A DNA stretch of 64,000 nucleotides from Glycocaulis albus (GTDB lineage: Bacteria > Pseudomonadota > Alphaproteobacteria > Caulobacterales > Maricaulaceae), in the NCBI RefSeq assembly GCF_014639075.1, contig NZ_BMFS01000004.1:1-64000 (forward strand), given 5' to 3'. The notes beneath the pieces were generated by a model that saw only the letters and a program-made list of their open reading frames with translations, did no database searches and was not told the origin of the DNA. Below are positions 1 through 64,000 of the stretch, piece after piece (within the stretch, counting starts at the first letter, position 1; the number at the start of each line of letters is the position of its first letter). The position numbers were made by a program, and so were the translations under genes.

Positions 1-2
1 GG

Positions 3-1403
3 CCGGCGGCGCCTGTTCAGCCGCGCCCGCGTCCGGCTGCGCCCGCGCCCCAGCCACGGGCAAGCGCGGCGCCCAAGCCCGCAGCAAAGCCCGCGCCGCG
101 TCCGTCAGTACAGGTCGGGCAGGAGCGCTCGGCCGAGTACTATGCGATCAAGACAACAATCTTCAACGCGCTGATCGACACCATCGATCTGAGCCAGCTG
201 GCCCGGCTCGATAACGCCACGGCAGCGGAGGAAATCCGCGACATCGTGACCGAGATCATCTCGATCAAGAACGTCGCGATGTCGATCGCCGAGCAGGAAA
301 GCCTCCTGCAGGATATCTGCAACGACGTGCTCGGCTATGGCCCGCTGGAGCCGCTTCTGGCGCGAGACGATATCGCCGACATCATGGTCAATGGTGCGGG
401 CGATGTGTTCATTGAGGTCAATGGCCGCGTCCAGAAGACCAATATCCGCTTTCGCGATAACGGCCAGCTGATGAATATCTGCCAGCGCATCGTGTCCCAG
501 GTGGGCCGCCGCGTGGATGAAAGCTCGCCGATCTGCGATGCGCGCCTTGCCGATGGTTCGCGCGTCAACGTCATCGCGCCGCCTCTGGCGCTCGACGGCC
601 CGACGCTGACGATCCGGAAGTTCAAGAAAGACAAGCTGACCATGCAGCACCTGGTCGATTTCGGATCGATCACGCCGGAAGGCGCCAAGGTGTTGCAGAT
701 TATCGGCGCGTCCCGCTGCAACGTGCTCATTTCCGGGGGTACGGGCTCGGGCAAGACAACGCTGCTGAACTGCCTGACCGGTTTTATCGGCGAAGATGAG
801 CGCGTCATCACCTGCGAGGACGCCGCCGAGCTGCAGCTCCAGCAGCCGCACGTAGTGCGTCTGGAAACCCGCCCGCCCAATCTGGAAGGCACAGGCCAGG
901 TCACCATGCGTGATCTGGTCAAGAACTGCCTTCGCATGCGCCCTGAACGCATCATCGTGGGCGAGGTGCGCGGCCCTGAAGCCTTCGACTTGCTGCAGGC
1001 GATGAACACCGGCCATGACGGCTCCATGGGCACGCTGCACGCGAACTCCCCGCGCGAGGGGCTGTCGCGGATCGAGTCCATGATCACGATGGGGGGGTAC
1101 AACCTGCCCACAAAGACCATCCGCGAAATGATTTCCGGCTCGATTGACGTTGTGGTGCAGGCTGCCCGTCTGCGCGACGGCACCCGCAAGATCACTCACA
1201 TCACCGAAGTGCTGGGCATGGAAGGCGATGTCATCGTCACGCAGGATCTCTTTGTCTACGAGATCACTGGAGAGGACGAGCACGGCAATATCACCGGCCG
1301 GCACGTATCGACCGGCATTGCCCGGCCGAAATTCTGGGACCGTGCCCGCTACTTTGGTCTCGAACGCGAACTGGCCGCCGCTCTCGACGCTTCGGAGGCC
1401 TGA
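3..1403 (+). CDS. cpaF: CpaF/TadA-type pilus assembly ATPase (N-terminus outside window)
   Basis: Secretion ATPase that powers Flp/Tad pilus assembly at the inner membrane. The reading frame is open to the left edge, so the first residues are missing. The visible N-terminus is a proline/alanine-rich linker, followed by the helical domain and the ATPase core. The Walker A motif GGTGSGKTT is encoded at about 735-761 and the Walker B/His-box region (RIIVGEVRG, then TGHDGSMGTLHANS) at about 950-1050, all typical of the GspE/VirB11 CpaF group. An internal GTG at 246 could be taken as a start, but family-like sequence continues upstream of it. tadB follows after 6 bp, consistent with the usual cpaF-tadB-tadC order. 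Confidence 0.93.
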   Translation, partial: PAAPVQPRPRPAAPAPQPRASAAPKPAAKPAPRPSVQVGQERSAEYYAIKTTIFNALIDTIDLSQLARLDNATAAEEIRDIVTEIISIKNVAMSIAEQESLLQDICNDVLGYGPLEPLLARDDIADIMVNGAGDVFIEVNGRVQKTNIRFRDNGQLMNICQRIVSQVGRRVDESSPICDARLADGSRVNVIAPPLALDGPTLTIRKFKKDKLTMQHLVDFGSITPEGAKVLQIIGASRCNVLISGGTGSGKTTLLNCLTGFIGEDERVITCEDAAELQLQQPHVVRLETRPPNLEGTGQVTMRDLVKNCLRMRPERIIVGEVRGPEAFDLLQAMNTGHDGSMGTLHANSPREGLSRIESMITMGGYNLPTKTIREMISGSIDVVVQAARLRDGTRKITHITEVLGMEGDVIVTQDLFVYEITGEDEHGNITGRHVSTGIARPKFWDRARYFGLERELAAALDASEA

Positions 1404-1409
1404 TGCGCC

Positions 1410-2396
1410 ATGGGTGACCTGTCCTTCATCATTGCTGCAATTGCCGCCTTCGTGGCCGTGGCGGGTGTAGGCCTTGCGTTCACCGGTGGTGGCAACAAGC
1501 GCCAGGCCCAGCGTGTGCAGGTCGCCGTTGGCGCACCTCTGCACGCCGGCAAGCGTCAGACCAGCGCTCTGGACCAGACCGCACAGAAAAAACGTCAGGT
1601 CCAGGAAACACTCAAGGAGCTGGAAGAGCGCCAGAAGGCGGCCCGCAAGCGCGCCTTCACATTGCGCGCGAAGCTGGAGCAGGCAGGCGTAAGCTGGACC
1701 CCGCAGCATTTCTGGATCGCGTCGGCCGTTATTGGCGTTGTGGCGGCCTTCGCCGTGTTTGCGGCCGGCATGAATGTGCTTATCACCCTGTCGGCGGGGT
1801 TTGTTGCCGGGCTGGGGTTGCCGCGCTGGGTCGTCGGCTTTCTGGTGGCTCGCCGTCAGAAGCAGTTCGTGAACAATTTTGCCGACGCTATCGACATTGT
1901 CGTACGCGGCGTGAAGTCGGGCCTGCCGCTGAACGAGTGCCTGAAGATCATCGCGCGTGAAAGCCCGGAGCCGGTCCGCACCGAGTTTGCCAAGCTCAAT
2001 GAAAACATCGCCGTAGGCGTTGATCTCGATGAAGGCATGCGGCGCATGACCCAGCGCATGCCGGTTTCTGAACTGAACTTCTTCGCCATTGTGCTGGTCA
2101 TTCAGGCAAAAACCGGCGGCAACCTGGCCGAGGCGCTCGGCAATCTTTCAGCCGTGCTGCGCGCCCGCAAGCTGATGGGCGAGAAGATCCAGGCCCTGTC
2201 CTCCGAAGCCAAGGCCTCGGCCATGATCATCGGCGCGTTGCCCCCGCTTGTGCTGTGCATCGTGATGGTTGTTGCCCCGGACTATATGGGCCTCATGTTC
2301 ACCCATCCGCTGGGGCAGCTCATGCTGCTCGGCGGGTTGATGTGGATGGGCATCGGCATCCTTGTCATGCGCGGCATGATCAACTTCAAGCACTAG
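1410..2396 (+). CDS. tadB: Tad pilus inner-membrane platform protein TadB
   Basis: Predicted GspF/T2SSF-family membrane protein that pairs with TadC as the platform for the CpaF ATPase. The 328-residue product begins with a membrane segment, has a basic Q/K/R-rich cytoplasmic stretch (about residues 45-90), two further hydrophobic segments, the conserved T2SSF region (residues about 150-265, with the LPLNECLKIIARE-type helix and EGMRRMTQRMP), and two C-terminal membrane helices. The ATG at 1410 has a GGAGG about 10 nt upstream inside the end of cpaF. It is the second gene of the pilus segment, 12 bp before tadC. Confidence 0.92.
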   Translation: MGDLSFIIAAIAAFVAVAGVGLAFTGGGNKRQAQRVQVAVGAPLHAGKRQTSALDQTAQKKRQVQETLKELEERQKAARKRAFTLRAKLEQAGVSWTPQHFWIASAVIGVVAAFAVFAAGMNVLITLSAGFVAGLGLPRWVVGFLVARRQKQFVNNFADAIDIVVRGVKSGLPLNECLKIIARESPEPVRTEFAKLNENIAVGVDLDEGMRRMTQRMPVSELNFFAIVLVIQAKTGGNLAEALGNLSAVLRARKLMGEKIQALSSEAKASAMIIGALPPLVLCIVMVVAPDYMGLMFTHPLGQLMLLGGLMWMGIGILVMRGMINFKH

Positions 2397-2408
2397 GGCC
2401 TCTACGCG

Positions 2409-3386
2409 ATGGTCACCCAGTTCGCCCAGTGGATCACGACCCCGGCCAATCTGTTCGGCCTGCTCGCCTTCTTTCTGGTGTTTGCCACGGTCATTACCGT
2501 GTCCGGTCCGGCCATGGGCGGCAACAAGCTGGACAAGCGGATAAAGTCGGTGGCCAACCGGCGCGAGGAGCTGCGCCGCAAATCACGCGAAGCGCTGGAG
2601 CTTGAGGCGCGTGGCGGAACCTTGCGCGGCAAGGACACGCGCTCCTTGTTCCGCAAAGTCGTGGAGAGCCTCAACCTTCAGACCCTGCTGGAAGACCCCA
2701 ATCTGAAGAGCAAGCTGATACAGGCGGGCATGCGCGGGCAGGGGCCGGTCTTTGTCTTCTACTTTGCCCGCCTGATCGCGCCGATTGCGCTCTTTGGCCT
2801 GTCGCTGGCCTATCTGTTCCTGCTCAACGATTTCGGCCTGCCGACCATCCAGCGCCTCGCCATCGTCATGGGTATGACCCTGCTGGGCTATTATGCGCCG
2901 GGCATCTACCTCTCCAATGCTGCCCAGAAGCGGCGTGACTCCATCATGCGGGCGTTCCCGGATGCCCTCGACCTTCTGCTCATCTGTGTGGAAGCGGGCA
3001 TGTCCATCGAGGCTGCGTTCCAGAAGGTGGCCGCAGAAGTGGGCACCAGCTCCATCGAACTGGCCGAGGAATTGTCGCTGACAACAGCCGAGCTTGCTTA
3101 CCTGCAGGACCGGCGTCAGGCGTACGAAAACCTCGCAATGCGCACCAACCATCCTGGTGTGAAGGGCGTGGCAACGGCGCTGGTGCAGGCCGAACGCTAC
3201 GGCACGCCGCTGGGTCAGGCGCTACGTGTGATGGCCAAGGAAAACCGCGATATGCGCATGGCGTCAGCCGAGAAAAAGGCCGCCGCCCTGCCTGCCAAGC
3301 TGACCGTACCGATGATCGTGTTCTTCCTTCCGGTCCTGTTCGTCGTCATTCTCGGCCCGGCCATCATCTCCTTCCAGGAGATGTGA
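2409..3386 (+). CDS. tadC: Tad pilus inner-membrane platform protein TadC
   Basis: Second GspF-like platform protein of the Flp/Tad pilus machine. The 325-residue product has an N-terminal membrane helix, a charged cytoplasmic region rich in K/R/E (residues about 40-90), paired hydrophobic segments near 115-170, the T2SSF domain (FPDALDLLLICVEAGMSIEAAFQKVA region) and a C-terminal membrane hairpin ending near the stop. It closely parallels TadB in architecture, as expected for this pair. No good Shine-Dalgarno is visible, so translation may depend on coupling to tadB. It is the last pilus gene seen here; the next element is an unrelated riboswitch. Confidence 0.92.
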   Translation: MVTQFAQWITTPANLFGLLAFFLVFATVITVSGPAMGGNKLDKRIKSVANRREELRRKSREALELEARGGTLRGKDTRSLFRKVVESLNLQTLLEDPNLKSKLIQAGMRGQGPVFVFYFARLIAPIALFGLSLAYLFLLNDFGLPTIQRLAIVMGMTLLGYYAPGIYLSNAAQKRRDSIMRAFPDALDLLLICVEAGMSIEAAFQKVAAEVGTSSIELAEELSLTTAELAYLQDRRQAYENLAMRTNHPGVKGVATALVQAERYGTPLGQALRVMAKENRDMRMASAEKKAAALPAKLTVPMIVFFLPVLFVVILGPAIISFQEM

Positions 3387-3419
3387 GTGCGCTTGACGCA
3401 TCAGCAACATTGCGGCTAA

Positions 3420-3608
3420 CCCTGTTGCCGGTGGTGCTCCCGCGAGGGAGCTAAGAGGGAACACCGGTCAGGGGTTTTTCCCCAAGTCCGGGACTGTGCC
3501 CGCAACTGTAGGCGGCGAGCCTTGATGCCAGAAGCCACTGGGAGCGATCCCGGGAAGGCGGCATCGAACAAGGCGTTGACCCGCAAGTCAGGAGACCTGC
3601 CACCGCAG
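3420..3608 (+). promoter_or_regulatory. Cobalamin (B12) riboswitch aptamer
   Basis: The segment carries the conserved cobalamin-riboswitch blocks in order: a GCCGGTGGTGC-type P3 start, GAGGGAA with the following CACCGGT, the CCGGGACTGTGCCCGCAACTGTA core (B12 box region, about 3488-3512), GCCACTGGG and GGGAAGGCGG, and the 3' block GACCCGCAAGTCAGGAGACCTGCC (about 3578-3601). It lies immediately upstream of the btuF-C-D-B operon on the same strand, so adenosylcobalamin or a related corrinoid is expected to turn the uptake genes down. Confidence 0.93.
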
Positions 3609-3799
3609 TCGCTTGTGCAGGACCGGGTCCAGTCCTTCGGCACACGGATTTACTCCGTCATGGCGGCAAACATCCGGGCCATACGGCCTGCGCTTTGCGT
3701 TTCGCGTGTCTTCGCGAGGCGTGTGGCGCAGCAACCGTAAGCCCGAAACGTTTGTAGCGGGCCGGCTTGCCGTCCCGCAGGCGAGGCGGGGCGTTGGCC
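3609..3799 (+). promoter_or_regulatory. Long leader between B12 aptamer and btuF (expression platform)
   Basis: About 190 nt of untranslated leader separate the aptamer from the btuF ATG. It contains several short inverted repeats, including ACGGA/TCCGT near 3646-3660 and GGCCATACGGCC near 3676, and ends with a GC-rich stretch (CCCGCAGGCGAGGCGGGG) that could hide the weak btuF ribosome site. No U-tract terminator is visible, so control of translation start is more likely than transcription termination. This is inference from sequence only. Confidence 0.45.
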
Positions 3800-4636
3800 A
3801 TGCGCGTGCGTATATTGCTGATTGCGATCGTCGGTCTGCTGCTCACAAGTGCGGCTCAGGCCCAGCCGCAGCGCATCGTGTCGCTGGACTATTGCGCCGA
3901 CCAGTATGTCCTGGGGCTGGCTGACCGCAGCCAGATCGCTGCGCTTTCACCGGATGCAGACGCAGATTACTCGTCCCATGCCGCACTGGCAGAAGACCTC
4001 CCGCAGGCGCGTCCGCTTGCCGGGGAGATACTCGCGCACCGGCCCGATCTCGTTGTGCGCAGCTGGGGTGGGGACACGCGTATTCTGGCCCTGTTCGAGC
4101 GGCTCGGTATCCCGGTCCACCAGATCGGGTACATCTCCGACTTTGACGACATACGCCGCGAGACCCGCGCCGCCGCTGCCGCCTTCGCCCGCGAGGACCG
4201 GGCAGAAACGCTGCTGGCAGAGATGGACCGGGCATTGGACCGCGTAACGCCTCTGGCGGGCGTGGATGCGCTCTACGTGACGCCCGGCGGCGTAACGGCC
4301 GGGCAGGGCACCTTTGTCGATGCGCTCTTGCGGGCAGCAGGCCTGCGTAACACCGCCGGCGGGCTTTCCGGCTGGTCCAGCCTGCCACTGGAAGCCGTTG
4401 CCCTCCGCAGGCCCGATATCTTCGTCACCGGCTTTTCAAACAGTGCGACGGACCGGGTGGACCGCTGGAGCGCCAGCCGTCACCCGGTCATGCGCCGCGC
4501 CCTGAGCAGCCGTCCGGCCTTCACTCTCGATACCGGCGTGATCGCCTGCACCACATGGCTTGCCGGCCAGGAAGCCGCACGTCTCGGCGGCTTCGTGCAC
4601 CAGCAGTCCTTCAACATTACGGGAAACCAGCCATGA
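3800..4636 (+). CDS. btuF: Cobalamin ABC transporter periplasmic binding protein (BtuF-like)
   Basis: Predicted periplasmic corrinoid-binding protein delivering substrate to BtuCD. I start at the ATG at 3800, which gives a clean signal peptide (MRVRILLIAIVGLLLTSAAQA); an upstream TTG at 3767 would put a basic extension before it. The mature part shows the helical-backbone metal/corrinoid receptor pattern: RIVSLDYCADQYVLGL near the start, LPQARPLAGEILAHRPDLVV, and PGGVTAGQGTFVDALLRAAGLRN in the second lobe. Length is 278 residues, normal for the family. Its stop overlaps the btuC start by 4 bp. A siderophore-type ligand cannot be excluded from the protein alone, but the riboswitch points to B12. 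Confidence 0.88.
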   Translation: MRVRILLIAIVGLLLTSAAQAQPQRIVSLDYCADQYVLGLADRSQIAALSPDADADYSSHAALAEDLPQARPLAGEILAHRPDLVVRSWGGDTRILALFERLGIPVHQIGYISDFDDIRRETRAAAAAFAREDRAETLLAEMDRALDRVTPLAGVDALYVTPGGVTAGQGTFVDALLRAAGLRNTAGGLSGWSSLPLEAVALRRPDIFVTGFSNSATDRVDRWSASRHPVMRRALSSRPAFTLDTGVIACTTWLAGQEAARLGGFVHQQSFNITGNQP

Positions 4637-5616
4637 CGGCCCTCAAGCCCAATCTTGCGATGGCGGCGTGCGCCGCCCTTTCGCTGCTGGCTGCACTGGC
4701 TCCGGCCAATGGCTGGGCCGATCTGGTGTCGCTCTGGCAGCCTGGCGCAGACGGCGAACTGGCCCGGATACTGGTTCTGGAAATCCGCCTCCCGCGCATT
4801 CTCGCAGCCTTTGGTGTCGGCGCGGCGCTCGGCCTTGCCGGGGCGGCCCTTCAAGGGCTCTTGCGCAACCCGCTGGCCGATCCCGGCGTGCTGGGCGTCT
4901 CCGGGGCCTCCGCGCTGGGCGCCGTGATCGCGGTCTATTTCAATCTGGCGGCATTCAGCATCTGGGCCATGCCGGGTCTTGCGATCGCGATGGCGCTGGG
5001 CACAACCGTTTTGCTCTACACGCTGGGTGCCAGCTCGGTTTCCACCACGCGGCTGATCCTTGTCGGTGTAGGCCTGTCCAGCCTCGCAGGCGCGCTGATG
5101 GCGCTCCTGATGAACCTTGCGCCCAACCCGTTCTCGCTCTCCGACCTCGTCAACTGGCTTCTGGGTTCGGTTTCCAACCGGTCCTGGGCCGATATCGGCT
5201 TTGCCGCGCCATTCTGGCTGGCCGGTCTGGTGCTGGTGCTCCTGGCAGCGCCGGGATTGCGGGCGCTCAGCCTCGGTGAGGAGGCCGCGCTAGGGCTCGG
5301 GGCAGATGTTTCGCGTACCCGGTTGCTGGTCATCATCGGCAGCGCGCTTCTGACCGGAGCCAGCGTGGCAGTTGCCGGCATTATCGGATTTGTCGGCATT
5401 GTCGCGCCGCACGTGGTGCGGCCCTTCGTGCGCCATGACCCCGGCGATCTCCTGCTGCCTTCGGCCCTTCTGGCCGGAACGGTCCTGGTTCTGGCTGATA
5501 CGGCGGTGCGTGTGCTGCCCTTCGCAATGGAGATGAAACTCGGTGTGACAGCGGCACTGATAGGTGCGCCCGCCTTCGTCTGGATTGCGGCGCGGGCGCG
5601 GGGGATGGGCCAATGA
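4633..5616 (+). CDS. btuC: Cobalamin ABC transporter permease (BtuC/FecCD family)
   Basis: Multi-span inner-membrane permease of the FecCD type, forming the B12 channel with the BtuD ATPase. The ATG at 4633 overlaps the btuF stop (ATGA), giving 327 residues. Visible family features include RLPRILAAFGVGAALGLAGAALQGLLRNPLADPGVLGVSGA near residues 55-95, the GWLLGS-like NWLLGSVSNRSW segment, and the C-terminal GIIGFVGIVAPHVVRPFVRHDP region that contacts the ATPase. About ten hydrophobic segments can be seen. Its own stop overlaps btuD by 4 bp, so the three transporter genes are translationally coupled. Confidence 0.92.
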   Translation: MTALKPNLAMAACAALSLLAALAPANGWADLVSLWQPGADGELARILVLEIRLPRILAAFGVGAALGLAGAALQGLLRNPLADPGVLGVSGASALGAVIAVYFNLAAFSIWAMPGLAIAMALGTTVLLYTLGASSVSTTRLILVGVGLSSLAGALMALLMNLAPNPFSLSDLVNWLLGSVSNRSWADIGFAAPFWLAGLVLVLLAAPGLRALSLGEEAALGLGADVSRTRLLVIIGSALLTGASVAVAGIIGFVGIVAPHVVRPFVRHDPGDLLLPSALLAGTVLVLADTAVRVLPFAMEMKLGVTAALIGAPAFVWIAARARGMGQ

Positions 5617-6368
5617 GCGCGCGCCTCGACATCATCGCCGCCAGCGCGGGCCATGCGGACCATACCGTCCTGCATGATATCAATATTGCGGTTCAGCCCG
5701 GCGAGTTCGTCTGCCTTGTGGGACCCAATGGCGCGGGGAAGTCGACCCTCCTCAAACTTGCCGCCGGTATCCTGCCCGCCCGTGAGGGTGACGTGCATCT
5801 TGGCGGGCAGGATGTGTCTGCGATGTCCGCGCGCGAGCGTGCCCGGCATATGGCCTGGCTCGCGCAGGAGCGCAGCGCTGCCTGGGCAATGCGCGGCGTG
5901 GATATCGTCGCGTTGGGGCGGTTCGCCCATGAGGGGCGGCCCTATGAACGCCTGCCGCAAGCCGCGCGCGAACGCGTCAATGAAGCGATCACCCGATGCG
6001 GAGCTTCCACCTTCGCTCACCGGCCTGTCGACACGCTGTCGGGCGGCGAGAAGGCACGCATTCACCTCGCCCGAACGCTGGCGTCCGGCGCGCCGCTCCT
6101 CCTGCTGGACGAGCCGCTCAATGCCCTCGATCCGCGCCACCAGCTCGACGTGATGGCATTGCTGCAGGCCGAGGCCGGCAGAGGAACGGCTATCGTCCTT
6201 GCCCTGCACGATCTGGCCATGGCGCGCCGTCATGCAGCGCGTGTCATCGTTCTCGATCAGGGCCGGGTCGTGGCCGATGGCCCGCCGGCAACCGCCCTCA
6301 ATCCGATCATTCTTGCCGATGTGTTTGCCGTGCAGGCCGCCGCTGACGGCGGCTATGCACCGGCCTGA
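5613..6368 (+). CDS. btuD: Cobalamin ABC transporter ATP-binding protein (BtuD-like)
   Basis: ATPase subunit that drives B12 import. Walker A GPNGAGKST is at residues 37-45, the ABC signature LSGGEKARIHLA near residue 146, and the Walker B LLLLDEPLNALD about 20 residues later, followed by the H-loop (LALHDLAMARRHA). Length is 251 residues, normal for this family. It starts inside the btuC stop (ATGA) and is followed after 21 bp by the outer membrane receptor gene. Confidence 0.93.
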   Translation: MSARLDIIAASAGHADHTVLHDINIAVQPGEFVCLVGPNGAGKSTLLKLAAGILPAREGDVHLGGQDVSAMSARERARHMAWLAQERSAAWAMRGVDIVALGRFAHEGRPYERLPQAARERVNEAITRCGASTFAHRPVDTLSGGEKARIHLARTLASGAPLLLLDEPLNALDPRHQLDVMALLQAEAGRGTAIVLALHDLAMARRHAARVIVLDQGRVVADGPPATALNPIILADVFAVQAAADGGYAPA

Positions 6369-6389
6369 TTCCAATAAGGAGAAACGCTC

Positions 6390-8315
6390 ATGTTTTCAGT
6401 CAGTATTATTGCGCTTGGTGCTGCGCTTGCCGGCGAGACAGCCGAGATTTCAGACCTCGTGACTGTTACCGGCACGCGCGCGCCCGTCGCGGCGGAGCGC
6501 CTGCCGGTTCGCATCGACACGCTTTCCCGCGAGACCATCGAGGTCGAAGGATTGACCGACCTTGTCAGCGCGTTGTCGCGCTATCCCGGCATTTCGGCCG
6601 TGCAGTCCGGCGGCATCGGCGCGACCACCTCGGTCTTCACGCGGGGCACGAATGCCAAACACACGCTAGTGCTTTTTGATGGTATCCGGGTGAACGACGC
6701 CTCCACCCCCGCAGGCCAGTTCGATGCCGGGCAGGACGCGCTGGGCGATCTGGACCGCGTGGAGATCGCGCGCGGGCCGCTCTCCTCGCTCTACGGGTCG
6801 GATGCCATTGGCGGGGTCATCAACCTCATCCCGCGCAGGGGGGGAGACAGCGAGTTTGCACCGTATGTCGACCTGTCTGCGGGCTCTTTCAACTCTATCC
6901 GTCTGCTGGCGGGGGCATCAGGCACAACAGGAGCACTCGAATACGGGTTCAGCGCGGAGCGCTATCAGAGCGATGGCTTTAACGCGACGCCCGCCCGCAT
7001 GGCGCTGTCCGGAAATGAGCGTGATGGCGGGGAAATCACCACGGTAACTGCCACGGTGAGCTACGCCCTCGGCAACGGTTTCACCCTGTCGGGCCTGGCG
7101 CGTCATCGGGAGTCGGCTAGCGATTTTGATACCTTTTCCGGCGGGCCGGGCTTCTCACAGCGCGCTGATGATCGCGGTCTTGAAATTTCCCGCAACGACC
7201 AGACGCTGTGGCGTGCCGGTCTTGGCTGGGAAAGCGCGGACGAACGCCTGAAAAGCACGCTGCGCCTGGGCGACGTGCGCAATGACCGCGAAAGCCGCGA
7301 TGGCGGGGCGGTTACCGATGTCAATGCGGCGCGACGCAGCTTTGCCGAATGGCTCAATACCTGGCAGCCGCAAGGGTTTGACACATTACAGCCGGTTATA
7401 GCCTTCGGCCTCCATGCCGAACGCGACTCCATTGTCACCGACACGGCGTTCAATAACCCACTCTCGCGCGCAGAGAATAACACAGGAGCGTATCTGAACC
7501 TTCAGCTCCTCGCCGCGGATGCGCTCGACCTCTCCGCGTCCTTGCGCGTCGACGATTTTGATGGCTTCGGGACGCAGACGAACTGGGCGCTTGGGGCGGT
7601 GTGGAGCATACCGCAGACGCCGTTTCAGCTCGTCGCGCGCTACGCGACCGCCTTCAAGGCGCCAACCCTGTCAGAGCGCTTCGCCAGCTCTGCCTTCACC
7701 ACGCCAAACCCTGGCCTCGAGCCCGAGGAAGCCAAAACCTGGGAGGTTGGCGCCCGTGCCAGCTTTGAACTGGAGGATGGACGCAGTGCCAGCGTTTCGC
7801 TGAGCTATTTCGATACCGATATCGAGAACCTGATCGAGAACGTATTCGATTTCACCACCTTCACGGGCACTAACGAGAATGTTGGCCGGGCCCGGATTTC
7901 CGGCGTCGAGCTGGCCGGACGTCTGGATATCTCGTCAACACTTCAGCTGGATGCCGGCTATGCCTATGTCGAGGCCACCAACGCCGTGACGGATGCGCCG
8001 CTCCTGCGCCGTCCGCGGCATGCCTGGTCGGCAGGCCTGGTCTGGCAGCCGGTGGAGGCGCTATCGCTCAGCGCGCGCTATCACAACACGGGTGCGCGCC
8101 GCGATGTCACCTATGACGATGATGGCTTCTTTGTCAGCGGAAATGCGCCGGTGGCTGGCTATGAGCTGGTCAATATCTCAGGCCAGTGGCGGTTCAGTGA
8201 ACAGCTCAGCGCCTACGTCACCGTGACGAACGCATTTGATACGGTCTACGAACAGCCAGCCGCTTTCGCGGGTGCGCCGCGCATGGTCATGGCCGGGCTG
8301 AGAGTCAGTTACTAG
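6390..8315 (+). CDS. btuB: TonB-dependent outer membrane cobalamin receptor (BtuB-like)
   Basis: Outer membrane receptor that brings corrinoids into the periplasm for BtuF, powered by TonB. A good ribosome site (AAGGAG) lies 8 nt before the ATG. The product has a short signal peptide (about 16-20 residues), a TonB-box-like DLVTVTGTR, a plug domain (ETIEVEGLTDLVSALSRYPG to GPLSSLYGSDAIGGVINLI) and a beta-barrel ending in the usual terminal aromatic residue (RVSY). Length is 641 residues, close to E. coli BtuB. Being last in a riboswitch-led operon with btuFCD supports the B12 assignment over a siderophore receptor. Confidence 0.9.
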   Translation: MFSVSIIALGAALAGETAEISDLVTVTGTRAPVAAERLPVRIDTLSRETIEVEGLTDLVSALSRYPGISAVQSGGIGATTSVFTRGTNAKHTLVLFDGIRVNDASTPAGQFDAGQDALGDLDRVEIARGPLSSLYGSDAIGGVINLIPRRGGDSEFAPYVDLSAGSFNSIRLLAGASGTTGALEYGFSAERYQSDGFNATPARMALSGNERDGGEITTVTATVSYALGNGFTLSGLARHRESASDFDTFSGGPGFSQRADDRGLEISRNDQTLWRAGLGWESADERLKSTLRLGDVRNDRESRDGGAVTDVNAARRSFAEWLNTWQPQGFDTLQPVIAFGLHAERDSIVTDTAFNNPLSRAENNTGAYLNLQLLAADALDLSASLRVDDFDGFGTQTNWALGAVWSIPQTPFQLVARYATAFKAPTLSERFASSAFTTPNPGLEPEEAKTWEVGARASFELEDGRSASVSLSYFDTDIENLIENVFDFTTFTGTNENVGRARISGVELAGRLDISSTLQLDAGYAYVEATNAVTDAPLLRRPRHAWSAGLVWQPVEALSLSARYHNTGARRDVTYDDDGFFVSGNAPVAGYELVNISGQWRFSEQLSAYVTVTNAFDTVYEQPAAFAGAPRMVMAGLRVSY

Positions 8316-8323
8316 GACAGCCC

Positions 8324-8896
8324 CTAGCCGTCATAGGGACGCACGGAGCGTACCGCCATCGCATAGGCCGCGTCGGCCAGATCCGTTTCAACGCGCTGGA
8401 TCTCCATGCGTCCCTCCACCCATACCGGCTCCCAGAGCTGGCTGAAGCTGACCGGCTCTGCCGAGCGCAGATAAACGATCTGGTTTGGCGGCGGCGGCGG
8501 GTAGTGAATGCAGGCGCCGTGATACGGCAGGAACAGAAATTCGCGTGCCTGTCCGCGTTCGGCATAGTCCAGCGGCAGGATGTAGCCAGGCATGCGCACG
8601 ACCAGCCCGTCGAGCTCCTCAACGACATTGAACGTGCCCATTTGTTCGTCGCGGCGGGTCTGGAACTGGCTCATGAGCGTGGGCGGCGCGGTGCCTTCTT
8701 CCAGCGCGAGCAGCATTTCCAGCTCGCCCTCGGGCAACAGGTCGCGCCAGTTGAGAAGCTCCGCTTCGGCAGCGGGATCGACAAGCAGATCGCCTTCAAC
8801 ATCTGCGACCGGTTGCTCGCTTGCGCTGTCTCCGGCAGGCGAGCAGGCGGTGAGGGCCAGTAAGGCCATCAGGGTCAGCGGTATGATCTTGCGCAT
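8324..8896 (-). CDS. DUF3299 lipoprotein
   Basis: Small exported protein of unknown function. The ATG at 8896 gives a lipoprotein signal (MRKIIPLTLMALLALTAC, lipobox LTAC); longer open frame upstream lacks signal-like sequence. The mature region matches the DUF3299 pattern: GYILPLDY in the middle, then FLFLPYHGACIHYPPPPPNQIVYL near the C-terminal third. The mature N-terminus is acidic (E/D-rich). It converges on btuB with only 8 bp between stops, so it is not part of the B12 operon. Members often occur beside ABC exporters, but no such gene is adjacent here. Confidence 0.78.
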   Translation of the reverse strand: MRKIIPLTLMALLALTACSPAGDSASEQPVADVEGDLLVDPAAEAELLNWRDLLPEGELEMLLALEEGTAPPTLMSQFQTRRDEQMGTFNVVEELDGLVVRMPGYILPLDYAERGQAREFLFLPYHGACIHYPPPPPNQIVYLRSAEPVSFSQLWEPVWVEGRMEIQRVETDLADAAYAMAVRSVRPYDG

Positions 8897-9015
8897 AGGG
8901 TAATGCTCCGGAAGGAAGTCTCGCTGCGAGGTTAACAGGCCGCACACCCCGTTTTAACGGCCTTTGGCGCATAGTCGCTCCAGAACCGCAGAAAAAAGCG
9001 GCTGGAGGGTGTGAT

Positions 9016-10854
9016 ATGGGGTTTGCCGAGACGCGCGCAATTGCGCGCGAGCAAGAGACTGCGCAGCGCGTTCGCGAGGCAGCGCGTCTACTGATTACCA
9101 GCAGTGCCAAGCAGGCTGTGCCGATGAACGTCATCGGCGCTGTCGGCGTTGGCGCGATGCTTTACACATCGGTGCCTTTGCCTGTGCTTGGCGCGTGGAT
9201 CGGCGCGATGGTTGTCGCCTCGGTGCTCCGCCTGCTCTCGATAAACCGGGCGCGCAAGTCCGGCGCTGTGCCGACGCCTGGTCAGATGACCAGCTACATG
9301 ATCTGCACCGGCTTTGTAGGCGCACTGTGGGGTGCTTCGGGCTTCCTTTTGCCCGCTGGTGCGTCCATGGGCGCTGTTCTGGCAGTCGCGGTGATGATTT
9401 CGGGCATGTCGGCGGGGGCCGCCATGACATCGGCGGCAGAGCCGCGTGTTGTGCTGGCCTATAATGTGCCCTGCCTGTCGCTGGCTGCGCTCTGGTACAG
9501 CTCTTTCGGCACCGTTACCGGTTTTGTACTCGCCGGCATGGCCTTGCTGTTCTTTGCGGTTACCACGCGGCTGGCGGCAACCTACCGCAAGAGCCTCGTG
9601 GAGACCGTGGAGGCTAACGCTGCCCTCGAGGAGGCGCGCAACGAAGCCGAGGCACAGCGTGAAGCGCTCGCGCGCCTGGCTGAACGTCATGAAGCTGCTG
9701 CTGGCGCGGCCGAGTGCGCGGCGCGCCACAAGGCCGCCATGCTGGCCAATATGAGCCATGAGCTCGGCGCGCCGCTCAACTCCATTCTGGCCCAGACACA
9801 GATGCTGCAGGACGTGGCCCTGACCGGTGATGCACGCCGCATGGTGGCGCGCATCGCAGAGTCCGGCGACACCCTTGCCGAGCTGGTATCAGAAATCCTG
9901 GACGTATCGCGCATCGAGGCTGGCAGTTTCGAGCTGCGGCTTGATGACTTCCCCGCCGAGCGCCTGCGCGAGCGCCTCGAGCGCTTTGGCACGCAGCGCG
10001 CAGCGGCCAAGGGGCTGGATTTCACCGTCGAGATGAATATCGACGAGAAGCTGCATCTGCGCGGTGACCAGGACCGTCTGGTCCAGATGGCCGAGATATT
10101 TGTGGTCAACGCTGTACGCTTTACCGAGGCAGGCGAGGTGCGCGTCACCTGCAGCGCCTCTGAACCGGGCAATGACGGCACAAGCTGCTTGCGCATTGCC
10201 GTCAGCGATACAGGGCGCGGCGTGCCCGAGGCGCATCGCGCCGGTCTGTTCGATGTGTTCGCTCAGGAGGCGGCAAAGCCGGGCGCTGGCGGTGGAACGG
10301 GGTTGTCCCTGCACCTTGCCAAACGCATCGCCGCGATGATGGGCGGCGAGGTGGGCTACAGGCCGGGTGATCCCGGTTCGGTATTCTGGTTTGAGGTGCC
10401 CGTGCGCACCGCCAGCCGTCCGGGCCGCAAGGGCGATGAGCGCCTGGCCTTCGCTAATCGCCGCCTGCGCATGCTGGTGTGCGAGGCTGATCCGGCCCGG
10501 CGCGCCGTCCTGTTGGGTTACCTCAAGTCGTTCAACTGCGTGGTCAGCTGTGCCACCAGCGTCAGTGACATGACCGAAGGCCTGGGCGCATCGGCCTATG
10601 ATGCGATTATCCTCGGGCTGAACCTTGGCAATATCGAGCCGGAAGATGCGGTGCAGGATATCCGCATGCTGGCCTCGACGGCCTCGCTCACGCCGATTGT
10701 CCGGCTGGCGCCGGGCCTGCAGTCGCCGGTCCAGCGTGCAGGCGGCGAGGTGCTGGTGCGTGCGCCGGTTACTTCCGAGCCGCTTTTGCAGGCGCTGGAA
10801 GAGGCACTGGTCGAAGACCCGTCTGCCATCGCCTATCTGCGCCGGACCGCCTAG
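9016..10854 (+). CDS. Membrane hybrid histidine kinase with degenerate receiver domain
   Basis: Sensor kinase with a membrane input domain of about six hydrophobic segments (residues about 34-182), a coiled stretch (190-235), HisKA with NMSHELGAPLN (His248), and a HATPase domain with an N-box-like VVNAVRFT (about 363-370), DTGRGVP (398-404) and GGTGLSL (426-432). A receiver-like domain follows from about 484. In that domain the acidic pair is present (E490, D492), but the usual phosphoacceptor aspartate is replaced by glycine (YDAIILG, Gly534) and the conserved KP lysine is lost (RAP, 582-584). No sensor ligand can be inferred. Start ATG at 9016 has CTGGAGGG upstream. Its stop shares CTAG with the convergent cutA stop. 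Confidence 0.88.
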   Translation: MGFAETRAIAREQETAQRVREAARLLITSSAKQAVPMNVIGAVGVGAMLYTSVPLPVLGAWIGAMVVASVLRLLSINRARKSGAVPTPGQMTSYMICTGFVGALWGASGFLLPAGASMGAVLAVAVMISGMSAGAAMTSAAEPRVVLAYNVPCLSLAALWYSSFGTVTGFVLAGMALLFFAVTTRLAATYRKSLVETVEANAALEEARNEAEAQREALARLAERHEAAAGAAECAARHKAAMLANMSHELGAPLNSILAQTQMLQDVALTGDARRMVARIAESGDTLAELVSEILDVSRIEAGSFELRLDDFPAERLRERLERFGTQRAAAKGLDFTVEMNIDEKLHLRGDQDRLVQMAEIFVVNAVRFTEAGEVRVTCSASEPGNDGTSCLRIAVSDTGRGVPEAHRAGLFDVFAQEAAKPGAGGGTGLSLHLAKRIAAMMGGEVGYRPGDPGSVFWFEVPVRTASRPGRKGDERLAFANRRLRMLVCEADPARRAVLLGYLKSFNCVVSCATSVSDMTEGLGASAYDAIILGLNLGNIEPEDAVQDIRMLASTASLTPIVRLAPGLQSPVQRAGGEVLVRAPVTSEPLLQALEEALVEDPSAIAYLRRTA

Positions 10855-11198
10855 GCCGTCTCGCGGGCCACCCAGGCCAGAAAGCCTGCCGCGCTGGCCG
10901 CGGTATCAACGGGCAGGGCGAGCACGCAGGGCTCGTCATAAGGGTGAAGATCAACCAGGCGCGTGCGGGCATCACCTGCGCGCGCCCTTGTCGTCTTGAA
11001 GAGGGCAACAGTTTCCGCCTCGGCCGTCACCTTGCCTTCCCAGCGGAACACCGAGCGTCCGGCCGGCATGATGTTGGCGCAGGCAATCAGCCTCTCCTCC
11101 AGCAGCGCCCGCGCGGCGGCTTCGGCTGCCGCTCCGTCCGGCCAGGTCGAATATAGAAGAATGAGCCCTTCGGGCGCCTCGTCCATCTGCATGTTCAT
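10851..11198 (-). CDS. cutA: Divalent-cation tolerance protein CutA
   Basis: Small trimeric protein of the PII-like fold, historically linked to copper tolerance, with an unclear biochemical role. The 115-residue product starts MNMQMDEAPEG and shows the family core: LLEERLIACANIMP, the SVFRWEGKV segment, ETVALFKTT, and the C-terminal HPYDEPCVLALPV signature. Three methionines cluster at the N-terminus (11198, 11192 and 11186 are possible starts); I take the first. It converges on the histidine kinase gene, with the two stop codons overlapping in one CTAG. Confidence 0.9.
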   Translation of the reverse strand: MNMQMDEAPEGLILLYSTWPDGAAAEAAARALLEERLIACANIMPAGRSVFRWEGKVTAEAETVALFKTTRARAGDARTRLVDLHPYDEPCVLALPVDTAASAAGFLAWVARETA

Positions 11199-11261
11199 GG
11201 CAGCCTCTCTTGCGGTTCGTGCGCTCTGCCCGGATATAGCGGGTAGCATAGAGGTTAGATC

Positions 11262-11990
11262 ATGGCTGTTCAGGCAAGCAAACCGGCTGCACAAAACGCG
11301 AAAGGCGCCCTCGTCCTGTTTTCGGGCGGGCAGGATTCGGCTGTCTGTCTCGCCCATGCGCTGACGCATTACACCCGTGTGGAAACCATCGGCTTCGATT
11401 ACGGCCAGCGCCACCGGGTGGAACTCGAAGCGCGTGTGCGCGTGCGCGAAGCGATGGCAGCGTTGAGCCCTGCCTGGGCCGAAAAGCTGGGCGGGGACGT
11501 GCTGGTGGACATTTCCGGCTATGGCCAGCTTGCTGAAAGCGCACTCACTTATGAACGCGTGATCGAGATGGGTGAAAGCGGCTTGCCGACCAGCTTTGTG
11601 CCGGGGCGCAATCTGGTGTTCCTCGTCATGGCTGCTGCCCATGCCTGGCGGCGCGGCCTCGACGTGCTCGTCGGCGGCATGTGCCAGACCGACTATTCCG
11701 GATACCCAGACTGCCGGGAGGACACGCTTCAGGCACAGGAGCGCGCCCTCTCGCTGGGGCTCGACATGCCGGTCACCATCGACACCCCTCTCATGTTCCT
11801 CACCAAGGCGCAGACTTGGGAACTGGCTGACGGTCTCGGAGGAAAACCGCTTGTCGACCTGATCGTGGAGCATTCTCACACCTGCTATATGGGCGACCGC
11901 GAGCACCGCCACGATTGGGGCTATGGCTGCGGCGCATGCCCGGCGTGCGAGCTGCGCGAGGCAGGCTGGAAGGCATGGGCAGGCGCATGA
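11262..11990 (+). CDS. queC: 7-cyano-7-deazaguanine synthase QueC
   Basis: ATP-dependent enzyme converting 7-carboxy-7-deazaguanine to preQ0 in queuosine biosynthesis. The PP-loop motif [15 protein letters not shown] lies near residues 20-34, [14 protein letters not shown] follows, and the C-terminal zinc-binding cysteines are visible in [29 protein letters not shown]. Length (242) is normal for the family. The ATG at 11262 follows a partial GAGGTTAG ribosome site. It overlaps queE by 4 bp (ATGA), so the two queuosine genes are coupled; queD and queF are not in the window. Confidence 0.95.
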
Positions 11991-12616
11991 CGTACTCGGT
12001 GAAGGAAACTTTCCTGACAGTGCAGGGCGAGGGCGGCCAGGCCGGCCGTGTCGCCGTATTCCTGCGCTTTGCCGGCTGCAATCTGTGGAGCGGGCTGGAG
12101 CGTGATCGCGCGAAGGCCGTCTGCCAGTTCTGTGATACCGATTTTGTCGGAACCGACGGGCAGGGCGGCGGCAAGTTCGCCAGCGCCGCAGCGCTTGCGG
12201 CACACGTCAGAAGCTTCTGGCCCGGCGGCGGCAGGCCGCTGGTGGTCTGCACGGGCGGTGAACCGCTATTGCAGCTTGATGAGGCGGCGATCGCGGCCCT
12301 CAAAGCTGAAGGCTTCGAGATCGCGGTTGAAACCAATGGCACGATCGAAGCGCCAGGCGGGCTGGACTGGATCTGCGTCAGCCCCAAATCCACCGCGCCC
12401 TTGAAGCAGCGCTCCGGCGATGAGCTGAAACTGGTCTACCCGCAGGCTGATGCCATGCCGGAATTATTCGAGGGGCTGGAGTTCAAGGCTTTCCGGCTGC
12501 AGCCCATGGACGGGCCGCAGCAGATGGAAAACGCCAGGGCCGCGTTTGAATACTGCCTGACCCACCCGCAATGGAGCCTGTCGCTCCAGACGCATAAATG
12601 GATCGGGGTGGATTAG
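11987..12616 (+). CDS. queE: 7-carboxy-7-deazaguanine synthase QueE (radical SAM)
   Basis: Radical SAM enzyme making 7-carboxy-7-deazaguanine in the queuosine pathway. The iron-sulfur motif has the QueE-specific spacing CX14CX2C ([14 protein letters not shown], then [10 protein letters not shown]), and [20 protein letters not shown] precedes it. [10 protein letters not shown] and VETNGT are the SAM-contacting segments. I use the ATG at 11987, which overlaps the queC stop; an in-frame ATG at 11975 would add four residues. Length is 209. A GC hairpin lies just downstream and probably ends the transcript. Confidence 0.94.
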
Positions 12617-12630
12617 GAGCAGCATTGAAA

Positions 12631-12660
12631 CCCCGGACGCGAAGCGATCCGGGGCCTCTC
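12631..12660 (+). terminator. Hairpin after queE, possible terminator
   Basis: CCCCGGA (12631-12637) pairs with TCCGGGG (12648-12654), with an inner CGC/GCG extension. The following tract is only CCTCTCTCC, then CTTTTCC, so the U-run is weak. It lies 15 bp after the queE stop. It may equally be a dispersed GC-rich repeat, because a similar TCCGGGGCCTCTCTCCG string recurs near 60233. Confidence 0.4.
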
Positions 12661-12726
12661 TCCGCTTTTCCTACATGAAGTTCCGGCTCTGCGCTGCGCT
12701 TGGCCGGGAGTTCAGGCTGAATCGGT

Positions 12727-12951
12727 CTAGTCGCGCCCGCGCCGCCGCCGGTTGCGCTCTTCTTCCTCATCGCTGGTCGTTACGGCGTCCACTGCGCCGC
12801 CTGCTACGCTACCTGCAGCGCCTATGGTGGCGCCTGCGGCGCCGGCCACCGCGCCAGTTGCCGCCGCCGCGAGGCACCCCGGCAGCATGAGACAGCTGGA
12901 GGCTGCAATGAGAGCCATCAGACGGTGCGTGCAATTTGTGGCGCGGGGCAT
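12727..12951 (-). CDS. Small glycine-zipper lipoprotein, hypothetical
   Basis: A 74-residue predicted lipoprotein of unknown role. The N-terminus is a signal with lipobox LPGC (LIAASSCLMLPGC), followed by an alanine/glycine-rich stretch with small-residue periodicity (GAVAGAAGATIGAAGSVAGGAV, quoted in part) typical of glycine-zipper membrane segments, and a short charged tail (EEEERNRRRRGRD). The start could be the ATG at 12951 or an internal methionine 11 codons later. Composition alone can create such open frames in GC-rich DNA, but the signal, lipobox and charged C-terminus together make a real gene likely. Confidence 0.6.
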   Translation of the reverse strand: MPRATNCTHRLMALIAASSCLMLPGCLAAAATGAVAGAAGATIGAAGSVAGGAVDAVTTSDEEEERNRRRRGRD

Positions 12952-13029
12952 GGAGCATCCTTTGAGCTGGCCAACCCTGACCCTGCCCGGAAATAGTTAG
13001 CGAAGTATGGTGTATTACACAGTCGCTTG

Positions 13030-13093
13030 TTCCGCAGCCCATCCGGGCTGCGGTGTTCCGCGAAAAGTCGCGGGCGGCCATTCGGCCTTGCGG
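13030..13093 (+). repeat. Dispersed repeat, family D copy 1
   Basis: A hairpin CCGCAGCCC-ATCC-GGGCTGCGG (13032-13053) runs into GGTGTTCCGCGAA and then AGTCGCGGGCGGCC and GGCCTTGC. The same blocks occur in reverse orientation at 16294-16372, where an extra GC hairpin sits between them. It lies in the 312 bp gap between the small lipoprotein and the pirin gene, in which I see no coding sequence. Confidence 0.6.
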
Positions 13094-13162
13094 CGCTACG
13101 CGCCGGGGAGCTAGTCCGGTCCCGACAGGGCGAAGAATAACTCTCTTCAGATCATCCCCTTT

Positions 13163-13249
13163 CGTCATCCCCGCGCAGGCGGGGATCCAGAGATTGTAGA
13201 GCGAAAGCCTCGCCAATGGCTCTGGGTTCCCGCCTGCGCGGGGATGACG
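13163..13249 (+). repeat. Palindromic repeat, family B copy 1
   Basis: An 87 bp element bounded by 30 nt inverted arms (CGTCATCCCCGCGCAGGCGG at the left, its near-complement at the right, two mismatches), each arm also containing its own small hairpin (CCCCGC/GCGGGG). The centre reads AGATTGTAGAGCGAAAGCCTC. A diverged copy is at 22018-22117 in the other orientation and a half-copy at 32562-32624. Confidence 0.75.
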
Positions 13250-13263
13250 TTTGGGTATGCGAA

Positions 13264-13962
13264 CTACAAACTATCCACCATCACGATTTCGGATTCCTCC
13301 AACGCGGTGATGGTTATGACCGGCTCGTCCTTGATGGCGGCGCCATCGCGGGCATCGAGCGCCACGCCATTGACCTCCACCTTGCCTTTGGCAGGCACCA
13401 TATAGGCGTGCCGGCCTTCGCCAAGCCTGTACTCGACACTCTCGCCTGCCTTCACCGTGGCACCCAGAACGCGGGCCTGTGCGCGGATGGGCAGGGCATC
13501 GTCATCGCCTTCCACGCCGGAGGCCAGCACAATCAGCTCACCTGCGCGGTCGCCTTTGGGAAATTCGCGCGCATTCCAGTAGGGTTCCCCGCCGCGCTCA
13601 TCGGGCAGGATCCATATCTGGAAGATACGGGTAGTGTCGATTTCGCGATTGTATTCGGCGTGGCGGATGCCAGAGCCTGCACTCATCACCTGTACATCAC
13701 CGGCCACGGTGCGGCCCTGATTGCCAAGACTGTCCATGTGGGTGATGGCGCCGTCGCGCACATAAGTAATGATTTCCATCTCCGAATGGGGATGGGGATC
13801 GAAGCCGGAGTCCGCCTTGATGGCATCATCATTCCATACCCGCAGATTGCCCCACCCCATGCGGGACGGGTCGTGGTAGTGGCCAAAGCTGAAATGATGG
13901 CGGGCAACGAGCCAGTCATTGGAAAAGCCGCCAAGGCTTGAAAATTCCCGTTTCACGATCAT
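13264..13962 (-). CDS. Pirin-family bicupin protein
   Basis: Metal-binding double cupin of the pirin/YhhW group; some members act as quercetin dioxygenases, but the substrate is usually unknown. The N-terminal cupin carries the metal ligands in FDPHPHSEMEIITYV (two His and Glu) and a further His in SAGSGIRHAEYN. The C-terminal cupin covers about residues 140-232. Length (232) fits YhhW-like pirins. The start at 13962 has a strong AAGGAGG upstream. It stands alone between repeats and the coq7 gene, so context gives no substrate clue. Confidence 0.88.
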   Translation of the reverse strand: MIVKREFSSLGGFSNDWLVARHHFSFGHYHDPSRMGWGNLRVWNDDAIKADSGFDPHPHSEMEIITYVRDGAITHMDSLGNQGRTVAGDVQVMSAGSGIRHAEYNREIDTTRIFQIWILPDERGGEPYWNAREFPKGDRAGELIVLASGVEGDDDALPIRAQARVLGATVKAGESVEYRLGEGRHAYMVPAKGKVEVNGVALDARDGAAIKDEPVITITALEESEIVMVDSL

Positions 13963-14076
13963 GGCAAGACCTCCTTGTTGAGCCCTTGAACGTTGACCGC
14001 AAATGTAGGGGCGCGGCGCTTGTGCGTAATCGTGCCGGATGGCTGCTCAGTGTTGCCGGAATGGAAATAGCGGGCG

Positions 14077-14631
14077 CTAGATACGCTCGGTTACCCTGAT
14101 GGCGATGCGGCATCCGGTCTTGATGAGCGCGGACAGCAGGGGATAGCCGGGCGCGTCGTGTGCGCCCTCGTCCACGGCCAGGTCCTTGTGGGCCACTTCC
14201 TCTGCCTGATAGCGGGCAAAGTCGGCGGCCAGCTCTGTTTCGCCCATGGCTTCGAGCTCTTTGACCTGCTCGCCGTAATGGCCCTCGATCACGCTTTCCA
14301 CCGCCTCGGTACAGGCATGGGCGGCCTTTTCGCCCATCAGCGCGGTGGCCACGCCCAGGCCGAAACCCGCCATGCGCCAGACCGGGCTGAGCGCGGTGGG
14401 CCGTACGCCCCGCTCGGCGATATAGCGGTCGAAGGCATCCAGATGGGATTGCTCGTCGGCTTCCATGTGTTCCAGCTGGCGGGCAATACGCGTCTTGGAG
14501 GGCAGGCGGCCAAACACCGCGCGCTGGCCGCGATAAATCTGCACCGCCCCATATTCCCCGGCATGATCGATACGGATCATCCGGGCGATGGCGTCGGTAT
14601 TGCGGGCGGGACCAGGACGGCGGATGGCCAT
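14077..14631 (-). CDS. coq7: Demethoxyubiquinone hydroxylase (COQ7 family)
   Basis: Di-iron monooxygenase that adds the 6-hydroxyl (C6/C5 numbering varies) in the penultimate step of ubiquinone synthesis. Visible di-iron ligands are in IDHAGEYGAVQIY, the EADEQSHLD (ExxH) motif, CTEAVESVIEGHY, and the second ExxH in EEVAHKDLA. The product is 184 residues from the ATG at 14631, which has GGAGG upstream; longer open frame beyond this lies in dsbB. The start overlaps the dsbB stop by one base (TAATG), so the pair is coupled. ubiA and ubiD are elsewhere in the window. Confidence 0.93.
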   Translation of the reverse strand: MAIRRPGPARNTDAIARMIRIDHAGEYGAVQIYRGQRAVFGRLPSKTRIARQLEHMEADEQSHLDAFDRYIAERGVRPTALSPVWRMAGFGLGVATALMGEKAAHACTEAVESVIEGHYGEQVKELEAMGETELAADFARYQAEEVAHKDLAVDEGAHDAPGYPLLSALIKTGCRIAIRVTERI

Positions 14632-15176
14632 TAGCCGGGCCTCCTCATGGCATTGATCAGAACAAGCAATGAAATTGCGGCGAGGGCGAGCGATATCAAG
14701 GCATTCCAGCCCGCCATCGATACACCGAACAGCGACCATGCCACCTCATTGCATTGCGGAATGGTCCGCGCGCTGTCGAACAGGGCCTCCATCTGCGCAA
14801 GGCTGACGGGGCCGCTGGAGACACCGGCACACGAGGGCGGCAGGTCAAGGATTTCATATTCCACCAGAACATGGTGGCCTGCCTGCCAGAAGCTGACGAG
14901 GCTGAGTACGCCGACAAGGCCAACGCCGAGACGTGCCGACAGGTCCGGCAGGGGCAAGGCTCGCAAGGCCAGAAACACGGTGATGCCCGCCCCGGCAATG
15001 GCCGCATGCGCCCAGCGCTGGGTCACGCACATCGGGCAGGGCAGCAGCCCGCCAATATGCTCGAAGGCGAACGCGCCCGCGAGCAGGGCAAGCGAAACAC
15101 CTGCCGCGATGAGCGGCCAGTTTCGCGGCTCAAGCGCGATACGAAGCGGAGCGGGCAAGGGCGCAAACAGGCTCAT
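14631..15176 (-). CDS. dsbB: Disulfide bond formation protein DsbB
   Basis: Quinone-linked inner-membrane oxidase that reoxidises DsbA. The 181-residue product has four membrane helices. The first periplasmic pair is LLPCPMCVTQRW (CxxC), and the second Cys pair is seen in LPPSCAGV and IPQCNEVAW. These positions match the catalytic and exchange cysteines of the family. It is directly upstream of coq7, a pairing that makes sense because DsbB passes electrons to ubiquinone, although the link is only contextual. Confidence 0.9.
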   Translation of the reverse strand: MSLFAPLPAPLRIALEPRNWPLIAAGVSLALLAGAFAFEHIGGLLPCPMCVTQRWAHAAIAGAGITVFLALRALPLPDLSARLGVGLVGVLSLVSFWQAGHHVLVEYEILDLPPSCAGVSSGPVSLAQMEALFDSARTIPQCNEVAWSLFGVSMAGWNALISLALAAISLLVLINAMRRPG

Positions 15177-15235
15177 GGCGTTACCTTATGCGCTTTGGCG
15201 GGGCTGGGCGAGAGGCAGAACTGCCGCAGGGCCGG

Positions 15236-15964
15236 TCAGGGCCTGGTGCGCCGCTGCCTGCGTCGCCAGATGACAATTCCGGCCAGGGCGGCAAGGCCCG
15301 CAACGGCCAGCAGGACGAGGGCCCACATGCCTTCATCCAGCGCCCGGCGCAGAACATTGATCATCAGCTCGATAAAGGCCGGCCCCAGAATGATCAGCCC
15401 GCCATAGAGGATGATGATCCAGCCCGTGCCCAGAATGACCCCGGCCAGTACCAGCAGCCCATCGCGGTTGATAAGGCCCAGCGCGGCGAGCGCCAGCGCG
15501 ATGCCGGGCGTGGTGTTGGTAAGCGGCAGGGGCACCAGGATGGACAGGCAGAACAGGCAGAACAGCGCGCCGGCTATGCGGTGTGCGGCCGGTCCCGACA
15601 GGAAGGCCAGGCGGGGCGCGGCGAAGCTCTCGATCCAGCCGAACCATGTCTTTGCGCCCTGTGCGGTCTTCACCAGATCCGCCTTCGACAGACGCCGCAC
15701 GGCAAACCGCGCCGGCAGCCACAGCGCCTCGCGTCCAAACGCCAGCTGCGCACAGATGGCCAGCATGGGCAGGGCAACGATCTGGGGAATGCCGTAGAGA
15801 AACGGCATGCATACCGGCACGGCGAGCACGAACAGCACGACGCCAAAAGCCTGCTCGCCGAGGCGTTCGGTCAGTTCACCCAGGGTCAGCCCGTCCGCAG
15901 GGGCGTCGGCTGCGATGGCTTCCAGACGGGAAACCATCCCGGTGGCGCTGGCGGCGTTGTCCAT
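15236..15964 (-). CDS. ExoD-family membrane protein
   Basis: Integral membrane protein of the ExoD family, named for a Rhizobium gene affecting exopolysaccharide and alkali tolerance; the molecular function is unknown. The start chosen is the ATG at 15964 (MDNAASATGMVSRLEAIAAD), giving 242 residues. The family pattern is seen in LTLGELTERLGEQAFGVVLF, followed by PVCMPFLYGIPQIVALPMLA and a long run of membrane helices in the C-terminal half (about residues 145-230), ending in a basic tail RRRQRRTRP. It is separated from dsbB by 59 bp and reads the same way. Confidence 0.82.
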   Translation of the reverse strand: MDNAASATGMVSRLEAIAADAPADGLTLGELTERLGEQAFGVVLFVLAVPVCMPFLYGIPQIVALPMLAICAQLAFGREALWLPARFAVRRLSKADLVKTAQGAKTWFGWIESFAAPRLAFLSGPAAHRIAGALFCLFCLSILVPLPLTNTTPGIALALAALGLINRDGLLVLAGVILGTGWIIILYGGLIILGPAFIELMINVLRRALDEGMWALVLLAVAGLAALAGIVIWRRRQRRTRP

Positions 15965-16064
15965 CAGTAAGGGCCTTCGAAAAGGTGGATGCGCAAATGA
16001 TCGAAGCGTTGTGTGGCACGGTGCGCGCGGTGCGTCCAGCACAGGGCGGGCCTGCCCATTCCCT

Positions 16065-16094
16065 CTCGACGCATGGGGCTGCCTCGCCTATTAG
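16065..16094 (+). promoter_or_regulatory. Possible tRNA-Leu promoter
   Basis: CTCGAC (16065-16070) and TATTAG (16089-16094) are separated by 18 bp and lie 22 bp upstream of the mature tRNA 5' end. The match to a housekeeping sigma-factor promoter is partial; the placement is the main support. Confidence 0.3.
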
Positions 16095-16116
16095 AAGCCC
16101 CACTACCAGTCAGGCT

Positions 16117-16203
16117 GCGGGCGTGGCGGAATTGGTAGACGCAGCGGACTCAAAATCCGCCGGCCGCAAGGCCTTGCCGGTTCGATTCCGGCCGCCCGTA
16201 CCA
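16117..16203 (+). tRNA. tRNA-Leu (anticodon CAA)
   Basis: An 87 nt class II tRNA. The acceptor GCGGGCG pairs with CGCCCGT (one G-U pair), the D-arm holds GGCGGAATTGGTAGACGC, the anticodon stem-loop is GCGGA-CTCAAAA-TCCGC with CAA at positions 34-36, a long variable arm follows (CGGCCGCAAGGCCTTG), and the T-arm contains GGTTCGATTCC. CCA is encoded. It reads UUG leucine codons. Confidence 0.96.
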
Positions 16204-16293
16204 GTTTGCCTGTCCTCCCTCACATCCGTTCGGTCGGTTCGGGCAATAGTGCCCGGCGCGCGTTGGCGCTTTTCAGGCCGCTTTGCGGCCTGC

Positions 16294-16372
16294 AAGGCCA
16301 AAGGCCGCCCGCGACTGCCTGTGCCCGCGCAGGCGGGTATTCGCGGAACACCACAACGCGGATGCGTTACGA
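16294..16372 (-). repeat. Dispersed repeat, family D copy 2
   Basis: Reverse-oriented relative of 13030-13093. Reading the minus strand it gives AACGC-ATCC-GCGTT, then GTGGTGTTCCGCGAA, an inserted hairpin (CCCGCCTGCGCGGG), then AGTCGCGGGCGGCC and GGCCTTGC. The shared outer blocks with different inner content suggest a modular repeat. Confidence 0.55.
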
Positions 16373-16568
16373 AACTAAAAAACCCCGTGCGGTCGCCCTT
16401 TTCGGACGGCGGAACGCCGTTCGCAAGCCCAAACGGGCGTCCGGGCTCATGCGAGGCGCGACGCACGGATGTGCGGAGCATCAGGAAGGAGCGGGGCCCC
16501 ATCAAGCCGGATGCCCCGGATGCCAGCCCGCTTCCACCATTTCGCCCGTTTCAGCGCTTACCTCTCCA

Positions 16569-16644
16569 CCGGGGTCCCGGCCCCGGATCCATTTTGTGAT
16601 CCTCCAGCTATCCGATGGATCCCGGGTCAAGCCCGGGAACCCGG
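16569..16644. repeat. Two family C GC hairpins
   Basis: CCGGGGTCCCGGCCCCGG (16569-16586) and GGATCCCGGGTCAAGCCCGGGAACCCGG (16617-16644) are short palindromes of a type that recurs at 30389, 30533, 32483, 32534, 34705, 34842, 44365 and 44422. Every copy is intergenic. Confidence 0.7.
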
Positions 16645-16770
16645 ATGAGAAGTCATCGCCAAATTTTCCGCGATCCGGTTTTCGAGTGTCCGTGCCGCCG
16701 GTCTGCCTTGCCCATGGCGGGCGCAGCCCTGTATGGGTGAGCATCACCGCCGCCGGAGCAGCATTTCCTC

Positions 16771-17340
16771 ATGGTCGAACTGGTTGCAGAAGCCCTTGGC
16801 GGCGTGAAGCTGGTGCGCCCACGCCGGTTTGAAGATGAGCGGGGCTTTTTCACCGAGACGTGGAATGCGCGTGCCTTCGCCGCTATCGGCATCAATACAG
16901 CTTTTGTGCAGGACAATCATTCGCGCTCGGTGAGAGCCGGGACGGTGAGGGGGCTGCACTATCAGGCCCCGCCCTTTGCGCAGGCCAAGCTGGTGCGAGT
17001 CAGCCAGGGCCGGGTGATGGATGTGGCGGTGGACGCCCGCGTCGGCTCGCCCAGCTACGGCCAGCACTTCAAGGCGGAGCTCAGCGCGGACAATGGTTTG
17101 CAGCTCTTTGTGCCCGCAGGCTTCCTGCACGGCTTTATGACGCTGGAAGATGACTGCCACGTCCAGTACAAGGTCGATGCGCATTACGACAGAGCGAGCG
17201 ACGGCGCGGTGCGCTTTGATGACCCTGATCTCGCCATAGACTGGGGCCTGCCGACGGGCCGTGCCATCCTGTCGCAGAAGGACGCCGCCGCCCCGCTCTG
17301 GCGTGACTTCACCTCGCCCTTCGTCTGGCAGGGTGATTAG
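16771..17340 (+). CDS. rfbC: dTDP-4-dehydrorhamnose 3,5-epimerase
   Basis: Third enzyme of dTDP-L-rhamnose synthesis (RmlC/RfbC), a cupin-fold epimerase. The N-terminal substrate region reads RFEDERGFFTETWN, the catalytic histidine and base region QDNHSRSVRAGTVRGLHYQ, and the C-terminal part includes the DNGLQLFVPAGFLHGF and ILSQKDAAAP segments. Length (189) is normal. It is followed after 5 bp by rfbD; rfbA and rfbB are not in the window, so the pathway is only half represented here. Confidence 0.93.
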   Translation: MVELVAEALGGVKLVRPRRFEDERGFFTETWNARAFAAIGINTAFVQDNHSRSVRAGTVRGLHYQAPPFAQAKLVRVSQGRVMDVAVDARVGSPSYGQHFKAELSADNGLQLFVPAGFLHGFMTLEDDCHVQYKVDAHYDRASDGAVRFDDPDLAIDWGLPTGRAILSQKDAAAPLWRDFTSPFVWQGD

Positions 17341-17345
17341 CCGCC

Positions 17346-18233
17346 ATGCCCCGCCTGATTATCCTCGGCCGCACCGGTCAGCTTGCTACCGAACTCATCC
17401 GGCAAGCCCCGCAGGCAGGCTGGGATGTGCTGGCACTGGGCCGCGAGGCGGCAGACTTTTCTGATCCTCTGGCCTGTGCGGCAGCGCTGGGCGAGCATCT
17501 GCCCGCAGATGCCGTCATCAATGCGGCGGCCTACACGGCCGTGGACCGGGCTGAGAGCGAGGAGGCGCTGGCCCATACCATCAACGCCGAAACACCGGGC
17601 CGGCTGGCGGCTTTGTGCGCCGGGCGGGGCGTGCCGTTCGTGCATGTGTCCACCGACTATGTGTTCGATGGCACGAAGTCCGGCGCCTATGTCGAAGCCG
17701 ATCACCCTAACCCCCAAAGTGCCTATGGCCGCTCCAAGCTGGCAGGCGAAAACGCCGTTCTGGCCGCCGGTGGACGCAGCCTGATTGCGCGCACCGCATG
17801 GGTTTATTCGGCGCACGGCCAGAACTTCGTCAAAACCATGCTGCGCCTGGGCGCGGAGCGCGATGAGTTGCGCGTGGTGGATGACCAGCACGGATGCCCG
17901 ACCGCCGCATCTGAGCTGGCGCGCTGCCTCCTGGTGGCGGCCAGAGCGATGGCCGAGGGGCGCAGCGCTGGCGGGTTATATCATCTGGCCGGAGCGGGAG
18001 AGACGAGCTGGGCCGGCTTTGCCGGTGCGATCTTTGAGCATGCCGCGCCGCACTGGGCGCGCAGGCCTTCAGTGACCCCTATCACGACCGCCGACTATCC
18101 AACGCCTGCCCGCCGCCCGGCGAATTCGAGGCTGGATTCCAGCCGGTTCGCAGCGGATTTCGGGACGCGTCCTGATGTCTGGCAGGTATCACTGGCCGAA
18201 CTAGTGCAAAAAATTCTCATATCAGAGAATTAG
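17346..18233 (+). CDS. rfbD: dTDP-4-dehydrorhamnose reductase
   Basis: Last step of dTDP-L-rhamnose synthesis (RmlD/RfbD), a short-chain dehydrogenase fold enzyme using NAD(P)H. The nucleotide-binding turn is GRTGQLATELI at residues about 7-17, VINAAAYTAVDRAE follows, STDYVFDG marks the active site, and YGRSKLAGE carries the catalytic Tyr/Lys. Length is 295. The gene is tightly linked to rfbC. Rhamnose is probably destined for surface polysaccharide. Confidence 0.93.
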   Translation: MPRLIILGRTGQLATELIRQAPQAGWDVLALGREAADFSDPLACAAALGEHLPADAVINAAAYTAVDRAESEEALAHTINAETPGRLAALCAGRGVPFVHVSTDYVFDGTKSGAYVEADHPNPQSAYGRSKLAGENAVLAAGGRSLIARTAWVYSAHGQNFVKTMLRLGAERDELRVVDDQHGCPTAASELARCLLVAARAMAEGRSAGGLYHLAGAGETSWAGFAGAIFEHAAPHWARRPSVTPITTADYPTPARRPANSRLDSSRFAADFGTRPDVWQVSLAELVQKILISEN

Positions 18234-18405
18234 CGTTCAACGCGGGAATTGCTTGGCGGCAGCTCTATATTTCGCGCTTGCAGCATGCCCTTCGCACCTG
18301 CGCTGCATGTAGACAAACCGCCCGCGTGCCGCTAACCCGCCCACCGGCGCATGCAAATGCGCGAAAACCCTTATGGTACAAGGCGAAAAGGTACGGACAA
18401 AGTTC

Positions 18406-19635
18406 ATGTCAAACGGCCAGTCACGCTTCCATGTGCCCGCCCCGCCCTTCCGGCCTGGCGACGCGCCCGACTTCTCCCATCTCGACCTGCAAAAGGCGGG
18501 CGAGGCCAAACGCCCTGATCCGCTGACCGCTCCGGCCAAGATGACCGATCTGGCTATGGGCCTCATCGGCGTGCTGGATCATAACCACCAGGCGGTGGGC
18601 GAGTGGGATCCGCGCCTCTCGCCGGAAGTGCTGCGTGAAGGCCTGTCGCACATGGTGCTGACACGCATTTATGACGCGCGCATGCTCAAGCTGCAGCGCC
18701 AGGGCAAGATGAGCTTCTACATGAAGTCGCTCGGCGAGGAGGCTGTGGCAGTCGCGGCCGCCATGGCACTGGAGAAGTCCGACATGGTCTTCCCGTCCTA
18801 TCGCCAGCAGGGGATATTGTTCGCGCGCGGCCGTAATATCGTGGACATGATGTGCCACTGCATCTCGAACAGCCGCGACAATCTCAAAGGCCGCCAGCTG
18901 CCCGTTCACTACACCTGGGCGGAGGGCAATTTCTTCTCCATCTCGGGCAATCTCGGCACGCAATTCCCGCAAGCCGTCGGCTATGCGATGGCGTGCGCCT
19001 ACAAGGGCGAGGATACGATTGCGGCCAGCTGGATCGGGGACGGCACAACGGCAGCACCCGACTTCCATGCGGCGATGACGCTGGCCTCCACCTACCGGGC
19101 GCCGGTCATCCTGAACGTGGTCAACAATCAGTGGGCCATCTCCACCTATGAGGGGATCGCCAAGGGCGACTCGCCCACCTTCGCCTCCAAGGGGCTGGGC
19201 TATGGCCTCGCCTCGCTCCGCGTCGATGGCAACGACTTCCTGGCCGTCTATGCCGCCACGAAATGGGCCGCAGACCGGGCGCGCAAGGGCGGCGGGGCGA
19301 CCTTTATCGAGCTTTTCACCTACCGCGCCGATGCGCACTCCACCTCGGACGATCCCTCGCGCTACCGGCCGAAGAACGAGTTCGAAGTCTGGCCGCTGGG
19401 CGATCCGATCGAGCGGCTGAAGAACCATCTCATCGGGTTTGGTGAGTGGGACGAGGAACGCCACGAAAAGCTGGAAGAGCAGATGACCGCCCTTGTGGTG
19501 AAATCCTACAAGGAGGCTGAAAGCCACGGCACGCTTCATGACGGCCCGCTCTCTCCGACCCACACCATCTTTGAAGATGTCTACGCGACCGAAGACTGGC
19601 GCCTGCGCCGTCAACGTCAGGATTTGGGGGTGTAA
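18406..19635 (+). CDS. bkdA1: Branched-chain 2-oxoacid dehydrogenase E1 alpha subunit
   Basis: Thiamine-diphosphate-dependent E1 alpha of the branched-chain keto acid dehydrogenase complex, which feeds valine, leucine and isoleucine carbon into acyl-CoAs. The long N-terminal extension (FHVPAPPFRPGDAPDFSHLD) and GDGTTAAPDFHAAMTLAST...VVNNQWAIST (TPP motif GDG to NN) are typical of the bacterial Bkd rather than pyruvate subunits. SFYMKSLGEEAVAVAAA is the E1 alpha substrate region. I use the ATG at 18406 (409 residues); an ATG at 18373 would add 11 residues. E1 beta follows after 3 bp. Confidence 0.92.
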   Translation: MSNGQSRFHVPAPPFRPGDAPDFSHLDLQKAGEAKRPDPLTAPAKMTDLAMGLIGVLDHNHQAVGEWDPRLSPEVLREGLSHMVLTRIYDARMLKLQRQGKMSFYMKSLGEEAVAVAAAMALEKSDMVFPSYRQQGILFARGRNIVDMMCHCISNSRDNLKGRQLPVHYTWAEGNFFSISGNLGTQFPQAVGYAMACAYKGEDTIAASWIGDGTTAAPDFHAAMTLASTYRAPVILNVVNNQWAISTYEGIAKGDSPTFASKGLGYGLASLRVDGNDFLAVYAATKWAADRARKGGGATFIELFTYRADAHSTSDDPSRYRPKNEFEVWPLGDPIERLKNHLIGFGEWDEERHEKLEEQMTALVVKSYKEAESHGTLHDGPLSPTHTIFEDVYATEDWRLRRQRQDLGV

Positions 19636-19638
19636 CCG

Positions 19639-20655
<1,017 letters not shown>

Positions 20656-20657
20656 CC

Positions 20658-21998
20658 ATGAGCGAATACAAGTACAAGCTCCCCGATGTCGGCGAAGGCG
20701 TGGTCGAGGCCGAGATCGTCGAATGGCACATCAAGGAAGGCGACAAGGTCAGTGAGGACCAGCACATCCTTGACGTGATGACCGACAAGGCGACGGTGGA
20801 AATCCCCTGCGCCGTCAATGGCGTGGTGAAGAAGATTGTCGGCAGTCCCGGCGATGTGATCCCGGTGGGCACCGAAATTCTTGTTATCGAGATCGATGGT
20901 TCGCCTCCCACCGAGGAAGAGGCTCCCGCCCCGGAAGTGAAAGAAGACAAGCCCGCCGCCGGTCCCGGAAAGGACAAGGCGCTGGCCGAAGGACCGGACC
21001 GCACCGCGGAAAAGAGCGAAGACCCCGCCGGCGGCAAGCAAGCGGTTCCGCCGGCCAAGCCCGCTGCGCCCAAAACGGCTGCATCCTCTGCCCCCGCCCG
21101 CGCGTCCGGTGAGCGTCCGCTGGCGAGCCCCGCCGTGCGCAAGCGTGCGCTGGATGCCGATATTGATCTTTCCGCCGTGCCGGGTACGGGCCCTGCCGGG
21201 CGCATCACCCATGCCGACATGGATGATTTTATCGCCGCTGGCGGGCGCCTTGCCTCGAAGGCGGGCGGTTCTGCCTCCGGTCCTTCACGCAGCCCCCGCA
21301 CGGGCGTAAAGGAAGAGAAAGTCATCGGCCTGCGCCGGAAAATCGCGCAGAACATGGCCGCCTCCAAGCGCACCATTCCGCACATCACCTATGTCGACGA
21401 GATCGATCTGACGGCGCTGGAAGATTTGCGTGCGCATCTCAATGCCAACCGCACGGACGGCCAGCCCAAGCTGACCCTCATCCCCTTCCTCGTCGCCGCG
21501 ATGACGCGCGCTCTGCCGCAATTTCCGCAGGCTAACGCCCATTTCGACACCGAGGAATCGGTGCTGAAGAAGTTCGATGGCGTCCATTGCGGCATCGCCA
21601 CCGCCACCCCCAACGGGCTGATGGTTCCGGTCATCCGCCACGCCGAGGCGCTGGATATCTGGCAGATCGCCGACGAGGTGAAGCGCCTCGCCGATGCCTG
21701 CCGCGATGGCAAGGCCACCAAGGAGGAGCTTTCCGGCTCCACCATCACCATCACGTCTCTGGGCGCGATTGGCGGCATTGTGACGACGCCGGTCATCAAT
21801 CTGCCGGAGACGGCGATCATCGGCGTCAACAAGATGCAGGTCCTGCCGCGCTATGACGAGGCAGGCCGCGTGGTGCCGCGCAAGATCATGAATCTCTCCT
21901 CCAGCTTCGATCACCGCATCGTCGATGGCTATGAGGCGGCGCTTCTGGTCCAGGCGCTGAAAGGCTATCTGGAAAACCCCGCGACACTGTTCATGTGA
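20658..21998 (+). CDS. bkdB: Branched-chain 2-oxoacid dehydrogenase E2 (dihydrolipoyl acyltransferase)
   Basis: Core acyltransferase of the complex. From the ATG at 20658 the 446-residue protein has a lipoyl domain (residues 1-80, lipoyl lysine in DVMTDKATVEI), an alanine/proline/lysine-rich hinge, a peripheral-subunit binding domain (ASPAVRKRALDADIDLSAVPGTGPAGRI), a second hinge, and the catalytic domain with DHRIVDG near the C-terminus. No E3 (lpd) gene follows; the next feature is a repeat and a small membrane protein gene, so E3 must be supplied from elsewhere. Confidence 0.94.
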   Translation: MSEYKYKLPDVGEGVVEAEIVEWHIKEGDKVSEDQHILDVMTDKATVEIPCAVNGVVKKIVGSPGDVIPVGTEILVIEIDGSPPTEEEAPAPEVKEDKPAAGPGKDKALAEGPDRTAEKSEDPAGGKQAVPPAKPAAPKTAASSAPARASGERPLASPAVRKRALDADIDLSAVPGTGPAGRITHADMDDFIAAGGRLASKAGGSASGPSRSPRTGVKEEKVIGLRRKIAQNMAASKRTIPHITYVDEIDLTALEDLRAHLNANRTDGQPKLTLIPFLVAAMTRALPQFPQANAHFDTEESVLKKFDGVHCGIATATPNGLMVPVIRHAEALDIWQIADEVKRLADACRDGKATKEELSGSTITITSLGAIGGIVTTPVINLPETAIIGVNKMQVLPRYDEAGRVVPRKIMNLSSSFDHRIVDGYEAALLVQALKGYLENPATLFM

Positions 21999-22017
21999 GG
22001 TAGCGCCTCTCCAACAT

Positions 22018-22117
22018 CGTCATTCCGGGGGAGCGTTAGCGACACCCGGAACCCAGAGCCGGATGCACCGCCTTCGCCCTATGATCTCTGGACCCCCGCC
22101 TCACGCGGGGGTGACGA
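22018..22117 (-). repeat. Palindromic repeat, family B copy 2
   Basis: On the minus strand it reads as a diverged version of 13163-13249: a CCCCGCG/GCGGGGG hairpin, CCAGAGATCATAGGGCGAAGG in the centre, then GGCTCTGGGTTCCG and a terminal GGAATGACG. It fills the gap after the bkd genes and could act as a transcription or mRNA-stability boundary. Confidence 0.7.
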
Positions 22118-22200
22118 GGGTTGGGACAGTCCAAACAGATGCGGAACCACCCCGCGCGCCTGCCCGTTACCTTTCCTGACTTAACAAGGGAGCTGGCATC

Positions 22201-22413
22201 ATGCGGGCATTCTGGATTTTCGTTGTTGGTACGGTCTTCGCGCTCGGCGCGCTGGGATACGCTGCGCACCTTCTTGGCGTGCAGACCCAGTGGATCATCA
22301 TCGGCATCGTACTGGTCGGCGGTATCGCCATTGCCAGCGGGGCGGGCCTTGCCCGCCGCCGCAACCAGACCAATGTGGCGGTCAGCTCTGATGGCGACAA
22401 GGGCGGAGAGTGA
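22201..22413 (+). CDS. Small two-helix membrane protein, hypothetical
   Basis: A 70-residue protein with two hydrophobic helices (residues about 4-24 and 31-50) and a short hydrophilic tail with Arg/Asn followed by GDKGGE. The ATG at 22201 has AAGGGA upstream, which supports expression. I do not recognise a family. It is convergent with ubiD, with stops 4 bp apart, and no functional partner is evident. Confidence 0.62.
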   Translation: MRAFWIFVVGTVFALGALGYAAHLLGVQTQWIIIGIVLVGGIAIASGAGLARRRNQTNVAVSSDGDKGGE

Positions 22414-22416
22414 ACC

Positions 22417-23916
22417 CTAAAGCCCCAGCTCCCCCCACATCGCGTCTACCTTGTCGATGATCTCCTGCTCCATGAAGAGCTTCTCGCCCCATTCGCGGGT
22501 CGTTTCGCCTTCCCATTTATTGGTGGCATCCAGCCCGATCTTGGAGCCGAGCCCGGAGACGGGCGAGGCGAAGTCCAGATAATCGATAGGCGTATGTTCG
22601 ATGATGGTGCAGTCGCGCGCCGGGTCCATGCGCGTGGACATGGCCCACATCACGTCCTTCCAGTCGCGCGCATTGATGTCGTCATCCACCACGATCACCC
22701 ATTTGGTGTACATGAACTGGCGAAGATATGACCACGCGCCCAGCATTACGCGCTTGGCATGGCCGGGATAGGCCTTCTTCATCGAGATGACGGCGATGCG
22801 ATAGCTGCATCCTTCGGGCGGCAGCCAGAAATCGATGATCTCGGGAAATTGCTGGCGGATGAGGGGGATGAACACCTCGTTGAGCGCTTCGCCGAGCACG
22901 CTCGGCTCGTCGGGCGGACGGCCCGTGAAAGTGGTGAGGTAAATCGGATCAGAGCGCATGGTGATGGCGCTGATCTCGAACACGGGGAAGCGCTCCACCG
23001 AATTGTAATAGCCGGTGTGGTCGCCATAGGGCCCTTCCGGCCCGTCCTCATCCAAGAGGACATGGCCCTCAATGACGATCTCGGCTTCGGCGGGCACTTT
23101 CAAGGGCACGGTCTTGCACTCAACCAGCTCGGCCTTGCGGCCCCTCAGGAGGCCGGCAAACTGGTATTCCGAGAGCGTGTCCGGCACCGGCGTGACGGCG
23201 GCCAGAATGGTCCCCGGATCAGCCCCGATCACGGCAGCCGCGGGCAGGGGATCGGGCCGCGATCCCTTCCAGCGCTGATAGTGCTGCGCGCCGCCGCGAT
23301 GTTTGAGCCAGCGCATAAGCGTGCGGTTTTTCGACAGCTTCTGCATCCGGTAGATGCCGAGGTTGAAGTCGTCCTGCTTGTCGGCGGAGGGGCCCTTGGT
23401 GACGACCAGCGGCCAGGTGATCAGCGGGGCCGGTTCGCCCGGCCAGCAGCCCTGAATGGGAAGGCGGTCCAGATCAATATCATCGCCGGTCAGCACGATC
23501 TCCTGGCAGGGCGCTTTCTTCACCGTGCCGGGGCGCATCGCCATCACGGTCTTGGCGAGCGGCAAGAGCTCCAGCGCGTCTTTCAGGCCGCGCGGCGGTT
23601 CGGGCTGGCGCAGGAAGGCCAATAGCTCGCCCACCTCGCGCAGATCGGCGGCCGTCTTGCGCGGTTCACCGCCCATGGTCACCGCGCGCGCGACGCGCTC
23701 CACCGTGCCGAAGAGATTGACCAGCGCGGGCATCTCAGCCGCCCGCCCGTCTTCGTGAACCGGGTTTTCAAAAAGGACCGCGGGACCGCCTTTTGCCAGC
23801 AGGCGTGTCTGGATTTCCGTCATCTCCAGATGGGTGGATACCGGCCTGGCGACGCGCTTCAGCTCGCCTTCGGCCTCCAGCAATGCCATGAATTCGCGAA
23901 GGGATTTGTACGCCAT
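22417..23916 (-). CDS. ubiD: UbiD-family decarboxylase
   Basis: Prenylated-FMN-dependent decarboxylase; the classical member removes the carboxyl of 3-polyprenyl-4-hydroxybenzoate in ubiquinone synthesis. The 499-residue length and segments such as [44 protein letters not shown] near the prFMN site, [14 protein letters not shown] and [27 protein letters not shown] match UbiD. The catalytic Glu-Arg-Glu triad cannot be assigned safely by eye. ubiX, which supplies the cofactor, is not in the window. The gene stands alone. Confidence 0.92.
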
Positions 23917-24035
23917 GCCTGCCGTCCTGCCTTATAGCCGATAACGGGTTATAGCGCCGGCAGCCGCGCCTGCCAGTGCGGCCATGTGCGCAAGATGTGT
24001 AACGGAGCGTAAACGGGCGGCGCGTTTCACTATGT

Positions 24036-24110
24036 CCCGTACCGATACCCCCTTTCGGTGCGACTCCTTGACGGAACGGGCCGGCACCCCCCACCGCCGG
24101 CCCGTTTTCG
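24036..24110 (+). ncRNA. Candidate small RNA with terminator
   Basis: A plus-strand terminator-like hairpin at 24075-24106 followed by TTTCGTTT has no plus-strand gene upstream: the neighbours (ubiD and the GNAT gene) both read left. Just 5' lies a second hairpin, ACCGA (24041-24045) with TCGGT (24055-24059), and between the two an unpaired stretch containing CTCCTT (24064-24069), complementary to a Shine-Dalgarno core. Both hairpin loops are C-rich. This layout resembles trans-acting bacterial sRNAs. The 5' end and promoter are not defined; the coordinates are an estimate. Confidence 0.4.
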
Positions 24111-24113
24111 TTT
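24075..24113 (+). terminator. Intrinsic terminator-like hairpin
   Basis: AACGGGCCGGC (24075-24085) pairs perfectly with GCCGGCCCGTT (24096-24106), loop ACCCCCCACC, followed by TTCGTTT. The T-rich side is on the plus strand only. It could also help end the leftward GNAT transcript, but the minus-strand side lacks a good U-run. Confidence 0.6.
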
Positions 24114-24129
24114 GGGACCGGCGCGCGCG

Positions 24130-24441
24130 TTACTTTGCCTTGCCGCCCAGCACGTCCTGCCATTCAGGGTGGCGCTCTATCTGCGCTTTCGCAAACGGGC
24201 AGAGCGGCACAATGCGCACACCGCGCGCGCGGGCATCCAGCACGCCGCGCTCCACCAGTGCCTTGCCTACCCCCTTGCCGCGCCATTCATCGGGCACGCC
24301 GGTATGATCGATAATGATCATTTGCGGGTTCAGGATGGAATAGGTCATCTCCGCGTCGGGAAGGCCGGGCGCGCGTGCCACATAGCGGCCCTTGGCGCCG
24401 CTGACCTCCTCGGTGATGGTGAAGTCCGGTGTGTCGGTCAT
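24130..24441 (-). CDS. Small GNAT-type N-acetyltransferase
   Basis: A 103-residue protein of the compact Gcn5-like acyltransferase group (YjdJ/Gtn-like). The acetyl-CoA pyrophosphate loop is visible as VPDEWRGKGVGKALVERGV (residues about 49-67; R/QxxGxG/A pattern), preceded by MTYSILNPQMIIIDHTGV and followed by VRIVPLCPFAKAQIERHPEW, the typical C-terminal end of this subfamily. The substrate is unknown. Only 31 bp separates it from the sulfotransferase-like gene upstream, so it may be the last gene of that leftward transcript. Confidence 0.82.
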   Translation of the reverse strand: MTDTPDFTITEEVSGAKGRYVARAPGLPDAEMTYSILNPQMIIIDHTGVPDEWRGKGVGKALVERGVLDARARGVRIVPLCPFAKAQIERHPEWQDVLGGKAK

Positions 24442-24472
24442 GGGCGGCTCCGTTGCTGGAAAACAGGCTCTG

Positions 24473-25207
24473 TCACGCGGCGGAAAGCTTGCGCTCCCTT
24501 AGGGCCTCGTAGGCGGGCAGGCAGGCCTCTATCACGCTTTGAAGCGTATCCGGGCGTGCGTGCCGCGACGGCGCGGGCGCTTCAAACCCGGTGGATTCCT
24601 CCACCCGGCCATACCAGTGCGGCGCCCAAGGGCCATCGCTTTCCCTGCGGCCCGCAGGCCAGTTCAGCATGGCCTCGTCGAAGGGAATGTCCAGCGCCGC
24701 GCATAACGCGGTAAGCATGCCACGCGGATCGGCCAGCACGTCCGCACCCTCGATGACCGGCCATTGCCGGCCGGTATTGACGGTTATCACCTCATAGAGC
24801 GCGTGCTGGCGCACCGCGCCCAGGTCTTCGGGACGAACATTGCCCATGGTCGCATTGAAGCTGGCGGCTACCGCGGCGGGATCGCGTATCAGGAAGACAT
24901 GCCGGCAACGCGCCGTCCAGGTGAGGTCCACCCCGTCGAGAATGTGCTGGCACATATGCTTCTGGAAAAAGAGTGGCGAGCCTTCAGGCGCCGAGCCGCC
25001 ACAGCGCGCCGCGATTTTTTTCGGATCGGTCGGCCACAGCTCCAGCACCGCCTCGCGGCCGGGATGGTTCAGCCCGGTGCGGTCCAGATAGAATCCGTAA
25101 AAGGGCTCGTCCCACACCTCGCAATCGGCCCGGTTCTCAAAGCTGCGCATCATCGCCGTGGAGATGTTGCGCGGCCCTGACCACAGGCAGATTCGTACGG
25201 TTTTCAT
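24473..25207 (-). CDS. Sulfotransferase-like P-loop protein
   Basis: A 244-residue protein with features of PAPS-dependent sulfotransferases: an N-terminal phosphate-binding loop (LWSGPRNISTAMMRSF, residues 8-23) and a 3'-phosphate-binding-like VFLIRDPAAVAASFNATMG in the middle. No specific acceptor can be named. The start codon follows immediately after the stop of the class IV aminotransferase gene (TAG then ATG with no gap), so the two are translationally coupled. The pairing suggests a shared substrate or pathway, but the enzymatic activity itself is unproven. Confidence 0.78.
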   Translation of the reverse strand: MKTVRICLWSGPRNISTAMMRSFENRADCEVWDEPFYGFYLDRTGLNHPGREAVLELWPTDPKKIAARCGGSAPEGSPLFFQKHMCQHILDGVDLTWTARCRHVFLIRDPAAVAASFNATMGNVRPEDLGAVRQHALYEVITVNTGRQWPVIEGADVLADPRGMLTALCAALDIPFDEAMLNWPAGRRESDGPWAPHWYGRVEESTGFEAPAPSRHARPDTLQSVIEACLPAYEALRERKLSAA

Positions 25208-26125
25208 CTAGGTGCTCTCACGCTCGATCCGCGCAAGATACAGGTTTTGCAGGCGTTCCACCACAGGTCCGCGACCTTTGGTTAAAATTCTGCCGTCTAC
25301 ACTTGAAACGGGTGCAATGCCGGCAAAGGTGCCGGTCACGAAGGCTTCCTGCGCGCCATAGACATCCGTCAGGGAGAAGCGCTTTTCAAAGACCGGAATG
25401 CCCGCCTCCCGGCACAGCTCGATCACCACGCCGCGCGTGATGCCGGGGATGCAGTACTCGCCCGTGGAGGTCCACACCTCACCCTTGCGCACGATGAAGA
25501 AATGGGTGGAGTTGCAGGTGGCCACAAATCCGTGCGGGTCCAGCATCAGCGCCTCGTCTGCGCCCGCCTTGGCGGCCTGTATGCAGGCGGTGATGCAGTT
25601 CAGCTTGGAGTGAGAATTGAGCTTCTGGTCCTGCACGTCCGGATAGCCCCGGCGCACATGCACGGTGAACAGGCTCATGCCGCGCGTGGCCGCTTCCGGC
25701 TTGGGATTCTTGAACTCGGGAATGATGACGATGGTGGCCGGGCCGATATTCACCCGCGGATCCTGATAGGGCGTGCGCTTCAGCCCGCGCGTCACCATCA
25801 GGCGGATATGCACCCCGTCATGCATCTGATTGGCCTGAAGCGTCGCATAGAGCCGCTTTTCCAGCGCCTCCGGCGTCAGGCCGATATCCATGTCGATGGC
25901 CTTGGCGCCCTCGTAGAGCCGCTCCAGATGCCGGTCCAGAAACACGATGCGGCCATGATGGACACGAAGGCCTTCCCATACGCCGTCGCCTAGTATGAAA
26001 CCGGAATCAAAGACCGACACGACGGCCTTTTCGCGCGGGAAAAGCTCGCCATTGACCGAGATGAGGATGTCCGCATTGCGCGGATCATCCACATATTCAT
26101 GCGTGCCCTTGCTGGTGCCGGTCAT
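25208..26125 (-). CDS. Class IV (branched-chain/D-amino acid type) aminotransferase
   Basis: PLP-dependent aminotransferase of fold type IV. Segments VFDSGFILGDGVWEGLRVHHGRIVFLDRHLERL (residues about 38-70), ADEALMLDPHGFVATCNSTHFF (189-210) and YCIPGITRGVVIELC (224-238) are characteristic. The PLP lysine should lie in DQKLNSHSKLN (166-176); this segment differs from the common KSLNYL form, so K168 and K174 are both candidates and substrate type (branched-chain, D-amino acid or other) is open. It overlaps the serine hydrolase gene upstream by 4 bp and abuts the sulfotransferase-like gene downstream. Confidence 0.85.
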   Translation of the reverse strand: MTGTSKGTHEYVDDPRNADILISVNGELFPREKAVVSVFDSGFILGDGVWEGLRVHHGRIVFLDRHLERLYEGAKAIDMDIGLTPEALEKRLYATLQANQMHDGVHIRLMVTRGLKRTPYQDPRVNIGPATIVIIPEFKNPKPEAATRGMSLFTVHVRRGYPDVQDQKLNSHSKLNCITACIQAAKAGADEALMLDPHGFVATCNSTHFFIVRKGEVWTSTGEYCIPGITRGVVIELCREAGIPVFEKRFSLTDVYGAQEAFVTGTFAGIAPVSSVDGRILTKGRGPVVERLQNLYLARIEREST

Positions 26126-27456
26126 CGTCTGGCCGCAACGACGTCGTTTGCAAAACTGATCGCCCCGTCATTCTGGAAATTGGTTGCGCCCAGCCGGACC
26201 ACGACCAGGTCTTCGGCGGGAATGATGAAAGTGACCTGCCCCTGAAAGCCGTTCATGATGAAGGTCCCTTCGGGCAGGCCGGCTGGATACATCCAGAAGC
26301 CCGAGCCATAAATGTTATCCGAGCCCGGCGTAGGCTGGCGGACATAATCGACCCAGTCTTCAGGAATGATCTGCGTGCCATCCGGCGCCCGCCCGCCATT
26401 GAGATATAGCTGGCCCAGACGCCCCCAGTCGCGGGCGCTGGCATACATGTAGCTGGACCATTGCAACGTGCCGTTCTCGTCCGCTTCGAGGATGGCTGTA
26501 TTCATGCCCAGCGGATCAAACAGCCAGTCACGTATCGTTTGAACCTCATCTGCGGGCGTATCGCCCAGCAGCGTCTCAAGCGCAGACCCGGCCAGCACCG
26601 TATTGCCTGATTGATAGTCCCAGCGCTCGCCCGGCGCGGCGATCTGCTCGCGGGTCGCTGCAAAGCGGGCCATGTCAGACTGGGTGAACAGCATTTGCGA
26701 GTTGGGATCGGTGCCGTCATTGATCTCGTAGCCGGCCAGTCCCCCGGTCATGCGCAGCAGCTGATCGACGGTGACTTCCGGGCGGCCAGCCTCTGCCAGC
26801 GCCGGCACCAGACCTTGCGCATGGATGTCTAGCAGGCCGCGCTGAACCAGCACGCCAGCCATTGTAGCCGCCAGCGATTTGGTCATGGACCATCCATGCA
26901 GGGGCGTTTCGGCATTGACGCCGTCTGCATAGCGCTCCGCCACCAGCCGTCCCTGGTGGAACACCGCCACACCCAGCGTATTGCGCCCGTCATCGCTAAA
27001 GGCCGCGTCAATCGCGGCTTCCAGCGCAGAGGTGTCGAAATGCGTGCCGCGGTGGGCCGTATCCAGCAGCATCGTATCGGCAGGCCGTGCAGGCAGGCCA
27101 AGGGCCGGGTCGAACATGCCATTGCCGTGAACCAGAGTGCAGCCGAGGCCCTCGCGATAAGCCGCCGTCTGCCGGCCGAGTATGCCGAGCACCGACGCGG
27201 TAACGGTCCGGCTGTCCGCATCTATCTCGACCTGTACCATTGGCCCGAAATCGCCCAGAAGCGGATCGGTATACATTGCACGTGCGCGCCCGGGTTCGAG
27301 GCCGGAAAGAAAGACCATGGAACAAGTCTGTTTCGCTGTCAGGCCGGTGCCAGTTGGCAAGTATATTTGCCACAGCGGCGAGTTAAGCAGGAATGCCCCG
27401 CCGCCAATAGCGGCCGCCAGCACCACAATGGCAGCTCCGGTCAGAATACGTTTCAT
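26122..27456 (-). CDS. Serine hydrolase, beta-lactamase class C fold
   Basis: Exported or membrane-anchored penicillin-binding-protein-like hydrolase. The N-terminus has a hydrophobic segment (residues about 5-24). A unique 130-residue N-terminal region precedes the catalytic domain, in which GWSMTKS (SxxK), WDYQSGN (equivalent of the YxN motif, Tyr conserved) and NGFQGQ near the C-terminus (in the HxG/KTG position) are visible. Length is 444 residues. A ribosome site GGAGG precedes the ATG at 27456. It is the first gene of a tight three- or four-gene leftward operon. An esterase or peptidase is as likely as a lactamase. Confidence 0.85.
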   Translation of the reverse strand: MKRILTGAAIVVLAAAIGGGAFLLNSPLWQIYLPTGTGLTAKQTCSMVFLSGLEPGRARAMYTDPLLGDFGPMVQVEIDADSRTVTASVLGILGRQTAAYREGLGCTLVHGNGMFDPALGLPARPADTMLLDTAHRGTHFDTSALEAAIDAAFSDDGRNTLGVAVFHQGRLVAERYADGVNAETPLHGWSMTKSLAATMAGVLVQRGLLDIHAQGLVPALAEAGRPEVTVDQLLRMTGGLAGYEINDGTDPNSQMLFTQSDMARFAATREQIAAPGERWDYQSGNTVLAGSALETLLGDTPADEVQTIRDWLFDPLGMNTAILEADENGTLQWSSYMYASARDWGRLGQLYLNGGRAPDGTQIIPEDWVDYVRQPTPGSDNIYGSGFWMYPAGLPEGTFIMNGFQGQVTFIIPAEDLVVVRLGATNFQNDGAISFANDVVAARR

Positions 27457-27525
27457 TGCCCTGCCTCCAGCGCTAATGGCTCGTCATGCTCAGCAACTCC
27501 GGATGCCGCCGATTGCGTTGATGGT

Positions 27526-28317
27526 TTAGCCGAACTTCGAAAAGTCCGGTGCACGGCGTTCGAGGAAGGCCGTGACCGCTTCCTTGAACTCCTCTGAAGC
27601 CAGCTGCGCGGCGAACTCTGCGCCTTCCTCGGCCATGAGCGTGTAGACGCCCTCGACGCCCTTGGTCATCAGCGCCTTGGACGTCTTCACTGCGTTGGGC
27701 GCCTTGGCTGCCAGCGCTTCGGCGCGTTTCATCACTTGGTCTTCGAGATCATCTGCCGGGAAGACGGCGTTGACGAGGTTTTTTGCCTCGGCGCGGTGTG
27801 CATCCCAGGTTTCGCCCAGCAGCAATAGCTCGGAGGCCACCACCCGGCCCACAATGCCCGGCAGAACCGCGCTCGAGCCAAATTCCGGCACCAAAGCGAG
27901 GTCCACGAATGGCGTCTTGAAGGTCGAACGGTCAGAGGCATAGGCAAGGTCACAATGCAGGAGCAGGGTCACCCCGATGCCGATGGCGAGGCCATCGACA
28001 CAGCCGATGACGGGCTTGGATGCGCCCAGCAGCGCGCGCATGAAGCGCTCCACAGGCGGCATATCCCCGCCGCCAATGGTGGGCGGTGCCTCCATGAAGT
28101 CCATCAGATCATTGCCGGCGGTGAAGATGCCATCGGTGCCGGCAATCACCACCACGCGGATGGCCTTGTCGGTCTCTGCCGTCTCCAGCCCTTGCGCCAT
28201 GGCGGTGTACATGGCGCGCGTGATGGCGTTCTTCTTCGCGGCGCGATTGAAACGGATCACGCGGACTGCGCCGTGATCTTCAACCAGCACATCGGAAAAC
28301 CCTGCAGGAGCGTTCAT
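27526..28317 (-). CDS. Enoyl-CoA hydratase/isomerase family protein
   Basis: Crotonase-fold enzyme for fatty acid or branched-chain acyl-CoA metabolism. The oxyanion-hole segments are VVIAGTDGIFTAGNDLMDF and SKPVIGCVDGLAIGIGVTLLLHCDLAYAS. The FTAGNDL form and the VPEFGSS active-site segment resemble delta3,delta2-enoyl-CoA isomerases as much as hydratases, so I keep the family-level name. Length is 263. AAGGA lies upstream of the start. It follows the acyl-CoA dehydrogenase gene after 11 bp and surely shares its transcript. Confidence 0.88.
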   Translation of the reverse strand: MNAPAGFSDVLVEDHGAVRVIRFNRAAKKNAITRAMYTAMAQGLETAETDKAIRVVVIAGTDGIFTAGNDLMDFMEAPPTIGGGDMPPVERFMRALLGASKPVIGCVDGLAIGIGVTLLLHCDLAYASDRSTFKTPFVDLALVPEFGSSAVLPGIVGRVVASELLLLGETWDAHRAEAKNLVNAVFPADDLEDQVMKRAEALAAKAPNAVKTSKALMTKGVEGVYTLMAEEGAEFAAQLASEEFKEAVTAFLERRAPDFSKFG

Positions 28318-28328
28318 CGCCTGTTTCC

Positions 28329-29546
28329 TTACGCTTCGTTGAGCCAGCGCTTCATTTCAAGCCGGGCGATGGTGCGCTCATGCACCTCATCCGGCCCGTC
28401 GGCGATGCGCAGCGTGCGGATACCGGCATAGGAGGAGGCGAGCGGGAAATCGTCGCTGACCCCGCCGCCGCCATGGGCCTGAATGGCATCGTCGATGACT
28501 TTCAGCGCCATGACAGGGGCGGCCACCTTGATCATGGCGATCTCGCCGCGCGCGGCCTTGTTGCCGACCGTGTCCATCATCCAGGCCGCTTTCAGGGTCA
28601 GAAGGCGCGAGGTCTCGATATCGATACGGGCGCGCGCAATGCGGTGCTCCCAGATCGAGTGCTTGATGACCGGCTTGCCGAACGCCTCCCGGCTCATGGC
28701 CCGCTTCACCATCAGTTCCAGCGCGCGTTCTGCCGCGCCGATCGTGCGCATGCAGTGGTGGATACGGCCCGGGCCGAGCCGGCCTTGTGCGATTTCAAAC
28801 CCGCGTCCCTCGCCCAGCAGGATATTGCTGGCGGGAACGCGAACATCTTTCAGCTCGACTTCCATGTGTCCGTGCGGCGCGTCGTCATAGCCGAACACCG
28901 GCAGATGGCGCAGCACTTTGACGCCCTTGGCATCGGCCGGCACCAGGATCATGGATTGCTGCTTGTGCAGCTCGGCGTCCGGGTCGGTCTTGCCCATGAC
29001 GATATAGACCGCGCAGCGCGGATCACCGGCGCCGGAGCTCCACCATTTGCGGCCATTGATGACGTATTCATCACCATCGCGCCGAATCGAGCACTCGATA
29101 TTGGTGGCGTCGGAGGAGGCGACGGCAGGTTCCGTCATCAGGAAGGCCGAGCGGATTTCACCGGCCAGCAGGGGTTTGAGCCATTTGTCCTGATGCTCCT
29201 TCGTGCCGTAGCGCGAGAGCACTTCCATATTGCCGGTATCGGGCGCGGAGCAATTGAATACTTCGCTGGCCCAGACCACCCGGCCCATTTCCTCGGCCAG
29301 AGGGGCGTAGTCGGCGTTGGAAAGTCCCGCGCCATGCTTGTCGTCCGGGTGGAAGAGATTCCACAGGCCTTGCGCCTTCGCCTTGGCTTTCAGCTCTTCA
29401 ATGATGGGCAATACCTGCCAGCGATTGGTGCCGAACCCGGCCAGCTGCTCATGATAGGTCTTCTCGTTCGGATAGACGTACTCGTCCATGAAGGCGCGTA
29501 CGCGTTGCAGGTAATCCTTGCAGCGGGCCGAGTATTCAAAGTCCAT
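28329..29546 (-). CDS. Acyl-CoA dehydrogenase (ACAD10/11-like)
   Basis: FAD-dependent acyl-CoA dehydrogenase for the first oxidation step of acyl-CoA degradation. I use the ATG at 29546 ([16 protein letters not shown]), which has GGGAGG upstream; this gives 405 residues. [17 protein letters not shown], the [15 protein letters not shown] segment, [19 protein letters not shown] and the C-terminal [16 protein letters not shown] match the ACAD10/11-like group. The preferred chain length is unknown. It forms a two-gene unit with the crotonase gene. Confidence 0.9.
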
Positions 29547-29647
29547 GTCTGGTGTCCTCCCTCGCGGTTTTCGCGTGTGCCCGGTCCGGGCCAATTTCGT
29601 TTGTCCAGACTATCATGGCACTTCCTGCCTCTGATTCCATCTGTGAC

Positions 29648-30382
29648 ATGACATCCATCATCATTCTTTTTGCGGTTCTCGCGACCGCCTTCCTGTCAGC
29701 CGTGTTCGGCATGGCCGGCGGGCTTATCCTGATGGGTGTGCTGGCCGCGTTGTTGCCCGTGCCGGCTGCGATGGTGATGCATGGCGCGGTGCAAAGCGTC
29801 TCCAATGGCTGGCGGGCGGTTCTGCTGCGCCGCTACATTCTCTGGAAGTCCATCGGCTGGTATCTGCTGGGTTCGGCTGCCGTAGCGCTGGTCCTTCTGG
29901 CCGTCACCTTCATCCTGCCGCGCCCCTGGCTCTTCATCGTGCTGGGGCTGGTGCCGCTCATCGTCTGGGTGCCAAAATCGGTGTTTGCGCTGGATGCCAC
30001 GAAGCCCGTTCAGGGCGTCGCCTGCGGTATCAGCGTGACCGGCCTCAACGTCATCGCGGGCGTGTCAGGGCCGCTCCTCGACACCTTCTTCCAAAATGTC
30101 GAGGCAGACCGGCGTTCAATCGTCGCCACCAAGGCGACGACACAGGTCGCCGCCCATGGCGTGAAGATCGCCTATTACATCGCCCCGGCGCTGGCCGCAG
30201 GCGAGGGCGGTTCCTTCTGGCTGATCGCGCTGGCGATACCCCTGTCAGTGCTGGGGACCACGCTGGGTGCCAAAGTGCTCGACCGGATGAGCGATGAGGT
30301 TTTCCGCCGCTGGACCAAGCGGCTGGTGACCGGGATCGGCGCATATTATTTCGCGAGCGGTGCTTGGATGCTGGTGACCTAG
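29648..30382 (+). CDS. TSUP-family (TauE/SafE) membrane transporter
   Basis: Predicted exporter or permease of small sulfur- or carbon-containing anions, member of the sulfite exporter TauE/SafE group. The 244-residue product has about eight hydrophobic segments; the paired family signature appears as [20 protein letters not shown] in the N-terminal half and [23 protein letters not shown] in the second. No good ribosome site is visible at the ATGs at 29648 or 29615; I use 29648. It is divergent from the acyl-CoA dehydrogenase gene, about 100 bp away. Confidence 0.82.
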
Positions 30383-30388
30383 CCAGCA

Positions 30389-30416
30389 CCGGGGTCCCGG
30401 CCTCCGAGCCGGGACC
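30389..30416. repeat. Family C GC hairpin
   Basis: Palindrome CCGGGGTCCCGG, then CCTCCGAGCCGGGACC, directly after the TSUP gene. It is the first of three repeats in the 248 bp gap before mutL; no gene is seen there. Confidence 0.65.
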
Positions 30417-30438
30417 TATGTACTGGAACACATATCGC

Positions 30439-30503
30439 GCGTTTCACCGGCGCAAGCCGGTGCCCAGTCAATTTCTGGGTCCCGACTTTCGTCGGGAAAA
30501 CGA
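30439..30503 (+). repeat. Cloverleaf repeat, family A copy 1
   Basis: Outer arm GCGTTTC at the left and GAAAACG (imperfect) at the right; inside, ACCGGCG/CGCCGGT-type arm (ACCGGCGCAAGCCGGT), CCCAG/CTGGG arm, and CCCGAC/GTCGGG arm. Copies 2 and 3 are at 34770-34839 and 52094-52156. Confidence 0.75.
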
Positions 30504-30532
30504 ACAGGATCGCAAGCAGATTTGTTTCCCGT

Positions 30533-30559
30533 GGCTCCCGGCTCGGTGGCCGGGATCCC
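30533..30559. repeat. Family C GC hairpin
   Basis: GGCTCCCGGCTCGGTGGCCG followed by GGATCC forms a short imperfect palindrome, one more member of the dispersed GC hairpins before mutL. Confidence 0.5.
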
Positions 30560-30630
30560 GGCGGGTAACGGGTTGGGAAACCTGCCCCCCTCCCTTGACC
30601 GCCTCTTCCGCAAACCCGACTTTCCCGCCC

Positions 30631-32475
30631 ATGGCCATTATCCGCCGACTCACCCCTGAAACCGTCAATCGCATCGCCGCGGGCGAGGTGGTCGAGCGCC
30701 CCGCCTCGGCCCTCAAAGAGCTGGTCGAGAACGCTTTGGACGCTGGTGCCACGCGCATTGATGTGCGCGCCGAAAGCGGCGGGCTTACGCGGCTGATCGT
30801 GGAAGATGATGGCCATGGCATGGACAGAGGCAGCCTGGCCCTCGCGGTGGAGCGCCACGCCACCTCCAAACTGCCGGTGGGTGCCGATGGCGCGGATGAT
30901 CTCCTCAACATCGCCTCAATGGGCTTCCGGGGTGAGGCTTTGCCCTCTATCGGCTCTGTCGCGCGCCTGTCCATCACCACGCAGGACGCCTCTGGCGATT
31001 GCTGGACGCTGGAGGTGGAGGGCGGAAAGACCGGCGAGCCCCGCCCCGCCCCGCCGCTCGGACGCACCGGCACGCGCATCGAGGTGCGCGATCTTTTTTA
31101 CGCCACGCCCGCCCGCCTGAAATTTCTCAAGAGCGAGCGCGCCGAGAGCATGGCGATCAGCGACGTGATGAAGCGCCTCGCGCTCGCCAGATCCGATGTC
31201 GGCTTCTTCCTCACGCTCGATGGGCGCTCGCGCCTCGCCTTGCAGGCGCCGGGCATGGTGGACCAGGCGGAAGCCCGCCGCGTGCGCCTCGCCGCCCTGC
31301 TGGACCGCGATTTTGCCGAGAATGCGCTTGCCATCGATACGGTACGCGAAGGCGTGAGCGTGACCGGCTGGGCGAGCCTTCCCACCTATAATCGCGGCAC
31401 CAACCAGCACCAGTTCCTGTTCGTGAACGGGCGGCCCGTGCGCGACAAGCTGCTCGTCGGGGCGGTGCGCGGGGCGTATCAGGATTTCCTCGCCCGCGAC
31501 CGGCACCCGGTAGTGGCGCTCTATGTCGATCTGCCGACCGATGAGGTGGATGTGAACGTGCACCCGGCCAAGGCCGAGGTGCGCTTTCGCGATTCAGGGC
31601 TGGTGCGCGGGCTGATCGTCGGCGCGCTGCGCCATGCGCTTGCGGGGGCGGGACACCGCGCGTCCACGACAGTTGCCGCGCAGACGCTTGGCCGCCTGCA
31701 GCCGCAAAGCGCGCCCACAGGATCGCTCTGGGCGCCTTCGCGCAGTGAGTATGGCGCGCGGGTCTCTCCAGCCTATGAAGCCTCGCTGGCCGAGCGCCCG
31801 GCATACGATTTCGATGCAGGATCAGTGCGCGCCGAACCCTCCGGCCTTGCCTACGCCGCGAGGGTGGAGGCCGAACCGGCGCGCGAGCTGGAAGATTTTC
31901 CGCTAGGGGCTGCTCGCGCCCAGCTGCACGGCACCTATGTGATCGCGCAGACGGCGGATGGCCTCGTCATCGTCGATCAGCACGCCGCTCATGAGCGTCT
32001 GGTCTATGAGCGGATGAAGGCAGCTCTCAGCACTACCGGCGTCGCCCGGCAGGCGCTGCTGGTGCCGGAGATTGTCGAGATGGACGAGAGCGAGGCGCGG
32101 CGCGTGCTCGACCGGACCGAAGAACTCGCAGAGCTGGGGCTTGTGATCGAGCCGTTCGGCCCCGGCGCAATTGCAGTGCGCGAAACGCCCGCGCTTCTCA
32201 AACGCCTCGACGTTCAGGGCCTGATCCGCGATCTCGCTGACGAGATCGCGGAATATGACGAGGCGTTGTCGCTCAAAGAAAAGCTGGAGGAAGTGGTCGG
32301 CACCATGGCCTGCCATGGTTCGGTGCGCGCCGGGCGCCGCCTCAATGGCGAGGAGATGAACGCGCTCCTGCGCGAGATGGAAGCCACCCCCCATTCCGGC
32401 CAGTGCAATCATGGCCGGCCGACTTACGTGGAGCTGAAACTCTCTGATATCGAGCGGCTCTTCGGGAGGAAGTGA
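30631..32475 (+). CDS. mutL: DNA mismatch repair protein MutL
   Basis: Mismatch repair ATPase linking MutS recognition to strand incision. From the ATG at 30631 the 614-residue protein opens [24 protein letters not shown] motifs include [15 protein letters not shown] (residues 29-43) and [14 protein letters not shown]. The C-terminal domain holds [12 protein letters not shown] (about 449-460), matching the DQHA(X)2E(X)4E endonuclease motif of MutL from organisms without MutH. A longer open frame upstream to 30364 runs through repeats and is not MutL-like. Confidence 0.95.
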
Positions 32476-32482
32476 GGGGTTT

Positions 32483-32624
32483 GGATCCCGGGTCAAGCCC
32501 GGGAACCCGGTTGAGAGGTAAGCGCCAGATACACCGGGGTCCCGGCCCCCGAGCCGGGACCTAGGGATCGTAGAGCGATGACAGTGTCAAGCAGCTCTGG
32601 GTTCCCGCTTGCGCAGGAACGACG
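32483..32624. repeat. Repeat cluster: two family C hairpins and a half family B element
   Basis: GGATCCCGGGTCAAGCCCGG (32483-32510 in full), CCGGGGTCCCGGCCCCCGAG (32534-32561 in full), then 32562-32624, which resembles the right half of family B: TAGAGCGATGAC, GCTCTGGGTTCCCGC and GCGCAGGAACGACG. The cluster separates the convergent mutL and rsmD genes and may hold their terminators. Confidence 0.65.
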
Positions 32625-32636
32625 CCGGAGGGGCGA

Positions 32637-33197
32637 TCACCCCCGCCTCAAATACACCACCCTTGCCGCGCCGTATTCGCCTTCATCAAGGCGTTCCCAG
32701 CCGGGTGTCTGCGGGATTTCTTCAATACCGACTTCCAACACGGCGATGGCATCGGCGGTCAGCCAGCCGCCATCCAGAAGCCGGGAGAGGGCCAGCTCGC
32801 CCAGCCCCTTGCCATAGGGCGGGTCGAGGAAGACCAGATCAAACGGCGCGCCCAGATTGGCCGGTTTTGGCCCCATGGCAGTGGCGTCGCGCCGGTGCAG
32901 ACGGGTGGTCGCCCAGAGCTGGAGCGCCTCCACATTGTCGCGGATTGCGCCTCTGGCGCCCGCGTCCGTCTCGACGAACAGGCAAAAGGCTGCGCCCCGG
33001 CTCATCGCTTCAAAGCCTAGTGCGCCCGAACCGGCAAATAGGTCGATCACGCGCTTGCCCGCGAGCCCGTCCGACCAGCTGGCATGGGCCAGCTTGTTGA
33101 AAATGCTTTCGCGGGTGCGGTCGGCGGTGGGGCGCGTCTTGCGGCCCTTGGGCGCGGCAAGCGCGCGGCCCTTATGGCTTCCGGCGATGATGCGCAT
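32637..33197 (-). CDS. rsmD: 16S rRNA (guanine966-N2)-methyltransferase RsmD
   Basis: SAM-dependent methyltransferase modifying G966 of 16S rRNA. From the ATG at 33197 the 186-residue product starts MRIIAGSHKGRALAAPKG, contains RPTADRTRESIFNKL, the SAM-binding VIDLFAGSGALGFEAMSRGA, and the catalytic LDPPYGKG. Its first 26 bp overlap the end of the pseudouridine synthase gene in the same strand, so translation is likely coupled. Confidence 0.94.
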   Translation of the reverse strand: MRIIAGSHKGRALAAPKGRKTRPTADRTRESIFNKLAHASWSDGLAGKRVIDLFAGSGALGFEAMSRGAAFCLFVETDAGARGAIRDNVEALQLWATTRLHRRDATAMGPKPANLGAPFDLVFLDPPYGKGLGELALSRLLDGGWLTADAIAVLEVGIEEIPQTPGWERLDEGEYGAARVVYLRRG

Positions 33198-34179
33198 CGG
33201 GCTTTCTGGCCTTGTTGTCGGGACGCTTGCCGGGGGCGGATTTACCGCGCGGCGCACCGGGCGAGGGGCGTTTGGGGCCCTTGCCTGCAGGCGCAGGCGG
33301 GCGGGGACGGTCCGGCTTTGCAACGGCCTTGCCGGTCATGTCGGCTTCGCGCGCGCCCTCTTTCATCGGATAGCCATCGCCATCCAGCGGATAGAGCTTG
33401 CCGAGCTGTTCGCGCAGGACCGAGCGGCGGATTTCTTCGGTCTTGCCCTTTTCCAGCGCGCCCAGCTGGAACGGGCCATAGGCGGTGCGCAGGAGGCGGT
33501 TCACGGTCAGGCCTACCGCAGAGAGCACCTTCCTCACCTCGCGGTTCTTGCCCTCTTTCAGGCCCACGGTCAGCCAGGTGTTCGAGCCGGTGCGCCGGTC
33601 CACCACCACATCGATGGGGCCGTACTTCACGCCCTCGACACTGATGCCCTTTTTGAGCTTCTCGATCGCCTCCTCGGTGATCTCGCCATAGGCGCGCACC
33701 CGGTAGCGCCGCGTCCAGCCCGTGGAGGGCAGTTCCAGCACGCGCGCCAGCTCGCCATCATTGGTCAGCAGCAAAAGGCCTTCTGAGGTGAGGTCCAGCC
33801 GCCCTATGGAGATCACCCGGCCCATATCCTTTGGCAGGGATTGAAACACCGTCTCGCGCCCTTGCGGGTCGGCGTGGGTCGTCACCAGCCCGTCGGGCTT
33901 GTGGTGACGCCACAGGCGCGTGGGCGGGCGCTCTGCAATCGGTTTGCCGTCCACGCGTACATCATCGCCGGGCGTGACCTTGACCGCCGGCGTGGTCAGC
34001 ACCTTGCCGTTCAGGCTCACCCGGCCTTCCTCGATCATGCGCTCGGCCTCGCGGCGCGAGGCAACGCCCGCATGGGCGAGCACCTTGGCGATGCGCTCGC
34101 CATCATCGGCATTTCTGGGGGCAGGGGGTCTGGCCAAGGCTTGCGGGCGCTCCGGTGAAGGCTTAAGCGGCTGATCCAT
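33172..34179 (-). CDS. rluB: RluB/RsuA-family pseudouridine synthase
   Basis: rRNA pseudouridine synthase of the RsuA family, probably acting on 23S rRNA. An S4 RNA-binding domain is at the N-terminus (RIAKVLAHAGVASRREAERMIEEGRVSLNG), the catalytic GRLDLTSEGLLLLTNDG holds the active-site Asp, and KEGKNREVRKVLSAVGLTVNRLLRTAYGPF is the C-terminal signature. A 60-residue Lys/Arg/Pro-rich tail follows (KGPKRPSPGAPRGK and onward), common in alphaproteobacterial members. I take the ATG at 34179, which would share bases with the divergent tadA start; an in-frame ATG at 34197 would overlap tadA by 20 bp. Confidence 0.88.
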   Translation of the reverse strand: MDQPLKPSPERPQALARPPAPRNADDGERIAKVLAHAGVASRREAERMIEEGRVSLNGKVLTTPAVKVTPGDDVRVDGKPIAERPPTRLWRHHKPDGLVTTHADPQGRETVFQSLPKDMGRVISIGRLDLTSEGLLLLTNDGELARVLELPSTGWTRRYRVRAYGEITEEAIEKLKKGISVEGVKYGPIDVVVDRRTGSNTWLTVGLKEGKNREVRKVLSAVGLTVNRLLRTAYGPFQLGALEKGKTEEIRRSVLREQLGKLYPLDGDGYPMKEGAREADMTGKAVAKPDRPRPPAPAGKGPKRPSPGAPRGKSAPGKRPDNKARKPDAHHRRKP

Positions 34180-34642
34180 GAGTGACAGCCGCGACATACG
34201 CTTTATGGCGCTAGCCTTGGGTCAGGCGCAAGCCGCTGCCGCCGCGGGCGAGGCACCCATTGGTGCGATTATCGTTGATCCGGCGACGGATAAGGTGATC
34301 GGAGCCGCGCACAACATGCCGATCGCACGCCATGATCCGAGCGCCCATGCGGAGATACTGGCGCTTCGTCTCGCGGGTGAAAAGCTTGGCAATTATCGGC
34401 TGACCGGCCTTGAGATGTTTGTCACGCTGGAGCCGTGCGCCATGTGTGCCGGCGCGATCAGTCATGCGCGCATCGGCCGGCTGGTCTACGGCGCGTCAGA
34501 CCCCAAGGGCGGGGCGATTGCGCACGGTCCCCGCTTTTTCGACCAATCCACCTGCCATTGGCGGCCTGGCGTGACCGGCGGCGTGTTGGCCGATGAGAGC
34601 GCGGCGCTCCTGAAAAGATTTTTCAGGGCGAGGCGGGGGTAG
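34178..34642 (+). CDS. tadA: tRNA adenosine(34) deaminase TadA
   Basis: Zinc deaminase making inosine at the wobble position of tRNA-Arg. The zinc ligands and catalytic glutamate are seen in SAHAEILALR (HAE) and LEPCAMCAGAISHARIGRLVYGASDPKGG (PCxxC). Length is 154. The start ATG at 34178 overlaps the proposed start codon of the divergent rluB gene; no clear ribosome site is visible. Followed by a gap filled with repeats. Confidence 0.94.
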   Translation: MSDSRDIRFMALALGQAQAAAAAGEAPIGAIIVDPATDKVIGAAHNMPIARHDPSAHAEILALRLAGEKLGNYRLTGLEMFVTLEPCAMCAGAISHARIGRLVYGASDPKGGAIAHGPRFFDQSTCHWRPGVTGGVLADESAALLKRFFRARRG

Positions 34643-34704
34643 GGCTTTTCCCCCGGCGCGTTTCAGCGCGCATGGGCGGGTAGAGTATATCCGGCACAGT
34701 GCAG

Positions 34705-34734
34705 CCGGGTTCCCGGCCCCCGAGCCGGGAACCC
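34705..34734. repeat. Family C GC hairpin
   Basis: GGGTTCCCGGCCCCCGAGCC followed by GGGAACCC; a near-perfect palindrome with arms GGGTTCCCGGC/GCCGGGAACCC apart from the loop. First of four stacked repeats in the 273 bp gap after tadA. Confidence 0.7.
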
Positions 34735-34769
34735 TGTTTCCAATGTACCGTTGGTTTCCATGCCATCTC

Positions 34770-34839
34770 GCGTTTCACCGGCGTACGCCGGTGTCCAGCT
34801 TTTACGGTTTCTGGACCCCGACTTGTGTCGGGGAAACGC
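34770..34839 (+). repeat. Cloverleaf repeat, family A copy 2
   Basis: Best-preserved copy (70 nt). Outer arm GCGTTTC (34770-34776) pairs with GAAACGC (34833-34839). Inner arms: ACCGGCG-TA-CGCCGGT, TCCAG/CTGGA, and CCCCGAC-TTG-TGTCGGGG. The four helices can close as a four-way junction. Confidence 0.8.
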
Positions 34840-34841
34840 AT

Positions 34842-34869
34842 GGATCCCGGGTCAAGCCCGGGAACCCGG
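34842..34869. repeat. Family C GC hairpin
   Basis: GGATCCCGGGTCAAGCCCGG followed by GAACCCGG, identical over 28 bases to the copies at 16617 and 32483. Confidence 0.7.
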
Positions 34870-34912
34870 CTTTTGGTTGCGCAGCGCATCCGCGCTGCGC
34901 AACCAAAAGCCG
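34867..34912. terminator. Perfect 21 bp hairpin after the M23 peptidase gene
   Basis: The 21-base arm at 34867-34887 is exactly complementary to 34892-34912, with the 4-base loop ATCC. It lies 3 bp beyond the stop of the leftward M23 peptidase gene, so it may end or stabilise that transcript, but neither side has a U-run. The core around the loop (GCGCAGCGC-ATCC-GCGCTGCGC) resembles the hairpin of family D repeats. Confidence 0.55.
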
Positions 34913-34915
34913 CCT

Positions 34916-35818
34916 CTAGTACGGCTCCGGATAGTCCCCGTCCGGGTCTTCGCCGCGCACCAGCCGCTCGAAGGATTCGATCAGCGAGGTGTAGGGCGGC
35001 ACCGGGGTCAGGCGTATCTGCTCGCCGATCAGTACGCTCTGGCGGATCTCGAAATGCAAATGGAAGGTCGTCGGCGTGGCGCCGTAATGGTTCCAGATCA
35101 CGCCGATCCGCTCCCCGCGCGCGACCGTGTCGCCGGTTTCCACATCCAGGCGCGCCGGGTCGAGATGCAGGTAGAGATAGCTCGTGCCATCCTCGGCCAA
35201 GAGGGTGGCGGTGTGGCTGGAAATACCGCTGATCACGCCATGATCAGCCGCCACCGCCCAGAAACGGTCCTCATCGCCGTAAGGGCTGCGCGGGCAACGC
35301 GGCGGGCGGATATCCTGTCCCTGATGGCCTGTGCCGCCGGGACACATCGGCGTCGACCAGCCGCGCGTCTCGCAGAAATTGTCAAACCACGGATAGTCGT
35401 AATTTTCCTCGGCGCATTGGTTCCAGGGCGGGCTGGCATGGATGCCGCCCGGCCGCCAGAGCTGTGTGTTGGCAAAGGCGCGGGGCACCTCGACCGGAAA
35501 ACGCATATTGGTGGCGTAGACAGTGGCCGTCTCCACGCCGCTGCCCGAGCCCTCGGGTAGTTCACCTGCCGGCGTATAGAAGGGCTCATCACCCAGCCAG
35601 TCTTCCAGCACCACAGGCTCAGGGTCCGGCTCGGGCTCTGGTTCAGGGTCGGGCTCCGGTTCCGGGATTTCAGCTTCGTCCGGCTCCAGCGTTCCGGTCT
35701 CTTCGGGCGGATCGGCCGGTTCCGGCGCATCCTCCGGCGCGGATGGCCAGAAAATGGCGGCAATCAACGCGCCTCCGCCGATAATCGCGGCCAGCGTGTA
35801 GTCCCGGGTGACACTCAT
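34916..35818 (-). CDS. M23-family metallopeptidase (LytM domain), membrane-anchored
   Basis: Predicted peptidoglycan endopeptidase or regulator. A membrane segment (residues about 8-25) is followed by a long Pro/Glu/Asp repeat linker (about 28-68, many PEPEPDPEP units), then the LytM region: GTGHQGQDI holds HxxxD, and TFHLHFEI holds the HxH zinc ligands. Inserted Cys-containing stretches (NQCAEENYDYPWFDNFCETRG, MCPGG, PRCPRS) are unusual for simple LytM enzymes and may form disulfides. The start overlaps the stop of the unknown secreted protein gene upstream by 4 bp. Confidence 0.87.
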   Translation of the reverse strand: MSVTRDYTLAAIIGGGALIAAIFWPSAPEDAPEPADPPEETGTLEPDEAEIPEPEPDPEPEPEPDPEPVVLEDWLGDEPFYTPAGELPEGSGSGVETATVYATNMRFPVEVPRAFANTQLWRPGGIHASPPWNQCAEENYDYPWFDNFCETRGWSTPMCPGGTGHQGQDIRPPRCPRSPYGDEDRFWAVAADHGVISGISSHTATLLAEDGTSYLYLHLDPARLDVETGDTVARGERIGVIWNHYGATPTTFHLHFEIRQSVLIGEQIRLTPVPPYTSLIESFERLVRGEDPDGDYPEPY

Positions 35819-36729
35819 CTTGGCCTCCGCGGATTGTTGCGCGGCGGCAGGCCTTCAGGCGATCCTCCCGCGACCACCAGCCGGCCGGCAAAGGCGCGGA
35901 TCGTGTTCTCGTCCCGGCACTCGGCGTTTTCATCCGGGTTCGAGCAGGCGATCAGCAGGGTATAGGCCGCGCCATAGCGGTTGAAGCTCAGCTCCTGGCC
36001 ATATTCGGTGCGCGTGACGAGCTGGCCCTGTGCATCGGTCATGGCCATGTACTGGCCCGCGATGGCGGCGCTGTTTTCCACCGCATGGATCACCCGGCTG
36101 CCGGTGATCTGGTACATGATCCCGCGCCGGTGAAAGCTGGCGCTGTAAAAATAGTCCGAGGCGAAGAACATCATGCCGTCCACGCCGCCGCCTTCTTCCT
36201 CGCCGCGCGTCGCTGTGGGCTCGGTCTCCAGCGGTAACAGGACCGGCAGGCGCGGCCGGGCGAGTTCCGATGGCGGCGCATTGCGGAACGGCGGCACACG
36301 CGGCGGCGGCTGGGTGGGAACGAAGGTGGCGGGTGTGTCCTGGTTCATTTGCGCCATGTCCCGGCGCATATCCACCGCGGCTGTATTCCAGTCTATGGGA
36401 GCAACCGGGCGCCCCTGCGCATCATATTCGGGCTCTTGGGCCTGGACACTATTGTCCTGCGGCTGCTGCCCGCCTTGCGCACGCTGGGCAAGAGCCTCGC
36501 GCAGGGCGCCGGGGTCTATCCGCCGGACGGAACTGCTCTGCGGCTGGGCTTCCATGGCCTGAAGGACACGCTCGCGTGTCAGGGCCTGCTCACGCAGTGC
36601 TGTCTGGGAGGCGGTGTCTTGCGGCTGCGGGGCCTGTTGTTGCCCTGTGAGGGCGGTTGCGGGCATGGCCAGCAGTATGCTGACGCTCAACGACGTCGCG
36701 ACAAGCAAGGTCGGTCTTTGTCCCGGCAT
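35815..36729 (-). CDS. Secreted protein of unknown function, coupled to the M23 peptidase
   Basis: A 304-residue protein I do not recognise. It has a signal peptide ([19 protein letters not shown]), then a glutamine-rich low-complexity region (about residues 28-110), a proline-rich segment ([11 protein letters not shown] near 138), and a C-terminal part with aromatic and small residues ([24 protein letters not shown]) and two cysteines near [11 protein letters not shown] ribosome site GGGAGGG precedes the ATG. The 4 bp overlap with the downstream M23 gene implies a joint role at the cell wall, which is inference from context only. Confidence 0.72.
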
Positions 36730-36879
36730 CTCGCCCTCCCGCTGCAGGGATCAGGTCTTCAGAATACCACATGCGGCCGCTTGACGGCAGGAAAAACGAA
36801 ACTCCGGTGCGGGCAGGTCTGTTCCTGCGCCTGCCGATGCATTATATGCAGCGCAACATCAGCCAGCAGGGAACACCCC

Positions 36880-37245
36880 ATGCAGCTCACCATGATGAAG
36901 GCAAAGCTTCACCGCGCCAGCGTGACGCGCGCCGATCTTCACTATGAAGGTTCGATCTCGATCGATTCCGATCTGCTGGACGCATCCGGCATCCTGCCCA
37001 ACGAGCAGGTGGATGTGCTCAACATCAATACGGGTGCCCGTTTCACCACGTACGCCATCCCCGCGCCGCGCGGCTCGAAGACATTCGGGATCAATGGCGC
37101 AGCGGCCCGCCTCGCGCAGGTGGGTGATCGCATCATAGTCGTGGCCTATGCCCAGATGGACGCGGAAACTGCGCGCCAGTTCGTGCCGAACGTGGTGCTG
37201 CTGGACGAGGATAACCAGGTGGTGAACGCGCCGAAGGCGGCGTGA
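36880..37245 (+). CDS. panD: Aspartate 1-decarboxylase (pyruvoyl enzyme)
   Basis: Makes beta-alanine for pantothenate. The 121-residue proenzyme has the self-cleavage site HYEGSISID (Gly-Ser, residues 24-25 region), the start [20 protein letters not shown], and the C-terminal [16 protein letters not shown] segment. CAGGGA lies upstream of the ATG at 36880. It is monocistronic and is followed by a strong terminator. Confidence 0.95.
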
Positions 37246-37267
37246 CCTCGAAAACGCCGGTGAAAGA

Positions 37268-37301
37268 AAAAAACCCGCCAGATCGCTCTGGCGGGTTTTT
37301 T
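37268..37301. terminator. Bidirectional terminator between panD and cheZ
   Basis: A 15 bp perfect stem, AAAAAACCCGCCAGA (37268-37282) with TCTGGCGGGTTTTTT (37287-37301), loop TCGC. T-runs exist on both strands, so it can end panD and the leftward cheZ transcript. Confidence 0.9.
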
Positions 37302-37321
37302 GTTGCGGCCGGTCTGTGAGC

Positions 37322-37996
37322 CTAGTCGAACAGCGAGTCGATAGCGTCCTGATCGAGATCGGAGGCAATCATCTCGTCGATGGCCTCCTGTTTCACCTCG
37401 GGCCCGCCAAGGGCCGGACCGTTCAGGTGCAGCTTTTTCTTGCGCTCGGCCTCGGCGATTTCATCCTCGTCAGCCTCGGCATCGTGGACGCCCATGGTGG
37501 CGGCGAAGCGGCTGACGCGCTTTTCCACATGGCGCAGCGATTCAACCACTTTGGAGACGCGCTGACCGGAGAGATCCTGGAAAGAGCAAGCCTCGATAAT
37601 GCGCATCATGGCGTCATCCACCTGCGCCTTGTAGGCGGCCAGGTCATCCGGCTTGGTGTCCAGCAGCCCCTCGGCCTCGGCCATGATGGTCTCGGTCGCC
37701 CGCTCGGTATCAGTGACAACCGCTTCCAGTTCCGCGCCTGCGGTGGGAATGCGCTGTTCCTTGATATCATTGGGGCGCAGCTTGGAAATCTCGGTGCGCG
37801 TCCGGGCGATATAGTCGGCGATATAGACAAACTCGCTATGGATCGACTTGTCGAGCGATCCGAAGAAGAGCTGCATGGTGTCGGTGAGCTGCTGCGCGAG
37901 CGACAACACCTCCATCACCTGACCGTCTTTCAGGTCCTTGGTCTTCAGATTGGCGAGTGACTCGCGCACACGCGCGGCAACTTCAGCGGCGGGCAT
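37322..37996 (-). CDS. cheZ: Chemotaxis protein phosphatase CheZ
   Basis: Dephosphorylates CheY-P in chemotaxis. The 224-residue protein is mostly helical and contains ACSFQDLSGQRVSKVVESLRHVE, matching the CheZ catalytic helix with the conserved Asp and Gln. The acidic C-terminal tail ending DQDAIDSLFD fits the CheY-binding peptide position. AAGGAGGG precedes the ATG. It lies just downstream of cheY on the same strand, 49 bp away. Confidence 0.88.
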   Translation of the reverse strand: MPAAEVAARVRESLANLKTKDLKDGQVMEVLSLAQQLTDTMQLFFGSLDKSIHSEFVYIADYIARTRTEISKLRPNDIKEQRIPTAGAELEAVVTDTERATETIMAEAEGLLDTKPDDLAAYKAQVDDAMMRIIEACSFQDLSGQRVSKVVESLRHVEKRVSRFAATMGVHDAEADEDEIAEAERKKKLHLNGPALGGPEVKQEAIDEMIASDLDQDAIDSLFD

Positions 37997-38045
37997 CTGA
38001 TCCCTCCTTCATCAAAAGCAAAAATTCAGGTGCGGCTGGCGCGGA

Positions 38046-38432
38046 TCAGAAATCGCCCAGCACGGCAGCCATCTTCGCTTTCAGCGTGCCGGCATTGAAC
38101 GGTTTCACGATGTAGTTGTTCACGCCGGCCTTCTTCGCCGCGATTACGTTTTCGGTCTTGGATTCCGCCGTAACCATGATGAACGGGACCGTCTTGGTCG
38201 TGTCATCGGCGCGCACGCGCTGCAACAGCTCGTATCCGGTCATGGGCTCCATGTTCCAGTCGGAGATCACCAGCCCGTATTTCTGCTTTTTCATTTTTTC
38301 GAAGGCTTCTGTGCCGTCCGAGGCTTCATCGACATTTTCAAAGCCGATTTGCGTCAGAAGATTCCGGATAATCCGGATCATCGTCTTGTAGTCATCTACC
38401 ACCAGAATCGGCATCGACATTTCGACCGCCAT
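38046..38432 (-). CDS. cheY: Chemotaxis response regulator CheY
   Basis: Single receiver domain protein. From the ATG at 38432 (GGAGGTG ribosome site upstream) it is 128 residues: ILVVDDYKTMIRIIRNLL (acidic pair DD), LVISDWNMEPMTGYELLQ (phosphoacceptor Asp), MVTAES (Thr), and YIVKPFN (Lys). All key residues are intact. Pairing with cheZ supports a flagellar-motor signalling role. Confidence 0.93.
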   Translation of the reverse strand: MAVEMSMPILVVDDYKTMIRIIRNLLTQIGFENVDEASDGTEAFEKMKKQKYGLVISDWNMEPMTGYELLQRVRADDTTKTVPFIMVTAESKTENVIAAKKAGVNNYIVKPFNAGTLKAKMAAVLGDF

Positions 38433-38578
38433 ACCCACACCTCCATCCAGACCTTGTTTGTCATCCCGGTTTCCGGCAGGAGAGGGCGGCTTTTCCCCGC
38501 TCTTTTCTCCTCCCGCTGCGGCAAAGCTAGACAAGTGCAGTCAAAATTCGGTTAAACACCCGGCAGAAACGCGCACCA

Positions 38579-39025
38579 ATGCGGATGAAAGAGATGCAAG
38601 GCTTTGGAATCAATGAGTTGGAAGTCGGCCAGACCGCCGCAATAACGCGGCTGGTGGACGACGAGGCTGTGCGCCGTTTCGCCGAGGTATCCGGCGATTT
38701 CAACCCGCTTCACCTCGATGAGGAATATGCGGCGCGTACGCCATTTCGTGGCCGCATTGCCCATGGCGCGCTGATCGCGTCCTATATTTCGTGTGTGCTG
38801 GGCAATCATCTGCCGGGCCCAGGCGCGGTGTTTGCCGGCATGACGATGCGTTTTGAGCGCCCGGTGCGCATCGGCGACACGGTGATTGCCCGCGCCACGG
38901 TCACCGCCATCGATATCAAGCAGCGCCGGGTCATGCTCGACTGCACCTGCGAGGTGGATGGCGAGCTGTGCATGAAGGCTGAGGCCGAAGTGATGGTCCG
39001 CAAGCGCCGGGCGTCATCCGAATGA
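38579..39025 (+). CDS. MaoC-like (R)-specific enoyl-CoA hydratase
   Basis: Hot-dog-fold dehydratase, similar to PhaJ. The hydratase motif with the catalytic Asp and His is seen in FAEVSGDFNPLHLDEEYAARTPF, then GRIAHGALIASYISCVLG. Length is 148; alternative methionines at codons 3 and 6 are possible starts. The stop overlaps ribF by 4 bp. A role in polyhydroxyalkanoate supply or fatty acid metabolism is possible, but no pha gene is nearby. Confidence 0.87.
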   Translation: MRMKEMQGFGINELEVGQTAAITRLVDDEAVRRFAEVSGDFNPLHLDEEYAARTPFRGRIAHGALIASYISCVLGNHLPGPGAVFAGMTMRFERPVRIGDTVIARATVTAIDIKQRRVMLDCTCEVDGELCMKAEAEVMVRKRRASSE

Positions 39026-39933
39026 GCGGCGTTGCCGCACTGGGGAATTTTGATGGTGTGCACGCCGGTCACCGTGTGGTGCTGGGCCATGCGCGTGATC
39101 TCGCCGCCAGCATCGGATCGGTGCCTGTGGCGGCGGTTTTCAGCCCGCATCCGCGCCGCCTGTTCCGGCCCGATGAACCGCCCTTCCGCCTGATGAACGA
39201 CGCCCAGCGCGAGCGCGCGCTGTTGGCCGCCGGTGCGCAGCGCGTGGACACGATCCGCTTCGACGCCGCGCTGGCGGCGATGACGCCTGAAGAGTTCGTG
39301 CGGGAGGTGCTGGTCGGTCAGCTGGCGCTGGACGGAGTGGTAACGGGCGCCGATTTCTGCTTTGGCAAGGGCAGGGCGGGCAATGCCGAAACCCTCAAGG
39401 CCCTCGGCGCGCAGTACCGGCTTGCCGTCACTATCGCACCGACCCTTGTGGCAGAGCGCCTGAGTGACCGGGCGAAATTTTCCTCCAGCGCTGTACGTCA
39501 TGCCTTGCGTGAAGGCGATGTGAAGACAGCGGCAGAGCTCTTGGGCCGCCCTTGGGCGATTGAAGGCGAGGTGGCCCATGGCGACAAGCGCGGGCGCACG
39601 CTCGGTTTTCCGACCGCCAACATATCGCTTGGAGAATATCTGCGCCCGAAGGCGGGCGTATACGCGGTGAAGGCTGTGCTGCCGGGCCGTGCAGAGCCGG
39701 TGGGCGGCGTCGCCAATATCGGCAAGCGCCCTACCGTGGACGGGACGGAAGAGCGTCTCGAGGTCTTCTTCTTCGACTATTCCGGTGATCTCTACAGCCA
39801 GACGCTGGAGGTAGAGCTGATCGGCTTTATCCGCGAGGAGCGCCGGTTTGACGGGCTAGATGCGCTAAAACGCCAGATCGCCGCCGACAGCGCCGAGGCG
39901 CGTGCGCTTCTGGACCAGAATGGCGCGTCCTGA
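39022..39933 (+). CDS. ribF: Bifunctional riboflavin kinase/FAD synthetase
   Basis: Converts riboflavin to FMN and FAD. The adenylyltransferase half has ALGNFDGVHAGHRVVLGHA, placed very close to the N-terminus (residue 6), so the usual 10-15 residue lead is short. SSSAVRHALREGDVKTAAELLGRPW ends this half. The kinase half shows GDKRGRTLGFPTANISL and GVANIGKRPTV. Length is 303. It is coupled to the maoC gene by an ATGA overlap. ileS follows 168 bp later. Confidence 0.93.
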   Translation: MSGVAALGNFDGVHAGHRVVLGHARDLAASIGSVPVAAVFSPHPRRLFRPDEPPFRLMNDAQRERALLAAGAQRVDTIRFDAALAAMTPEEFVREVLVGQLALDGVVTGADFCFGKGRAGNAETLKALGAQYRLAVTIAPTLVAERLSDRAKFSSSAVRHALREGDVKTAAELLGRPWAIEGEVAHGDKRGRTLGFPTANISLGEYLRPKAGVYAVKAVLPGRAEPVGGVANIGKRPTVDGTEERLEVFFFDYSGDLYSQTLEVELIGFIREERRFDGLDALKRQIAADSAEARALLDQNGAS

Positions 39934-40013
39934 TAGACCGGCTCTCATGACCATCTGTGTTCACCAGATCAGTGCGCCAGCGGCGCGAATTACCGGCCCG
40001 GCCCGCACGGTAC

Positions 40014-40028
40014 GCTCCTGACAGGAGC
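40014..40028. promoter_or_regulatory. Short palindrome upstream of ileS
   Basis: GCTCCTG-A-CAGGAGC, 7 bp arms around one base, 74 bp before the ileS ATG, in a 168 bp gap that has no gene. It could be an operator or a leader hairpin; nothing identifies a regulator. Confidence 0.3.
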
Positions 40029-40101
40029 CGCGCGGCAGCCGGGACAGTGTTTCGCCCCTTGTTGATCTGAACTACCCAGCCAGAGAACCGGATACGCCGC
40101 C

Positions 40102-43071
40102 ATGAACGATGCGAGCGATGCGCCTGAAGCCCAGACGGCGCGCGATTACAAAGACACGCTTTTCCTGCCCTCCACCGATTTCCCGATGCGCGCAGGCTTG
40201 CCGCAAAGCGAGCCGAAATGGCTGGAGCGCTGGGAGGGATCAAACCTCTATCAGGACATGCGCGAGACCGCCAAAGGCCGCGAACGCTTCGTGCTGCATG
40301 ACGGGCCGCCCTATGCCAACGGGCATATCCATCTGGGCACAGGCATGAACAAGATCCTGAAGGATTTTGTCGTGCGCACCCGGCGCATGGCCGGTTTTGA
40401 TGCGCCCTACCGTCCGGGCTGGGACTGCCATGGCCTGCCCATCGAGTGGAAGGTGGAGCAGAATTACCGCGCCAAGGGCAAGAAGAAGGACGATGTGCCG
40501 GTTGCCGAATTCCGCAAGGCCTGCCGCGACTATGCGGCCGAGTGGATTGACGTGCAGCGCGCCGAGTTCAAGCGGCTGGGCGTGGCCGGTGAGTGGGACG
40601 ATCCCTACACGACCATGGCGTTTGACGCCGAAGCGGCGATCGTTTCGGAGTTCCTGAAATTCGTCGGCAAGGGCCTGGTCTATCGCGGCTCCTCGCCGGT
40701 GATGTGGTCGCCGGTGGAGAAGACGGCGCTGGCAGAGGCCGAAGTCGAATATCACGACAAGGTATCGACCACGATCTGGGTGAAATTCCCGGTGCGTGGC
40801 GTGAAGATGGACGGGTCGGGCATCTCGCCCGCCATGGCCGGCGCGAGCGTGGTCATCTGGACGACGACGCCGTGGACGATCCCGGCCAACCGGGCGATCT
40901 GCTACTCGAAGAAAATCTCTTACGGCCTTTATGAGGTCGAAGGCGCCGATACCGGGGCGGACTTCCTGCCCTGGGCGCGCCCGGGCGACAAGCTGATCGT
41001 GGCTGACGCGCTGTGGGAAGACGTGGCAAAAGCCGGCTTCATCGTGAAGGCCAAACGTCTGGGTGATGCCGATGTAGAAGGGCTGATCTGCTCCCACCCG
41101 TTTGCCAAGACCGACAAGTACTGGGATTACCGTGTCCCGCTGCTTGATGGCGACCATGTCACCGACGAGCAGGGTACCGGCTTTGTCCACACAGCGCCCG
41201 GTCACGGCGCGGAGGACTATGTGGCCTGGATGGCCAACAAGGCCTGGCACGATCCCAAGGAGCCAATCCCGCACACGGTGGGGCCGGACGGGGCGTACCT
41301 GCCCCACATCCCGCTCTTTGCCGGGCTCGAGATCGTGCGCACGGACGGCAAGAAGGCAGGCCAGGACGGGCCGGCCAACAAAGCGGTCGTGGACGCGCTA
41401 ATCGAGGCAGGCAATCTTCTGGCCCGCGGGCGGCTGGAGCACTCCTACCCGCACTCTTGGCGGTCCAAGGCTCCGGTCATCTTCCGCAATACCAATCAGT
41501 GGTTTATCGCCATCGACAAGGATATGGGCGATGGCGCCACGCTGCGCCAGCGTGCGCTGGAGGCCATCGATGCCACCGAATGGACGCCGAAAACCGCGCG
41601 CAACCGCATCCACGCCATGGTCTCGGACCGGCCGGACTGGCTGATCTCGCGCCAGCGTGCCTGGGGTGTCCCGCTGACCATCTTCGTCAACAAGGCGACA
41701 GGCGAGATTCTCAACGACGCGGACGTCAATGCGCGCATCGTGAAGGCGGTTGAGGCCGCTGGCGCGGATGCCTGGTTCGAGACCGACCCGCAGGACTTCC
41801 TCGGCGACAAGTACGTGGCGGCCGAGTACGAACAGGTCACCGACATTCTCGATGTGTGGTTTGATTCCGGCTCCACCCATGCTTTTGCCCTGCGCGAAGG
41901 CGAGTGGCCGGCCGACGTTTATCTGGAAGGTTCCGACCAGCATCGCGGCTGGTTCCAGTCCAGCCTGCTTGAAAGCTGCGGCACGCGCGGCCGCGCGCCC
42001 TACAAGGCGGTCGTAACCCACGGCTTCATCGTCGACGAGAAGGGCATGAAGATGTCCAAGTCGCTCGGCAATGTGCTCGCGCCCAACGCCGTCGCCGAAA
42101 AGTACGGCGCAGACATTCTGCGCCTGTGGGCGGCCAGCGCCGACTATTCAGGCGATTTGCGCATCGGCGAGGCTATCCTGCAATCGGCGGTGGATTCCTA
42201 CCGCAAGCTGCGCAACACGCTGAAATACCTGCTGGGCGCGCTGGACGGCTTCTCGGAGGCCGAGCGCGTCGAGCCGGCTGACATGCCCGCGCTGGAACGC
42301 TTCATGCTCCACCGCATGGCAGAGCTCGATGAGACCGTGAAAGCGGCGTATGCGGCCTATGACTTCAAGCGGGCATGGTCGGCGCTGTTCAATTTCTGCG
42401 TCAATGATCTTTCCGCCTTCTATCTCGATATCCGCAAGGACAGTCTCTATTGCGACCGGCCGGACGCGGTCCGCCGTCGGGCTGCGCGCACGGTGATGGC
42501 TGAACTTCTGGATCGGATCGCATTGTGGATGGCGCCGCTCCTGCCCTTCACGATGGAGGAGGTGTGGGCCTCGCGCTATGGCGCGGATGCGGCCTCCGTT
42601 CACCTGCACACGTTCAAGGACACGCCGGAAAGCTGGCATGACGAGACCCGCGCGGAGCGCTGGCGGACGATCCGCCGCCTGCGCCGGGGCGTGACGGCGG
42701 CGCTTGAGGTGATGCGGCGTGACAAGGTGATCGGCTCCAGCCTCGAGGCTGCGCCGGACGTGTTCGTGACCGACCCCGCCTACCGCGCGGCGCTGGAGAC
42801 CGAAGCGCCGGGCGCCGTGGACGATTTCCTCGCCGAGCTGTGCATTACCTCGCAGGCGCAACTGAAGGATGGTGAGGGGCCGGCAGATGCGTTCCGCACC
42901 GAGGATGCGCCCGGCGTCGCCGTGGTGTTCAAGCCAGCCGAGGGCCGCAAATGCGCCCGCTCCTGGCGGATCACGACCGATGTCGGGTCTGATAAGCGCT
43001 ACCCGGAGCTGTCGGCGCGCGATGCCGATGCGGTTGCCTGGTATGACGCGCGAAAGGGTAATGCCGCATGA
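40102..43071 (+). CDS. ileS: Isoleucyl-tRNA synthetase
   Basis: Class I aminoacyl-tRNA synthetase charging tRNA-Ile. The HIGH-type motif is GHIHLG (residues 74-79), WDCHGLPIEW follows, the CP1 editing domain covers about 220-430 with TTTPWTIPANRA, DVWFDSGSTHAF and EGSDQHRGWFQSSL lie in the core, and KMSKS is at 650-654. The anticodon-binding helical domain fills the C-terminal third. No obvious C-terminal zinc cluster is seen. Length is 989. It overlaps lspA by 4 bp. Confidence 0.97.
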   Translation: MNDASDAPEAQTARDYKDTLFLPSTDFPMRAGLPQSEPKWLERWEGSNLYQDMRETAKGRERFVLHDGPPYANGHIHLGTGMNKILKDFVVRTRRMAGFDAPYRPGWDCHGLPIEWKVEQNYRAKGKKKDDVPVAEFRKACRDYAAEWIDVQRAEFKRLGVAGEWDDPYTTMAFDAEAAIVSEFLKFVGKGLVYRGSSPVMWSPVEKTALAEAEVEYHDKVSTTIWVKFPVRGVKMDGSGISPAMAGASVVIWTTTPWTIPANRAICYSKKISYGLYEVEGADTGADFLPWARPGDKLIVADALWEDVAKAGFIVKAKRLGDADVEGLICSHPFAKTDKYWDYRVPLLDGDHVTDEQGTGFVHTAPGHGAEDYVAWMANKAWHDPKEPIPHTVGPDGAYLPHIPLFAGLEIVRTDGKKAGQDGPANKAVVDALIEAGNLLARGRLEHSYPHSWRSKAPVIFRNTNQWFIAIDKDMGDGATLRQRALEAIDATEWTPKTARNRIHAMVSDRPDWLISRQRAWGVPLTIFVNKATGEILNDADVNARIVKAVEAAGADAWFETDPQDFLGDKYVAAEYEQVTDILDVWFDSGSTHAFALREGEWPADVYLEGSDQHRGWFQSSLLESCGTRGRAPYKAVVTHGFIVDEKGMKMSKSLGNVLAPNAVAEKYGADILRLWAASADYSGDLRIGEAILQSAVDSYRKLRNTLKYLLGALDGFSEAERVEPADMPALERFMLHRMAELDETVKAAYAAYDFKRAWSALFNFCVNDLSAFYLDIRKDSLYCDRPDAVRRRAARTVMAELLDRIALWMAPLLPFTMEEVWASRYGADAASVHLHTFKDTPESWHDETRAERWRTIRRLRRGVTAALEVMRRDKVIGSSLEAAPDVFVTDPAYRAALETEAPGAVDDFLAELCITSQAQLKDGEGPADAFRTEDAPGVAVVFKPAEGRKCARSWRITTDVGSDKRYPELSARDADAVAWYDARKGNAA

Positions 43072-43613
43072 GCGTGCTGGCCCGCTATATCCCTTCTACC
43101 CGGCTTGCCGCGATCGGCGCAGGACTTGCCGCGCTGGTGATCGTGCTCGATCAGGCGTCAAAGCTGTGGGTGCTGCACGGGCTCGGCTTCATGGACGGCG
43201 GTCCGGGCACGCGCATCGAGGTGCTTGATCCCTGGTTCAACCTGACCATGGTCTGGAACCGGGGCGTCAGCTTCGGGCTTTTCGCCGCTGAAAGCCTGTG
43301 GACACGCCTTCTGCTCATCGGCTTCTCGCTCGTAATAGCCGGGGTCATCGCGGTCTGGCTGACCCGCGCCGAGCGCAAGCTGCAGGCGCTGGCCTTCGGC
43401 CTGATCATTGGCGGAGCCATCGGTAACGTCATCGACCGCGTGGCCTACGGCGCCGTGGCAGACTTTCTGGACTTTTCCGGCCTGTGGTTTCCGTACGTGT
43501 TCAATGTCGCAGACGCTGCTATTTCGGTAGGCGTTGCCGGGCTGGTGCTTGATGTCATCGTGAATGGCAGCGAACGCAAGCCTGCAGCGCCCGCAGACGG
43601 AACGTCAGATTAA
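43068..43613 (+). CDS. lspA: Lipoprotein signal peptidase
   Basis: Membrane aspartyl protease that cleaves lipoprotein signal peptides at the lipobox cysteine. Four membrane helices are visible; conserved blocks are VIVLDQASKLWV, FNLTMVWNRGVSFGL, LIIGGAIGNVIDRV and VADFLDFSGLWFPYVFNVADAAI with the catalytic Asp residues in the last two. Length is 181. The ileS-lspA order with 4 bp overlap is a classic arrangement. Several lipoproteins in this window would be its substrates. Confidence 0.95.
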   Translation: MSVLARYIPSTRLAAIGAGLAALVIVLDQASKLWVLHGLGFMDGGPGTRIEVLDPWFNLTMVWNRGVSFGLFAAESLWTRLLLIGFSLVIAGVIAVWLTRAERKLQALAFGLIIGGAIGNVIDRVAYGAVADFLDFSGLWFPYVFNVADAAISVGVAGLVLDVIVNGSERKPAAPADGTSD

Positions 43614-43706
43614 ACTATCCTCATCCCTGCCGCTAAGGGTGGCGTTCCCCGCCAAGCCTCTGTTAGAAGTAAACAAGTGTTATCAGTTTCAGGAGCGTCT
43701 TCACCC

Positions 43707-44246
43707 ATGCGCATCCAAAATATCCTCGCCGTGGCCGCGATGGCCCTTGTCGGCGCGAGCGCGTGCACGTCGGGCGTCCGCCAGGCACTGGGCACAGAGC
43801 GTACGGCGCCGGACGAGTTCCGCGTGGTGACCATCGCACCGCTGACGGTGCCGCCGGAATACTCGCTGCGTCCGCCTGCGCCTGGTCAGCTGCGCCCCGA
43901 AGACATCTTCCCGGATCAGCAGGCCCGCCGCGCCCTGTTTGGCGATTTCTCCTCGGAAAACGCCAGCCGCGGCGAGATACTGCTCGCCGCCCGCGCCGGT
44001 GGTGCAGATGCCAATCCCAACGTCCGTGCCCTCATCGATGGCGAGACGGCAGCGGTTGTACGCAAGAATGAAAGCTTCGCTGACCGCCTGATTTTCTGGC
44101 GTTCGCAAACGGTGACGCCCGCTGCCGACAGTGCAGCGCCGATTGATGTCGACGATGAACGCCGCCGGATTGAGGAGATCACGGGTGGCGGCGATGTGAC
44201 CATTGTCCGCCCGCGCCGGACTGGCCGGAAGCTGCCGGGGCTTTAG
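43707..44246 (+). CDS. DUF3035-like lipoprotein
   Basis: Predicted lipoprotein of 179 residues from the ATG at 43707 (AGGAG ribosome site). The signal ends at a GASAC lipobox (MRIQNILAVAAMALVGASAC). The mature part has APDEFRVVTIAPLTVPPEYSLRPP, the typical opening of the DUF3035 family often found after lspA in alphaproteobacteria, then a charged, largely hydrophilic C-terminus. The function is unknown; location downstream of lspA suggests an envelope role. Confidence 0.82.
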   Translation: MRIQNILAVAAMALVGASACTSGVRQALGTERTAPDEFRVVTIAPLTVPPEYSLRPPAPGQLRPEDIFPDQQARRALFGDFSSENASRGEILLAARAGGADANPNVRALIDGETAAVVRKNESFADRLIFWRSQTVTPAADSAAPIDVDDERRRIEEITGGGDVTIVRPRRTGRKLPGL

Positions 44247-44273
44247 GGCTCACCTCTACCAGCCAATGAATTG

Positions 44274-44305
44274 AAAACCCCGGATGGCAACATCCGGGGT
44301 TTTTG
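44274..44305 (+). terminator. Intrinsic terminator after the DUF3035 gene
   Basis: AAAACCCCGGATG (44274-44286) pairs with CATCCGGGGTTTT (44291-44303), loop GCAA, followed by TGTTTGT. A 13 bp perfect stem, 28 bp after the stop. Confidence 0.88.
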
Positions 44306-44364
44306 TTTGTCCTTCCGTTGCGCACCGGGAGATCGGCCTGAACAGATATCTGCTTCCGCCTCAA

Positions 44365-44450
44365 CCGGGCTCCCGGGCTTGACCCGGGATCCATTTTTTC
44401 TTGGCGTGCAGGATTTGGCGTGGGTCCCGGCTCGGGGGCCGGGACCCCGG
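44365..44450. repeat. Two family C GC hairpins
   Basis: CCGGGCTCCCGGGCTTGACC with CGGGATCC (44365-44392), and GGGTCCCGGCTCGGGGGCCG with GGACCCCGG (44422-44450). The first is the reverse orientation of the GGATCCCGGGTCAAGCCCGG form. They sit in the 237 bp gap before the MarR-type gene. Confidence 0.65.
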
Positions 44451-44483
44451 TTGCGAGGTTCGGCGAAACCTTCACCAAGCCGC

Positions 44484-44921
44484 TTACCCCGGCTCGTCCG
44501 TGTTCAGCCGGCCGAGCAGATCGTGCAGCCGGTCTGCATCCTCTTCGCCGAGGCGTTCGGCCAGTTCGCCATTGATCTCGCGCAAGGTCTGGTCTGCCTT
44601 GATGGCAAGCTCGCGGCCCGCCTCGGTCAGGGTGACGATGGCGCCGCGCTTGTCGGCGGCATCCTGGCTGCGCGTGACAAGGCCGATCGCCTCCATGCGC
44701 GCGACAAGCCCGCTGACCGCGGGCGCGCCCAGCGCCAGTGTCTCGGAGATCGCGCCCATACGCCGCTCCCCGCGCCGCATCAGCAGGAACAGCACGGCAG
44801 ACTGCGCCGCCGTCACACCCGCCTCGCTGCGCAGGCGCGCATCAGCGTGCCGGTGCAGCCGCCGGGCCGTGATTTCCAGCAATAGGTAGAGCCGCCGGTC
44901 GACGGCGCGCGCGCGAGCCAT
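44484..44921 (-). CDS. MarR-family transcriptional regulator
   Basis: Winged-helix DNA-binding regulator of 145 residues. The helix-turn-helix and wing region reads MGAISETLALGAPAVSGLVARMEAIGLVTRSQDAADKRGAIVTLTEAG (quoted in parts), with the DxRxxxVxLT-type wing pattern (ADKRGAIVTLT). No ligand can be inferred. It reads left, 38 bp from the methyltransferase gene which also reads left and lies upstream of it, so the two may be co-transcribed. Confidence 0.88.
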   Translation of the reverse strand: MARARAVDRRLYLLLEITARRLHRHADARLRSEAGVTAAQSAVLFLLMRRGERRMGAISETLALGAPAVSGLVARMEAIGLVTRSQDAADKRGAIVTLTEAGRELAIKADQTLREINGELAERLGEEDADRLHDLLGRLNTDEPG

Positions 44922-44959
44922 ACTGTCTGATGGCTTGATTCAACGCCTTTTGAAAAGAA

Positions 44960-45607
44960 CTACCCGGTAAACCGCCAGACACGCGCCACCCGCACGTCAC
45001 GGTCTTCCAGATCCCGGCTGACCGGCGTGTCATAGCGCGCCAGCGGCTCCAGCTTCTCCTTTGGCAGGAAATGACGGCCGGGATCGCCAATCAGCACCAG
45101 GCATCCGCGCTGGTGCAGCCCCTCCAGCCAGCTGGCAATACGCTCAGCGCCCGGCCCTTCATAGAACACATCGCCCGCCAGCACGGCATCCCAGCCCCTG
45201 TCGGCGCCCACAAGATCAGCCTTCTCGGCATGGACGCTCACACCGTTCAGCGCGGCGTTGGCAAGAATCGCTTCCACGGCGAACGGGTCGATCTCGCTGG
45301 CATCGATACGGGCTGCTCCGGCTTTGGCGGCACCGATACCGGCTATGCCGCAACCGCTGGCAAAATCGAGTACATACCGCCCTGCTACAAGGGCCGGATT
45401 GTCCATCAGATAGCGCGCCAGCGCCTGCCCGCCCGCCCATGCAAACGCCCAGAAGGGCGGCGGCAGGCCTGCTTCGCCGAGCGCTTCCTCGGTCTGCTGC
45501 CAGATGGGAAGCGTCTCCTCGGCCAGGTGAAAGCGCAGCTCCGGCGTCAGCGGCGCGGAGGCGATACGCGTATGCGCTTGGATGAACTGGAGCGGATCGG
45601 CAATCAT
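44960..45607 (-). CDS. SAM-dependent methyltransferase, METTL20/ETFB-lysine type
   Basis: Class I methyltransferase of 215 residues. The SAM loop is VLDFASGCGIAGIGAAKAGA (residues about 78-97), EIDPFAVEAILANAALNGV follows, and DAVLAGDVFYEG is the post-motif region in the D/NxxxYE position. The N-terminus PPFWAFAWAGGQALARYL is typical of the ETF-beta lysine methyltransferase group, known from vertebrate METTL20 and an Agrobacterium homologue. The target is therefore probably electron-transfer flavoprotein, by family analogy only. Confidence 0.78.
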   Translation of the reverse strand: MIADPLQFIQAHTRIASAPLTPELRFHLAEETLPIWQQTEEALGEAGLPPPFWAFAWAGGQALARYLMDNPALVAGRYVLDFASGCGIAGIGAAKAGAARIDASEIDPFAVEAILANAALNGVSVHAEKADLVGADRGWDAVLAGDVFYEGPGAERIASWLEGLHQRGCLVLIGDPGRHFLPKEKLEPLARYDTPVSRDLEDRDVRVARVWRFTG

Positions 45608-45647
45608 GCCAGCGGTCTAGCCTTGCGCGAGGCGCCGCACCAGCGGG

Positions 45648-46163
45648 CTATGCCTCGCTTGCGGGAATGAAGCGCAGCGCGATGCCATTATTGCACCAGC
45701 GCTGGCCGGTTGGCGGCGGACCGTCCTCGAAGACATGGCCCTGATGTCCGCCGCAGCGCGCGCAATGATACTCGGTACGCGGCGTCCAGATGCGGTAATC
45801 CGGCTTTGTGTCCACCGCCCCGTCCAGCGGTTGCCAGAAGCTGGGCCAGCCCGTGCCGGACTCGTATTTGGTTTCCGACGAGAAGAGTGGCAGCCCGCAC
45901 CCGGCGCAGGCATAGATGCCCTCGCGTGTTTCCTGGTTGAGCGGTGAGGAGCCGGGCCGCTCAGTACCTTCACGGCGTAGCACGTTGAACTCAGGCGGCG
46001 TCAGCCGCTCGCGCCACTGCGCTTCGGTCAGATTGGCCCAGTCAATGCCGTCATCGCTGGCGGGCGGCGTGCTGGCAGATCCGGTGTTGGCCGAACACGA
46101 ATTGGCCGGGCCGCAGGCGGCCAGCGAGATGCCGGAAAGAAGAGCAAGGCGGCGCGTCAGCAT
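45648..46163 (-). CDS. msrB: Peptide-methionine (R)-S-oxide reductase, lipoprotein form
   Basis: Repairs methionine-R-sulfoxide in exported proteins. A lipoprotein-type signal (LTRRLALLSGISLAAC) precedes a linker and the MsrB domain: CAGC and CARCGGHQGHVF carry the zinc cysteines, SGTGWPSFWQPL is the core motif, and RWCNNGIALRF holds the catalytic cysteine. Length is 171. The signal implies a periplasmic, membrane-tethered enzyme, unlike the cytoplasmic E. coli form. No msrA is adjacent. Confidence 0.92.
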   Translation of the reverse strand: MLTRRLALLSGISLAACGPANSCSANTGSASTPPASDDGIDWANLTEAQWRERLTPPEFNVLRREGTERPGSSPLNQETREGIYACAGCGLPLFSSETKYESGTGWPSFWQPLDGAVDTKPDYRIWTPRTEYHCARCGGHQGHVFEDGPPPTGQRWCNNGIALRFIPASEA

Positions 46164-46235
46164 GGTGGAGCTCCATTGATCGCTTATTCTACCATGTAGT
46201 CCGCACCGGAAGCGCTGCCAGTTACGCGCCGCCGG

Positions 46236-47186
46236 TCACATCGGCGCGAGCGCGCCCAGCACAAGTGCCGCCAGCAGGATCAGGCCTGCCTCCCTGTTGG
46301 ACTTGAAATGGGCAAGGCAGGCGGCCCCGTCATCGGGGCGGAAGCGTGAGGCCTGCCAGACAAGATGGACCGCATAGGCGGCAAAGACGGGCGCGAAGAT
46401 GAGCCCGGCTCCGGCCTTCACCGCAGCCGCCGCCGTCAGGGCAAGCGATGATGCATATATTGCGCCGACGGCGGGGCCGATCGCATTGCCAAGTGCCCGT
46501 GCGGAGGATTTGACGCCGACCAGCGCATCATCCTCCATGTCCTGACAGGCATAGATCGTGTCATAACCGATGGTCCATAACACTGCGGCGCCGTAGAGCA
46601 GGCCGGCGGCCATCCAGTCGGTGCCGCCCAGTGCCGCATACCCCACCAGCACGCCCCAGTTGAAGGTGAGGCCCAGCCAGGCCTGCGGCCACCAGGTGAT
46701 CCGCTTCATGAACGGGTAGGCGGCCACCAGCAGCAGTGCTGCGAGCGCGATACCGATCGCCAGCGGCGGCAGGAACACCAGCACCAGCGCGCCCACAGCG
46801 CATTGCGCGGCGAGGAAAGTGAGTGCCTGTCTGACCGTGATCGTACCGGCGGCCAGCGGCCGGTCCGCCGTGCGGGCCACCTTGGCGTCCAGATCGCGGT
46901 CGGCAATGTCGTTCCAGGTACAGCCCGCGCCGCGCATGGCAATCGCACCGATGGCGAAGAGTGCCGCATAAGCCGCCATCGACCAGCCAGCGCCGGTCTG
47001 GATCGCCGCCAGCGCCAGTCCCTGGAAACAGGGAATCGCCAGCAGCCAGAAGCCGATGGGCCTGTCATACCGGGCAAGACGCAAATATGGCCGCCACGCT
47101 TCCGGCGCGTGGTCCACGAATGTGCGCGGGATGGAGTCTGCAACGCGCCGGTCGCGCGAGCGGGGAGCTTGGTCAGGCCGGTTCAT
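46236..47186 (-). CDS. ubiA: 4-hydroxybenzoate polyprenyltransferase UbiA
   Basis: Membrane prenyltransferase attaching the polyprenyl tail in ubiquinone synthesis. The first Asp-rich motif is in GAGCTWNDIADRDLDAKVARTADRPL, and the second in GYDTIYACQDMEDDALVGVKSSA. About eight membrane helices can be counted. Length is 316. It is divergent from rsmE with about 80 bp between starts, an order often seen in alphaproteobacteria (ubiA, rsmE, gshA). Confidence 0.94.
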   Translation of the reverse strand: MNRPDQAPRSRDRRVADSIPRTFVDHAPEAWRPYLRLARYDRPIGFWLLAIPCFQGLALAAIQTGAGWSMAAYAALFAIGAIAMRGAGCTWNDIADRDLDAKVARTADRPLAAGTITVRQALTFLAAQCAVGALVLVFLPPLAIGIALAALLLVAAYPFMKRITWWPQAWLGLTFNWGVLVGYAALGGTDWMAAGLLYGAAVLWTIGYDTIYACQDMEDDALVGVKSSARALGNAIGPAVGAIYASSLALTAAAAVKAGAGLIFAPVFAAYAVHLVWQASRFRPDDGAACLAHFKSNREAGLILLAALVLGALAPM

Positions 47187-47269
47187 GCCTGACTAGTTAT
47201 CGCGCGCGGAGCCCGCCGCATAGCCCTTGACGCTTGGCGTATGGCCGCACCGGCGCTAGAGGGGAGGGC

Positions 47270-48037
47270 ATGGTCACCACGCCCCGCCTTTATGTCGATG
47301 CGCCGCTAGACGATGGTGCTGAGCTGATCCTGCCGCGCGAGCAGGCGCATTATCTCGTCAATGTGATGCGCCGCGAGGCCGGTTCGCCGGTGCGTGTCTT
47401 CAATGGCAGGGATGGCGAGTGGCAGGCGGTTGTTGCCGACGCCTCGCGCAAGGGCGCGTCCCTGCAGGTCGAGACCCGCCTGCGCGAGCAGGTGGGTGTA
47501 CCGCCGCTGCGCCTGTGCTTTGCGCCGGTGAAGAAGGCGCGCACCGACTTCATCGTGGAGAAGGCGACCGAGCTGGGCGCAGCCGTCATCCAGCCTGTCA
47601 TTACCCGCCGCACCCAGTCCGAGCGCGTGCGCACCGACCGGCTGATGGCGCTGGCTACCGAAGCGGCCGAACAGACCGAGCGGCTCTGCCTGCCGGTCGT
47701 GTCAGAGCCGGTTACGCTTGAGCGCCTGCTGGCGGACTGGCCGGAGGATCACCGGCTGATCTTCTGCGACGAGGCCGGCGATGGGGAGGGCGCTTGGGGC
47801 GGGCCGCAGGGCCGCGCACGGCCCATGCTGGACGTGTTGCGGGCAGAACCGGACCCATCCGGCCCCTGGACTGTCCTGATCGGTCCTGAGGGCGGGTTTG
47901 ACGATGCCGAACGTGCCCGGCTTCGTTCTCTGCCCTTCGTGCGGGCCGTTACGCTGGGGCCGCGCATCTTGCGGGCCGACACGGCTGCTGTGGCCGCGCT
48001 CACGCTCTGGCAGGCGCTGGCGGGGGATTGGCCCTAG
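47270..48037 (+). CDS. rsmE: 16S rRNA (uracil1498-N3)-methyltransferase RsmE
   Basis: SPOUT-class methyltransferase acting on U1498 of 16S rRNA. From the ATG at 47270 (GAGGGGAGG upstream) the 255-residue protein has REQAHYLVNVMRREAG at the N-terminal PUA-like domain, FVRE-like DFIVEKATELGAAVIQPVITRRTQSER, and the knot motifs LIGPEGGFDDAER and LGPRILRADTAAVAAL. Its stop shares CTAG with the convergent TPR gene. Confidence 0.94.
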   Translation: MVTTPRLYVDAPLDDGAELILPREQAHYLVNVMRREAGSPVRVFNGRDGEWQAVVADASRKGASLQVETRLREQVGVPPLRLCFAPVKKARTDFIVEKATELGAAVIQPVITRRTQSERVRTDRLMALATEAAEQTERLCLPVVSEPVTLERLLADWPEDHRLIFCDEAGDGEGAWGGPQGRARPMLDVLRAEPDPSGPWTVLIGPEGGFDDAERARLRSLPFVRAVTLGPRILRADTAAVAALTLWQALAGDWP

Positions 48038-50565
48038 TCCATGTGAGCGTTGGTCCACAGTGCTTCGAGATGGGCGGTGAAGAGGGCATCCTTCTGGGCG
48101 AACTCCACGCCATCCACACCCTCGTCAGCCGCGGTGCCTGCCCGCATTTCGATGCCTTCGATCAACCCGTTCGATGCCTCCCGGAACAGGTTCAGCCCCT
48201 GTTGCGGCTCGCCCAGATGGTCGATGAGGACGCGGGCGAGAAAGGCGCGGCTGCTGGCCAGTGCCGGGCTGTCATTGGACAAGCCGGTATCTCGCAATTC
48301 CAGCCCTTCGCGATAGGCCGCCGCTGCCTGCCGGTACTCGCCTTGCTGGTCCAGCACATAGCCGAGCGCTGTAACCATCGTGCCGAGAAATACGTCTGAA
48401 CGCCCTTCGGCATTTCGAAAATCGTTAATTGCGGGACGCATGGCGCGTTCCGCCTCGGCATACCCCACATTGCGCATGATCAAGATGGCATGATTGAACT
48501 CCTGCAGGGCGCGGCGCTGCGTCCCGCGCGGCCACTCTTCGGCGATCAGGGCGCTGGACATATGCGATGCCTCGAGCGCTTCCTCGCCGCGCCCCTGCAT
48601 CGAGAGTATGGTGGCCAGCTCACCCCAGGCGACGCCGACATCGCTGCCCGTCGTAATGCCATAGGCCTCATGTATCGCCAGCGCCCGGCGGGTCATGGCT
48701 TCGGCTGCGTCGAGATCGCCTTGCCCGCGCAGTGTGGTGGCGATCTGCAGGATCGGAAACACGTTCGCGCGTGCCTCTTCTCCATCCTGCGCGATGCGTA
48801 ATGCCAGCACCTCCCGGAAGTGCGAGAGCGCCTCGGTCAGCCTGCCTTGCGTCCGGCGCAGGCGGCCCATCATATCGTGCCAGTCCCGGCGCTGGTCCGC
48901 GCGGGCAGGCGATATCAGCATGTCGGCTTCAACCAGGGTGGCGTCTGTTTCAGCCAGCCGGCCCTGCTCGTAGGCTATCTGCGCGCGCTGAATCATAACG
49001 TCCACGCGCGCCGGGATGGCAGACTCACCCAGCCCGTCATATATGGCGTCGGCCTGATCAAGGGTTTCCAGCGCCTCTTCGCCGAGATCGCTGCGGCGCT
49101 GCACGGTCGCCAGCGTGTACAGGCCGCGCGCATAACTTCTGCTCCCGCTGCCATAGAGCTCTGCCCGCAACGCAGCATTACGCCGTGCAATCTGGAGCGC
49201 TTCAGCCCTGTCCTCATGGAAGACGAGGTGAATGGCATAGGCATCCAGCAGGCTCGCCAGAATGCCGCGTGCCTCGTGATTGCCTTCCAGCACTTCCAGC
49301 GCGCGGGCGAACACCGGCCCGGCCTCGTTTGGCCGGTATAGTTCGTGAAGGGAGAGAGCCAGATTCTCATACGCCCGCCCGATCTCGGTGGCGGGATAGT
49401 CAGCGCGGGCATTGAGATTTTCCAGCCGTTCACGCGCATTGGCCTCGGCCTCGGCAAAGCGGGCGAGGCGGAAGTGCGCGGTCCAAACACGCTCGGACGC
49501 AGCAGCCGTTCGCAGTCCGGTGTCGCTATCGATACGCCGGACAAAGGCGAGATGCTCTTCCAGAAGCGGCAACGCCGCAGCATATCCCGACACCTGCTGC
49601 ACGCCGATCGCGTGATTTGAGAGGTAGGTTGCCAGATAATCCGGCGGCGTCTGGGTGTCGGCCGCTGCTGCCCGGTAGGCCCGTTCATGCAGTTCGGCGG
49701 CGATGTCTGTCTCGCCGCCGGACCGTGCCCGGCTGGCAATCTCCGACAATATGCGGGCGCGATGGCGGTCATTGCCGCTATGCGCCTCGACCAGATCAGC
49801 AACATCGCCAATGCCGCCAGTATCATCGCGTTCAGCCAGCTGGCCGGCCAGCGTGCCCGCCAGTGTCACGACCGTCAGATCATCCGGCTCGCGGGTGATG
49901 AGCGCGATACGCAAGGCCTCGCGGCGCGCATCAATCGCCTCGGCTTCATGCCCGTCCGCCAGCACGTCCTCGGCAAGTCCTTCCAGAACAATGCCGACAA
50001 AAGCATGGTCGGGTCCGTAAACTTGCGTGTATGCGGCAAGCGCATTGCGCCGCCGCTCGCTGGCCTCATAGTACTGTCCCTGAGCGTGCAGCGCGTTGGC
50101 GAGCTGGTTGAACGTGTTGGCGCGCAGCTCGCGTGTCTCGTCCGTATCGGCAATCGCCTCCAGCGCCTGCCGGAACCAGTCAACCGCCGCGCTGTGTTCG
50201 CCGTCCTCGGCGCTGACCGTCCCCGCATAGGCGACATATTGCGCATAGTCCGAGGGGGGCGTTCGGGCCGTTTCGTGCAGGGCGAAACCTTGCTCCAGCC
50301 ATTCCAGGGCCAGCGGCCGATCATCGGACTGATGGGCGAGAATGCCGAGGGAAAAGGCCGTCGCCGCGCGCTCTGCGGGATCGGTTTCGGGAATCTGCGC
50401 GAACACCTCTTCAAACAACGCGTAGGCGCGGGCCGTTTCACCGGCTTCGTACGCGGCCATGGCCGGCGCACGCAGCTGCTCATAGGGGTCTGTACCGCCC
50501 TGCTGTGCGAAGGCACTGGCAGCGCCCGCTGCCATCAGAGCCACACTCGAAAGCCAGTTGCGCAT
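48034..50565 (-). CDS. Large secreted tetratricopeptide-repeat protein, hypothetical
   Basis: An 843-residue protein made almost wholly of TPR-like helical pairs after a signal peptide (MRNWLSSVALMAAGAASAFA). Repeats are recognisable by patterns such as FNQLANALHAQGQYYEASERRRNALA, RGLYTLATVQRRSDLGEEALETLDQA and TMVTALGYVLDQQGEYRQAAAAYREGLELR. No enzymatic domain (for example CHAT) is seen at the C-terminus. GGGAG precedes the ATG at 50565. A periplasmic scaffold is a fair guess. It lies between rsmE and gshA on the opposite strand. Confidence 0.82.
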   Translation of the reverse strand: MRNWLSSVALMAAGAASAFAQQGGTDPYEQLRAPAMAAYEAGETARAYALFEEVFAQIPETDPAERAATAFSLGILAHQSDDRPLALEWLEQGFALHETARTPPSDYAQYVAYAGTVSAEDGEHSAAVDWFRQALEAIADTDETRELRANTFNQLANALHAQGQYYEASERRRNALAAYTQVYGPDHAFVGIVLEGLAEDVLADGHEAEAIDARREALRIALITREPDDLTVVTLAGTLAGQLAERDDTGGIGDVADLVEAHSGNDRHRARILSEIASRARSGGETDIAAELHERAYRAAAADTQTPPDYLATYLSNHAIGVQQVSGYAAALPLLEEHLAFVRRIDSDTGLRTAAASERVWTAHFRLARFAEAEANARERLENLNARADYPATEIGRAYENLALSLHELYRPNEAGPVFARALEVLEGNHEARGILASLLDAYAIHLVFHEDRAEALQIARRNAALRAELYGSGSRSYARGLYTLATVQRRSDLGEEALETLDQADAIYDGLGESAIPARVDVMIQRAQIAYEQGRLAETDATLVEADMLISPARADQRRDWHDMMGRLRRTQGRLTEALSHFREVLALRIAQDGEEARANVFPILQIATTLRGQGDLDAAEAMTRRALAIHEAYGITTGSDVGVAWGELATILSMQGRGEEALEASHMSSALIAEEWPRGTQRRALQEFNHAILIMRNVGYAEAERAMRPAINDFRNAEGRSDVFLGTMVTALGYVLDQQGEYRQAAAAYREGLELRDTGLSNDSPALASSRAFLARVLIDHLGEPQQGLNLFREASNGLIEGIEMRAGTAADEGVDGVEFAQKDALFTAHLEALWTNAHMD

Positions 50566-50706
50566 GCCCGTCTCCCGTCTTTTGCGCCAGTCTAGCGCAC
50601 CGGGCTGCCCCGCAATCTGACAAATATCGACAGGCCTTGCCCTTGCCGGTTGGCATTTGCCCGCATAAGTGACGGGAACCTCGAACGGCTGGGAGACCGG
50701 GACACG

Positions 50707-52080
50707 ATGAGCGGCACCTACACGCCCGGCGGCGAAGGCCCCCCCATTGAATCGAAAGATCAGCTGATCGCCCATCTCGCTTCCGGCGAGAAGCCGCGCG
50801 AAAGCTGGCGCATCGGAACCGAGCACGAGAAATTCGGCTTCAGCCTAGATGGTCACCGTCCGCTTCCCTATGAGGGCGACGGCCCGACCGTGCGCAAGAT
50901 GCTTGAAGGCCTGACCCGCTTTGACTGGTCGGTGATCGAGGAGAACGGCAAGCCGGTGGCGCTCAAACGCAAGGGCGCCTCTGTGACGCTGGAGCCCGGC
51001 GGGCAGTTCGAGCTCTCCGGCGCGCCGCTGGAAAACCTGCACCAGACCTGCGCGGAAGTGAACTCCCATCTGCGCGAGGTGCGCGAGGTGGCCGACGAGA
51101 TCGGGGCGGGGTTCTTAGGGTTGGGCTTCTCGCCGAAATGGTCTCTTCAGGAGACCCCGATGATGCCGAAGGACCGCTACAACATCATGAAGGCCTACAT
51201 GCCCAAGGTCGGCGGGCTGGGCCATCAGATGATGTTCCGCTCCTGCACGGTGCAGACCAATCTCGATTTCGCCTCAGAGGCCGACATGCGCGCGAAGTTT
51301 CGCGCCTCCATGGCTCTGCAGCCCATCGCCACCGCGCTCTTTGCCAACTCGCCCTTTGCCGATGGCCGCCCGAACGGCTTTGTCTCCTACCGCGCCCATG
51401 TCTGGACCGATGTGGACCCGGACCGCACCGGCATCCTCCAGTTCGTGTTCGATGAGGGTTTCTCCTACGAGCATTATGTCGACTGGGCACTGGATGCGCC
51501 GATGTATTTCGTCAAGCGCGAGGGGCGCTTCCTGGATGCATCGGGGCAGAGCTTCCGCGATTTCCTGAAAGGCAAGCTGCCGGCCCTGCCGGGTGAGCTG
51601 CCCGTGCTCGGCGACTGGGAAGATCACCTCTCCACGCTTTTTCCCGAGGTGCGCCTGAAAACCTTCCTTGAACAGCGCGGGGCCGATGGCGGCCCGTGGA
51701 ATAATCTGTGTGCGCTGCCAGCGCTGTGGGTGGGCCTGCTTTATGACGATACGGCGCTCAACGCCGCTCTGGACCTTGTGAAGGACTGGACGGCGGAAGA
51801 ACGCGTGGCGCTGCGCCTCGGCGCGGCCCATTGCGGGCTGAAAACCCCGTTCCGCAACGCCACCATGCAGGACCTCGCCAAGGAGGTGCTGGCCATTGCG
51901 CGCTCAGGTCTCAAAGCCCGCGCCCGCCTGAACCATCATGGCGAGCACGAGGCGGTCTTCCTCGATGATCTCGATGAAATCGCCGCGAGCGGCATCACGC
52001 CTGCCGAACGCCTGCTGGCGCTTTATAACGGCCCGTGGGGCGGGTCTGTAGAGCCGATCTTCAAGGAGGCGGCGTATTAG
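50707..52080 (+). CDS. gshA: Glutamate-cysteine ligase
   Basis: First enzyme of glutathione synthesis, of the plant/alphaproteobacterial type. The 457-residue product contains [46 protein letters not shown] and LGLGFSPKW, plus the [16 protein letters not shown] segment, all typical of this group and unlike E. coli GshA. GGGAG is present upstream of the ATG at 50707. gshB is not in the window. A bidirectional terminator follows. Confidence 0.94.
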
Positions 52081-52093
52081 GGATTTCAATTAC

Positions 52094-52156
52094 GCGTTTC
52101 ACCGGCGTAAGCCGGTGCCCAGTACTTCTAGACCCCGACTTGCGTCGGGGAAACGC
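52094..52156 (+). repeat. Cloverleaf repeat, family A copy 3
   Basis: Outer arm GCGTTTC (52094-52100) pairs with GAAACGC (52150-52156). ACCGGCG-TA-AGCCGGT and CCCCGAC-TTGC-GTCGGGG arms are intact; the middle CCAG arm is shorter than in the other copies. It lies between gshA and the terminator at 52171. Confidence 0.78.
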
Positions 52157-52170
52157 AAAATTGGAAAACA

Positions 52171-52200
52171 AAAACCCCGGACGTTCCCGCCCGGGGTTTT
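52171..52200. terminator. Bidirectional terminator between gshA and the DHS-like gene
   Basis: AAAACCCCGG (52171-52180) pairs with CCGGGGTTTT (52191-52200). The plus side continues CGCGTT; the minus side continues with GTTTTCC after TTTTT, so both convergent genes could end here. Confidence 0.82.
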
Positions 52201-52224
52201 CGCGTTCTTGAAGGGGCGCGAAGC

Positions 52225-53271
52225 CTAATCCTCAAACATGTCCGCAAAGCGCCGGCGCGGACGGTTTTTCCACGCGCCGCGATGGAACACGTCAGAGACG
52301 ATGACCGGGGCCACGGTGGTGGCTTCGGCAAACACCATCTGCTCCAGCGTGACATCGACCTTGCCCCAGGAGCAGGCCTCTTTCAGCGTGGAGGAGGAGC
52401 AGGCGCCGTCACGCACATCGGCGACCGTGATCTGCACCGCGTATTCGTGCATCGGCACCTCATGGCCGAGGATCTCGGCGCAAACAACAGTATCCTGCGC
52501 GAAGTTCTTCGGCACGCCGCCGCCGACCATGAACAGGCCCGTCTTGCCGGCCTTGATCTTGATGTCGGTCAGCTCGCGGAAATCGGCCACTGCGTCGATG
52601 GAGAGATAGGGCTTGCCCGCCTTCATGCGCTCGACCTGGTGCTTGACCAGGCCAAAGCCTGCCGAGCAGTCGGCAAAGGCCGGCACGAAGATCGGCACGC
52701 CATGGCGATAGCATTCCTCGATGAGGGAGCCTTCCTTCTTGGCGTTGCCGTCGGCCAGCCACTTGCCCATCGCCTTGATGAAGGCGCGGGACGAAATCGG
52801 CTTGGCGTCGAGGCTGTCGGCAATATCACCGATGGTATGGTCGGTGGTCTGCAGCTCTTCCTCGTCGATATAGGTATCGTAGATCCGGTCGATATAGAGA
52901 TCGCGCAGGATGCGGTCGTCCGGAATTTCGCGTGCCTGATAGTGTTTGAAGCCCAGAGCCTCGAAGAAATCCATGTCGACGATGGACGCGCCGGTGGCCA
53001 CGATGGCATCGACCATGTTGTTGCGGATCATGTCGCGCCAGACATGCATGCAGCCGCCCGCGCTGGTCGAGCCGGCGAGGGTGAGGATGACCGAGCAGTC
53101 CGGATCGGCAACTGCTGCCTGCAGGATACGCGCAGCGCGCGCGGCATCACGGCTGGAGAAGCTCATCTTCTCCCACGCATCGATGATCACGCGGCCATCA
53201 AAGCTGGCAATATCGATGTGCTCGACCGGGCTGGCCAGCAGCTCGGCCTTACGATTCGTATTATCTGTCAT
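52225..53271 (-). CDS. Deoxyhypusine synthase-like protein (probable homospermidine/polyamine enzyme)
   Basis: NAD-dependent aminobutyl-transfer enzyme fold of the deoxyhypusine synthase family. Bacteria lack hypusinated eIF5A, so such proteins usually make polyamines such as homospermidine. The 348-residue product has TLAGSTSAGGCMHVWRDMI, the VPIFVPAFADCSAGFGL segment, FMVGGGVPKNF, and SWGKVDV (301-304) where Lys304 matches the catalytic lysine of DHS. It is translated from an ATG 3 bp after the stop of the ornithine decarboxylase gene, so putrescine production and use are linked. Confidence 0.85.
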   Translation of the reverse strand: MTDNTNRKAELLASPVEHIDIASFDGRVIIDAWEKMSFSSRDAARAARILQAAVADPDCSVILTLAGSTSAGGCMHVWRDMIRNNMVDAIVATGASIVDMDFFEALGFKHYQAREIPDDRILRDLYIDRIYDTYIDEEELQTTDHTIGDIADSLDAKPISSRAFIKAMGKWLADGNAKKEGSLIEECYRHGVPIFVPAFADCSAGFGLVKHQVERMKAGKPYLSIDAVADFRELTDIKIKAGKTGLFMVGGGVPKNFAQDTVVCAEILGHEVPMHEYAVQITVADVRDGACSSSTLKEACSWGKVDVTLEQMVFAEATTVAPVIVSDVFHRGAWKNRPRRRFADMFED

Positions 53272-53274
53272 TTA

Positions 53275-54525
53275 CTAGCGTCTCTTGATCAGGCGTTGCC
53301 GGCGGCGTCGCAGCCGGGTGAAGGGGACGACCGAGCCTTCCGCAGCGGGCTCGCTTTGGGGCGAGGCCAGCACGGGCTGATCGTACAGCGAAAGCCAAGG
53401 GTAGTCGGAAACCGTGACAGTCTCCACATCCCCGAAGCCATTGAAGCGGGTGGCCATCGCGGTGCCGTAGGCGCCCAGCATGCCGAACTCGATAACATCG
53501 CCTTCCTTCAGGTCGGCGGGCAGCTCGTACGGGCCTGGCATGGAATCGATGGAATCGCAGGTCGGGCCGTAGAGCTTGAACGGCGCGGTCTGCGGGCTCA
53601 GCTCGCCATTGGCACGATGAACGCGCATCGGATAGCTCCAGCGCGCATGCACGATGTCAAACAGGCAGCCATAGGAGCCGTCATTCATGTAGACGGCATC
53701 GCCCTTGATCAGCTCCACACGTGTCAGCACGGATACAGCCTCGGCAACCAGCGCGCGGCCCGGCTCGCACCACAGATCGGCATTTTCAAGGACCATCATG
53801 TCCTCGAAGGCGTGCTCGATTGCTTTGACGTAGTCTTCCAGCGGGGGCGGGGTGAGGCCGGGATAGATGGACGGGAACCCCCCGCCCACATCCACGATAT
53901 CCACTGTCACACCGGCGCGCGCGATCAGGCGCGAAGCCTCCATCATGGCCGCGCGGTAGGCGCTAGGCGCCATGCACTGGCTGCCGACATGGAAGCTCAC
54001 GCCCAGCTCGAAGGCATGTGCGCGGGCCAGCCGGATGAGGTCCGGGGCCTCGGCCTCGGTTGCGCCGAACTTGCCGGCCAGCGGCAGGGTCGCCCCGTCA
54101 TTGGAAACGGCCAGGCGCACGACCAGCGTCAGGTCGCGGGCATAGCCGGTTTCCTGCAGGATTTTCTGCAGTTCGGCTTCGCAATCGAGGACGAAGATCT
54201 TCACGCCATGGTCGTGATAGGCAGACGCGATGGCGCGTCGGCTCTTCACCGGATGCATGAAAGCCATCGTGGCTTCGGGGCACCGGCTGGAAATCAGCTC
54301 GACCTCCGGCAGGGAGGCGACGTCGAACCAGCGATGACCGGCCGCGTACAGCGTGTCAATCACCCACGGCGAAGGATTGGCCTTCACGGCGTAAAGGACT
54401 TCACCCGGAAAATGTTCCTGGAACCAGCGGGACGCTACGGCCAGACGGTCAGGCCGCGCGCACGCGACCGGGCCATCGACGGGCCGAAGGCGGACCAGGT
54501 CCAGGGGCGTTTGGTGCTCGGACAA
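53275..54525 (-). CDS. Ornithine decarboxylase (alanine racemase-fold)
   Basis: PLP enzyme decarboxylating ornithine to putrescine. The PLP lysine is in YAVKANPSPW (Lys48), HVGSQ (179-183) and VDVGGGFPSIYPG follow, CEPGRALVAEA binds the phosphate, and YGPTCDSID (319-327, Cys323) is the ODC active-site signature. Length is 416 with a basic C-terminal tail (RLRRRRQRLIKRR). The start is a TTG at 54525 with AGGGGG 9 nt upstream; I see no in-frame ATG before the nearest upstream stop. Lysine/ornithine dual activity is possible. It precedes the DHS-like gene by 3 bp. Confidence 0.88.
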   Translation of the reverse strand: MSEHQTPLDLVRLRPVDGPVACARPDRLAVASRWFQEHFPGEVLYAVKANPSPWVIDTLYAAGHRWFDVASLPEVELISSRCPEATMAFMHPVKSRRAIASAYHDHGVKIFVLDCEAELQKILQETGYARDLTLVVRLAVSNDGATLPLAGKFGATEAEAPDLIRLARAHAFELGVSFHVGSQCMAPSAYRAAMMEASRLIARAGVTVDIVDVGGGFPSIYPGLTPPPLEDYVKAIEHAFEDMMVLENADLWCEPGRALVAEAVSVLTRVELIKGDAVYMNDGSYGCLFDIVHARWSYPMRVHRANGELSPQTAPFKLYGPTCDSIDSMPGPYELPADLKEGDVIEFGMLGAYGTAMATRFNGFGDVETVTVSDYPWLSLYDQPVLASPQSEPAAEGSVVPFTRLRRRRQRLIKRR

Positions 54526-54742
54526 ATCACGAGACCCCCTGTAAGCAGTTAACCCAATCCGGCATCGTTACCTCCGCCGGGACTGCGCATTTAGGGCCTC
54601 GTTACGGTGCTGTCAAAGGGAAATTTCGCAGCGACGCAACGACATGCGGCAACCGGTGCCGGAGAGGGTGGCACACACAGTTTGGTATGGCATAACACGA
54701 ACGCGCCAGCGCACAAAAAGTGCCGGGTGGAGGGGTGTGAAA

Positions 54743-55543
54743 ATGGCATCGGTGGACCCGGCCCTGTCGGTCGACAGGGTCACCAAGACTTACGGCACGG
54801 CCGTCGCGCTGTCGGATGCAAGTTTGAGTGTCCAGCCCGGCGAGATGGTCGCTCTTATCGGCGCGTCGGGCTCGGGCAAGTCGACGCTTTTGCGTCTGGC
54901 ATCCGGTCTGGTGCTGGCTGATTCCGGTTCCGGCGCTATCCGTCTTTTCGGCGAAAAGGTTCAGGAAAACGGGAAGCTGTCGGCGCGTGTGCGCCGGGCG
55001 CGGGCAAAGGTCGGCTTCATCTTCCAGCAGTTCAATCTGGTTACCCGCGCCAGCCTCTACGCCAACGCCATGCTCGGCTCTCTCGGGCAGATTGCGCCGT
55101 GGCGCGGCATTACCGGCTCGTTTCCCGATGATGTGCGCAAGCGGGCCATGGAGGCGCTTGAGCGCGTCGGCGTGGCCGGCCATGCCGGCAAGCGTGCGGC
55201 CAACCTCTCCGGCGGCCAGCAGCAGCGCGGCGCCATTGCCCGCGCGCTCGTTCAGCGCGCCGAAGCCATTTTTGCCGACGAGCCTATCGCCTCGCTCGAC
55301 CCCGTGTCCGCGCGGCGCGTGATGCGCCTTCTGGCCGAGCTTAACGAGCAGGACGGGCTTACCGTCGTGGTGACGCTCCACCAGGTGGACTACGCGCTGA
55401 AATATTGCCGCCGGGCGGTCGCGCTGAAGGCGGGCAAGATCATTTATGACGGCCCGATATCCGGGCTTACCCGTGAACGCCTGATCGAAATCTATGGTGA
55501 CGAATACCGCGACGTGATGGACGAGGAGCCTGTACGCGCATGA
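54743..55543 (+). CDS. phnC: Phosphonate-type ABC transporter ATP-binding protein (PhnC-like)
   Basis: ATPase for phosphonate or phosphate-ester import. From the ATG at 54743 (GGAGGGG 8 nt upstream) the 266-residue product has Walker A GASGSGKSTLLRL (residues about 40-52), FIFQQFNLVTRASLYANAMLG typical of PhnC, signature LSGGQQQRGAIARAL, Walker B AIFADEPIASLDP and VVVTLHQVDYA. It overlaps the fused binding-protein/permease gene by 4 bp (ATGA). A half PHO box (CTGTCA, 54610-54615) lies upstream. Confidence 0.92.
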   Translation: MASVDPALSVDRVTKTYGTAVALSDASLSVQPGEMVALIGASGSGKSTLLRLASGLVLADSGSGAIRLFGEKVQENGKLSARVRRARAKVGFIFQQFNLVTRASLYANAMLGSLGQIAPWRGITGSFPDDVRKRAMEALERVGVAGHAGKRAANLSGGQQQRGAIARALVQRAEAIFADEPIASLDPVSARRVMRLLAELNEQDGLTVVVTLHQVDYALKYCRRAVALKAGKIIYDGPISGLTRERLIEIYGDEYRDVMDEEPVRA

Positions 55544-57543
55544 TGATCCTCGTCCGCATTCTGGGCGCCCTTGCGCTTGCTTGTGCCAGCGGTGCCGCCA
55601 TCGCGCAGGAGCGCGAGCGCATCGTGTTCTCTGTCATTTCCACCGAGCAGACAGAAGCGGTTGAAGCCCTGTGGCAGCCCTTCGTGGAAGATATGGAGGA
55701 GACCACCGGGCTGGAGGTCGAGCTGGTCTCTGCCATTGACTATGCCGGCGTGATCGAAGCCATGCGTTTTGGTCAGGTCGATGTAGGCTGGTTCTCCAAC
55801 CTCTCCGGCCTGCAGGCCATCCGCCTTGCCGATGCCGAAGTTTTCGCCAAGACGCTCTATCCCGGCGGGCAGGAGGGGTATCGCTCCGTCATACTGGTGC
55901 GCGATGACAGCCCTATCCGCACACTGGAAGATCTGCTGGTCTGTGACGGCTCGCTCTCCTTTGCCCTGGGCGATCCCAATTCCACCTCCGGCACGCTGGT
56001 GCCGCTGGCCTACATTTTCGCGCCGCGCGGCATTGATCCGCAGTCCTGCTTCTCGCAGGTCACCAACGCCAATCACGAGCAGACCGCGCTGGCGGTCGTG
56101 AACGGGTTTGTAGACGCGGGCACGAACAACACCACCAATCTGGACCGCCTGCGCCAGACCCGGCCGGAGGCACTGGCAGACCTGCGCATTTTGTGGACCT
56201 CGCCGCTGATCCAGACCGACCCGATTGTCTGGCGCCGTGATCTGTCCGAGGAGGTCAAGTCCGAGCTGCTGTCCTTCTTCCTGACCTACGGCTTTCGCGG
56301 CGATGCCGCCCAGCGCGAGTACGAGCAGGCGATACTGGAAGACCTGTTCCTGGGCGGTTTCCTGCCGGCCACTGACGAACATCTGCTGCCGATCCGGCGG
56401 CTGGAGCTGATGCGCGACCTGGCCGAGACGCAAGCCAGCGACGCGCTGGAAGAGGGCGAACGGGCAACGCGGCTGGAGCAGGTAGAGCTGGCCATGCGTG
56501 AGCTGGCCGTCGAAGAACGGCGCGTCGCCGTGCGCGATCTCGCCGATGACCTCATCGAGGCCCGCGGCCGCATGGAGGCCGAACCGGACGCTGCCAGCGC
56601 CGACATCAACACGCTGGTCTCTGCCTTCCTGTCTGCCCAGCCCCGCATCGAGGTCGAGCGCCGCATCCGGCGGGTGACGGCCAGCGAGCTGACGCGTGGC
56701 CTTATCGGCCTCGGGGCCGGTCTTGCCCTTTTCACACTCCTGATGATCCGCTCGCGCCCGCCGCGCTTTGGCCCGTCGCGGCTGATGAGCGACCGTCTGA
56801 TCGATGCAGCTATCTGGTCGGGTCTGTTCGGCCTGCTGATCTGGAGCTTCTGGCCGGCGGAAATGTTCAAGCTGCCGCTTCTGGGCACGAATGCACCGCG
56901 CATGGGCGAGTATATCGCCGGCTTCTTCCAGCTCGATCTCGATGGCTGGGAGACCTATGCCCGCCAGACCCTCATCACGGTGCAGATCGCGCTGTGGGGT
57001 ACGGTGGTGGCCGTTATCGCGGCCATTCCGTTCGGCCTGCTGGCTTCTCGCAATATCGCGCCTGTCTGGATCGTGCAGCCGGTGCGCCGCCTGATGGATG
57101 CCTTCCGCGCCATCAACGAGCTGGTTGTGGCGGCGATTTTCGTGGCGGCGGTCGGCCTTGGCCCGTTTGCCGGCGTGATGGCCCTGGCCCTGCACACCAC
57201 AGGCGTTCTCGCCAAGCTGTTCTCCGAGGCCGTGGAGGCGATTGATGACGGCCCGGTGGAGGGCGTGCGCGCAACCGGGGCCGGACCGATGAACGAGGTG
57301 GTCTGGGGCGTGATCCCGCAGGTCATTCCGCTCTGGGCGTCCTACGCGCTCTACCGGTTTGAATCCAACACGCGCGCGGCGACCATTCTGGGGCTGATTG
57401 GCGCGGGTGGTATCGGTCAGGTGCTGATCCAGAACATCCGCTCGTTCGAGTATGGCAAGACGGCCACCATCCTGCTCATCATCATTGCGGCAGTGACAGC
57501 GGTGGACCTGATCTCGCAAATGCTACGCAAGCGGCTGGTCTAG
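55540..57543 (+). CDS. Fused phosphonate-type binding protein and permease (PhnD-PhnE)
   Basis: One 667-residue chain that joins two normally separate subunits. Residues 1-22 are a signal-like helix. Residues 24-290 are a PhnD-type binding domain (SVISTEQTEAVEALWQPF; VDVGWFSNLSGLQAI; DPNSTSGTLVPLAYIF). Residues about 290-385 form a charged, coiled-coil-prone linker. Membrane helices follow at about 386-403 and 421-438, then the permease domain (470-660) with LNELVV-like RAINELVVAAIF, the EAA-type loop EGVRATGAGPMNEVVWGVIPQ (574-594) and GLIGAGGIGQVL. The frame is continuous with no sign of a sequencing join. Substrate could be phosphate, phosphite or phosphonate. Confidence 0.9.
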   Translation: MMILVRILGALALACASGAAIAQERERIVFSVISTEQTEAVEALWQPFVEDMEETTGLEVELVSAIDYAGVIEAMRFGQVDVGWFSNLSGLQAIRLADAEVFAKTLYPGGQEGYRSVILVRDDSPIRTLEDLLVCDGSLSFALGDPNSTSGTLVPLAYIFAPRGIDPQSCFSQVTNANHEQTALAVVNGFVDAGTNNTTNLDRLRQTRPEALADLRILWTSPLIQTDPIVWRRDLSEEVKSELLSFFLTYGFRGDAAQREYEQAILEDLFLGGFLPATDEHLLPIRRLELMRDLAETQASDALEEGERATRLEQVELAMRELAVEERRVAVRDLADDLIEARGRMEAEPDAASADINTLVSAFLSAQPRIEVERRIRRVTASELTRGLIGLGAGLALFTLLMIRSRPPRFGPSRLMSDRLIDAAIWSGLFGLLIWSFWPAEMFKLPLLGTNAPRMGEYIAGFFQLDLDGWETYARQTLITVQIALWGTVVAVIAAIPFGLLASRNIAPVWIVQPVRRLMDAFRAINELVVAAIFVAAVGLGPFAGVMALALHTTGVLAKLFSEAVEAIDDGPVEGVRATGAGPMNEVVWGVIPQVIPLWASYALYRFESNTRAATILGLIGAGGIGQVLIQNIRSFEYGKTATILLIIIAAVTAVDLISQMLRKRLV

Positions 57544-57582
57544 GGGGCCGCCTTCAAGATGACGTACACGTGACAGATATAT

Positions 57583-57614
57583 CGGCAAGATGTCACACAG
57601 CTGACATCTTGCCG
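57583..57614. promoter_or_regulatory. PHO-box-like site within a perfect 13 bp inverted repeat
   Basis: CGGCAAGATGTCA (57583-57595) is exactly complementary to TGACATCTTGCCG (57602-57614) around CACAGC. Inside it, ATGTCACACAGCTGACAT (57590-57607) matches 13 of 18 positions of the E. coli PHO box CTGTCATAAAGCTGTCAC. GTGACAG at 57570-57576 is an extra half-site. It lies between the fused transporter gene and pstS. It could bind PhoB, form a transcript-end hairpin, or both; no U-run follows. Confidence 0.55.
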
Positions 57615-57658
57615 TGCGAAGTGCTGCGCAACGTTTGTCAGCCCCGAAGGGTCAAAGC

Positions 57659-58801
57659 ATGAAGCTCGCTGTCCTGTCTTGCGTCTCTGCCATTGCTATC
57701 TCGCTGGCTATGGCGGCGCAGAGCGCCGAAGCGCAATCGCGTGATTCGATCCGCATTGTCGGCTCATCTACCGTGTTCCCGTTCACCACGGCGGCCTCGG
57801 AGAATTTCGGTTCGACCTCCGGCTTCCGTACGCCGGTCGTGGAATCAACCGGTACCGGCGGCGGCATGAACCTGTTCTGCGCCGGTGTTGGATTGCGTCA
57901 CCCGGACATTACAGGCGCATCGCGCCGCATGCTGCCGACCGAGTTCGAGCTTTGCCGCCGCAATGGCGTGACGGCCATTACCGAGGTGCCGATCGGTTTT
58001 GACGGTATCGTTGTGGCGCGCGCAAGCGGCTCGCCGGCGATCGATTTCGAACGCCGCGAGCTTTTCCTGGCTCTTGCCGCGACCATACCGATGCCGGTGG
58101 ACGCCGATGGCGCGCCGGTATTTGATGCCAGCGGAGCTTTGCTGAACGGGCGCGATTTCAATGATGTCGCAGCCTATTCCTGTGAGGCCTTCATCCCCAA
58201 CCCGCACCGGCTCTGGTCCGATGTTTCCAACGATCTGCCCAGCGACCGTATCGAAGTGCTCGGACCGCCCCCGACCTCGGGTACGCGCGATTCCTGGATT
58301 GAGCTAGGCATCCATCCCGGTGCCCGTCAGATCGAATGCATGGATGCACTGCGCAGCAGCGACGCCGACCGCTTCGACGAGGTGGCGAGCCGCATGCGCG
58401 AGGATGGCCCGTGGATCGATAGCGGCGAAAACGACAACGTTATCGTCCAGACGATTGCCAATTCCGCGACCGCCTTCGGCGTGTTCGGCTATTCCTATCT
58501 CGAACAGAATGCCGACCGTCTGACAGCGGCCACGATCGAAGGCGTCGAGCCGGAATATGACGACATCTCCGAAGGTGTGTATCCGATCGCCCGTTCCATG
58601 TTCGTCTACGTGAAGAACCAGCACGTGTCTGCCGTACCGGGTATCGTGGAATGGATTGAGGAGCTGACCAGCGAGGATGCGTTCGGTCCGTTCGGATATC
58701 TGGCTGACCGGGGCCTTGTTGCCCTTCCCGAGGCACGCCGCGAAGAAGTGCGCGAGCAATCGCAGGCGCTGACACCGCTGACGGGAATCGATTCGCACTA
58801 G
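57659..58801 (+). CDS. pstS: Phosphate-binding protein, PstS family
   Basis: Periplasmic phosphate-binding protein. From the ATG at 57659 (GAAGGG upstream) it is 380 residues with a signal peptide (MKLAVLSCVSAIAISLAMA). Typical phosphate-site segments are visible: IRIVGSSTVFPFTTAASENF, VESTGTGGGMNLFC, IGFDGIVVA and PPTSGTRDSWIELG. There are four to five cysteines, unusual for the family, which may pair in the periplasm. pstC, pstA and pstB are not in the window; the neighbour upstream is the PhnC/PhnDE-type transporter. Confidence 0.9.
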   Translation: MKLAVLSCVSAIAISLAMAAQSAEAQSRDSIRIVGSSTVFPFTTAASENFGSTSGFRTPVVESTGTGGGMNLFCAGVGLRHPDITGASRRMLPTEFELCRRNGVTAITEVPIGFDGIVVARASGSPAIDFERRELFLALAATIPMPVDADGAPVFDASGALLNGRDFNDVAAYSCEAFIPNPHRLWSDVSNDLPSDRIEVLGPPPTSGTRDSWIELGIHPGARQIECMDALRSSDADRFDEVASRMREDGPWIDSGENDNVIVQTIANSATAFGVFGYSYLEQNADRLTAATIEGVEPEYDDISEGVYPIARSMFVYVKNQHVSAVPGIVEWIEELTSEDAFGPFGYLADRGLVALPEARREEVREQSQALTPLTGIDSH

Positions 58802-58902
58802 CCGCATTTAATGTCATCAACGCGCCGTTAAGCCCGGCAGGGTTATCCTGAACGCATGGCGGGACCTGTGGCCCGCATGGCGGCAAGGGCTTGACGCGCG
58901 TA

Positions 58903-60204
58903 ATGATTGGACGCCCCGTAACCTATCACCGGCTCTCGCAGGACGAGGTCGACAATATCTGCCAGCGTCATGCCAATCTGTTGCAGGGGCGCATGAATGG
59001 CGCACGCGCGAGTTTCGCCTACAAGGTGATCGAGGGGCTCGACCTGTCGGGGCGCAATCTGTCTGACGCCGATTTTTCAGGTGCGGTATTGGCTGGCGCC
59101 AATCTGGCCGGTACCAATTTTACCAGCGCAAACCTTTTTGCGGCGGACATGCGCCGCGCCAATCTCGCGGGCGCGACATTGCGCCGGGCCGACATGCGCG
59201 GTGCGATCCTGAGGGGGGCCAACCTCACCGGAGCCGATCTCAGTCAGGCCGATCTGCGCGAAGGCGCCATTGCCCAGGTGGACCGGGAAAAGGGTCTCGC
59301 CATCATTACGCATGAGCAACGCCCCAACGAGGCCGTGGAGGCCAATTTCACGGGCGCCAACCTGTCCAATTCCAAAATGACCGGCGCTATCGCCCAGCGC
59401 GCGGATTTTTCCGATGCGGTGCTGATCGGCGCGCGCATGCAGCGCGCGAACTTGCGTGGCTCGCGCTTCCCCGGCGCCAATCTGGAAGGCGCTGACCTTT
59501 CCGGCGCAGACCTTACCGAAGCTGACCTGTCGCACACCGTGCTTATCGGCACGAAGCTCGATTCCGCACGCACTCGCGGCATGTGCACTGACGGCGCCCT
59601 GACCGACACCCCCACCGGCCCCGAACTGGCGGCCAATGCCGATGAGACGGCGAAGGCACTGGAAGCCCACGCGCTCTGGTGTGAGACCGGCGGCAAGCAA
59701 GGTGCCCCATCCACGTTCGATGGCGCGGACATGCGCGGCCTGAAAACGCTCTCGGGGCGCAATCTGACGGCCTTGCAGGCGCGCGGGGCAACCCTCTACG
59801 GGCTGGATCTGGGCGGTGCGCAGTTGCAGGGCGCGCGCCTTGAAAGAGCCGATTTGCGCATGGCTTCCTTGCGGGGCGCAGACTTGCGCGGTGCAGACCT
59901 CACGGGCGCCCGGCTGAACAATGCCGATCTGCGCGGCGCCAAGATCGGTGCGCTATTGCTGCCCAACGACCGCAAACTGGCCGCCAGCCTGGCTGCCGCC
60001 GTGCTGCGCTATGCCGATCTTGATGGCGCGGACTTACGCGATATCAGCGCGACAGGCGCGGACTTTTCATACGCCAGCCTGAAAAATTGCGATGTGCGCA
60101 GGGCGCGCTTCACCGGCTCATGCTTTACCGGCACCAAACTTCCCGGTGATTTTCGCGAGCACGCGGAGGATCTTGCCGGCGCCGTGGACCTGGACGCCGC
60201 CTGA
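58903..60204 (+). CDS. Two-block pentapeptide-repeat protein
   Basis: A 433-residue protein dominated by A(D/N)LXX repeats that form right-handed beta-helices. Block 1 covers about residues 45-230, block 2 about 280-410. Each block is preceded by a similar short motif with a His and a small Gly/Ala cluster: HANLLQGRMNGARASF at the N-terminus and HALWCETGGKQGAPSTF in the middle, which suggests internal duplication. Two cysteines (MCTDG, LWCETGG) lie between the blocks. No signal peptide or enzyme domain is seen. I use the ATG at 58903; a TTG at 58891 is also possible. Function unknown. Confidence 0.85.
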   Translation: MIGRPVTYHRLSQDEVDNICQRHANLLQGRMNGARASFAYKVIEGLDLSGRNLSDADFSGAVLAGANLAGTNFTSANLFAADMRRANLAGATLRRADMRGAILRGANLTGADLSQADLREGAIAQVDREKGLAIITHEQRPNEAVEANFTGANLSNSKMTGAIAQRADFSDAVLIGARMQRANLRGSRFPGANLEGADLSGADLTEADLSHTVLIGTKLDSARTRGMCTDGALTDTPTGPELAANADETAKALEAHALWCETGGKQGAPSTFDGADMRGLKTLSGRNLTALQARGATLYGLDLGGAQLQGARLERADLRMASLRGADLRGADLTGARLNNADLRGAKIGALLLPNDRKLAASLAAAVLRYADLDGADLRDISATGADFSYASLKNCDVRRARFTGSCFTGTKLPGDFREHAEDLAGAVDLDAA

Positions 60205-60297
60205 AATTGTAGAATTCTTGGCGCGGCAGCGGTCCGGGGCCTCTCTCCGGATTTGCCGGGAACGGGTTCCTGATAGCCTTCCGGACTATGCGGGCGT

Positions 60298-63057
60298 TCA
60301 GCGTGCCTCGGTTTCCGCTCCGATAGCACCATGACAATGCTTGTACTTCTTGCCTGACCCGCAAGGGCAGGGCGCGTTGCGCTGGACACGGCCCCAGGTG
60401 GAGGGATCATTCGGGTTGATCGCGGTTGCGGCAGCCCGGCTCACTGCAGGGCCCCGCGCTGTGGTGCGCGGTGCGCCATCACCCGAGACGGGCTCGCCGG
60501 TCGCCGGATCCACGCGTGAAGCCTGCATGTTTTGCGGCGCGCGCGGCATTTGCGGCGGCGGCGCAGCGGGCTCAACCCGGATTGAGGACAGGATGCGCGT
60601 GGTTTCAAAGCGCAGATTGTCCAGCAAATGCTCGAACAGGGCGAAGGCCTCGCTCTTGTACTCGTTCAGCGGATCGCGCTGGGCATAGCCACGAAGACCG
60701 ATCACCGAGCGCAGCGCATCCAGCTGATGCAGATGTTCGCGCCAGTTCTGGTCGATGGTCTGCAGCAGCATCTGCTTCTCGATCCGGCGCATCAGCTCCG
60801 GGCCGGTATTGGCCGCCTTTTCTGCGTAGGCCTCGTCGGCGGCTTTAAGCACGCGCTCAAGGATTTCCTCGTTCGCGATACCATCTTCGGCAGCCCATTC
60901 CTTGATAGGCAGCTGCAGATTGAAGTGTTTTTCGATCTCTTCCTGCAGGCCTTCCGTGTCCCACTGGTCAGCATAGGCGCGCGGCGGCATGTGGCGTTCC
61001 ACCAGGTCTTCGGCGCACTGGTGGCGCATGTCCTTCACCACGTCAGAGACGTTTTCCGCTTCCATGAACTCGATGCGCTGTTCGAAGATCGCCTTGCGCT
61101 GATCGTTCATCACATCGTCGTATTTCAGGATGTTCTTGCGGATGTCGAAATTGCGCTGTTCGACCTTTTTCTGCGAGGTTTCGACCGCCTTCGACATCCA
61201 GGGGTGCTGGATATGTTCGCCCTCTTTCATGCCCATGGTGCGCATGATCGTGTCGAGGCGCTCGGGCGCAAAGATGCGCAACAGATCGTCTTCCACCGAA
61301 ATGAAGAATTTCGAGCGGCCCGGATCGCCCTGACGGCCGGTCCGGCCGCGCAGCTGGTTGTCGATGCGGCGTGATTCATGGCGCTCGGTGCCGATCACGT
61401 ACAGTCCGCCCGCTTCCAGCGCGACCTTCTTGCGTTCGGCGACTTCGGCCTCGATGGCCTTGCGCTTTTCCGAAATCGCGGTGTCGTCCGGCTCGCGCCC
61501 GGCCTTGCGTTCCTCGTTCAGCCAGTCATTGACCAGGAAGTCGACATTGCCGCCCAGCTGGATGTCGGTGCCGCGCCCGGCCATGTTGGTGGCGATGGTA
61601 ACGGCGCCCGGAACGCCGGCCTGCGCGATGATCGCCGCTTCCTGCTCGTGATAGCGCGCATTCAGGACCTGGTGCTTGATCTTGCGCTTCTTCAGCAGCT
61701 CGGAAAGCACTTCCGACTTCTCGATGGAGACCGTGCCCACAAGAATGGGCTGCTGGCGCGCATGCGCCTCCTCGATGCTGGTGATGAGCGCGTCGTACTT
61801 CTCTTTGGCGGTCCGGTAGAGCTCGTCGTCCTCGTCAATGCGCTGGACGGGGCGGTTGGTGGGAATTTCAGTCACACCAAGGCTGTAAATGCCGGCAAAT
61901 TCCTCAGCCTCGGTAGAGGCCGTGCCGGTCATGCCCGAGAGCTTCTTGTAGAGGCGGAAATAGTTCTGGAAGGTGATGGAGGCCAGCGTCTGGTTTTCCG
62001 GCTGGATTTCGACGCCTTCCTTCGCCTCGATGGCCTGGTGCAGGCCGTCGGAGAGCCGCCGGCCGGTCATCATCCGGCCGGTGAACTCGTCAATGAGCAT
62101 CACCTTGCCTTCGCGGACGATGTAATCCTTGTCCTTCTGGAACAGCTTGTGGGCCTTCAGGCCCTGATTGACGTGGTGAACGGTGGCGATGTTCTCGATA
62201 TCGTAGAGATCGCCCTCGTCCAGCAGGCCATGCTCGCGCAAGAGCTCTTCGATATGCTCATTGCCTTCCTCGGTGAAGGTGACCGAGCGGTTCTTCTCGT
62301 CGAGCGCAAAGTCCTCGTCGTTCAGGAAGGGGATCAGCTTGTCGATTGTCTTGTAGAAGTCAGAGCGGTCGTCGGTGCGCCCGGAAATGATGAGCGGGGT
62401 ACGCGCCTCGTCGATCAGGATGGAGTCCACCTCGTCGACAATGGCGTAGGCGTGGCCGCGCTGCACCATCTCGCGAAGCGAGTATTTCATGTTGTCGCGC
62501 AGATAGTCGAAGCCAAGCTCGTTATTCGTGCCATAGGTGATGTCGCACGCATAGGCGCGGCGGCGCTCTTCATCGAGCATCTGGTTGAGAATGACACCGG
62601 TCTTCATGCCAAGGCGTTCAAATACCCGGCCCATCCATTCGGAGTCGCGCTGGGCGAGATAGTCATTGACCGTCACGATATGCACGCCCTTGCCGGGCAG
62701 GGCGTTGAGATAGGCAGCCAGGGTGGAGACAAGCGTCTTGCCTTCACCGGTCTTCATTTCCGCGATGCCGCCCTCGTGGAGCACCATGCCGCCGAGCAGC
62801 TGCACATCGTAATGGCGCTGGCCCAGCGAACGCTTGGCGGCTTCGCGCACGGCAGCGAAGGCCTCGACCAGAAGGGCGTCCAGTGCCTCGCCCTGTTCCA
62901 GCCGTGCCCTGAATTCGCCGGTTTTACCCTGCAGGGCTGCATCATCGAGCAGTTCAAACTCCGGCTCCAGCGCGTTGATCTGATGCACTTTGGGCATCAT
63001 GCGCTTTACGGTGCGGTCATTTGAGGAGCCAAAGAGCTTGCGGGTAAAAGAAAGCAT
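60298..63057 (-). CDS. secA: Preprotein translocase ATPase SecA
   Basis: Motor of the Sec export pathway. The 919-residue protein has Walker A in [14 protein letters not shown] (residues 99-112), [19 protein letters not shown], the [18 protein letters not shown] helicase segment and [16 protein letters not shown]. The C-terminal SEC-C zinc motif is [14 protein letters not shown]. All expected regions are present. It is divergent from the parvulin lipoprotein gene with about 145 bp between starts; that gap would hold both promoters. Confidence 0.97.
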
Positions 63058-63202
63058 GTTTTATCAGCCGTCGCGGGGCGAAATGGGTGATCAGGCACGC
63101 CGGGCCAGTGTACAAGGCAAATCCGTACATGGCCTGGGCGCCTGTGCGGCGCTGGCCCTGAAGCAGCGCGCTCGAGATCAGGGACTTAAGGAGGCAGGCA
63201 TA

Positions 63203-64000
63203 GTGTGTCAATCGAACCGGACCGCCAGACGCTGTAGTATGGCGCTCGCAGCCCTCGCCGGCCTGTCGCTGGCGGCGGCCTGCAGTGCCGAGCCCGAGGG
63301 CCCCGAAGCCCCGGCCCAGCCCGCCGTACAGGCCGAGGGCCGTGTGGACGTGCTGGCCCGTTTTCTCGCACTGGAGCCTGCCGGCCCTGACGATCAGGTG
63401 GTGGCCGAGGTCGGCACCACAGTCATTTACGCCTCCGACGTGCGCCGCGAGATCGCCGCGCGCAGCCTGCATGACAACCCGTCCAGCGTTGCGCCCTCCG
63501 ACCCTGTGTTCCAGCAGGTTCTCTCCGAGCTGACCGAGCAGCGCCTTCTGGCGCTCGAAGCGCTGCGGCGGGGCATGGACCGCGATGTCGAGGCGCGCCG
63601 GCGTCTCGCCGCTGCAGAGGAACGCATTCTGGGCAATATCCTGGTGGAGACGGTCGTGGCCAATGCCATCACCGATGAGGCCATTGCGCGCATCTACGAA
63701 GAACAGAACCGCCTCGCCCCGCGCGTGGAGGAAGTGCGCGCCAGCCATATCCTCGTCACCACGCGCGAGGAGGCCGAGGAAGTCGCCCGCCTGCTGGCCG
63801 AAGGCGAGGATTTCGCCCAGCTCGCCCGGCAGGTCAGTCAGGATCCCGGCACCCGCCTCGATGGCGGGGATCTGGGCTATTTCACGCGTGACGGCATGGT
63901 GCAGGCCTTCTCCCGTCAGGCGTTCGCCACGGAGGTCGGCGAGATTTCCGAGCCCTTCCAGACCGATTATGGCTGGCATGTGCTGCGCGTTGCCGACCGG
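63203..64000 (+). CDS. Parvulin-type peptidyl-prolyl isomerase lipoprotein (C-terminus outside window)
   Basis: Extracytoplasmic folding factor of the SurA/PrsA/PpiC kind, cut by the right edge after 266 codons. I choose the GTG at 63203 because AAGGAGG lies 9 nt upstream; the ATG at 63239 would remove the basic n-region. The N-terminus is a lipoprotein signal ending LSLAAAC. After an acidic/proline linker and a helical SurA-like N-domain, the parvulin domain begins near residue 178: VRASHILVTTREEAEEVARL, LDGGDLGYFTRDGMV, QAFATEVGEISEPFQTDYGWHVLRV. Divergent from secA, which fits an envelope role. Confidence 0.88.
   Translation, partial: MCQSNRTARRCSMALAALAGLSLAAACSAEPEGPEAPAQPAVQAEGRVDVLARFLALEPAGPDDQVVAEVGTTVIYASDVRREIAARSLHDNPSSVAPSDPVFQQVLSELTEQRLLALEALRRGMDRDVEARRRLAAAEERILGNILVETVVANAITDEAIARIYEEQNRLAPRVEEVRASHILVTTREEAEEVARLLAEGEDFAQLARQVSQDPGTRLDGGDLGYFTRDGMVQAFSRQAFATEVGEISEPFQTDYGWHVLRVADR

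Follow-up and report, generated by a model that had tools for sequence, protein, structure and literature searches.

Receptor and permease of a Phn-type importer are encoded as a single polypeptide, with an additional transmembrane-like segment separating them, in Glycocaulis albus and relatives

The receptor of Gram-negative importers is typically soluble and freely diffusing (PMC9732360), and some Gram-negative receptors are lipid-linked to the membrane or tethered to the translocator (PMC8025302). The DNA analyzed in this study (the window) comprises the first 64,000 nucleotides of contig NZ_BMFS01000004.1 of Glycocaulis albus, and it contains a frame in which the binding protein and the permease of a phosphonate-type importer appear as a single polypeptide. 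The questions raised by this locus are whether the fusion is real, how such a chain would cross the membrane and what it would carry. Its features are as follows, in window positions.

54743 to 55543, + strand: phnC, ATPase (best NCBIfam matches are PhnC models; PF00005 above cut-off)
55540 to 57543, + strand: phnDE, receptor-permease fusion of 667 aa (frame and Pfam/NCBIfam profiles)
55540 to 55605, + strand: putative signal sequence (residues 1-22), cleavage probable behind A22 (sequence and relatives, by eye)
55627 to 56412, + strand: PhnD receptor domain, residues 30-291 (Pfam, NCBIfam and solved-chain matches)
56413 to 56574, + strand: PhnD C-terminal helical part, residues ~292-345 (homology up to 322-333; helix in a low-confidence model)
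56575 to 56691, + strand: linker, residues ~346-384 (family alignment)
56692 to 56748, + strand: extra transmembrane-like segment, residues 385-403 (hydropathy scan)
56809 to 57537, + strand: PhnE permease domain, residues 424-666 (NCBIfam TIGR01097)

The phnDE frame extends from its ATG for 667 residues without an internal stop, and phnC lies directly upstream, its TGA (55541-55543) overlapping the phnDE start (55540). The NCBIfam PhnD model TIGR03431 matched residues 9-291 with 265.3 bits (cut-off 261.1, a narrow pass), the PhnE model TIGR01097 matched residues 424-666 of the same chain with 285.1 bits (cut-off 216.7), and Pfam agreed (PF12974 at residues 30-281, PF00528 at 495-666). Three relatives scored below the TIGR03431 cut-off of 261.1 (L039, 256.8; L056, 201.0; L096, 222.1), and the TIGR01097 cut-off was passed by all five relatives tested. 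The PhnC-like ATPase reached 263.3 bits with TIGR02315 (cut-off 266.1) and 278.9 bits with NF007438 (cut-off 365). His157 of E. coli PhnD corresponds to H179 of the window protein and was kept in 31/31 family sequences, and the invariant columns of the family alignment include the permease region that we take to be the EAA loop. No second match to the PhnDE protein was found in its own genome at E ≤ 0.001. With both profiles above their curated cut-offs in a single frame, the fusion of a complete PhnD receptor to a complete PhnE permease, which the first-pass annotation had proposed, is real.

The family of the organism was searched in 137 genomes, of which 50 matched and 87 did not. The DNA of all 50 was inspected, and both domains were found in one stop-free frame in 48 (30, L001-L030, and a further 18, L154-L171); the remaining two (G014 and G136) held only distant, unfused PhnE-like genes. 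The stop-free fused frame was kept within the family down to ~50% identity. Ten loci from metagenome assemblies of Oceanicaulis, Glycocaulis, Maricaulis and Robiginitomaculum were likewise all fused; these are copies of loci already counted and were not counted again. Since independent family genomes carry the same stop-free frame, an assembly error joining two genes, which had been named earlier as a possible undoing of the fusion, is excluded.

Outside the family, the DNA of 101 genomes was compared; these were taken from the order, class and phylum matches listed, long-looking frames first, and do not give an unbiased rate. Fusions were present in six of them, each from one genus of the same order (g21, family f3), and the other 95 were unfused, including two (L080 and L141) with no usable PhnD in the DNA piece compared. 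Apparent long frames suggesting fusions in many alphaproteobacterial families were rejected, as stops were present between the genes (e.g. G708, G652, G706, G503, G812, G485 and G549), and only stop-free frames were therefore counted. A census of genus g21 covered 131 genomes, of which 130 matched, and gave at least 22 stop-free fusions, including the same six, the count being based on the DNA of the best 30 loci. One of the 22 (L178) ends at a contig end, and four have a TGA within the match that falls outside the open frame holding both domains. The fused gene of another g21 genome (G1193, locus L196) is broken within the permease part, with the pieces in different frames. The PhnDE protein matched 1056 of 72,556 plasmid records; those of the matches listed that carry gene names show two distinct features for phnD and phnE, or a single one of the two. 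Other phyla were covered by a contig scan with short patterns only. No description of a PhnD-PhnE fusion was found in the accessible literature, most subscription journals lying outside its reach; in that literature 'phnDE' occurs only inside longer gene strings like phnDEC and phnDEEC. As to how common the architecture is, a point the first-pass annotation had set out for checking, it is fixed among the carriers of this family, occurs in part of g21, was unseen in 95/101 of the genomes compared from beyond the family and did not turn up in the accessible literature.

The two domains had been described as joined by a charged linker of 95 residues. A linker is present, and part of the stretch is normal PhnD C-terminus: E. 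coli PhnD aligns up to window residue 322 and P. aeruginosa PhnD (3n5l) up to residue 333, so that the whole stretch was dropped as a candidate for new sequence. By alignment, it is partly ordinary PhnD tail and partly an extension seen in the close relatives of the window protein. The linker is poorly conserved and variable in length, 28 columns being missing in 8 of 11 aligned family proteins. An AlphaFold model (11-row alignment, mean pLDDT 50.7) placed helices at residues 279-299, 305-345, 349-365 and 383-404; it was used for rough helix positions only, as with a mean pLDDT of ~51 it cannot test topology.

The earlier description had also overlooked the hydrophobic segment at residues 385-403. 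Segments of this kind were scored with a 19-residue Kyte-Doolittle window at a threshold of 1.6, already in use before the census. Such a segment, lying between the receptor and the permease, was present in 70/70 fused genomes (37/37 distinct fused sequences, 18/18 further family genomes and 22/22 g21 genomes, six of the latter being already among the 37), the weakest of the 37 (L005) just reaching 1.60. In the 93 separate pairs, 33 PhnD tails had the length needed for scoring and none of them passed, and one of 76 PhnE N-termini (L064) did; the reading of these N-termini began close to the stop codon of PhnD, so that the segment in L064 may precede the actual start of PhnE. In the g21 fusions, a proline-containing stretch and the helix stand in place of the usual PhnD tail.

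PhnE-type permeases start in the cytoplasm, and a periplasmic receptor placed ahead of PhnE thus needs one more membrane crossing. Helix 385-403 would bring the chain back to the cytoplasm and so keep the permease in its orientation, which would solve the topology problem left standing in the first-pass annotation. The net charge flanking the helix in the window protein is +2 before and +3 after, and with positive charges on both flanks the positive-inside rule lends the helix little support. The occurrence of a helix at the same place in each fused form suggests that a membrane helix is a strict requirement for the receptor-first domain order.

The N-terminal segment of the window protein finishes in a signal-peptidase-I-type end (A20-I21-A22, followed by Q23), similar ends were seen by eye in relatives, and the segment looks like a cleavable signal. 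The ALAC motif of the window protein matched a loose lipobox pattern and was rejected as a lipobox, the -3/-2 positions not being classical; it was read as a signal peptidase I site. Genus g12 carries a lipobox with its cysteine in 18/18 genomes (L014, L154-L159 and L161-L171), which implies an exported N-terminus and a lipid anchor. The receptor of g12 would thus be anchored twice, as the sequences suggest, by the lipid and by the membrane helix. The earlier suggestion that the N-terminal helix could be an uncleaved anchor is not supported, in view of the signal-peptidase-I-type end and of the g12 lipobox. Of the 22 fused g21 genomes, 15 (L180-L182 and L184-L195) carry another, unfused PhnD frame ahead of the fusion and in the same direction, and those 15 would have a free as well as a tethered receptor; two of the seven genomes without it (L178 and L183) have short loci. 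In L095-L097, the free PhnD copy is ~60-64% identical to the fused PhnD.

Taken together, we consider it probable that the chain is exported with its signal cut, that the extra helix runs from outside to inside and that two chains join two PhnC subunits in what is probably a phosphate importer. The N-terminal signal would export the chain and then be removed, and the PhnD domain would fold in the periplasm. Helix 385-403 would lead the chain inward through the membrane, so that PhnE would reach the cytoplasmic face oriented as usual, and two PhnDE chains with two PhnC ATPases would form a transporter with two tethered receptors. The natural reading of the fused frame would be tethering with a fixed 1:1 stoichiometry of receptor to permease. 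Importers usually have the receptor in excess (PMC9045158), and the fusion gives up that excess, which counts against the tethered-importer explanation. In the accessible parts of the literature, a search for structures supporting a PhnD dimer gave none.

A poorly conserved linker of variable length would also suit a chain that is made whole and then cut in the linker by a periplasmic protease, freeing PhnD, so that the fusion merely equalizes the amounts of the two proteins. We regard such release as improbable: the extra membrane helix is kept in all fused genomes, and the separate phnD of the 15 g21 genomes would be redundant if the fusion itself yielded a free receptor.

Whether the two fused groups, the family of the window's organism and g21, share one origin was examined on trees of PhnD and of PhnE. 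These were built from 107 of 130 distinct pairs (23 near copies, duplicates and partial sequences were omitted by hand) and were unrooted. Fused and separate states required two changes for PhnD and for PhnE; well supported branches force two changes on the PhnD tree and only one on the PhnE tree. Approximately unbiased (AU) tests on 40 rows rejected a single clade of all 15 fused proteins (p 0.00019 for PhnD and 0.00011 for PhnE), and the thinned 40-row trees needed three changes. Two origins are thus a minimum count.

Unrooted trees cannot separate gain from loss, and both fused groups lie within one order. A fusion already present in the ancestor of the order, and later separated into two genes in most lineages, would fit these two facts, and we nevertheless judge it very improbable. 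Two changes suffice on the 107-row trees (three on the 40-row trees) and a single fused clade was rejected by the AU tests. As the g21 fused group sits deep among separate pairs, a single origin would need many splits. No trace of the extra helix was found in the separate pairs except in the doubtful L064, and the helices of the two fused groups are unlike in sequence when compared by eye. At least two separate fused groups therefore stand in this order, and the fusion is conserved and probably convergent. The fuller statement, that the Phn fusion arose at least twice, each time with a new helix running from outside to inside, in what is now a phosphate importer, and that one genus added a lipid anchor and another kept a free receptor beside the tethered one, seems to us about evenly balanced between right and wrong.

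Receptor-permease fusions are an established kind, known from GlnPQ, OpuA and EgtU, of which the PhnD-PhnE chain is a variation. GlnPQ of Gram-positive bacteria likewise has receptor domains and permease in one chain, with two chains per transporter (PMC8025302); it differs in having amino acids as substrate and two tandem receptors, and on the side of the receptor fusion the paper uses 'N-terminally' as well as 'C-terminally'. In OpuA of Lactococcus, each permease chain carries one receptor, attached by an anchoring transmembrane helix and a short linker (PMC11065425), as in the window protein; unlike there, the receptor is listed behind the permease in the order of the chain (TMD, scaffold, SBD), the substrate is glycine betaine and the host is Gram-positive. 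EgtU of Streptococcus pneumoniae also carries permease and receptor in one chain (PMC9732360), with the permease first and the receptor second, ergothioneine as substrate and, again, a Gram-positive host. The 17 solved chains matched by sequence were phosphonate-, phosphite-, arsenic-oxyanion- and related binding proteins, with no GlnP among them; the NCBIfam matches were Phn-type or distant, and no sequence homology to GlnP or OpuABC was found in either set. The likeness to GlnPQ and OpuA is, as far as sequence comparison goes, one of architecture. By sequence, the counterpart is E. coli PhnCDE: both window domains are full members by profile and a PhnC-like gene lies just upstream, whereas PhnD and PhnE are separate genes in E. 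coli.

In E. coli PhnD, T14, E177 and D205 form a cap that fits 2-aminoethylphosphonate, with E177 holding the amine (PMC5700983). The corresponding positions in the window protein are T35, T199 and D227, so that the T/E/D cap is incomplete, in a further difference from E. coli. The glutamate was absent in 79/79 aligned members of the order, fused or not, and present in 45/51 sequences from other orders. The C-P lyase component PhnJ was not found in the organism's own genome (an E. coli positive control matched), and it scored above cut-off in 0/137 genomes of the family, where a single weak match fell short of the cut-off. Across the order, PhnJ was above cut-off in 18/398 genomes, none of them among the six fused g21 genomes initially found; G166 and G139, which both carry PhnJ, have a different copy of PhnE some 10 kb away from it, and the locus considered here is on a separate contig. 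PhnW was not found in the organism's own genome, and PhnX gave one weak match there, below cut-off; none of 14 control genomes passed the cut-off for PhnW or for PhnX.

The DNA downstream of phnDE contains three further features.

57559 to 57576, - strand: PHO-box-like site, weak, 3 mismatches (motif scan)
57590 to 57607, + strand: PHO-box-like site, weak, 3 mismatches (motif scan)
57659 to 58801, + strand: PstS-like phosphate-binding protein gene (PF12849 above cut-off)

The PstS-like gene scored 112.3 bits against TIGR02136 (cut-off 206.6), and it neighbors 11 of the 22 related loci listed, fused or not, several of these loci being partial. The two weak PHO-box-like sites lie together downstream of phnDE, and none of the matches listed lies upstream of phnC; six matches were found in the window against 3.4 expected, a number reached by 11/100 shuffles and not significant. 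Elsewhere in the organism's own genome, a PstC gene was above cut-off, with a second, weaker match adjoining. In locus L150 on contig C5 of this genome, a PstC-type permease frame of 567 aa (700-2403) is followed by a further permease frame (2396-3880), and in each of them the permease part is preceded by a long charged extension with hydrophobic stretches at its borders.

E. coli PhnCDE transports phosphate (PMC6469041), and picocyanobacterial PhnDCE, a Phn-type importer whose host likewise has no known phosphonate pathway, has been proposed to carry it (PMC10284923); the PhnD1 studied in the latter is a binding protein on its own, unlike the fused receptor here. In view of the missing E177, the lack of PhnJ, the PstS-like neighbor and the phosphate transport reported for the first of these two systems and proposed for the second, the likelier substrate is by inference inorganic phosphate, or else a wide range of phosphorus compounds, and 2-aminoethylphosphonate is probably not carried.

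The first-pass name 'phosphonate-type' holds for the family to which the proteins belong and is doubtful for the substrate, given T199 in place of E177 and no PhnJ above cut-off in the family. An importer of phosphonates proper, for 2-aminoethylphosphonate or another phosphonate feeding a pathway not recognized here, would agree with the phosphonate name of the family models, with the two cap residues that are kept as T35 and D227, and with the weak PhnX-like match. Set against these are the replaced glutamate throughout the aligned members of the order, the results for PhnJ and PhnW, and the PhnE copy of G166 and G139 that sits near PhnJ and apart from this locus. We therefore think a phosphonate substrate unlikely, though it deserves some weight, and prefer phosphate or a wide range of phosphorus compounds.

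Further genes flank the locus in the window. Two adjoining genes (52225-53271 and 53275-54525, both on the - strand) encode a protein matching the 1,9-bis(guanidino)-5-aza-nonane synthase model (560.6; cut-off 500) and a PLP-dependent decarboxylase; a gene for the latter also adjoins the phnDE-type locus in several relatives. A pentapeptide-repeat protein of 437 residues is encoded at 58891-60204 (+ strand).

If this account is true, a phosphorus importer would have given up its free receptor at least twice in Gram-negative bacteria. The surprise would lie in the repeated pairing of the fusion with a new helix and in the range of anchoring states within one order. The label 'phosphonate transporter' may misname the substrate in this order. 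Relatives whose receptors are free, tethered, both free and tethered or, probably, anchored twice would allow uptake rate and affinity to be compared, and with close separate-gene relatives at hand they would offer a natural experiment on free and tethered receptors in the Gram-negative periplasm.
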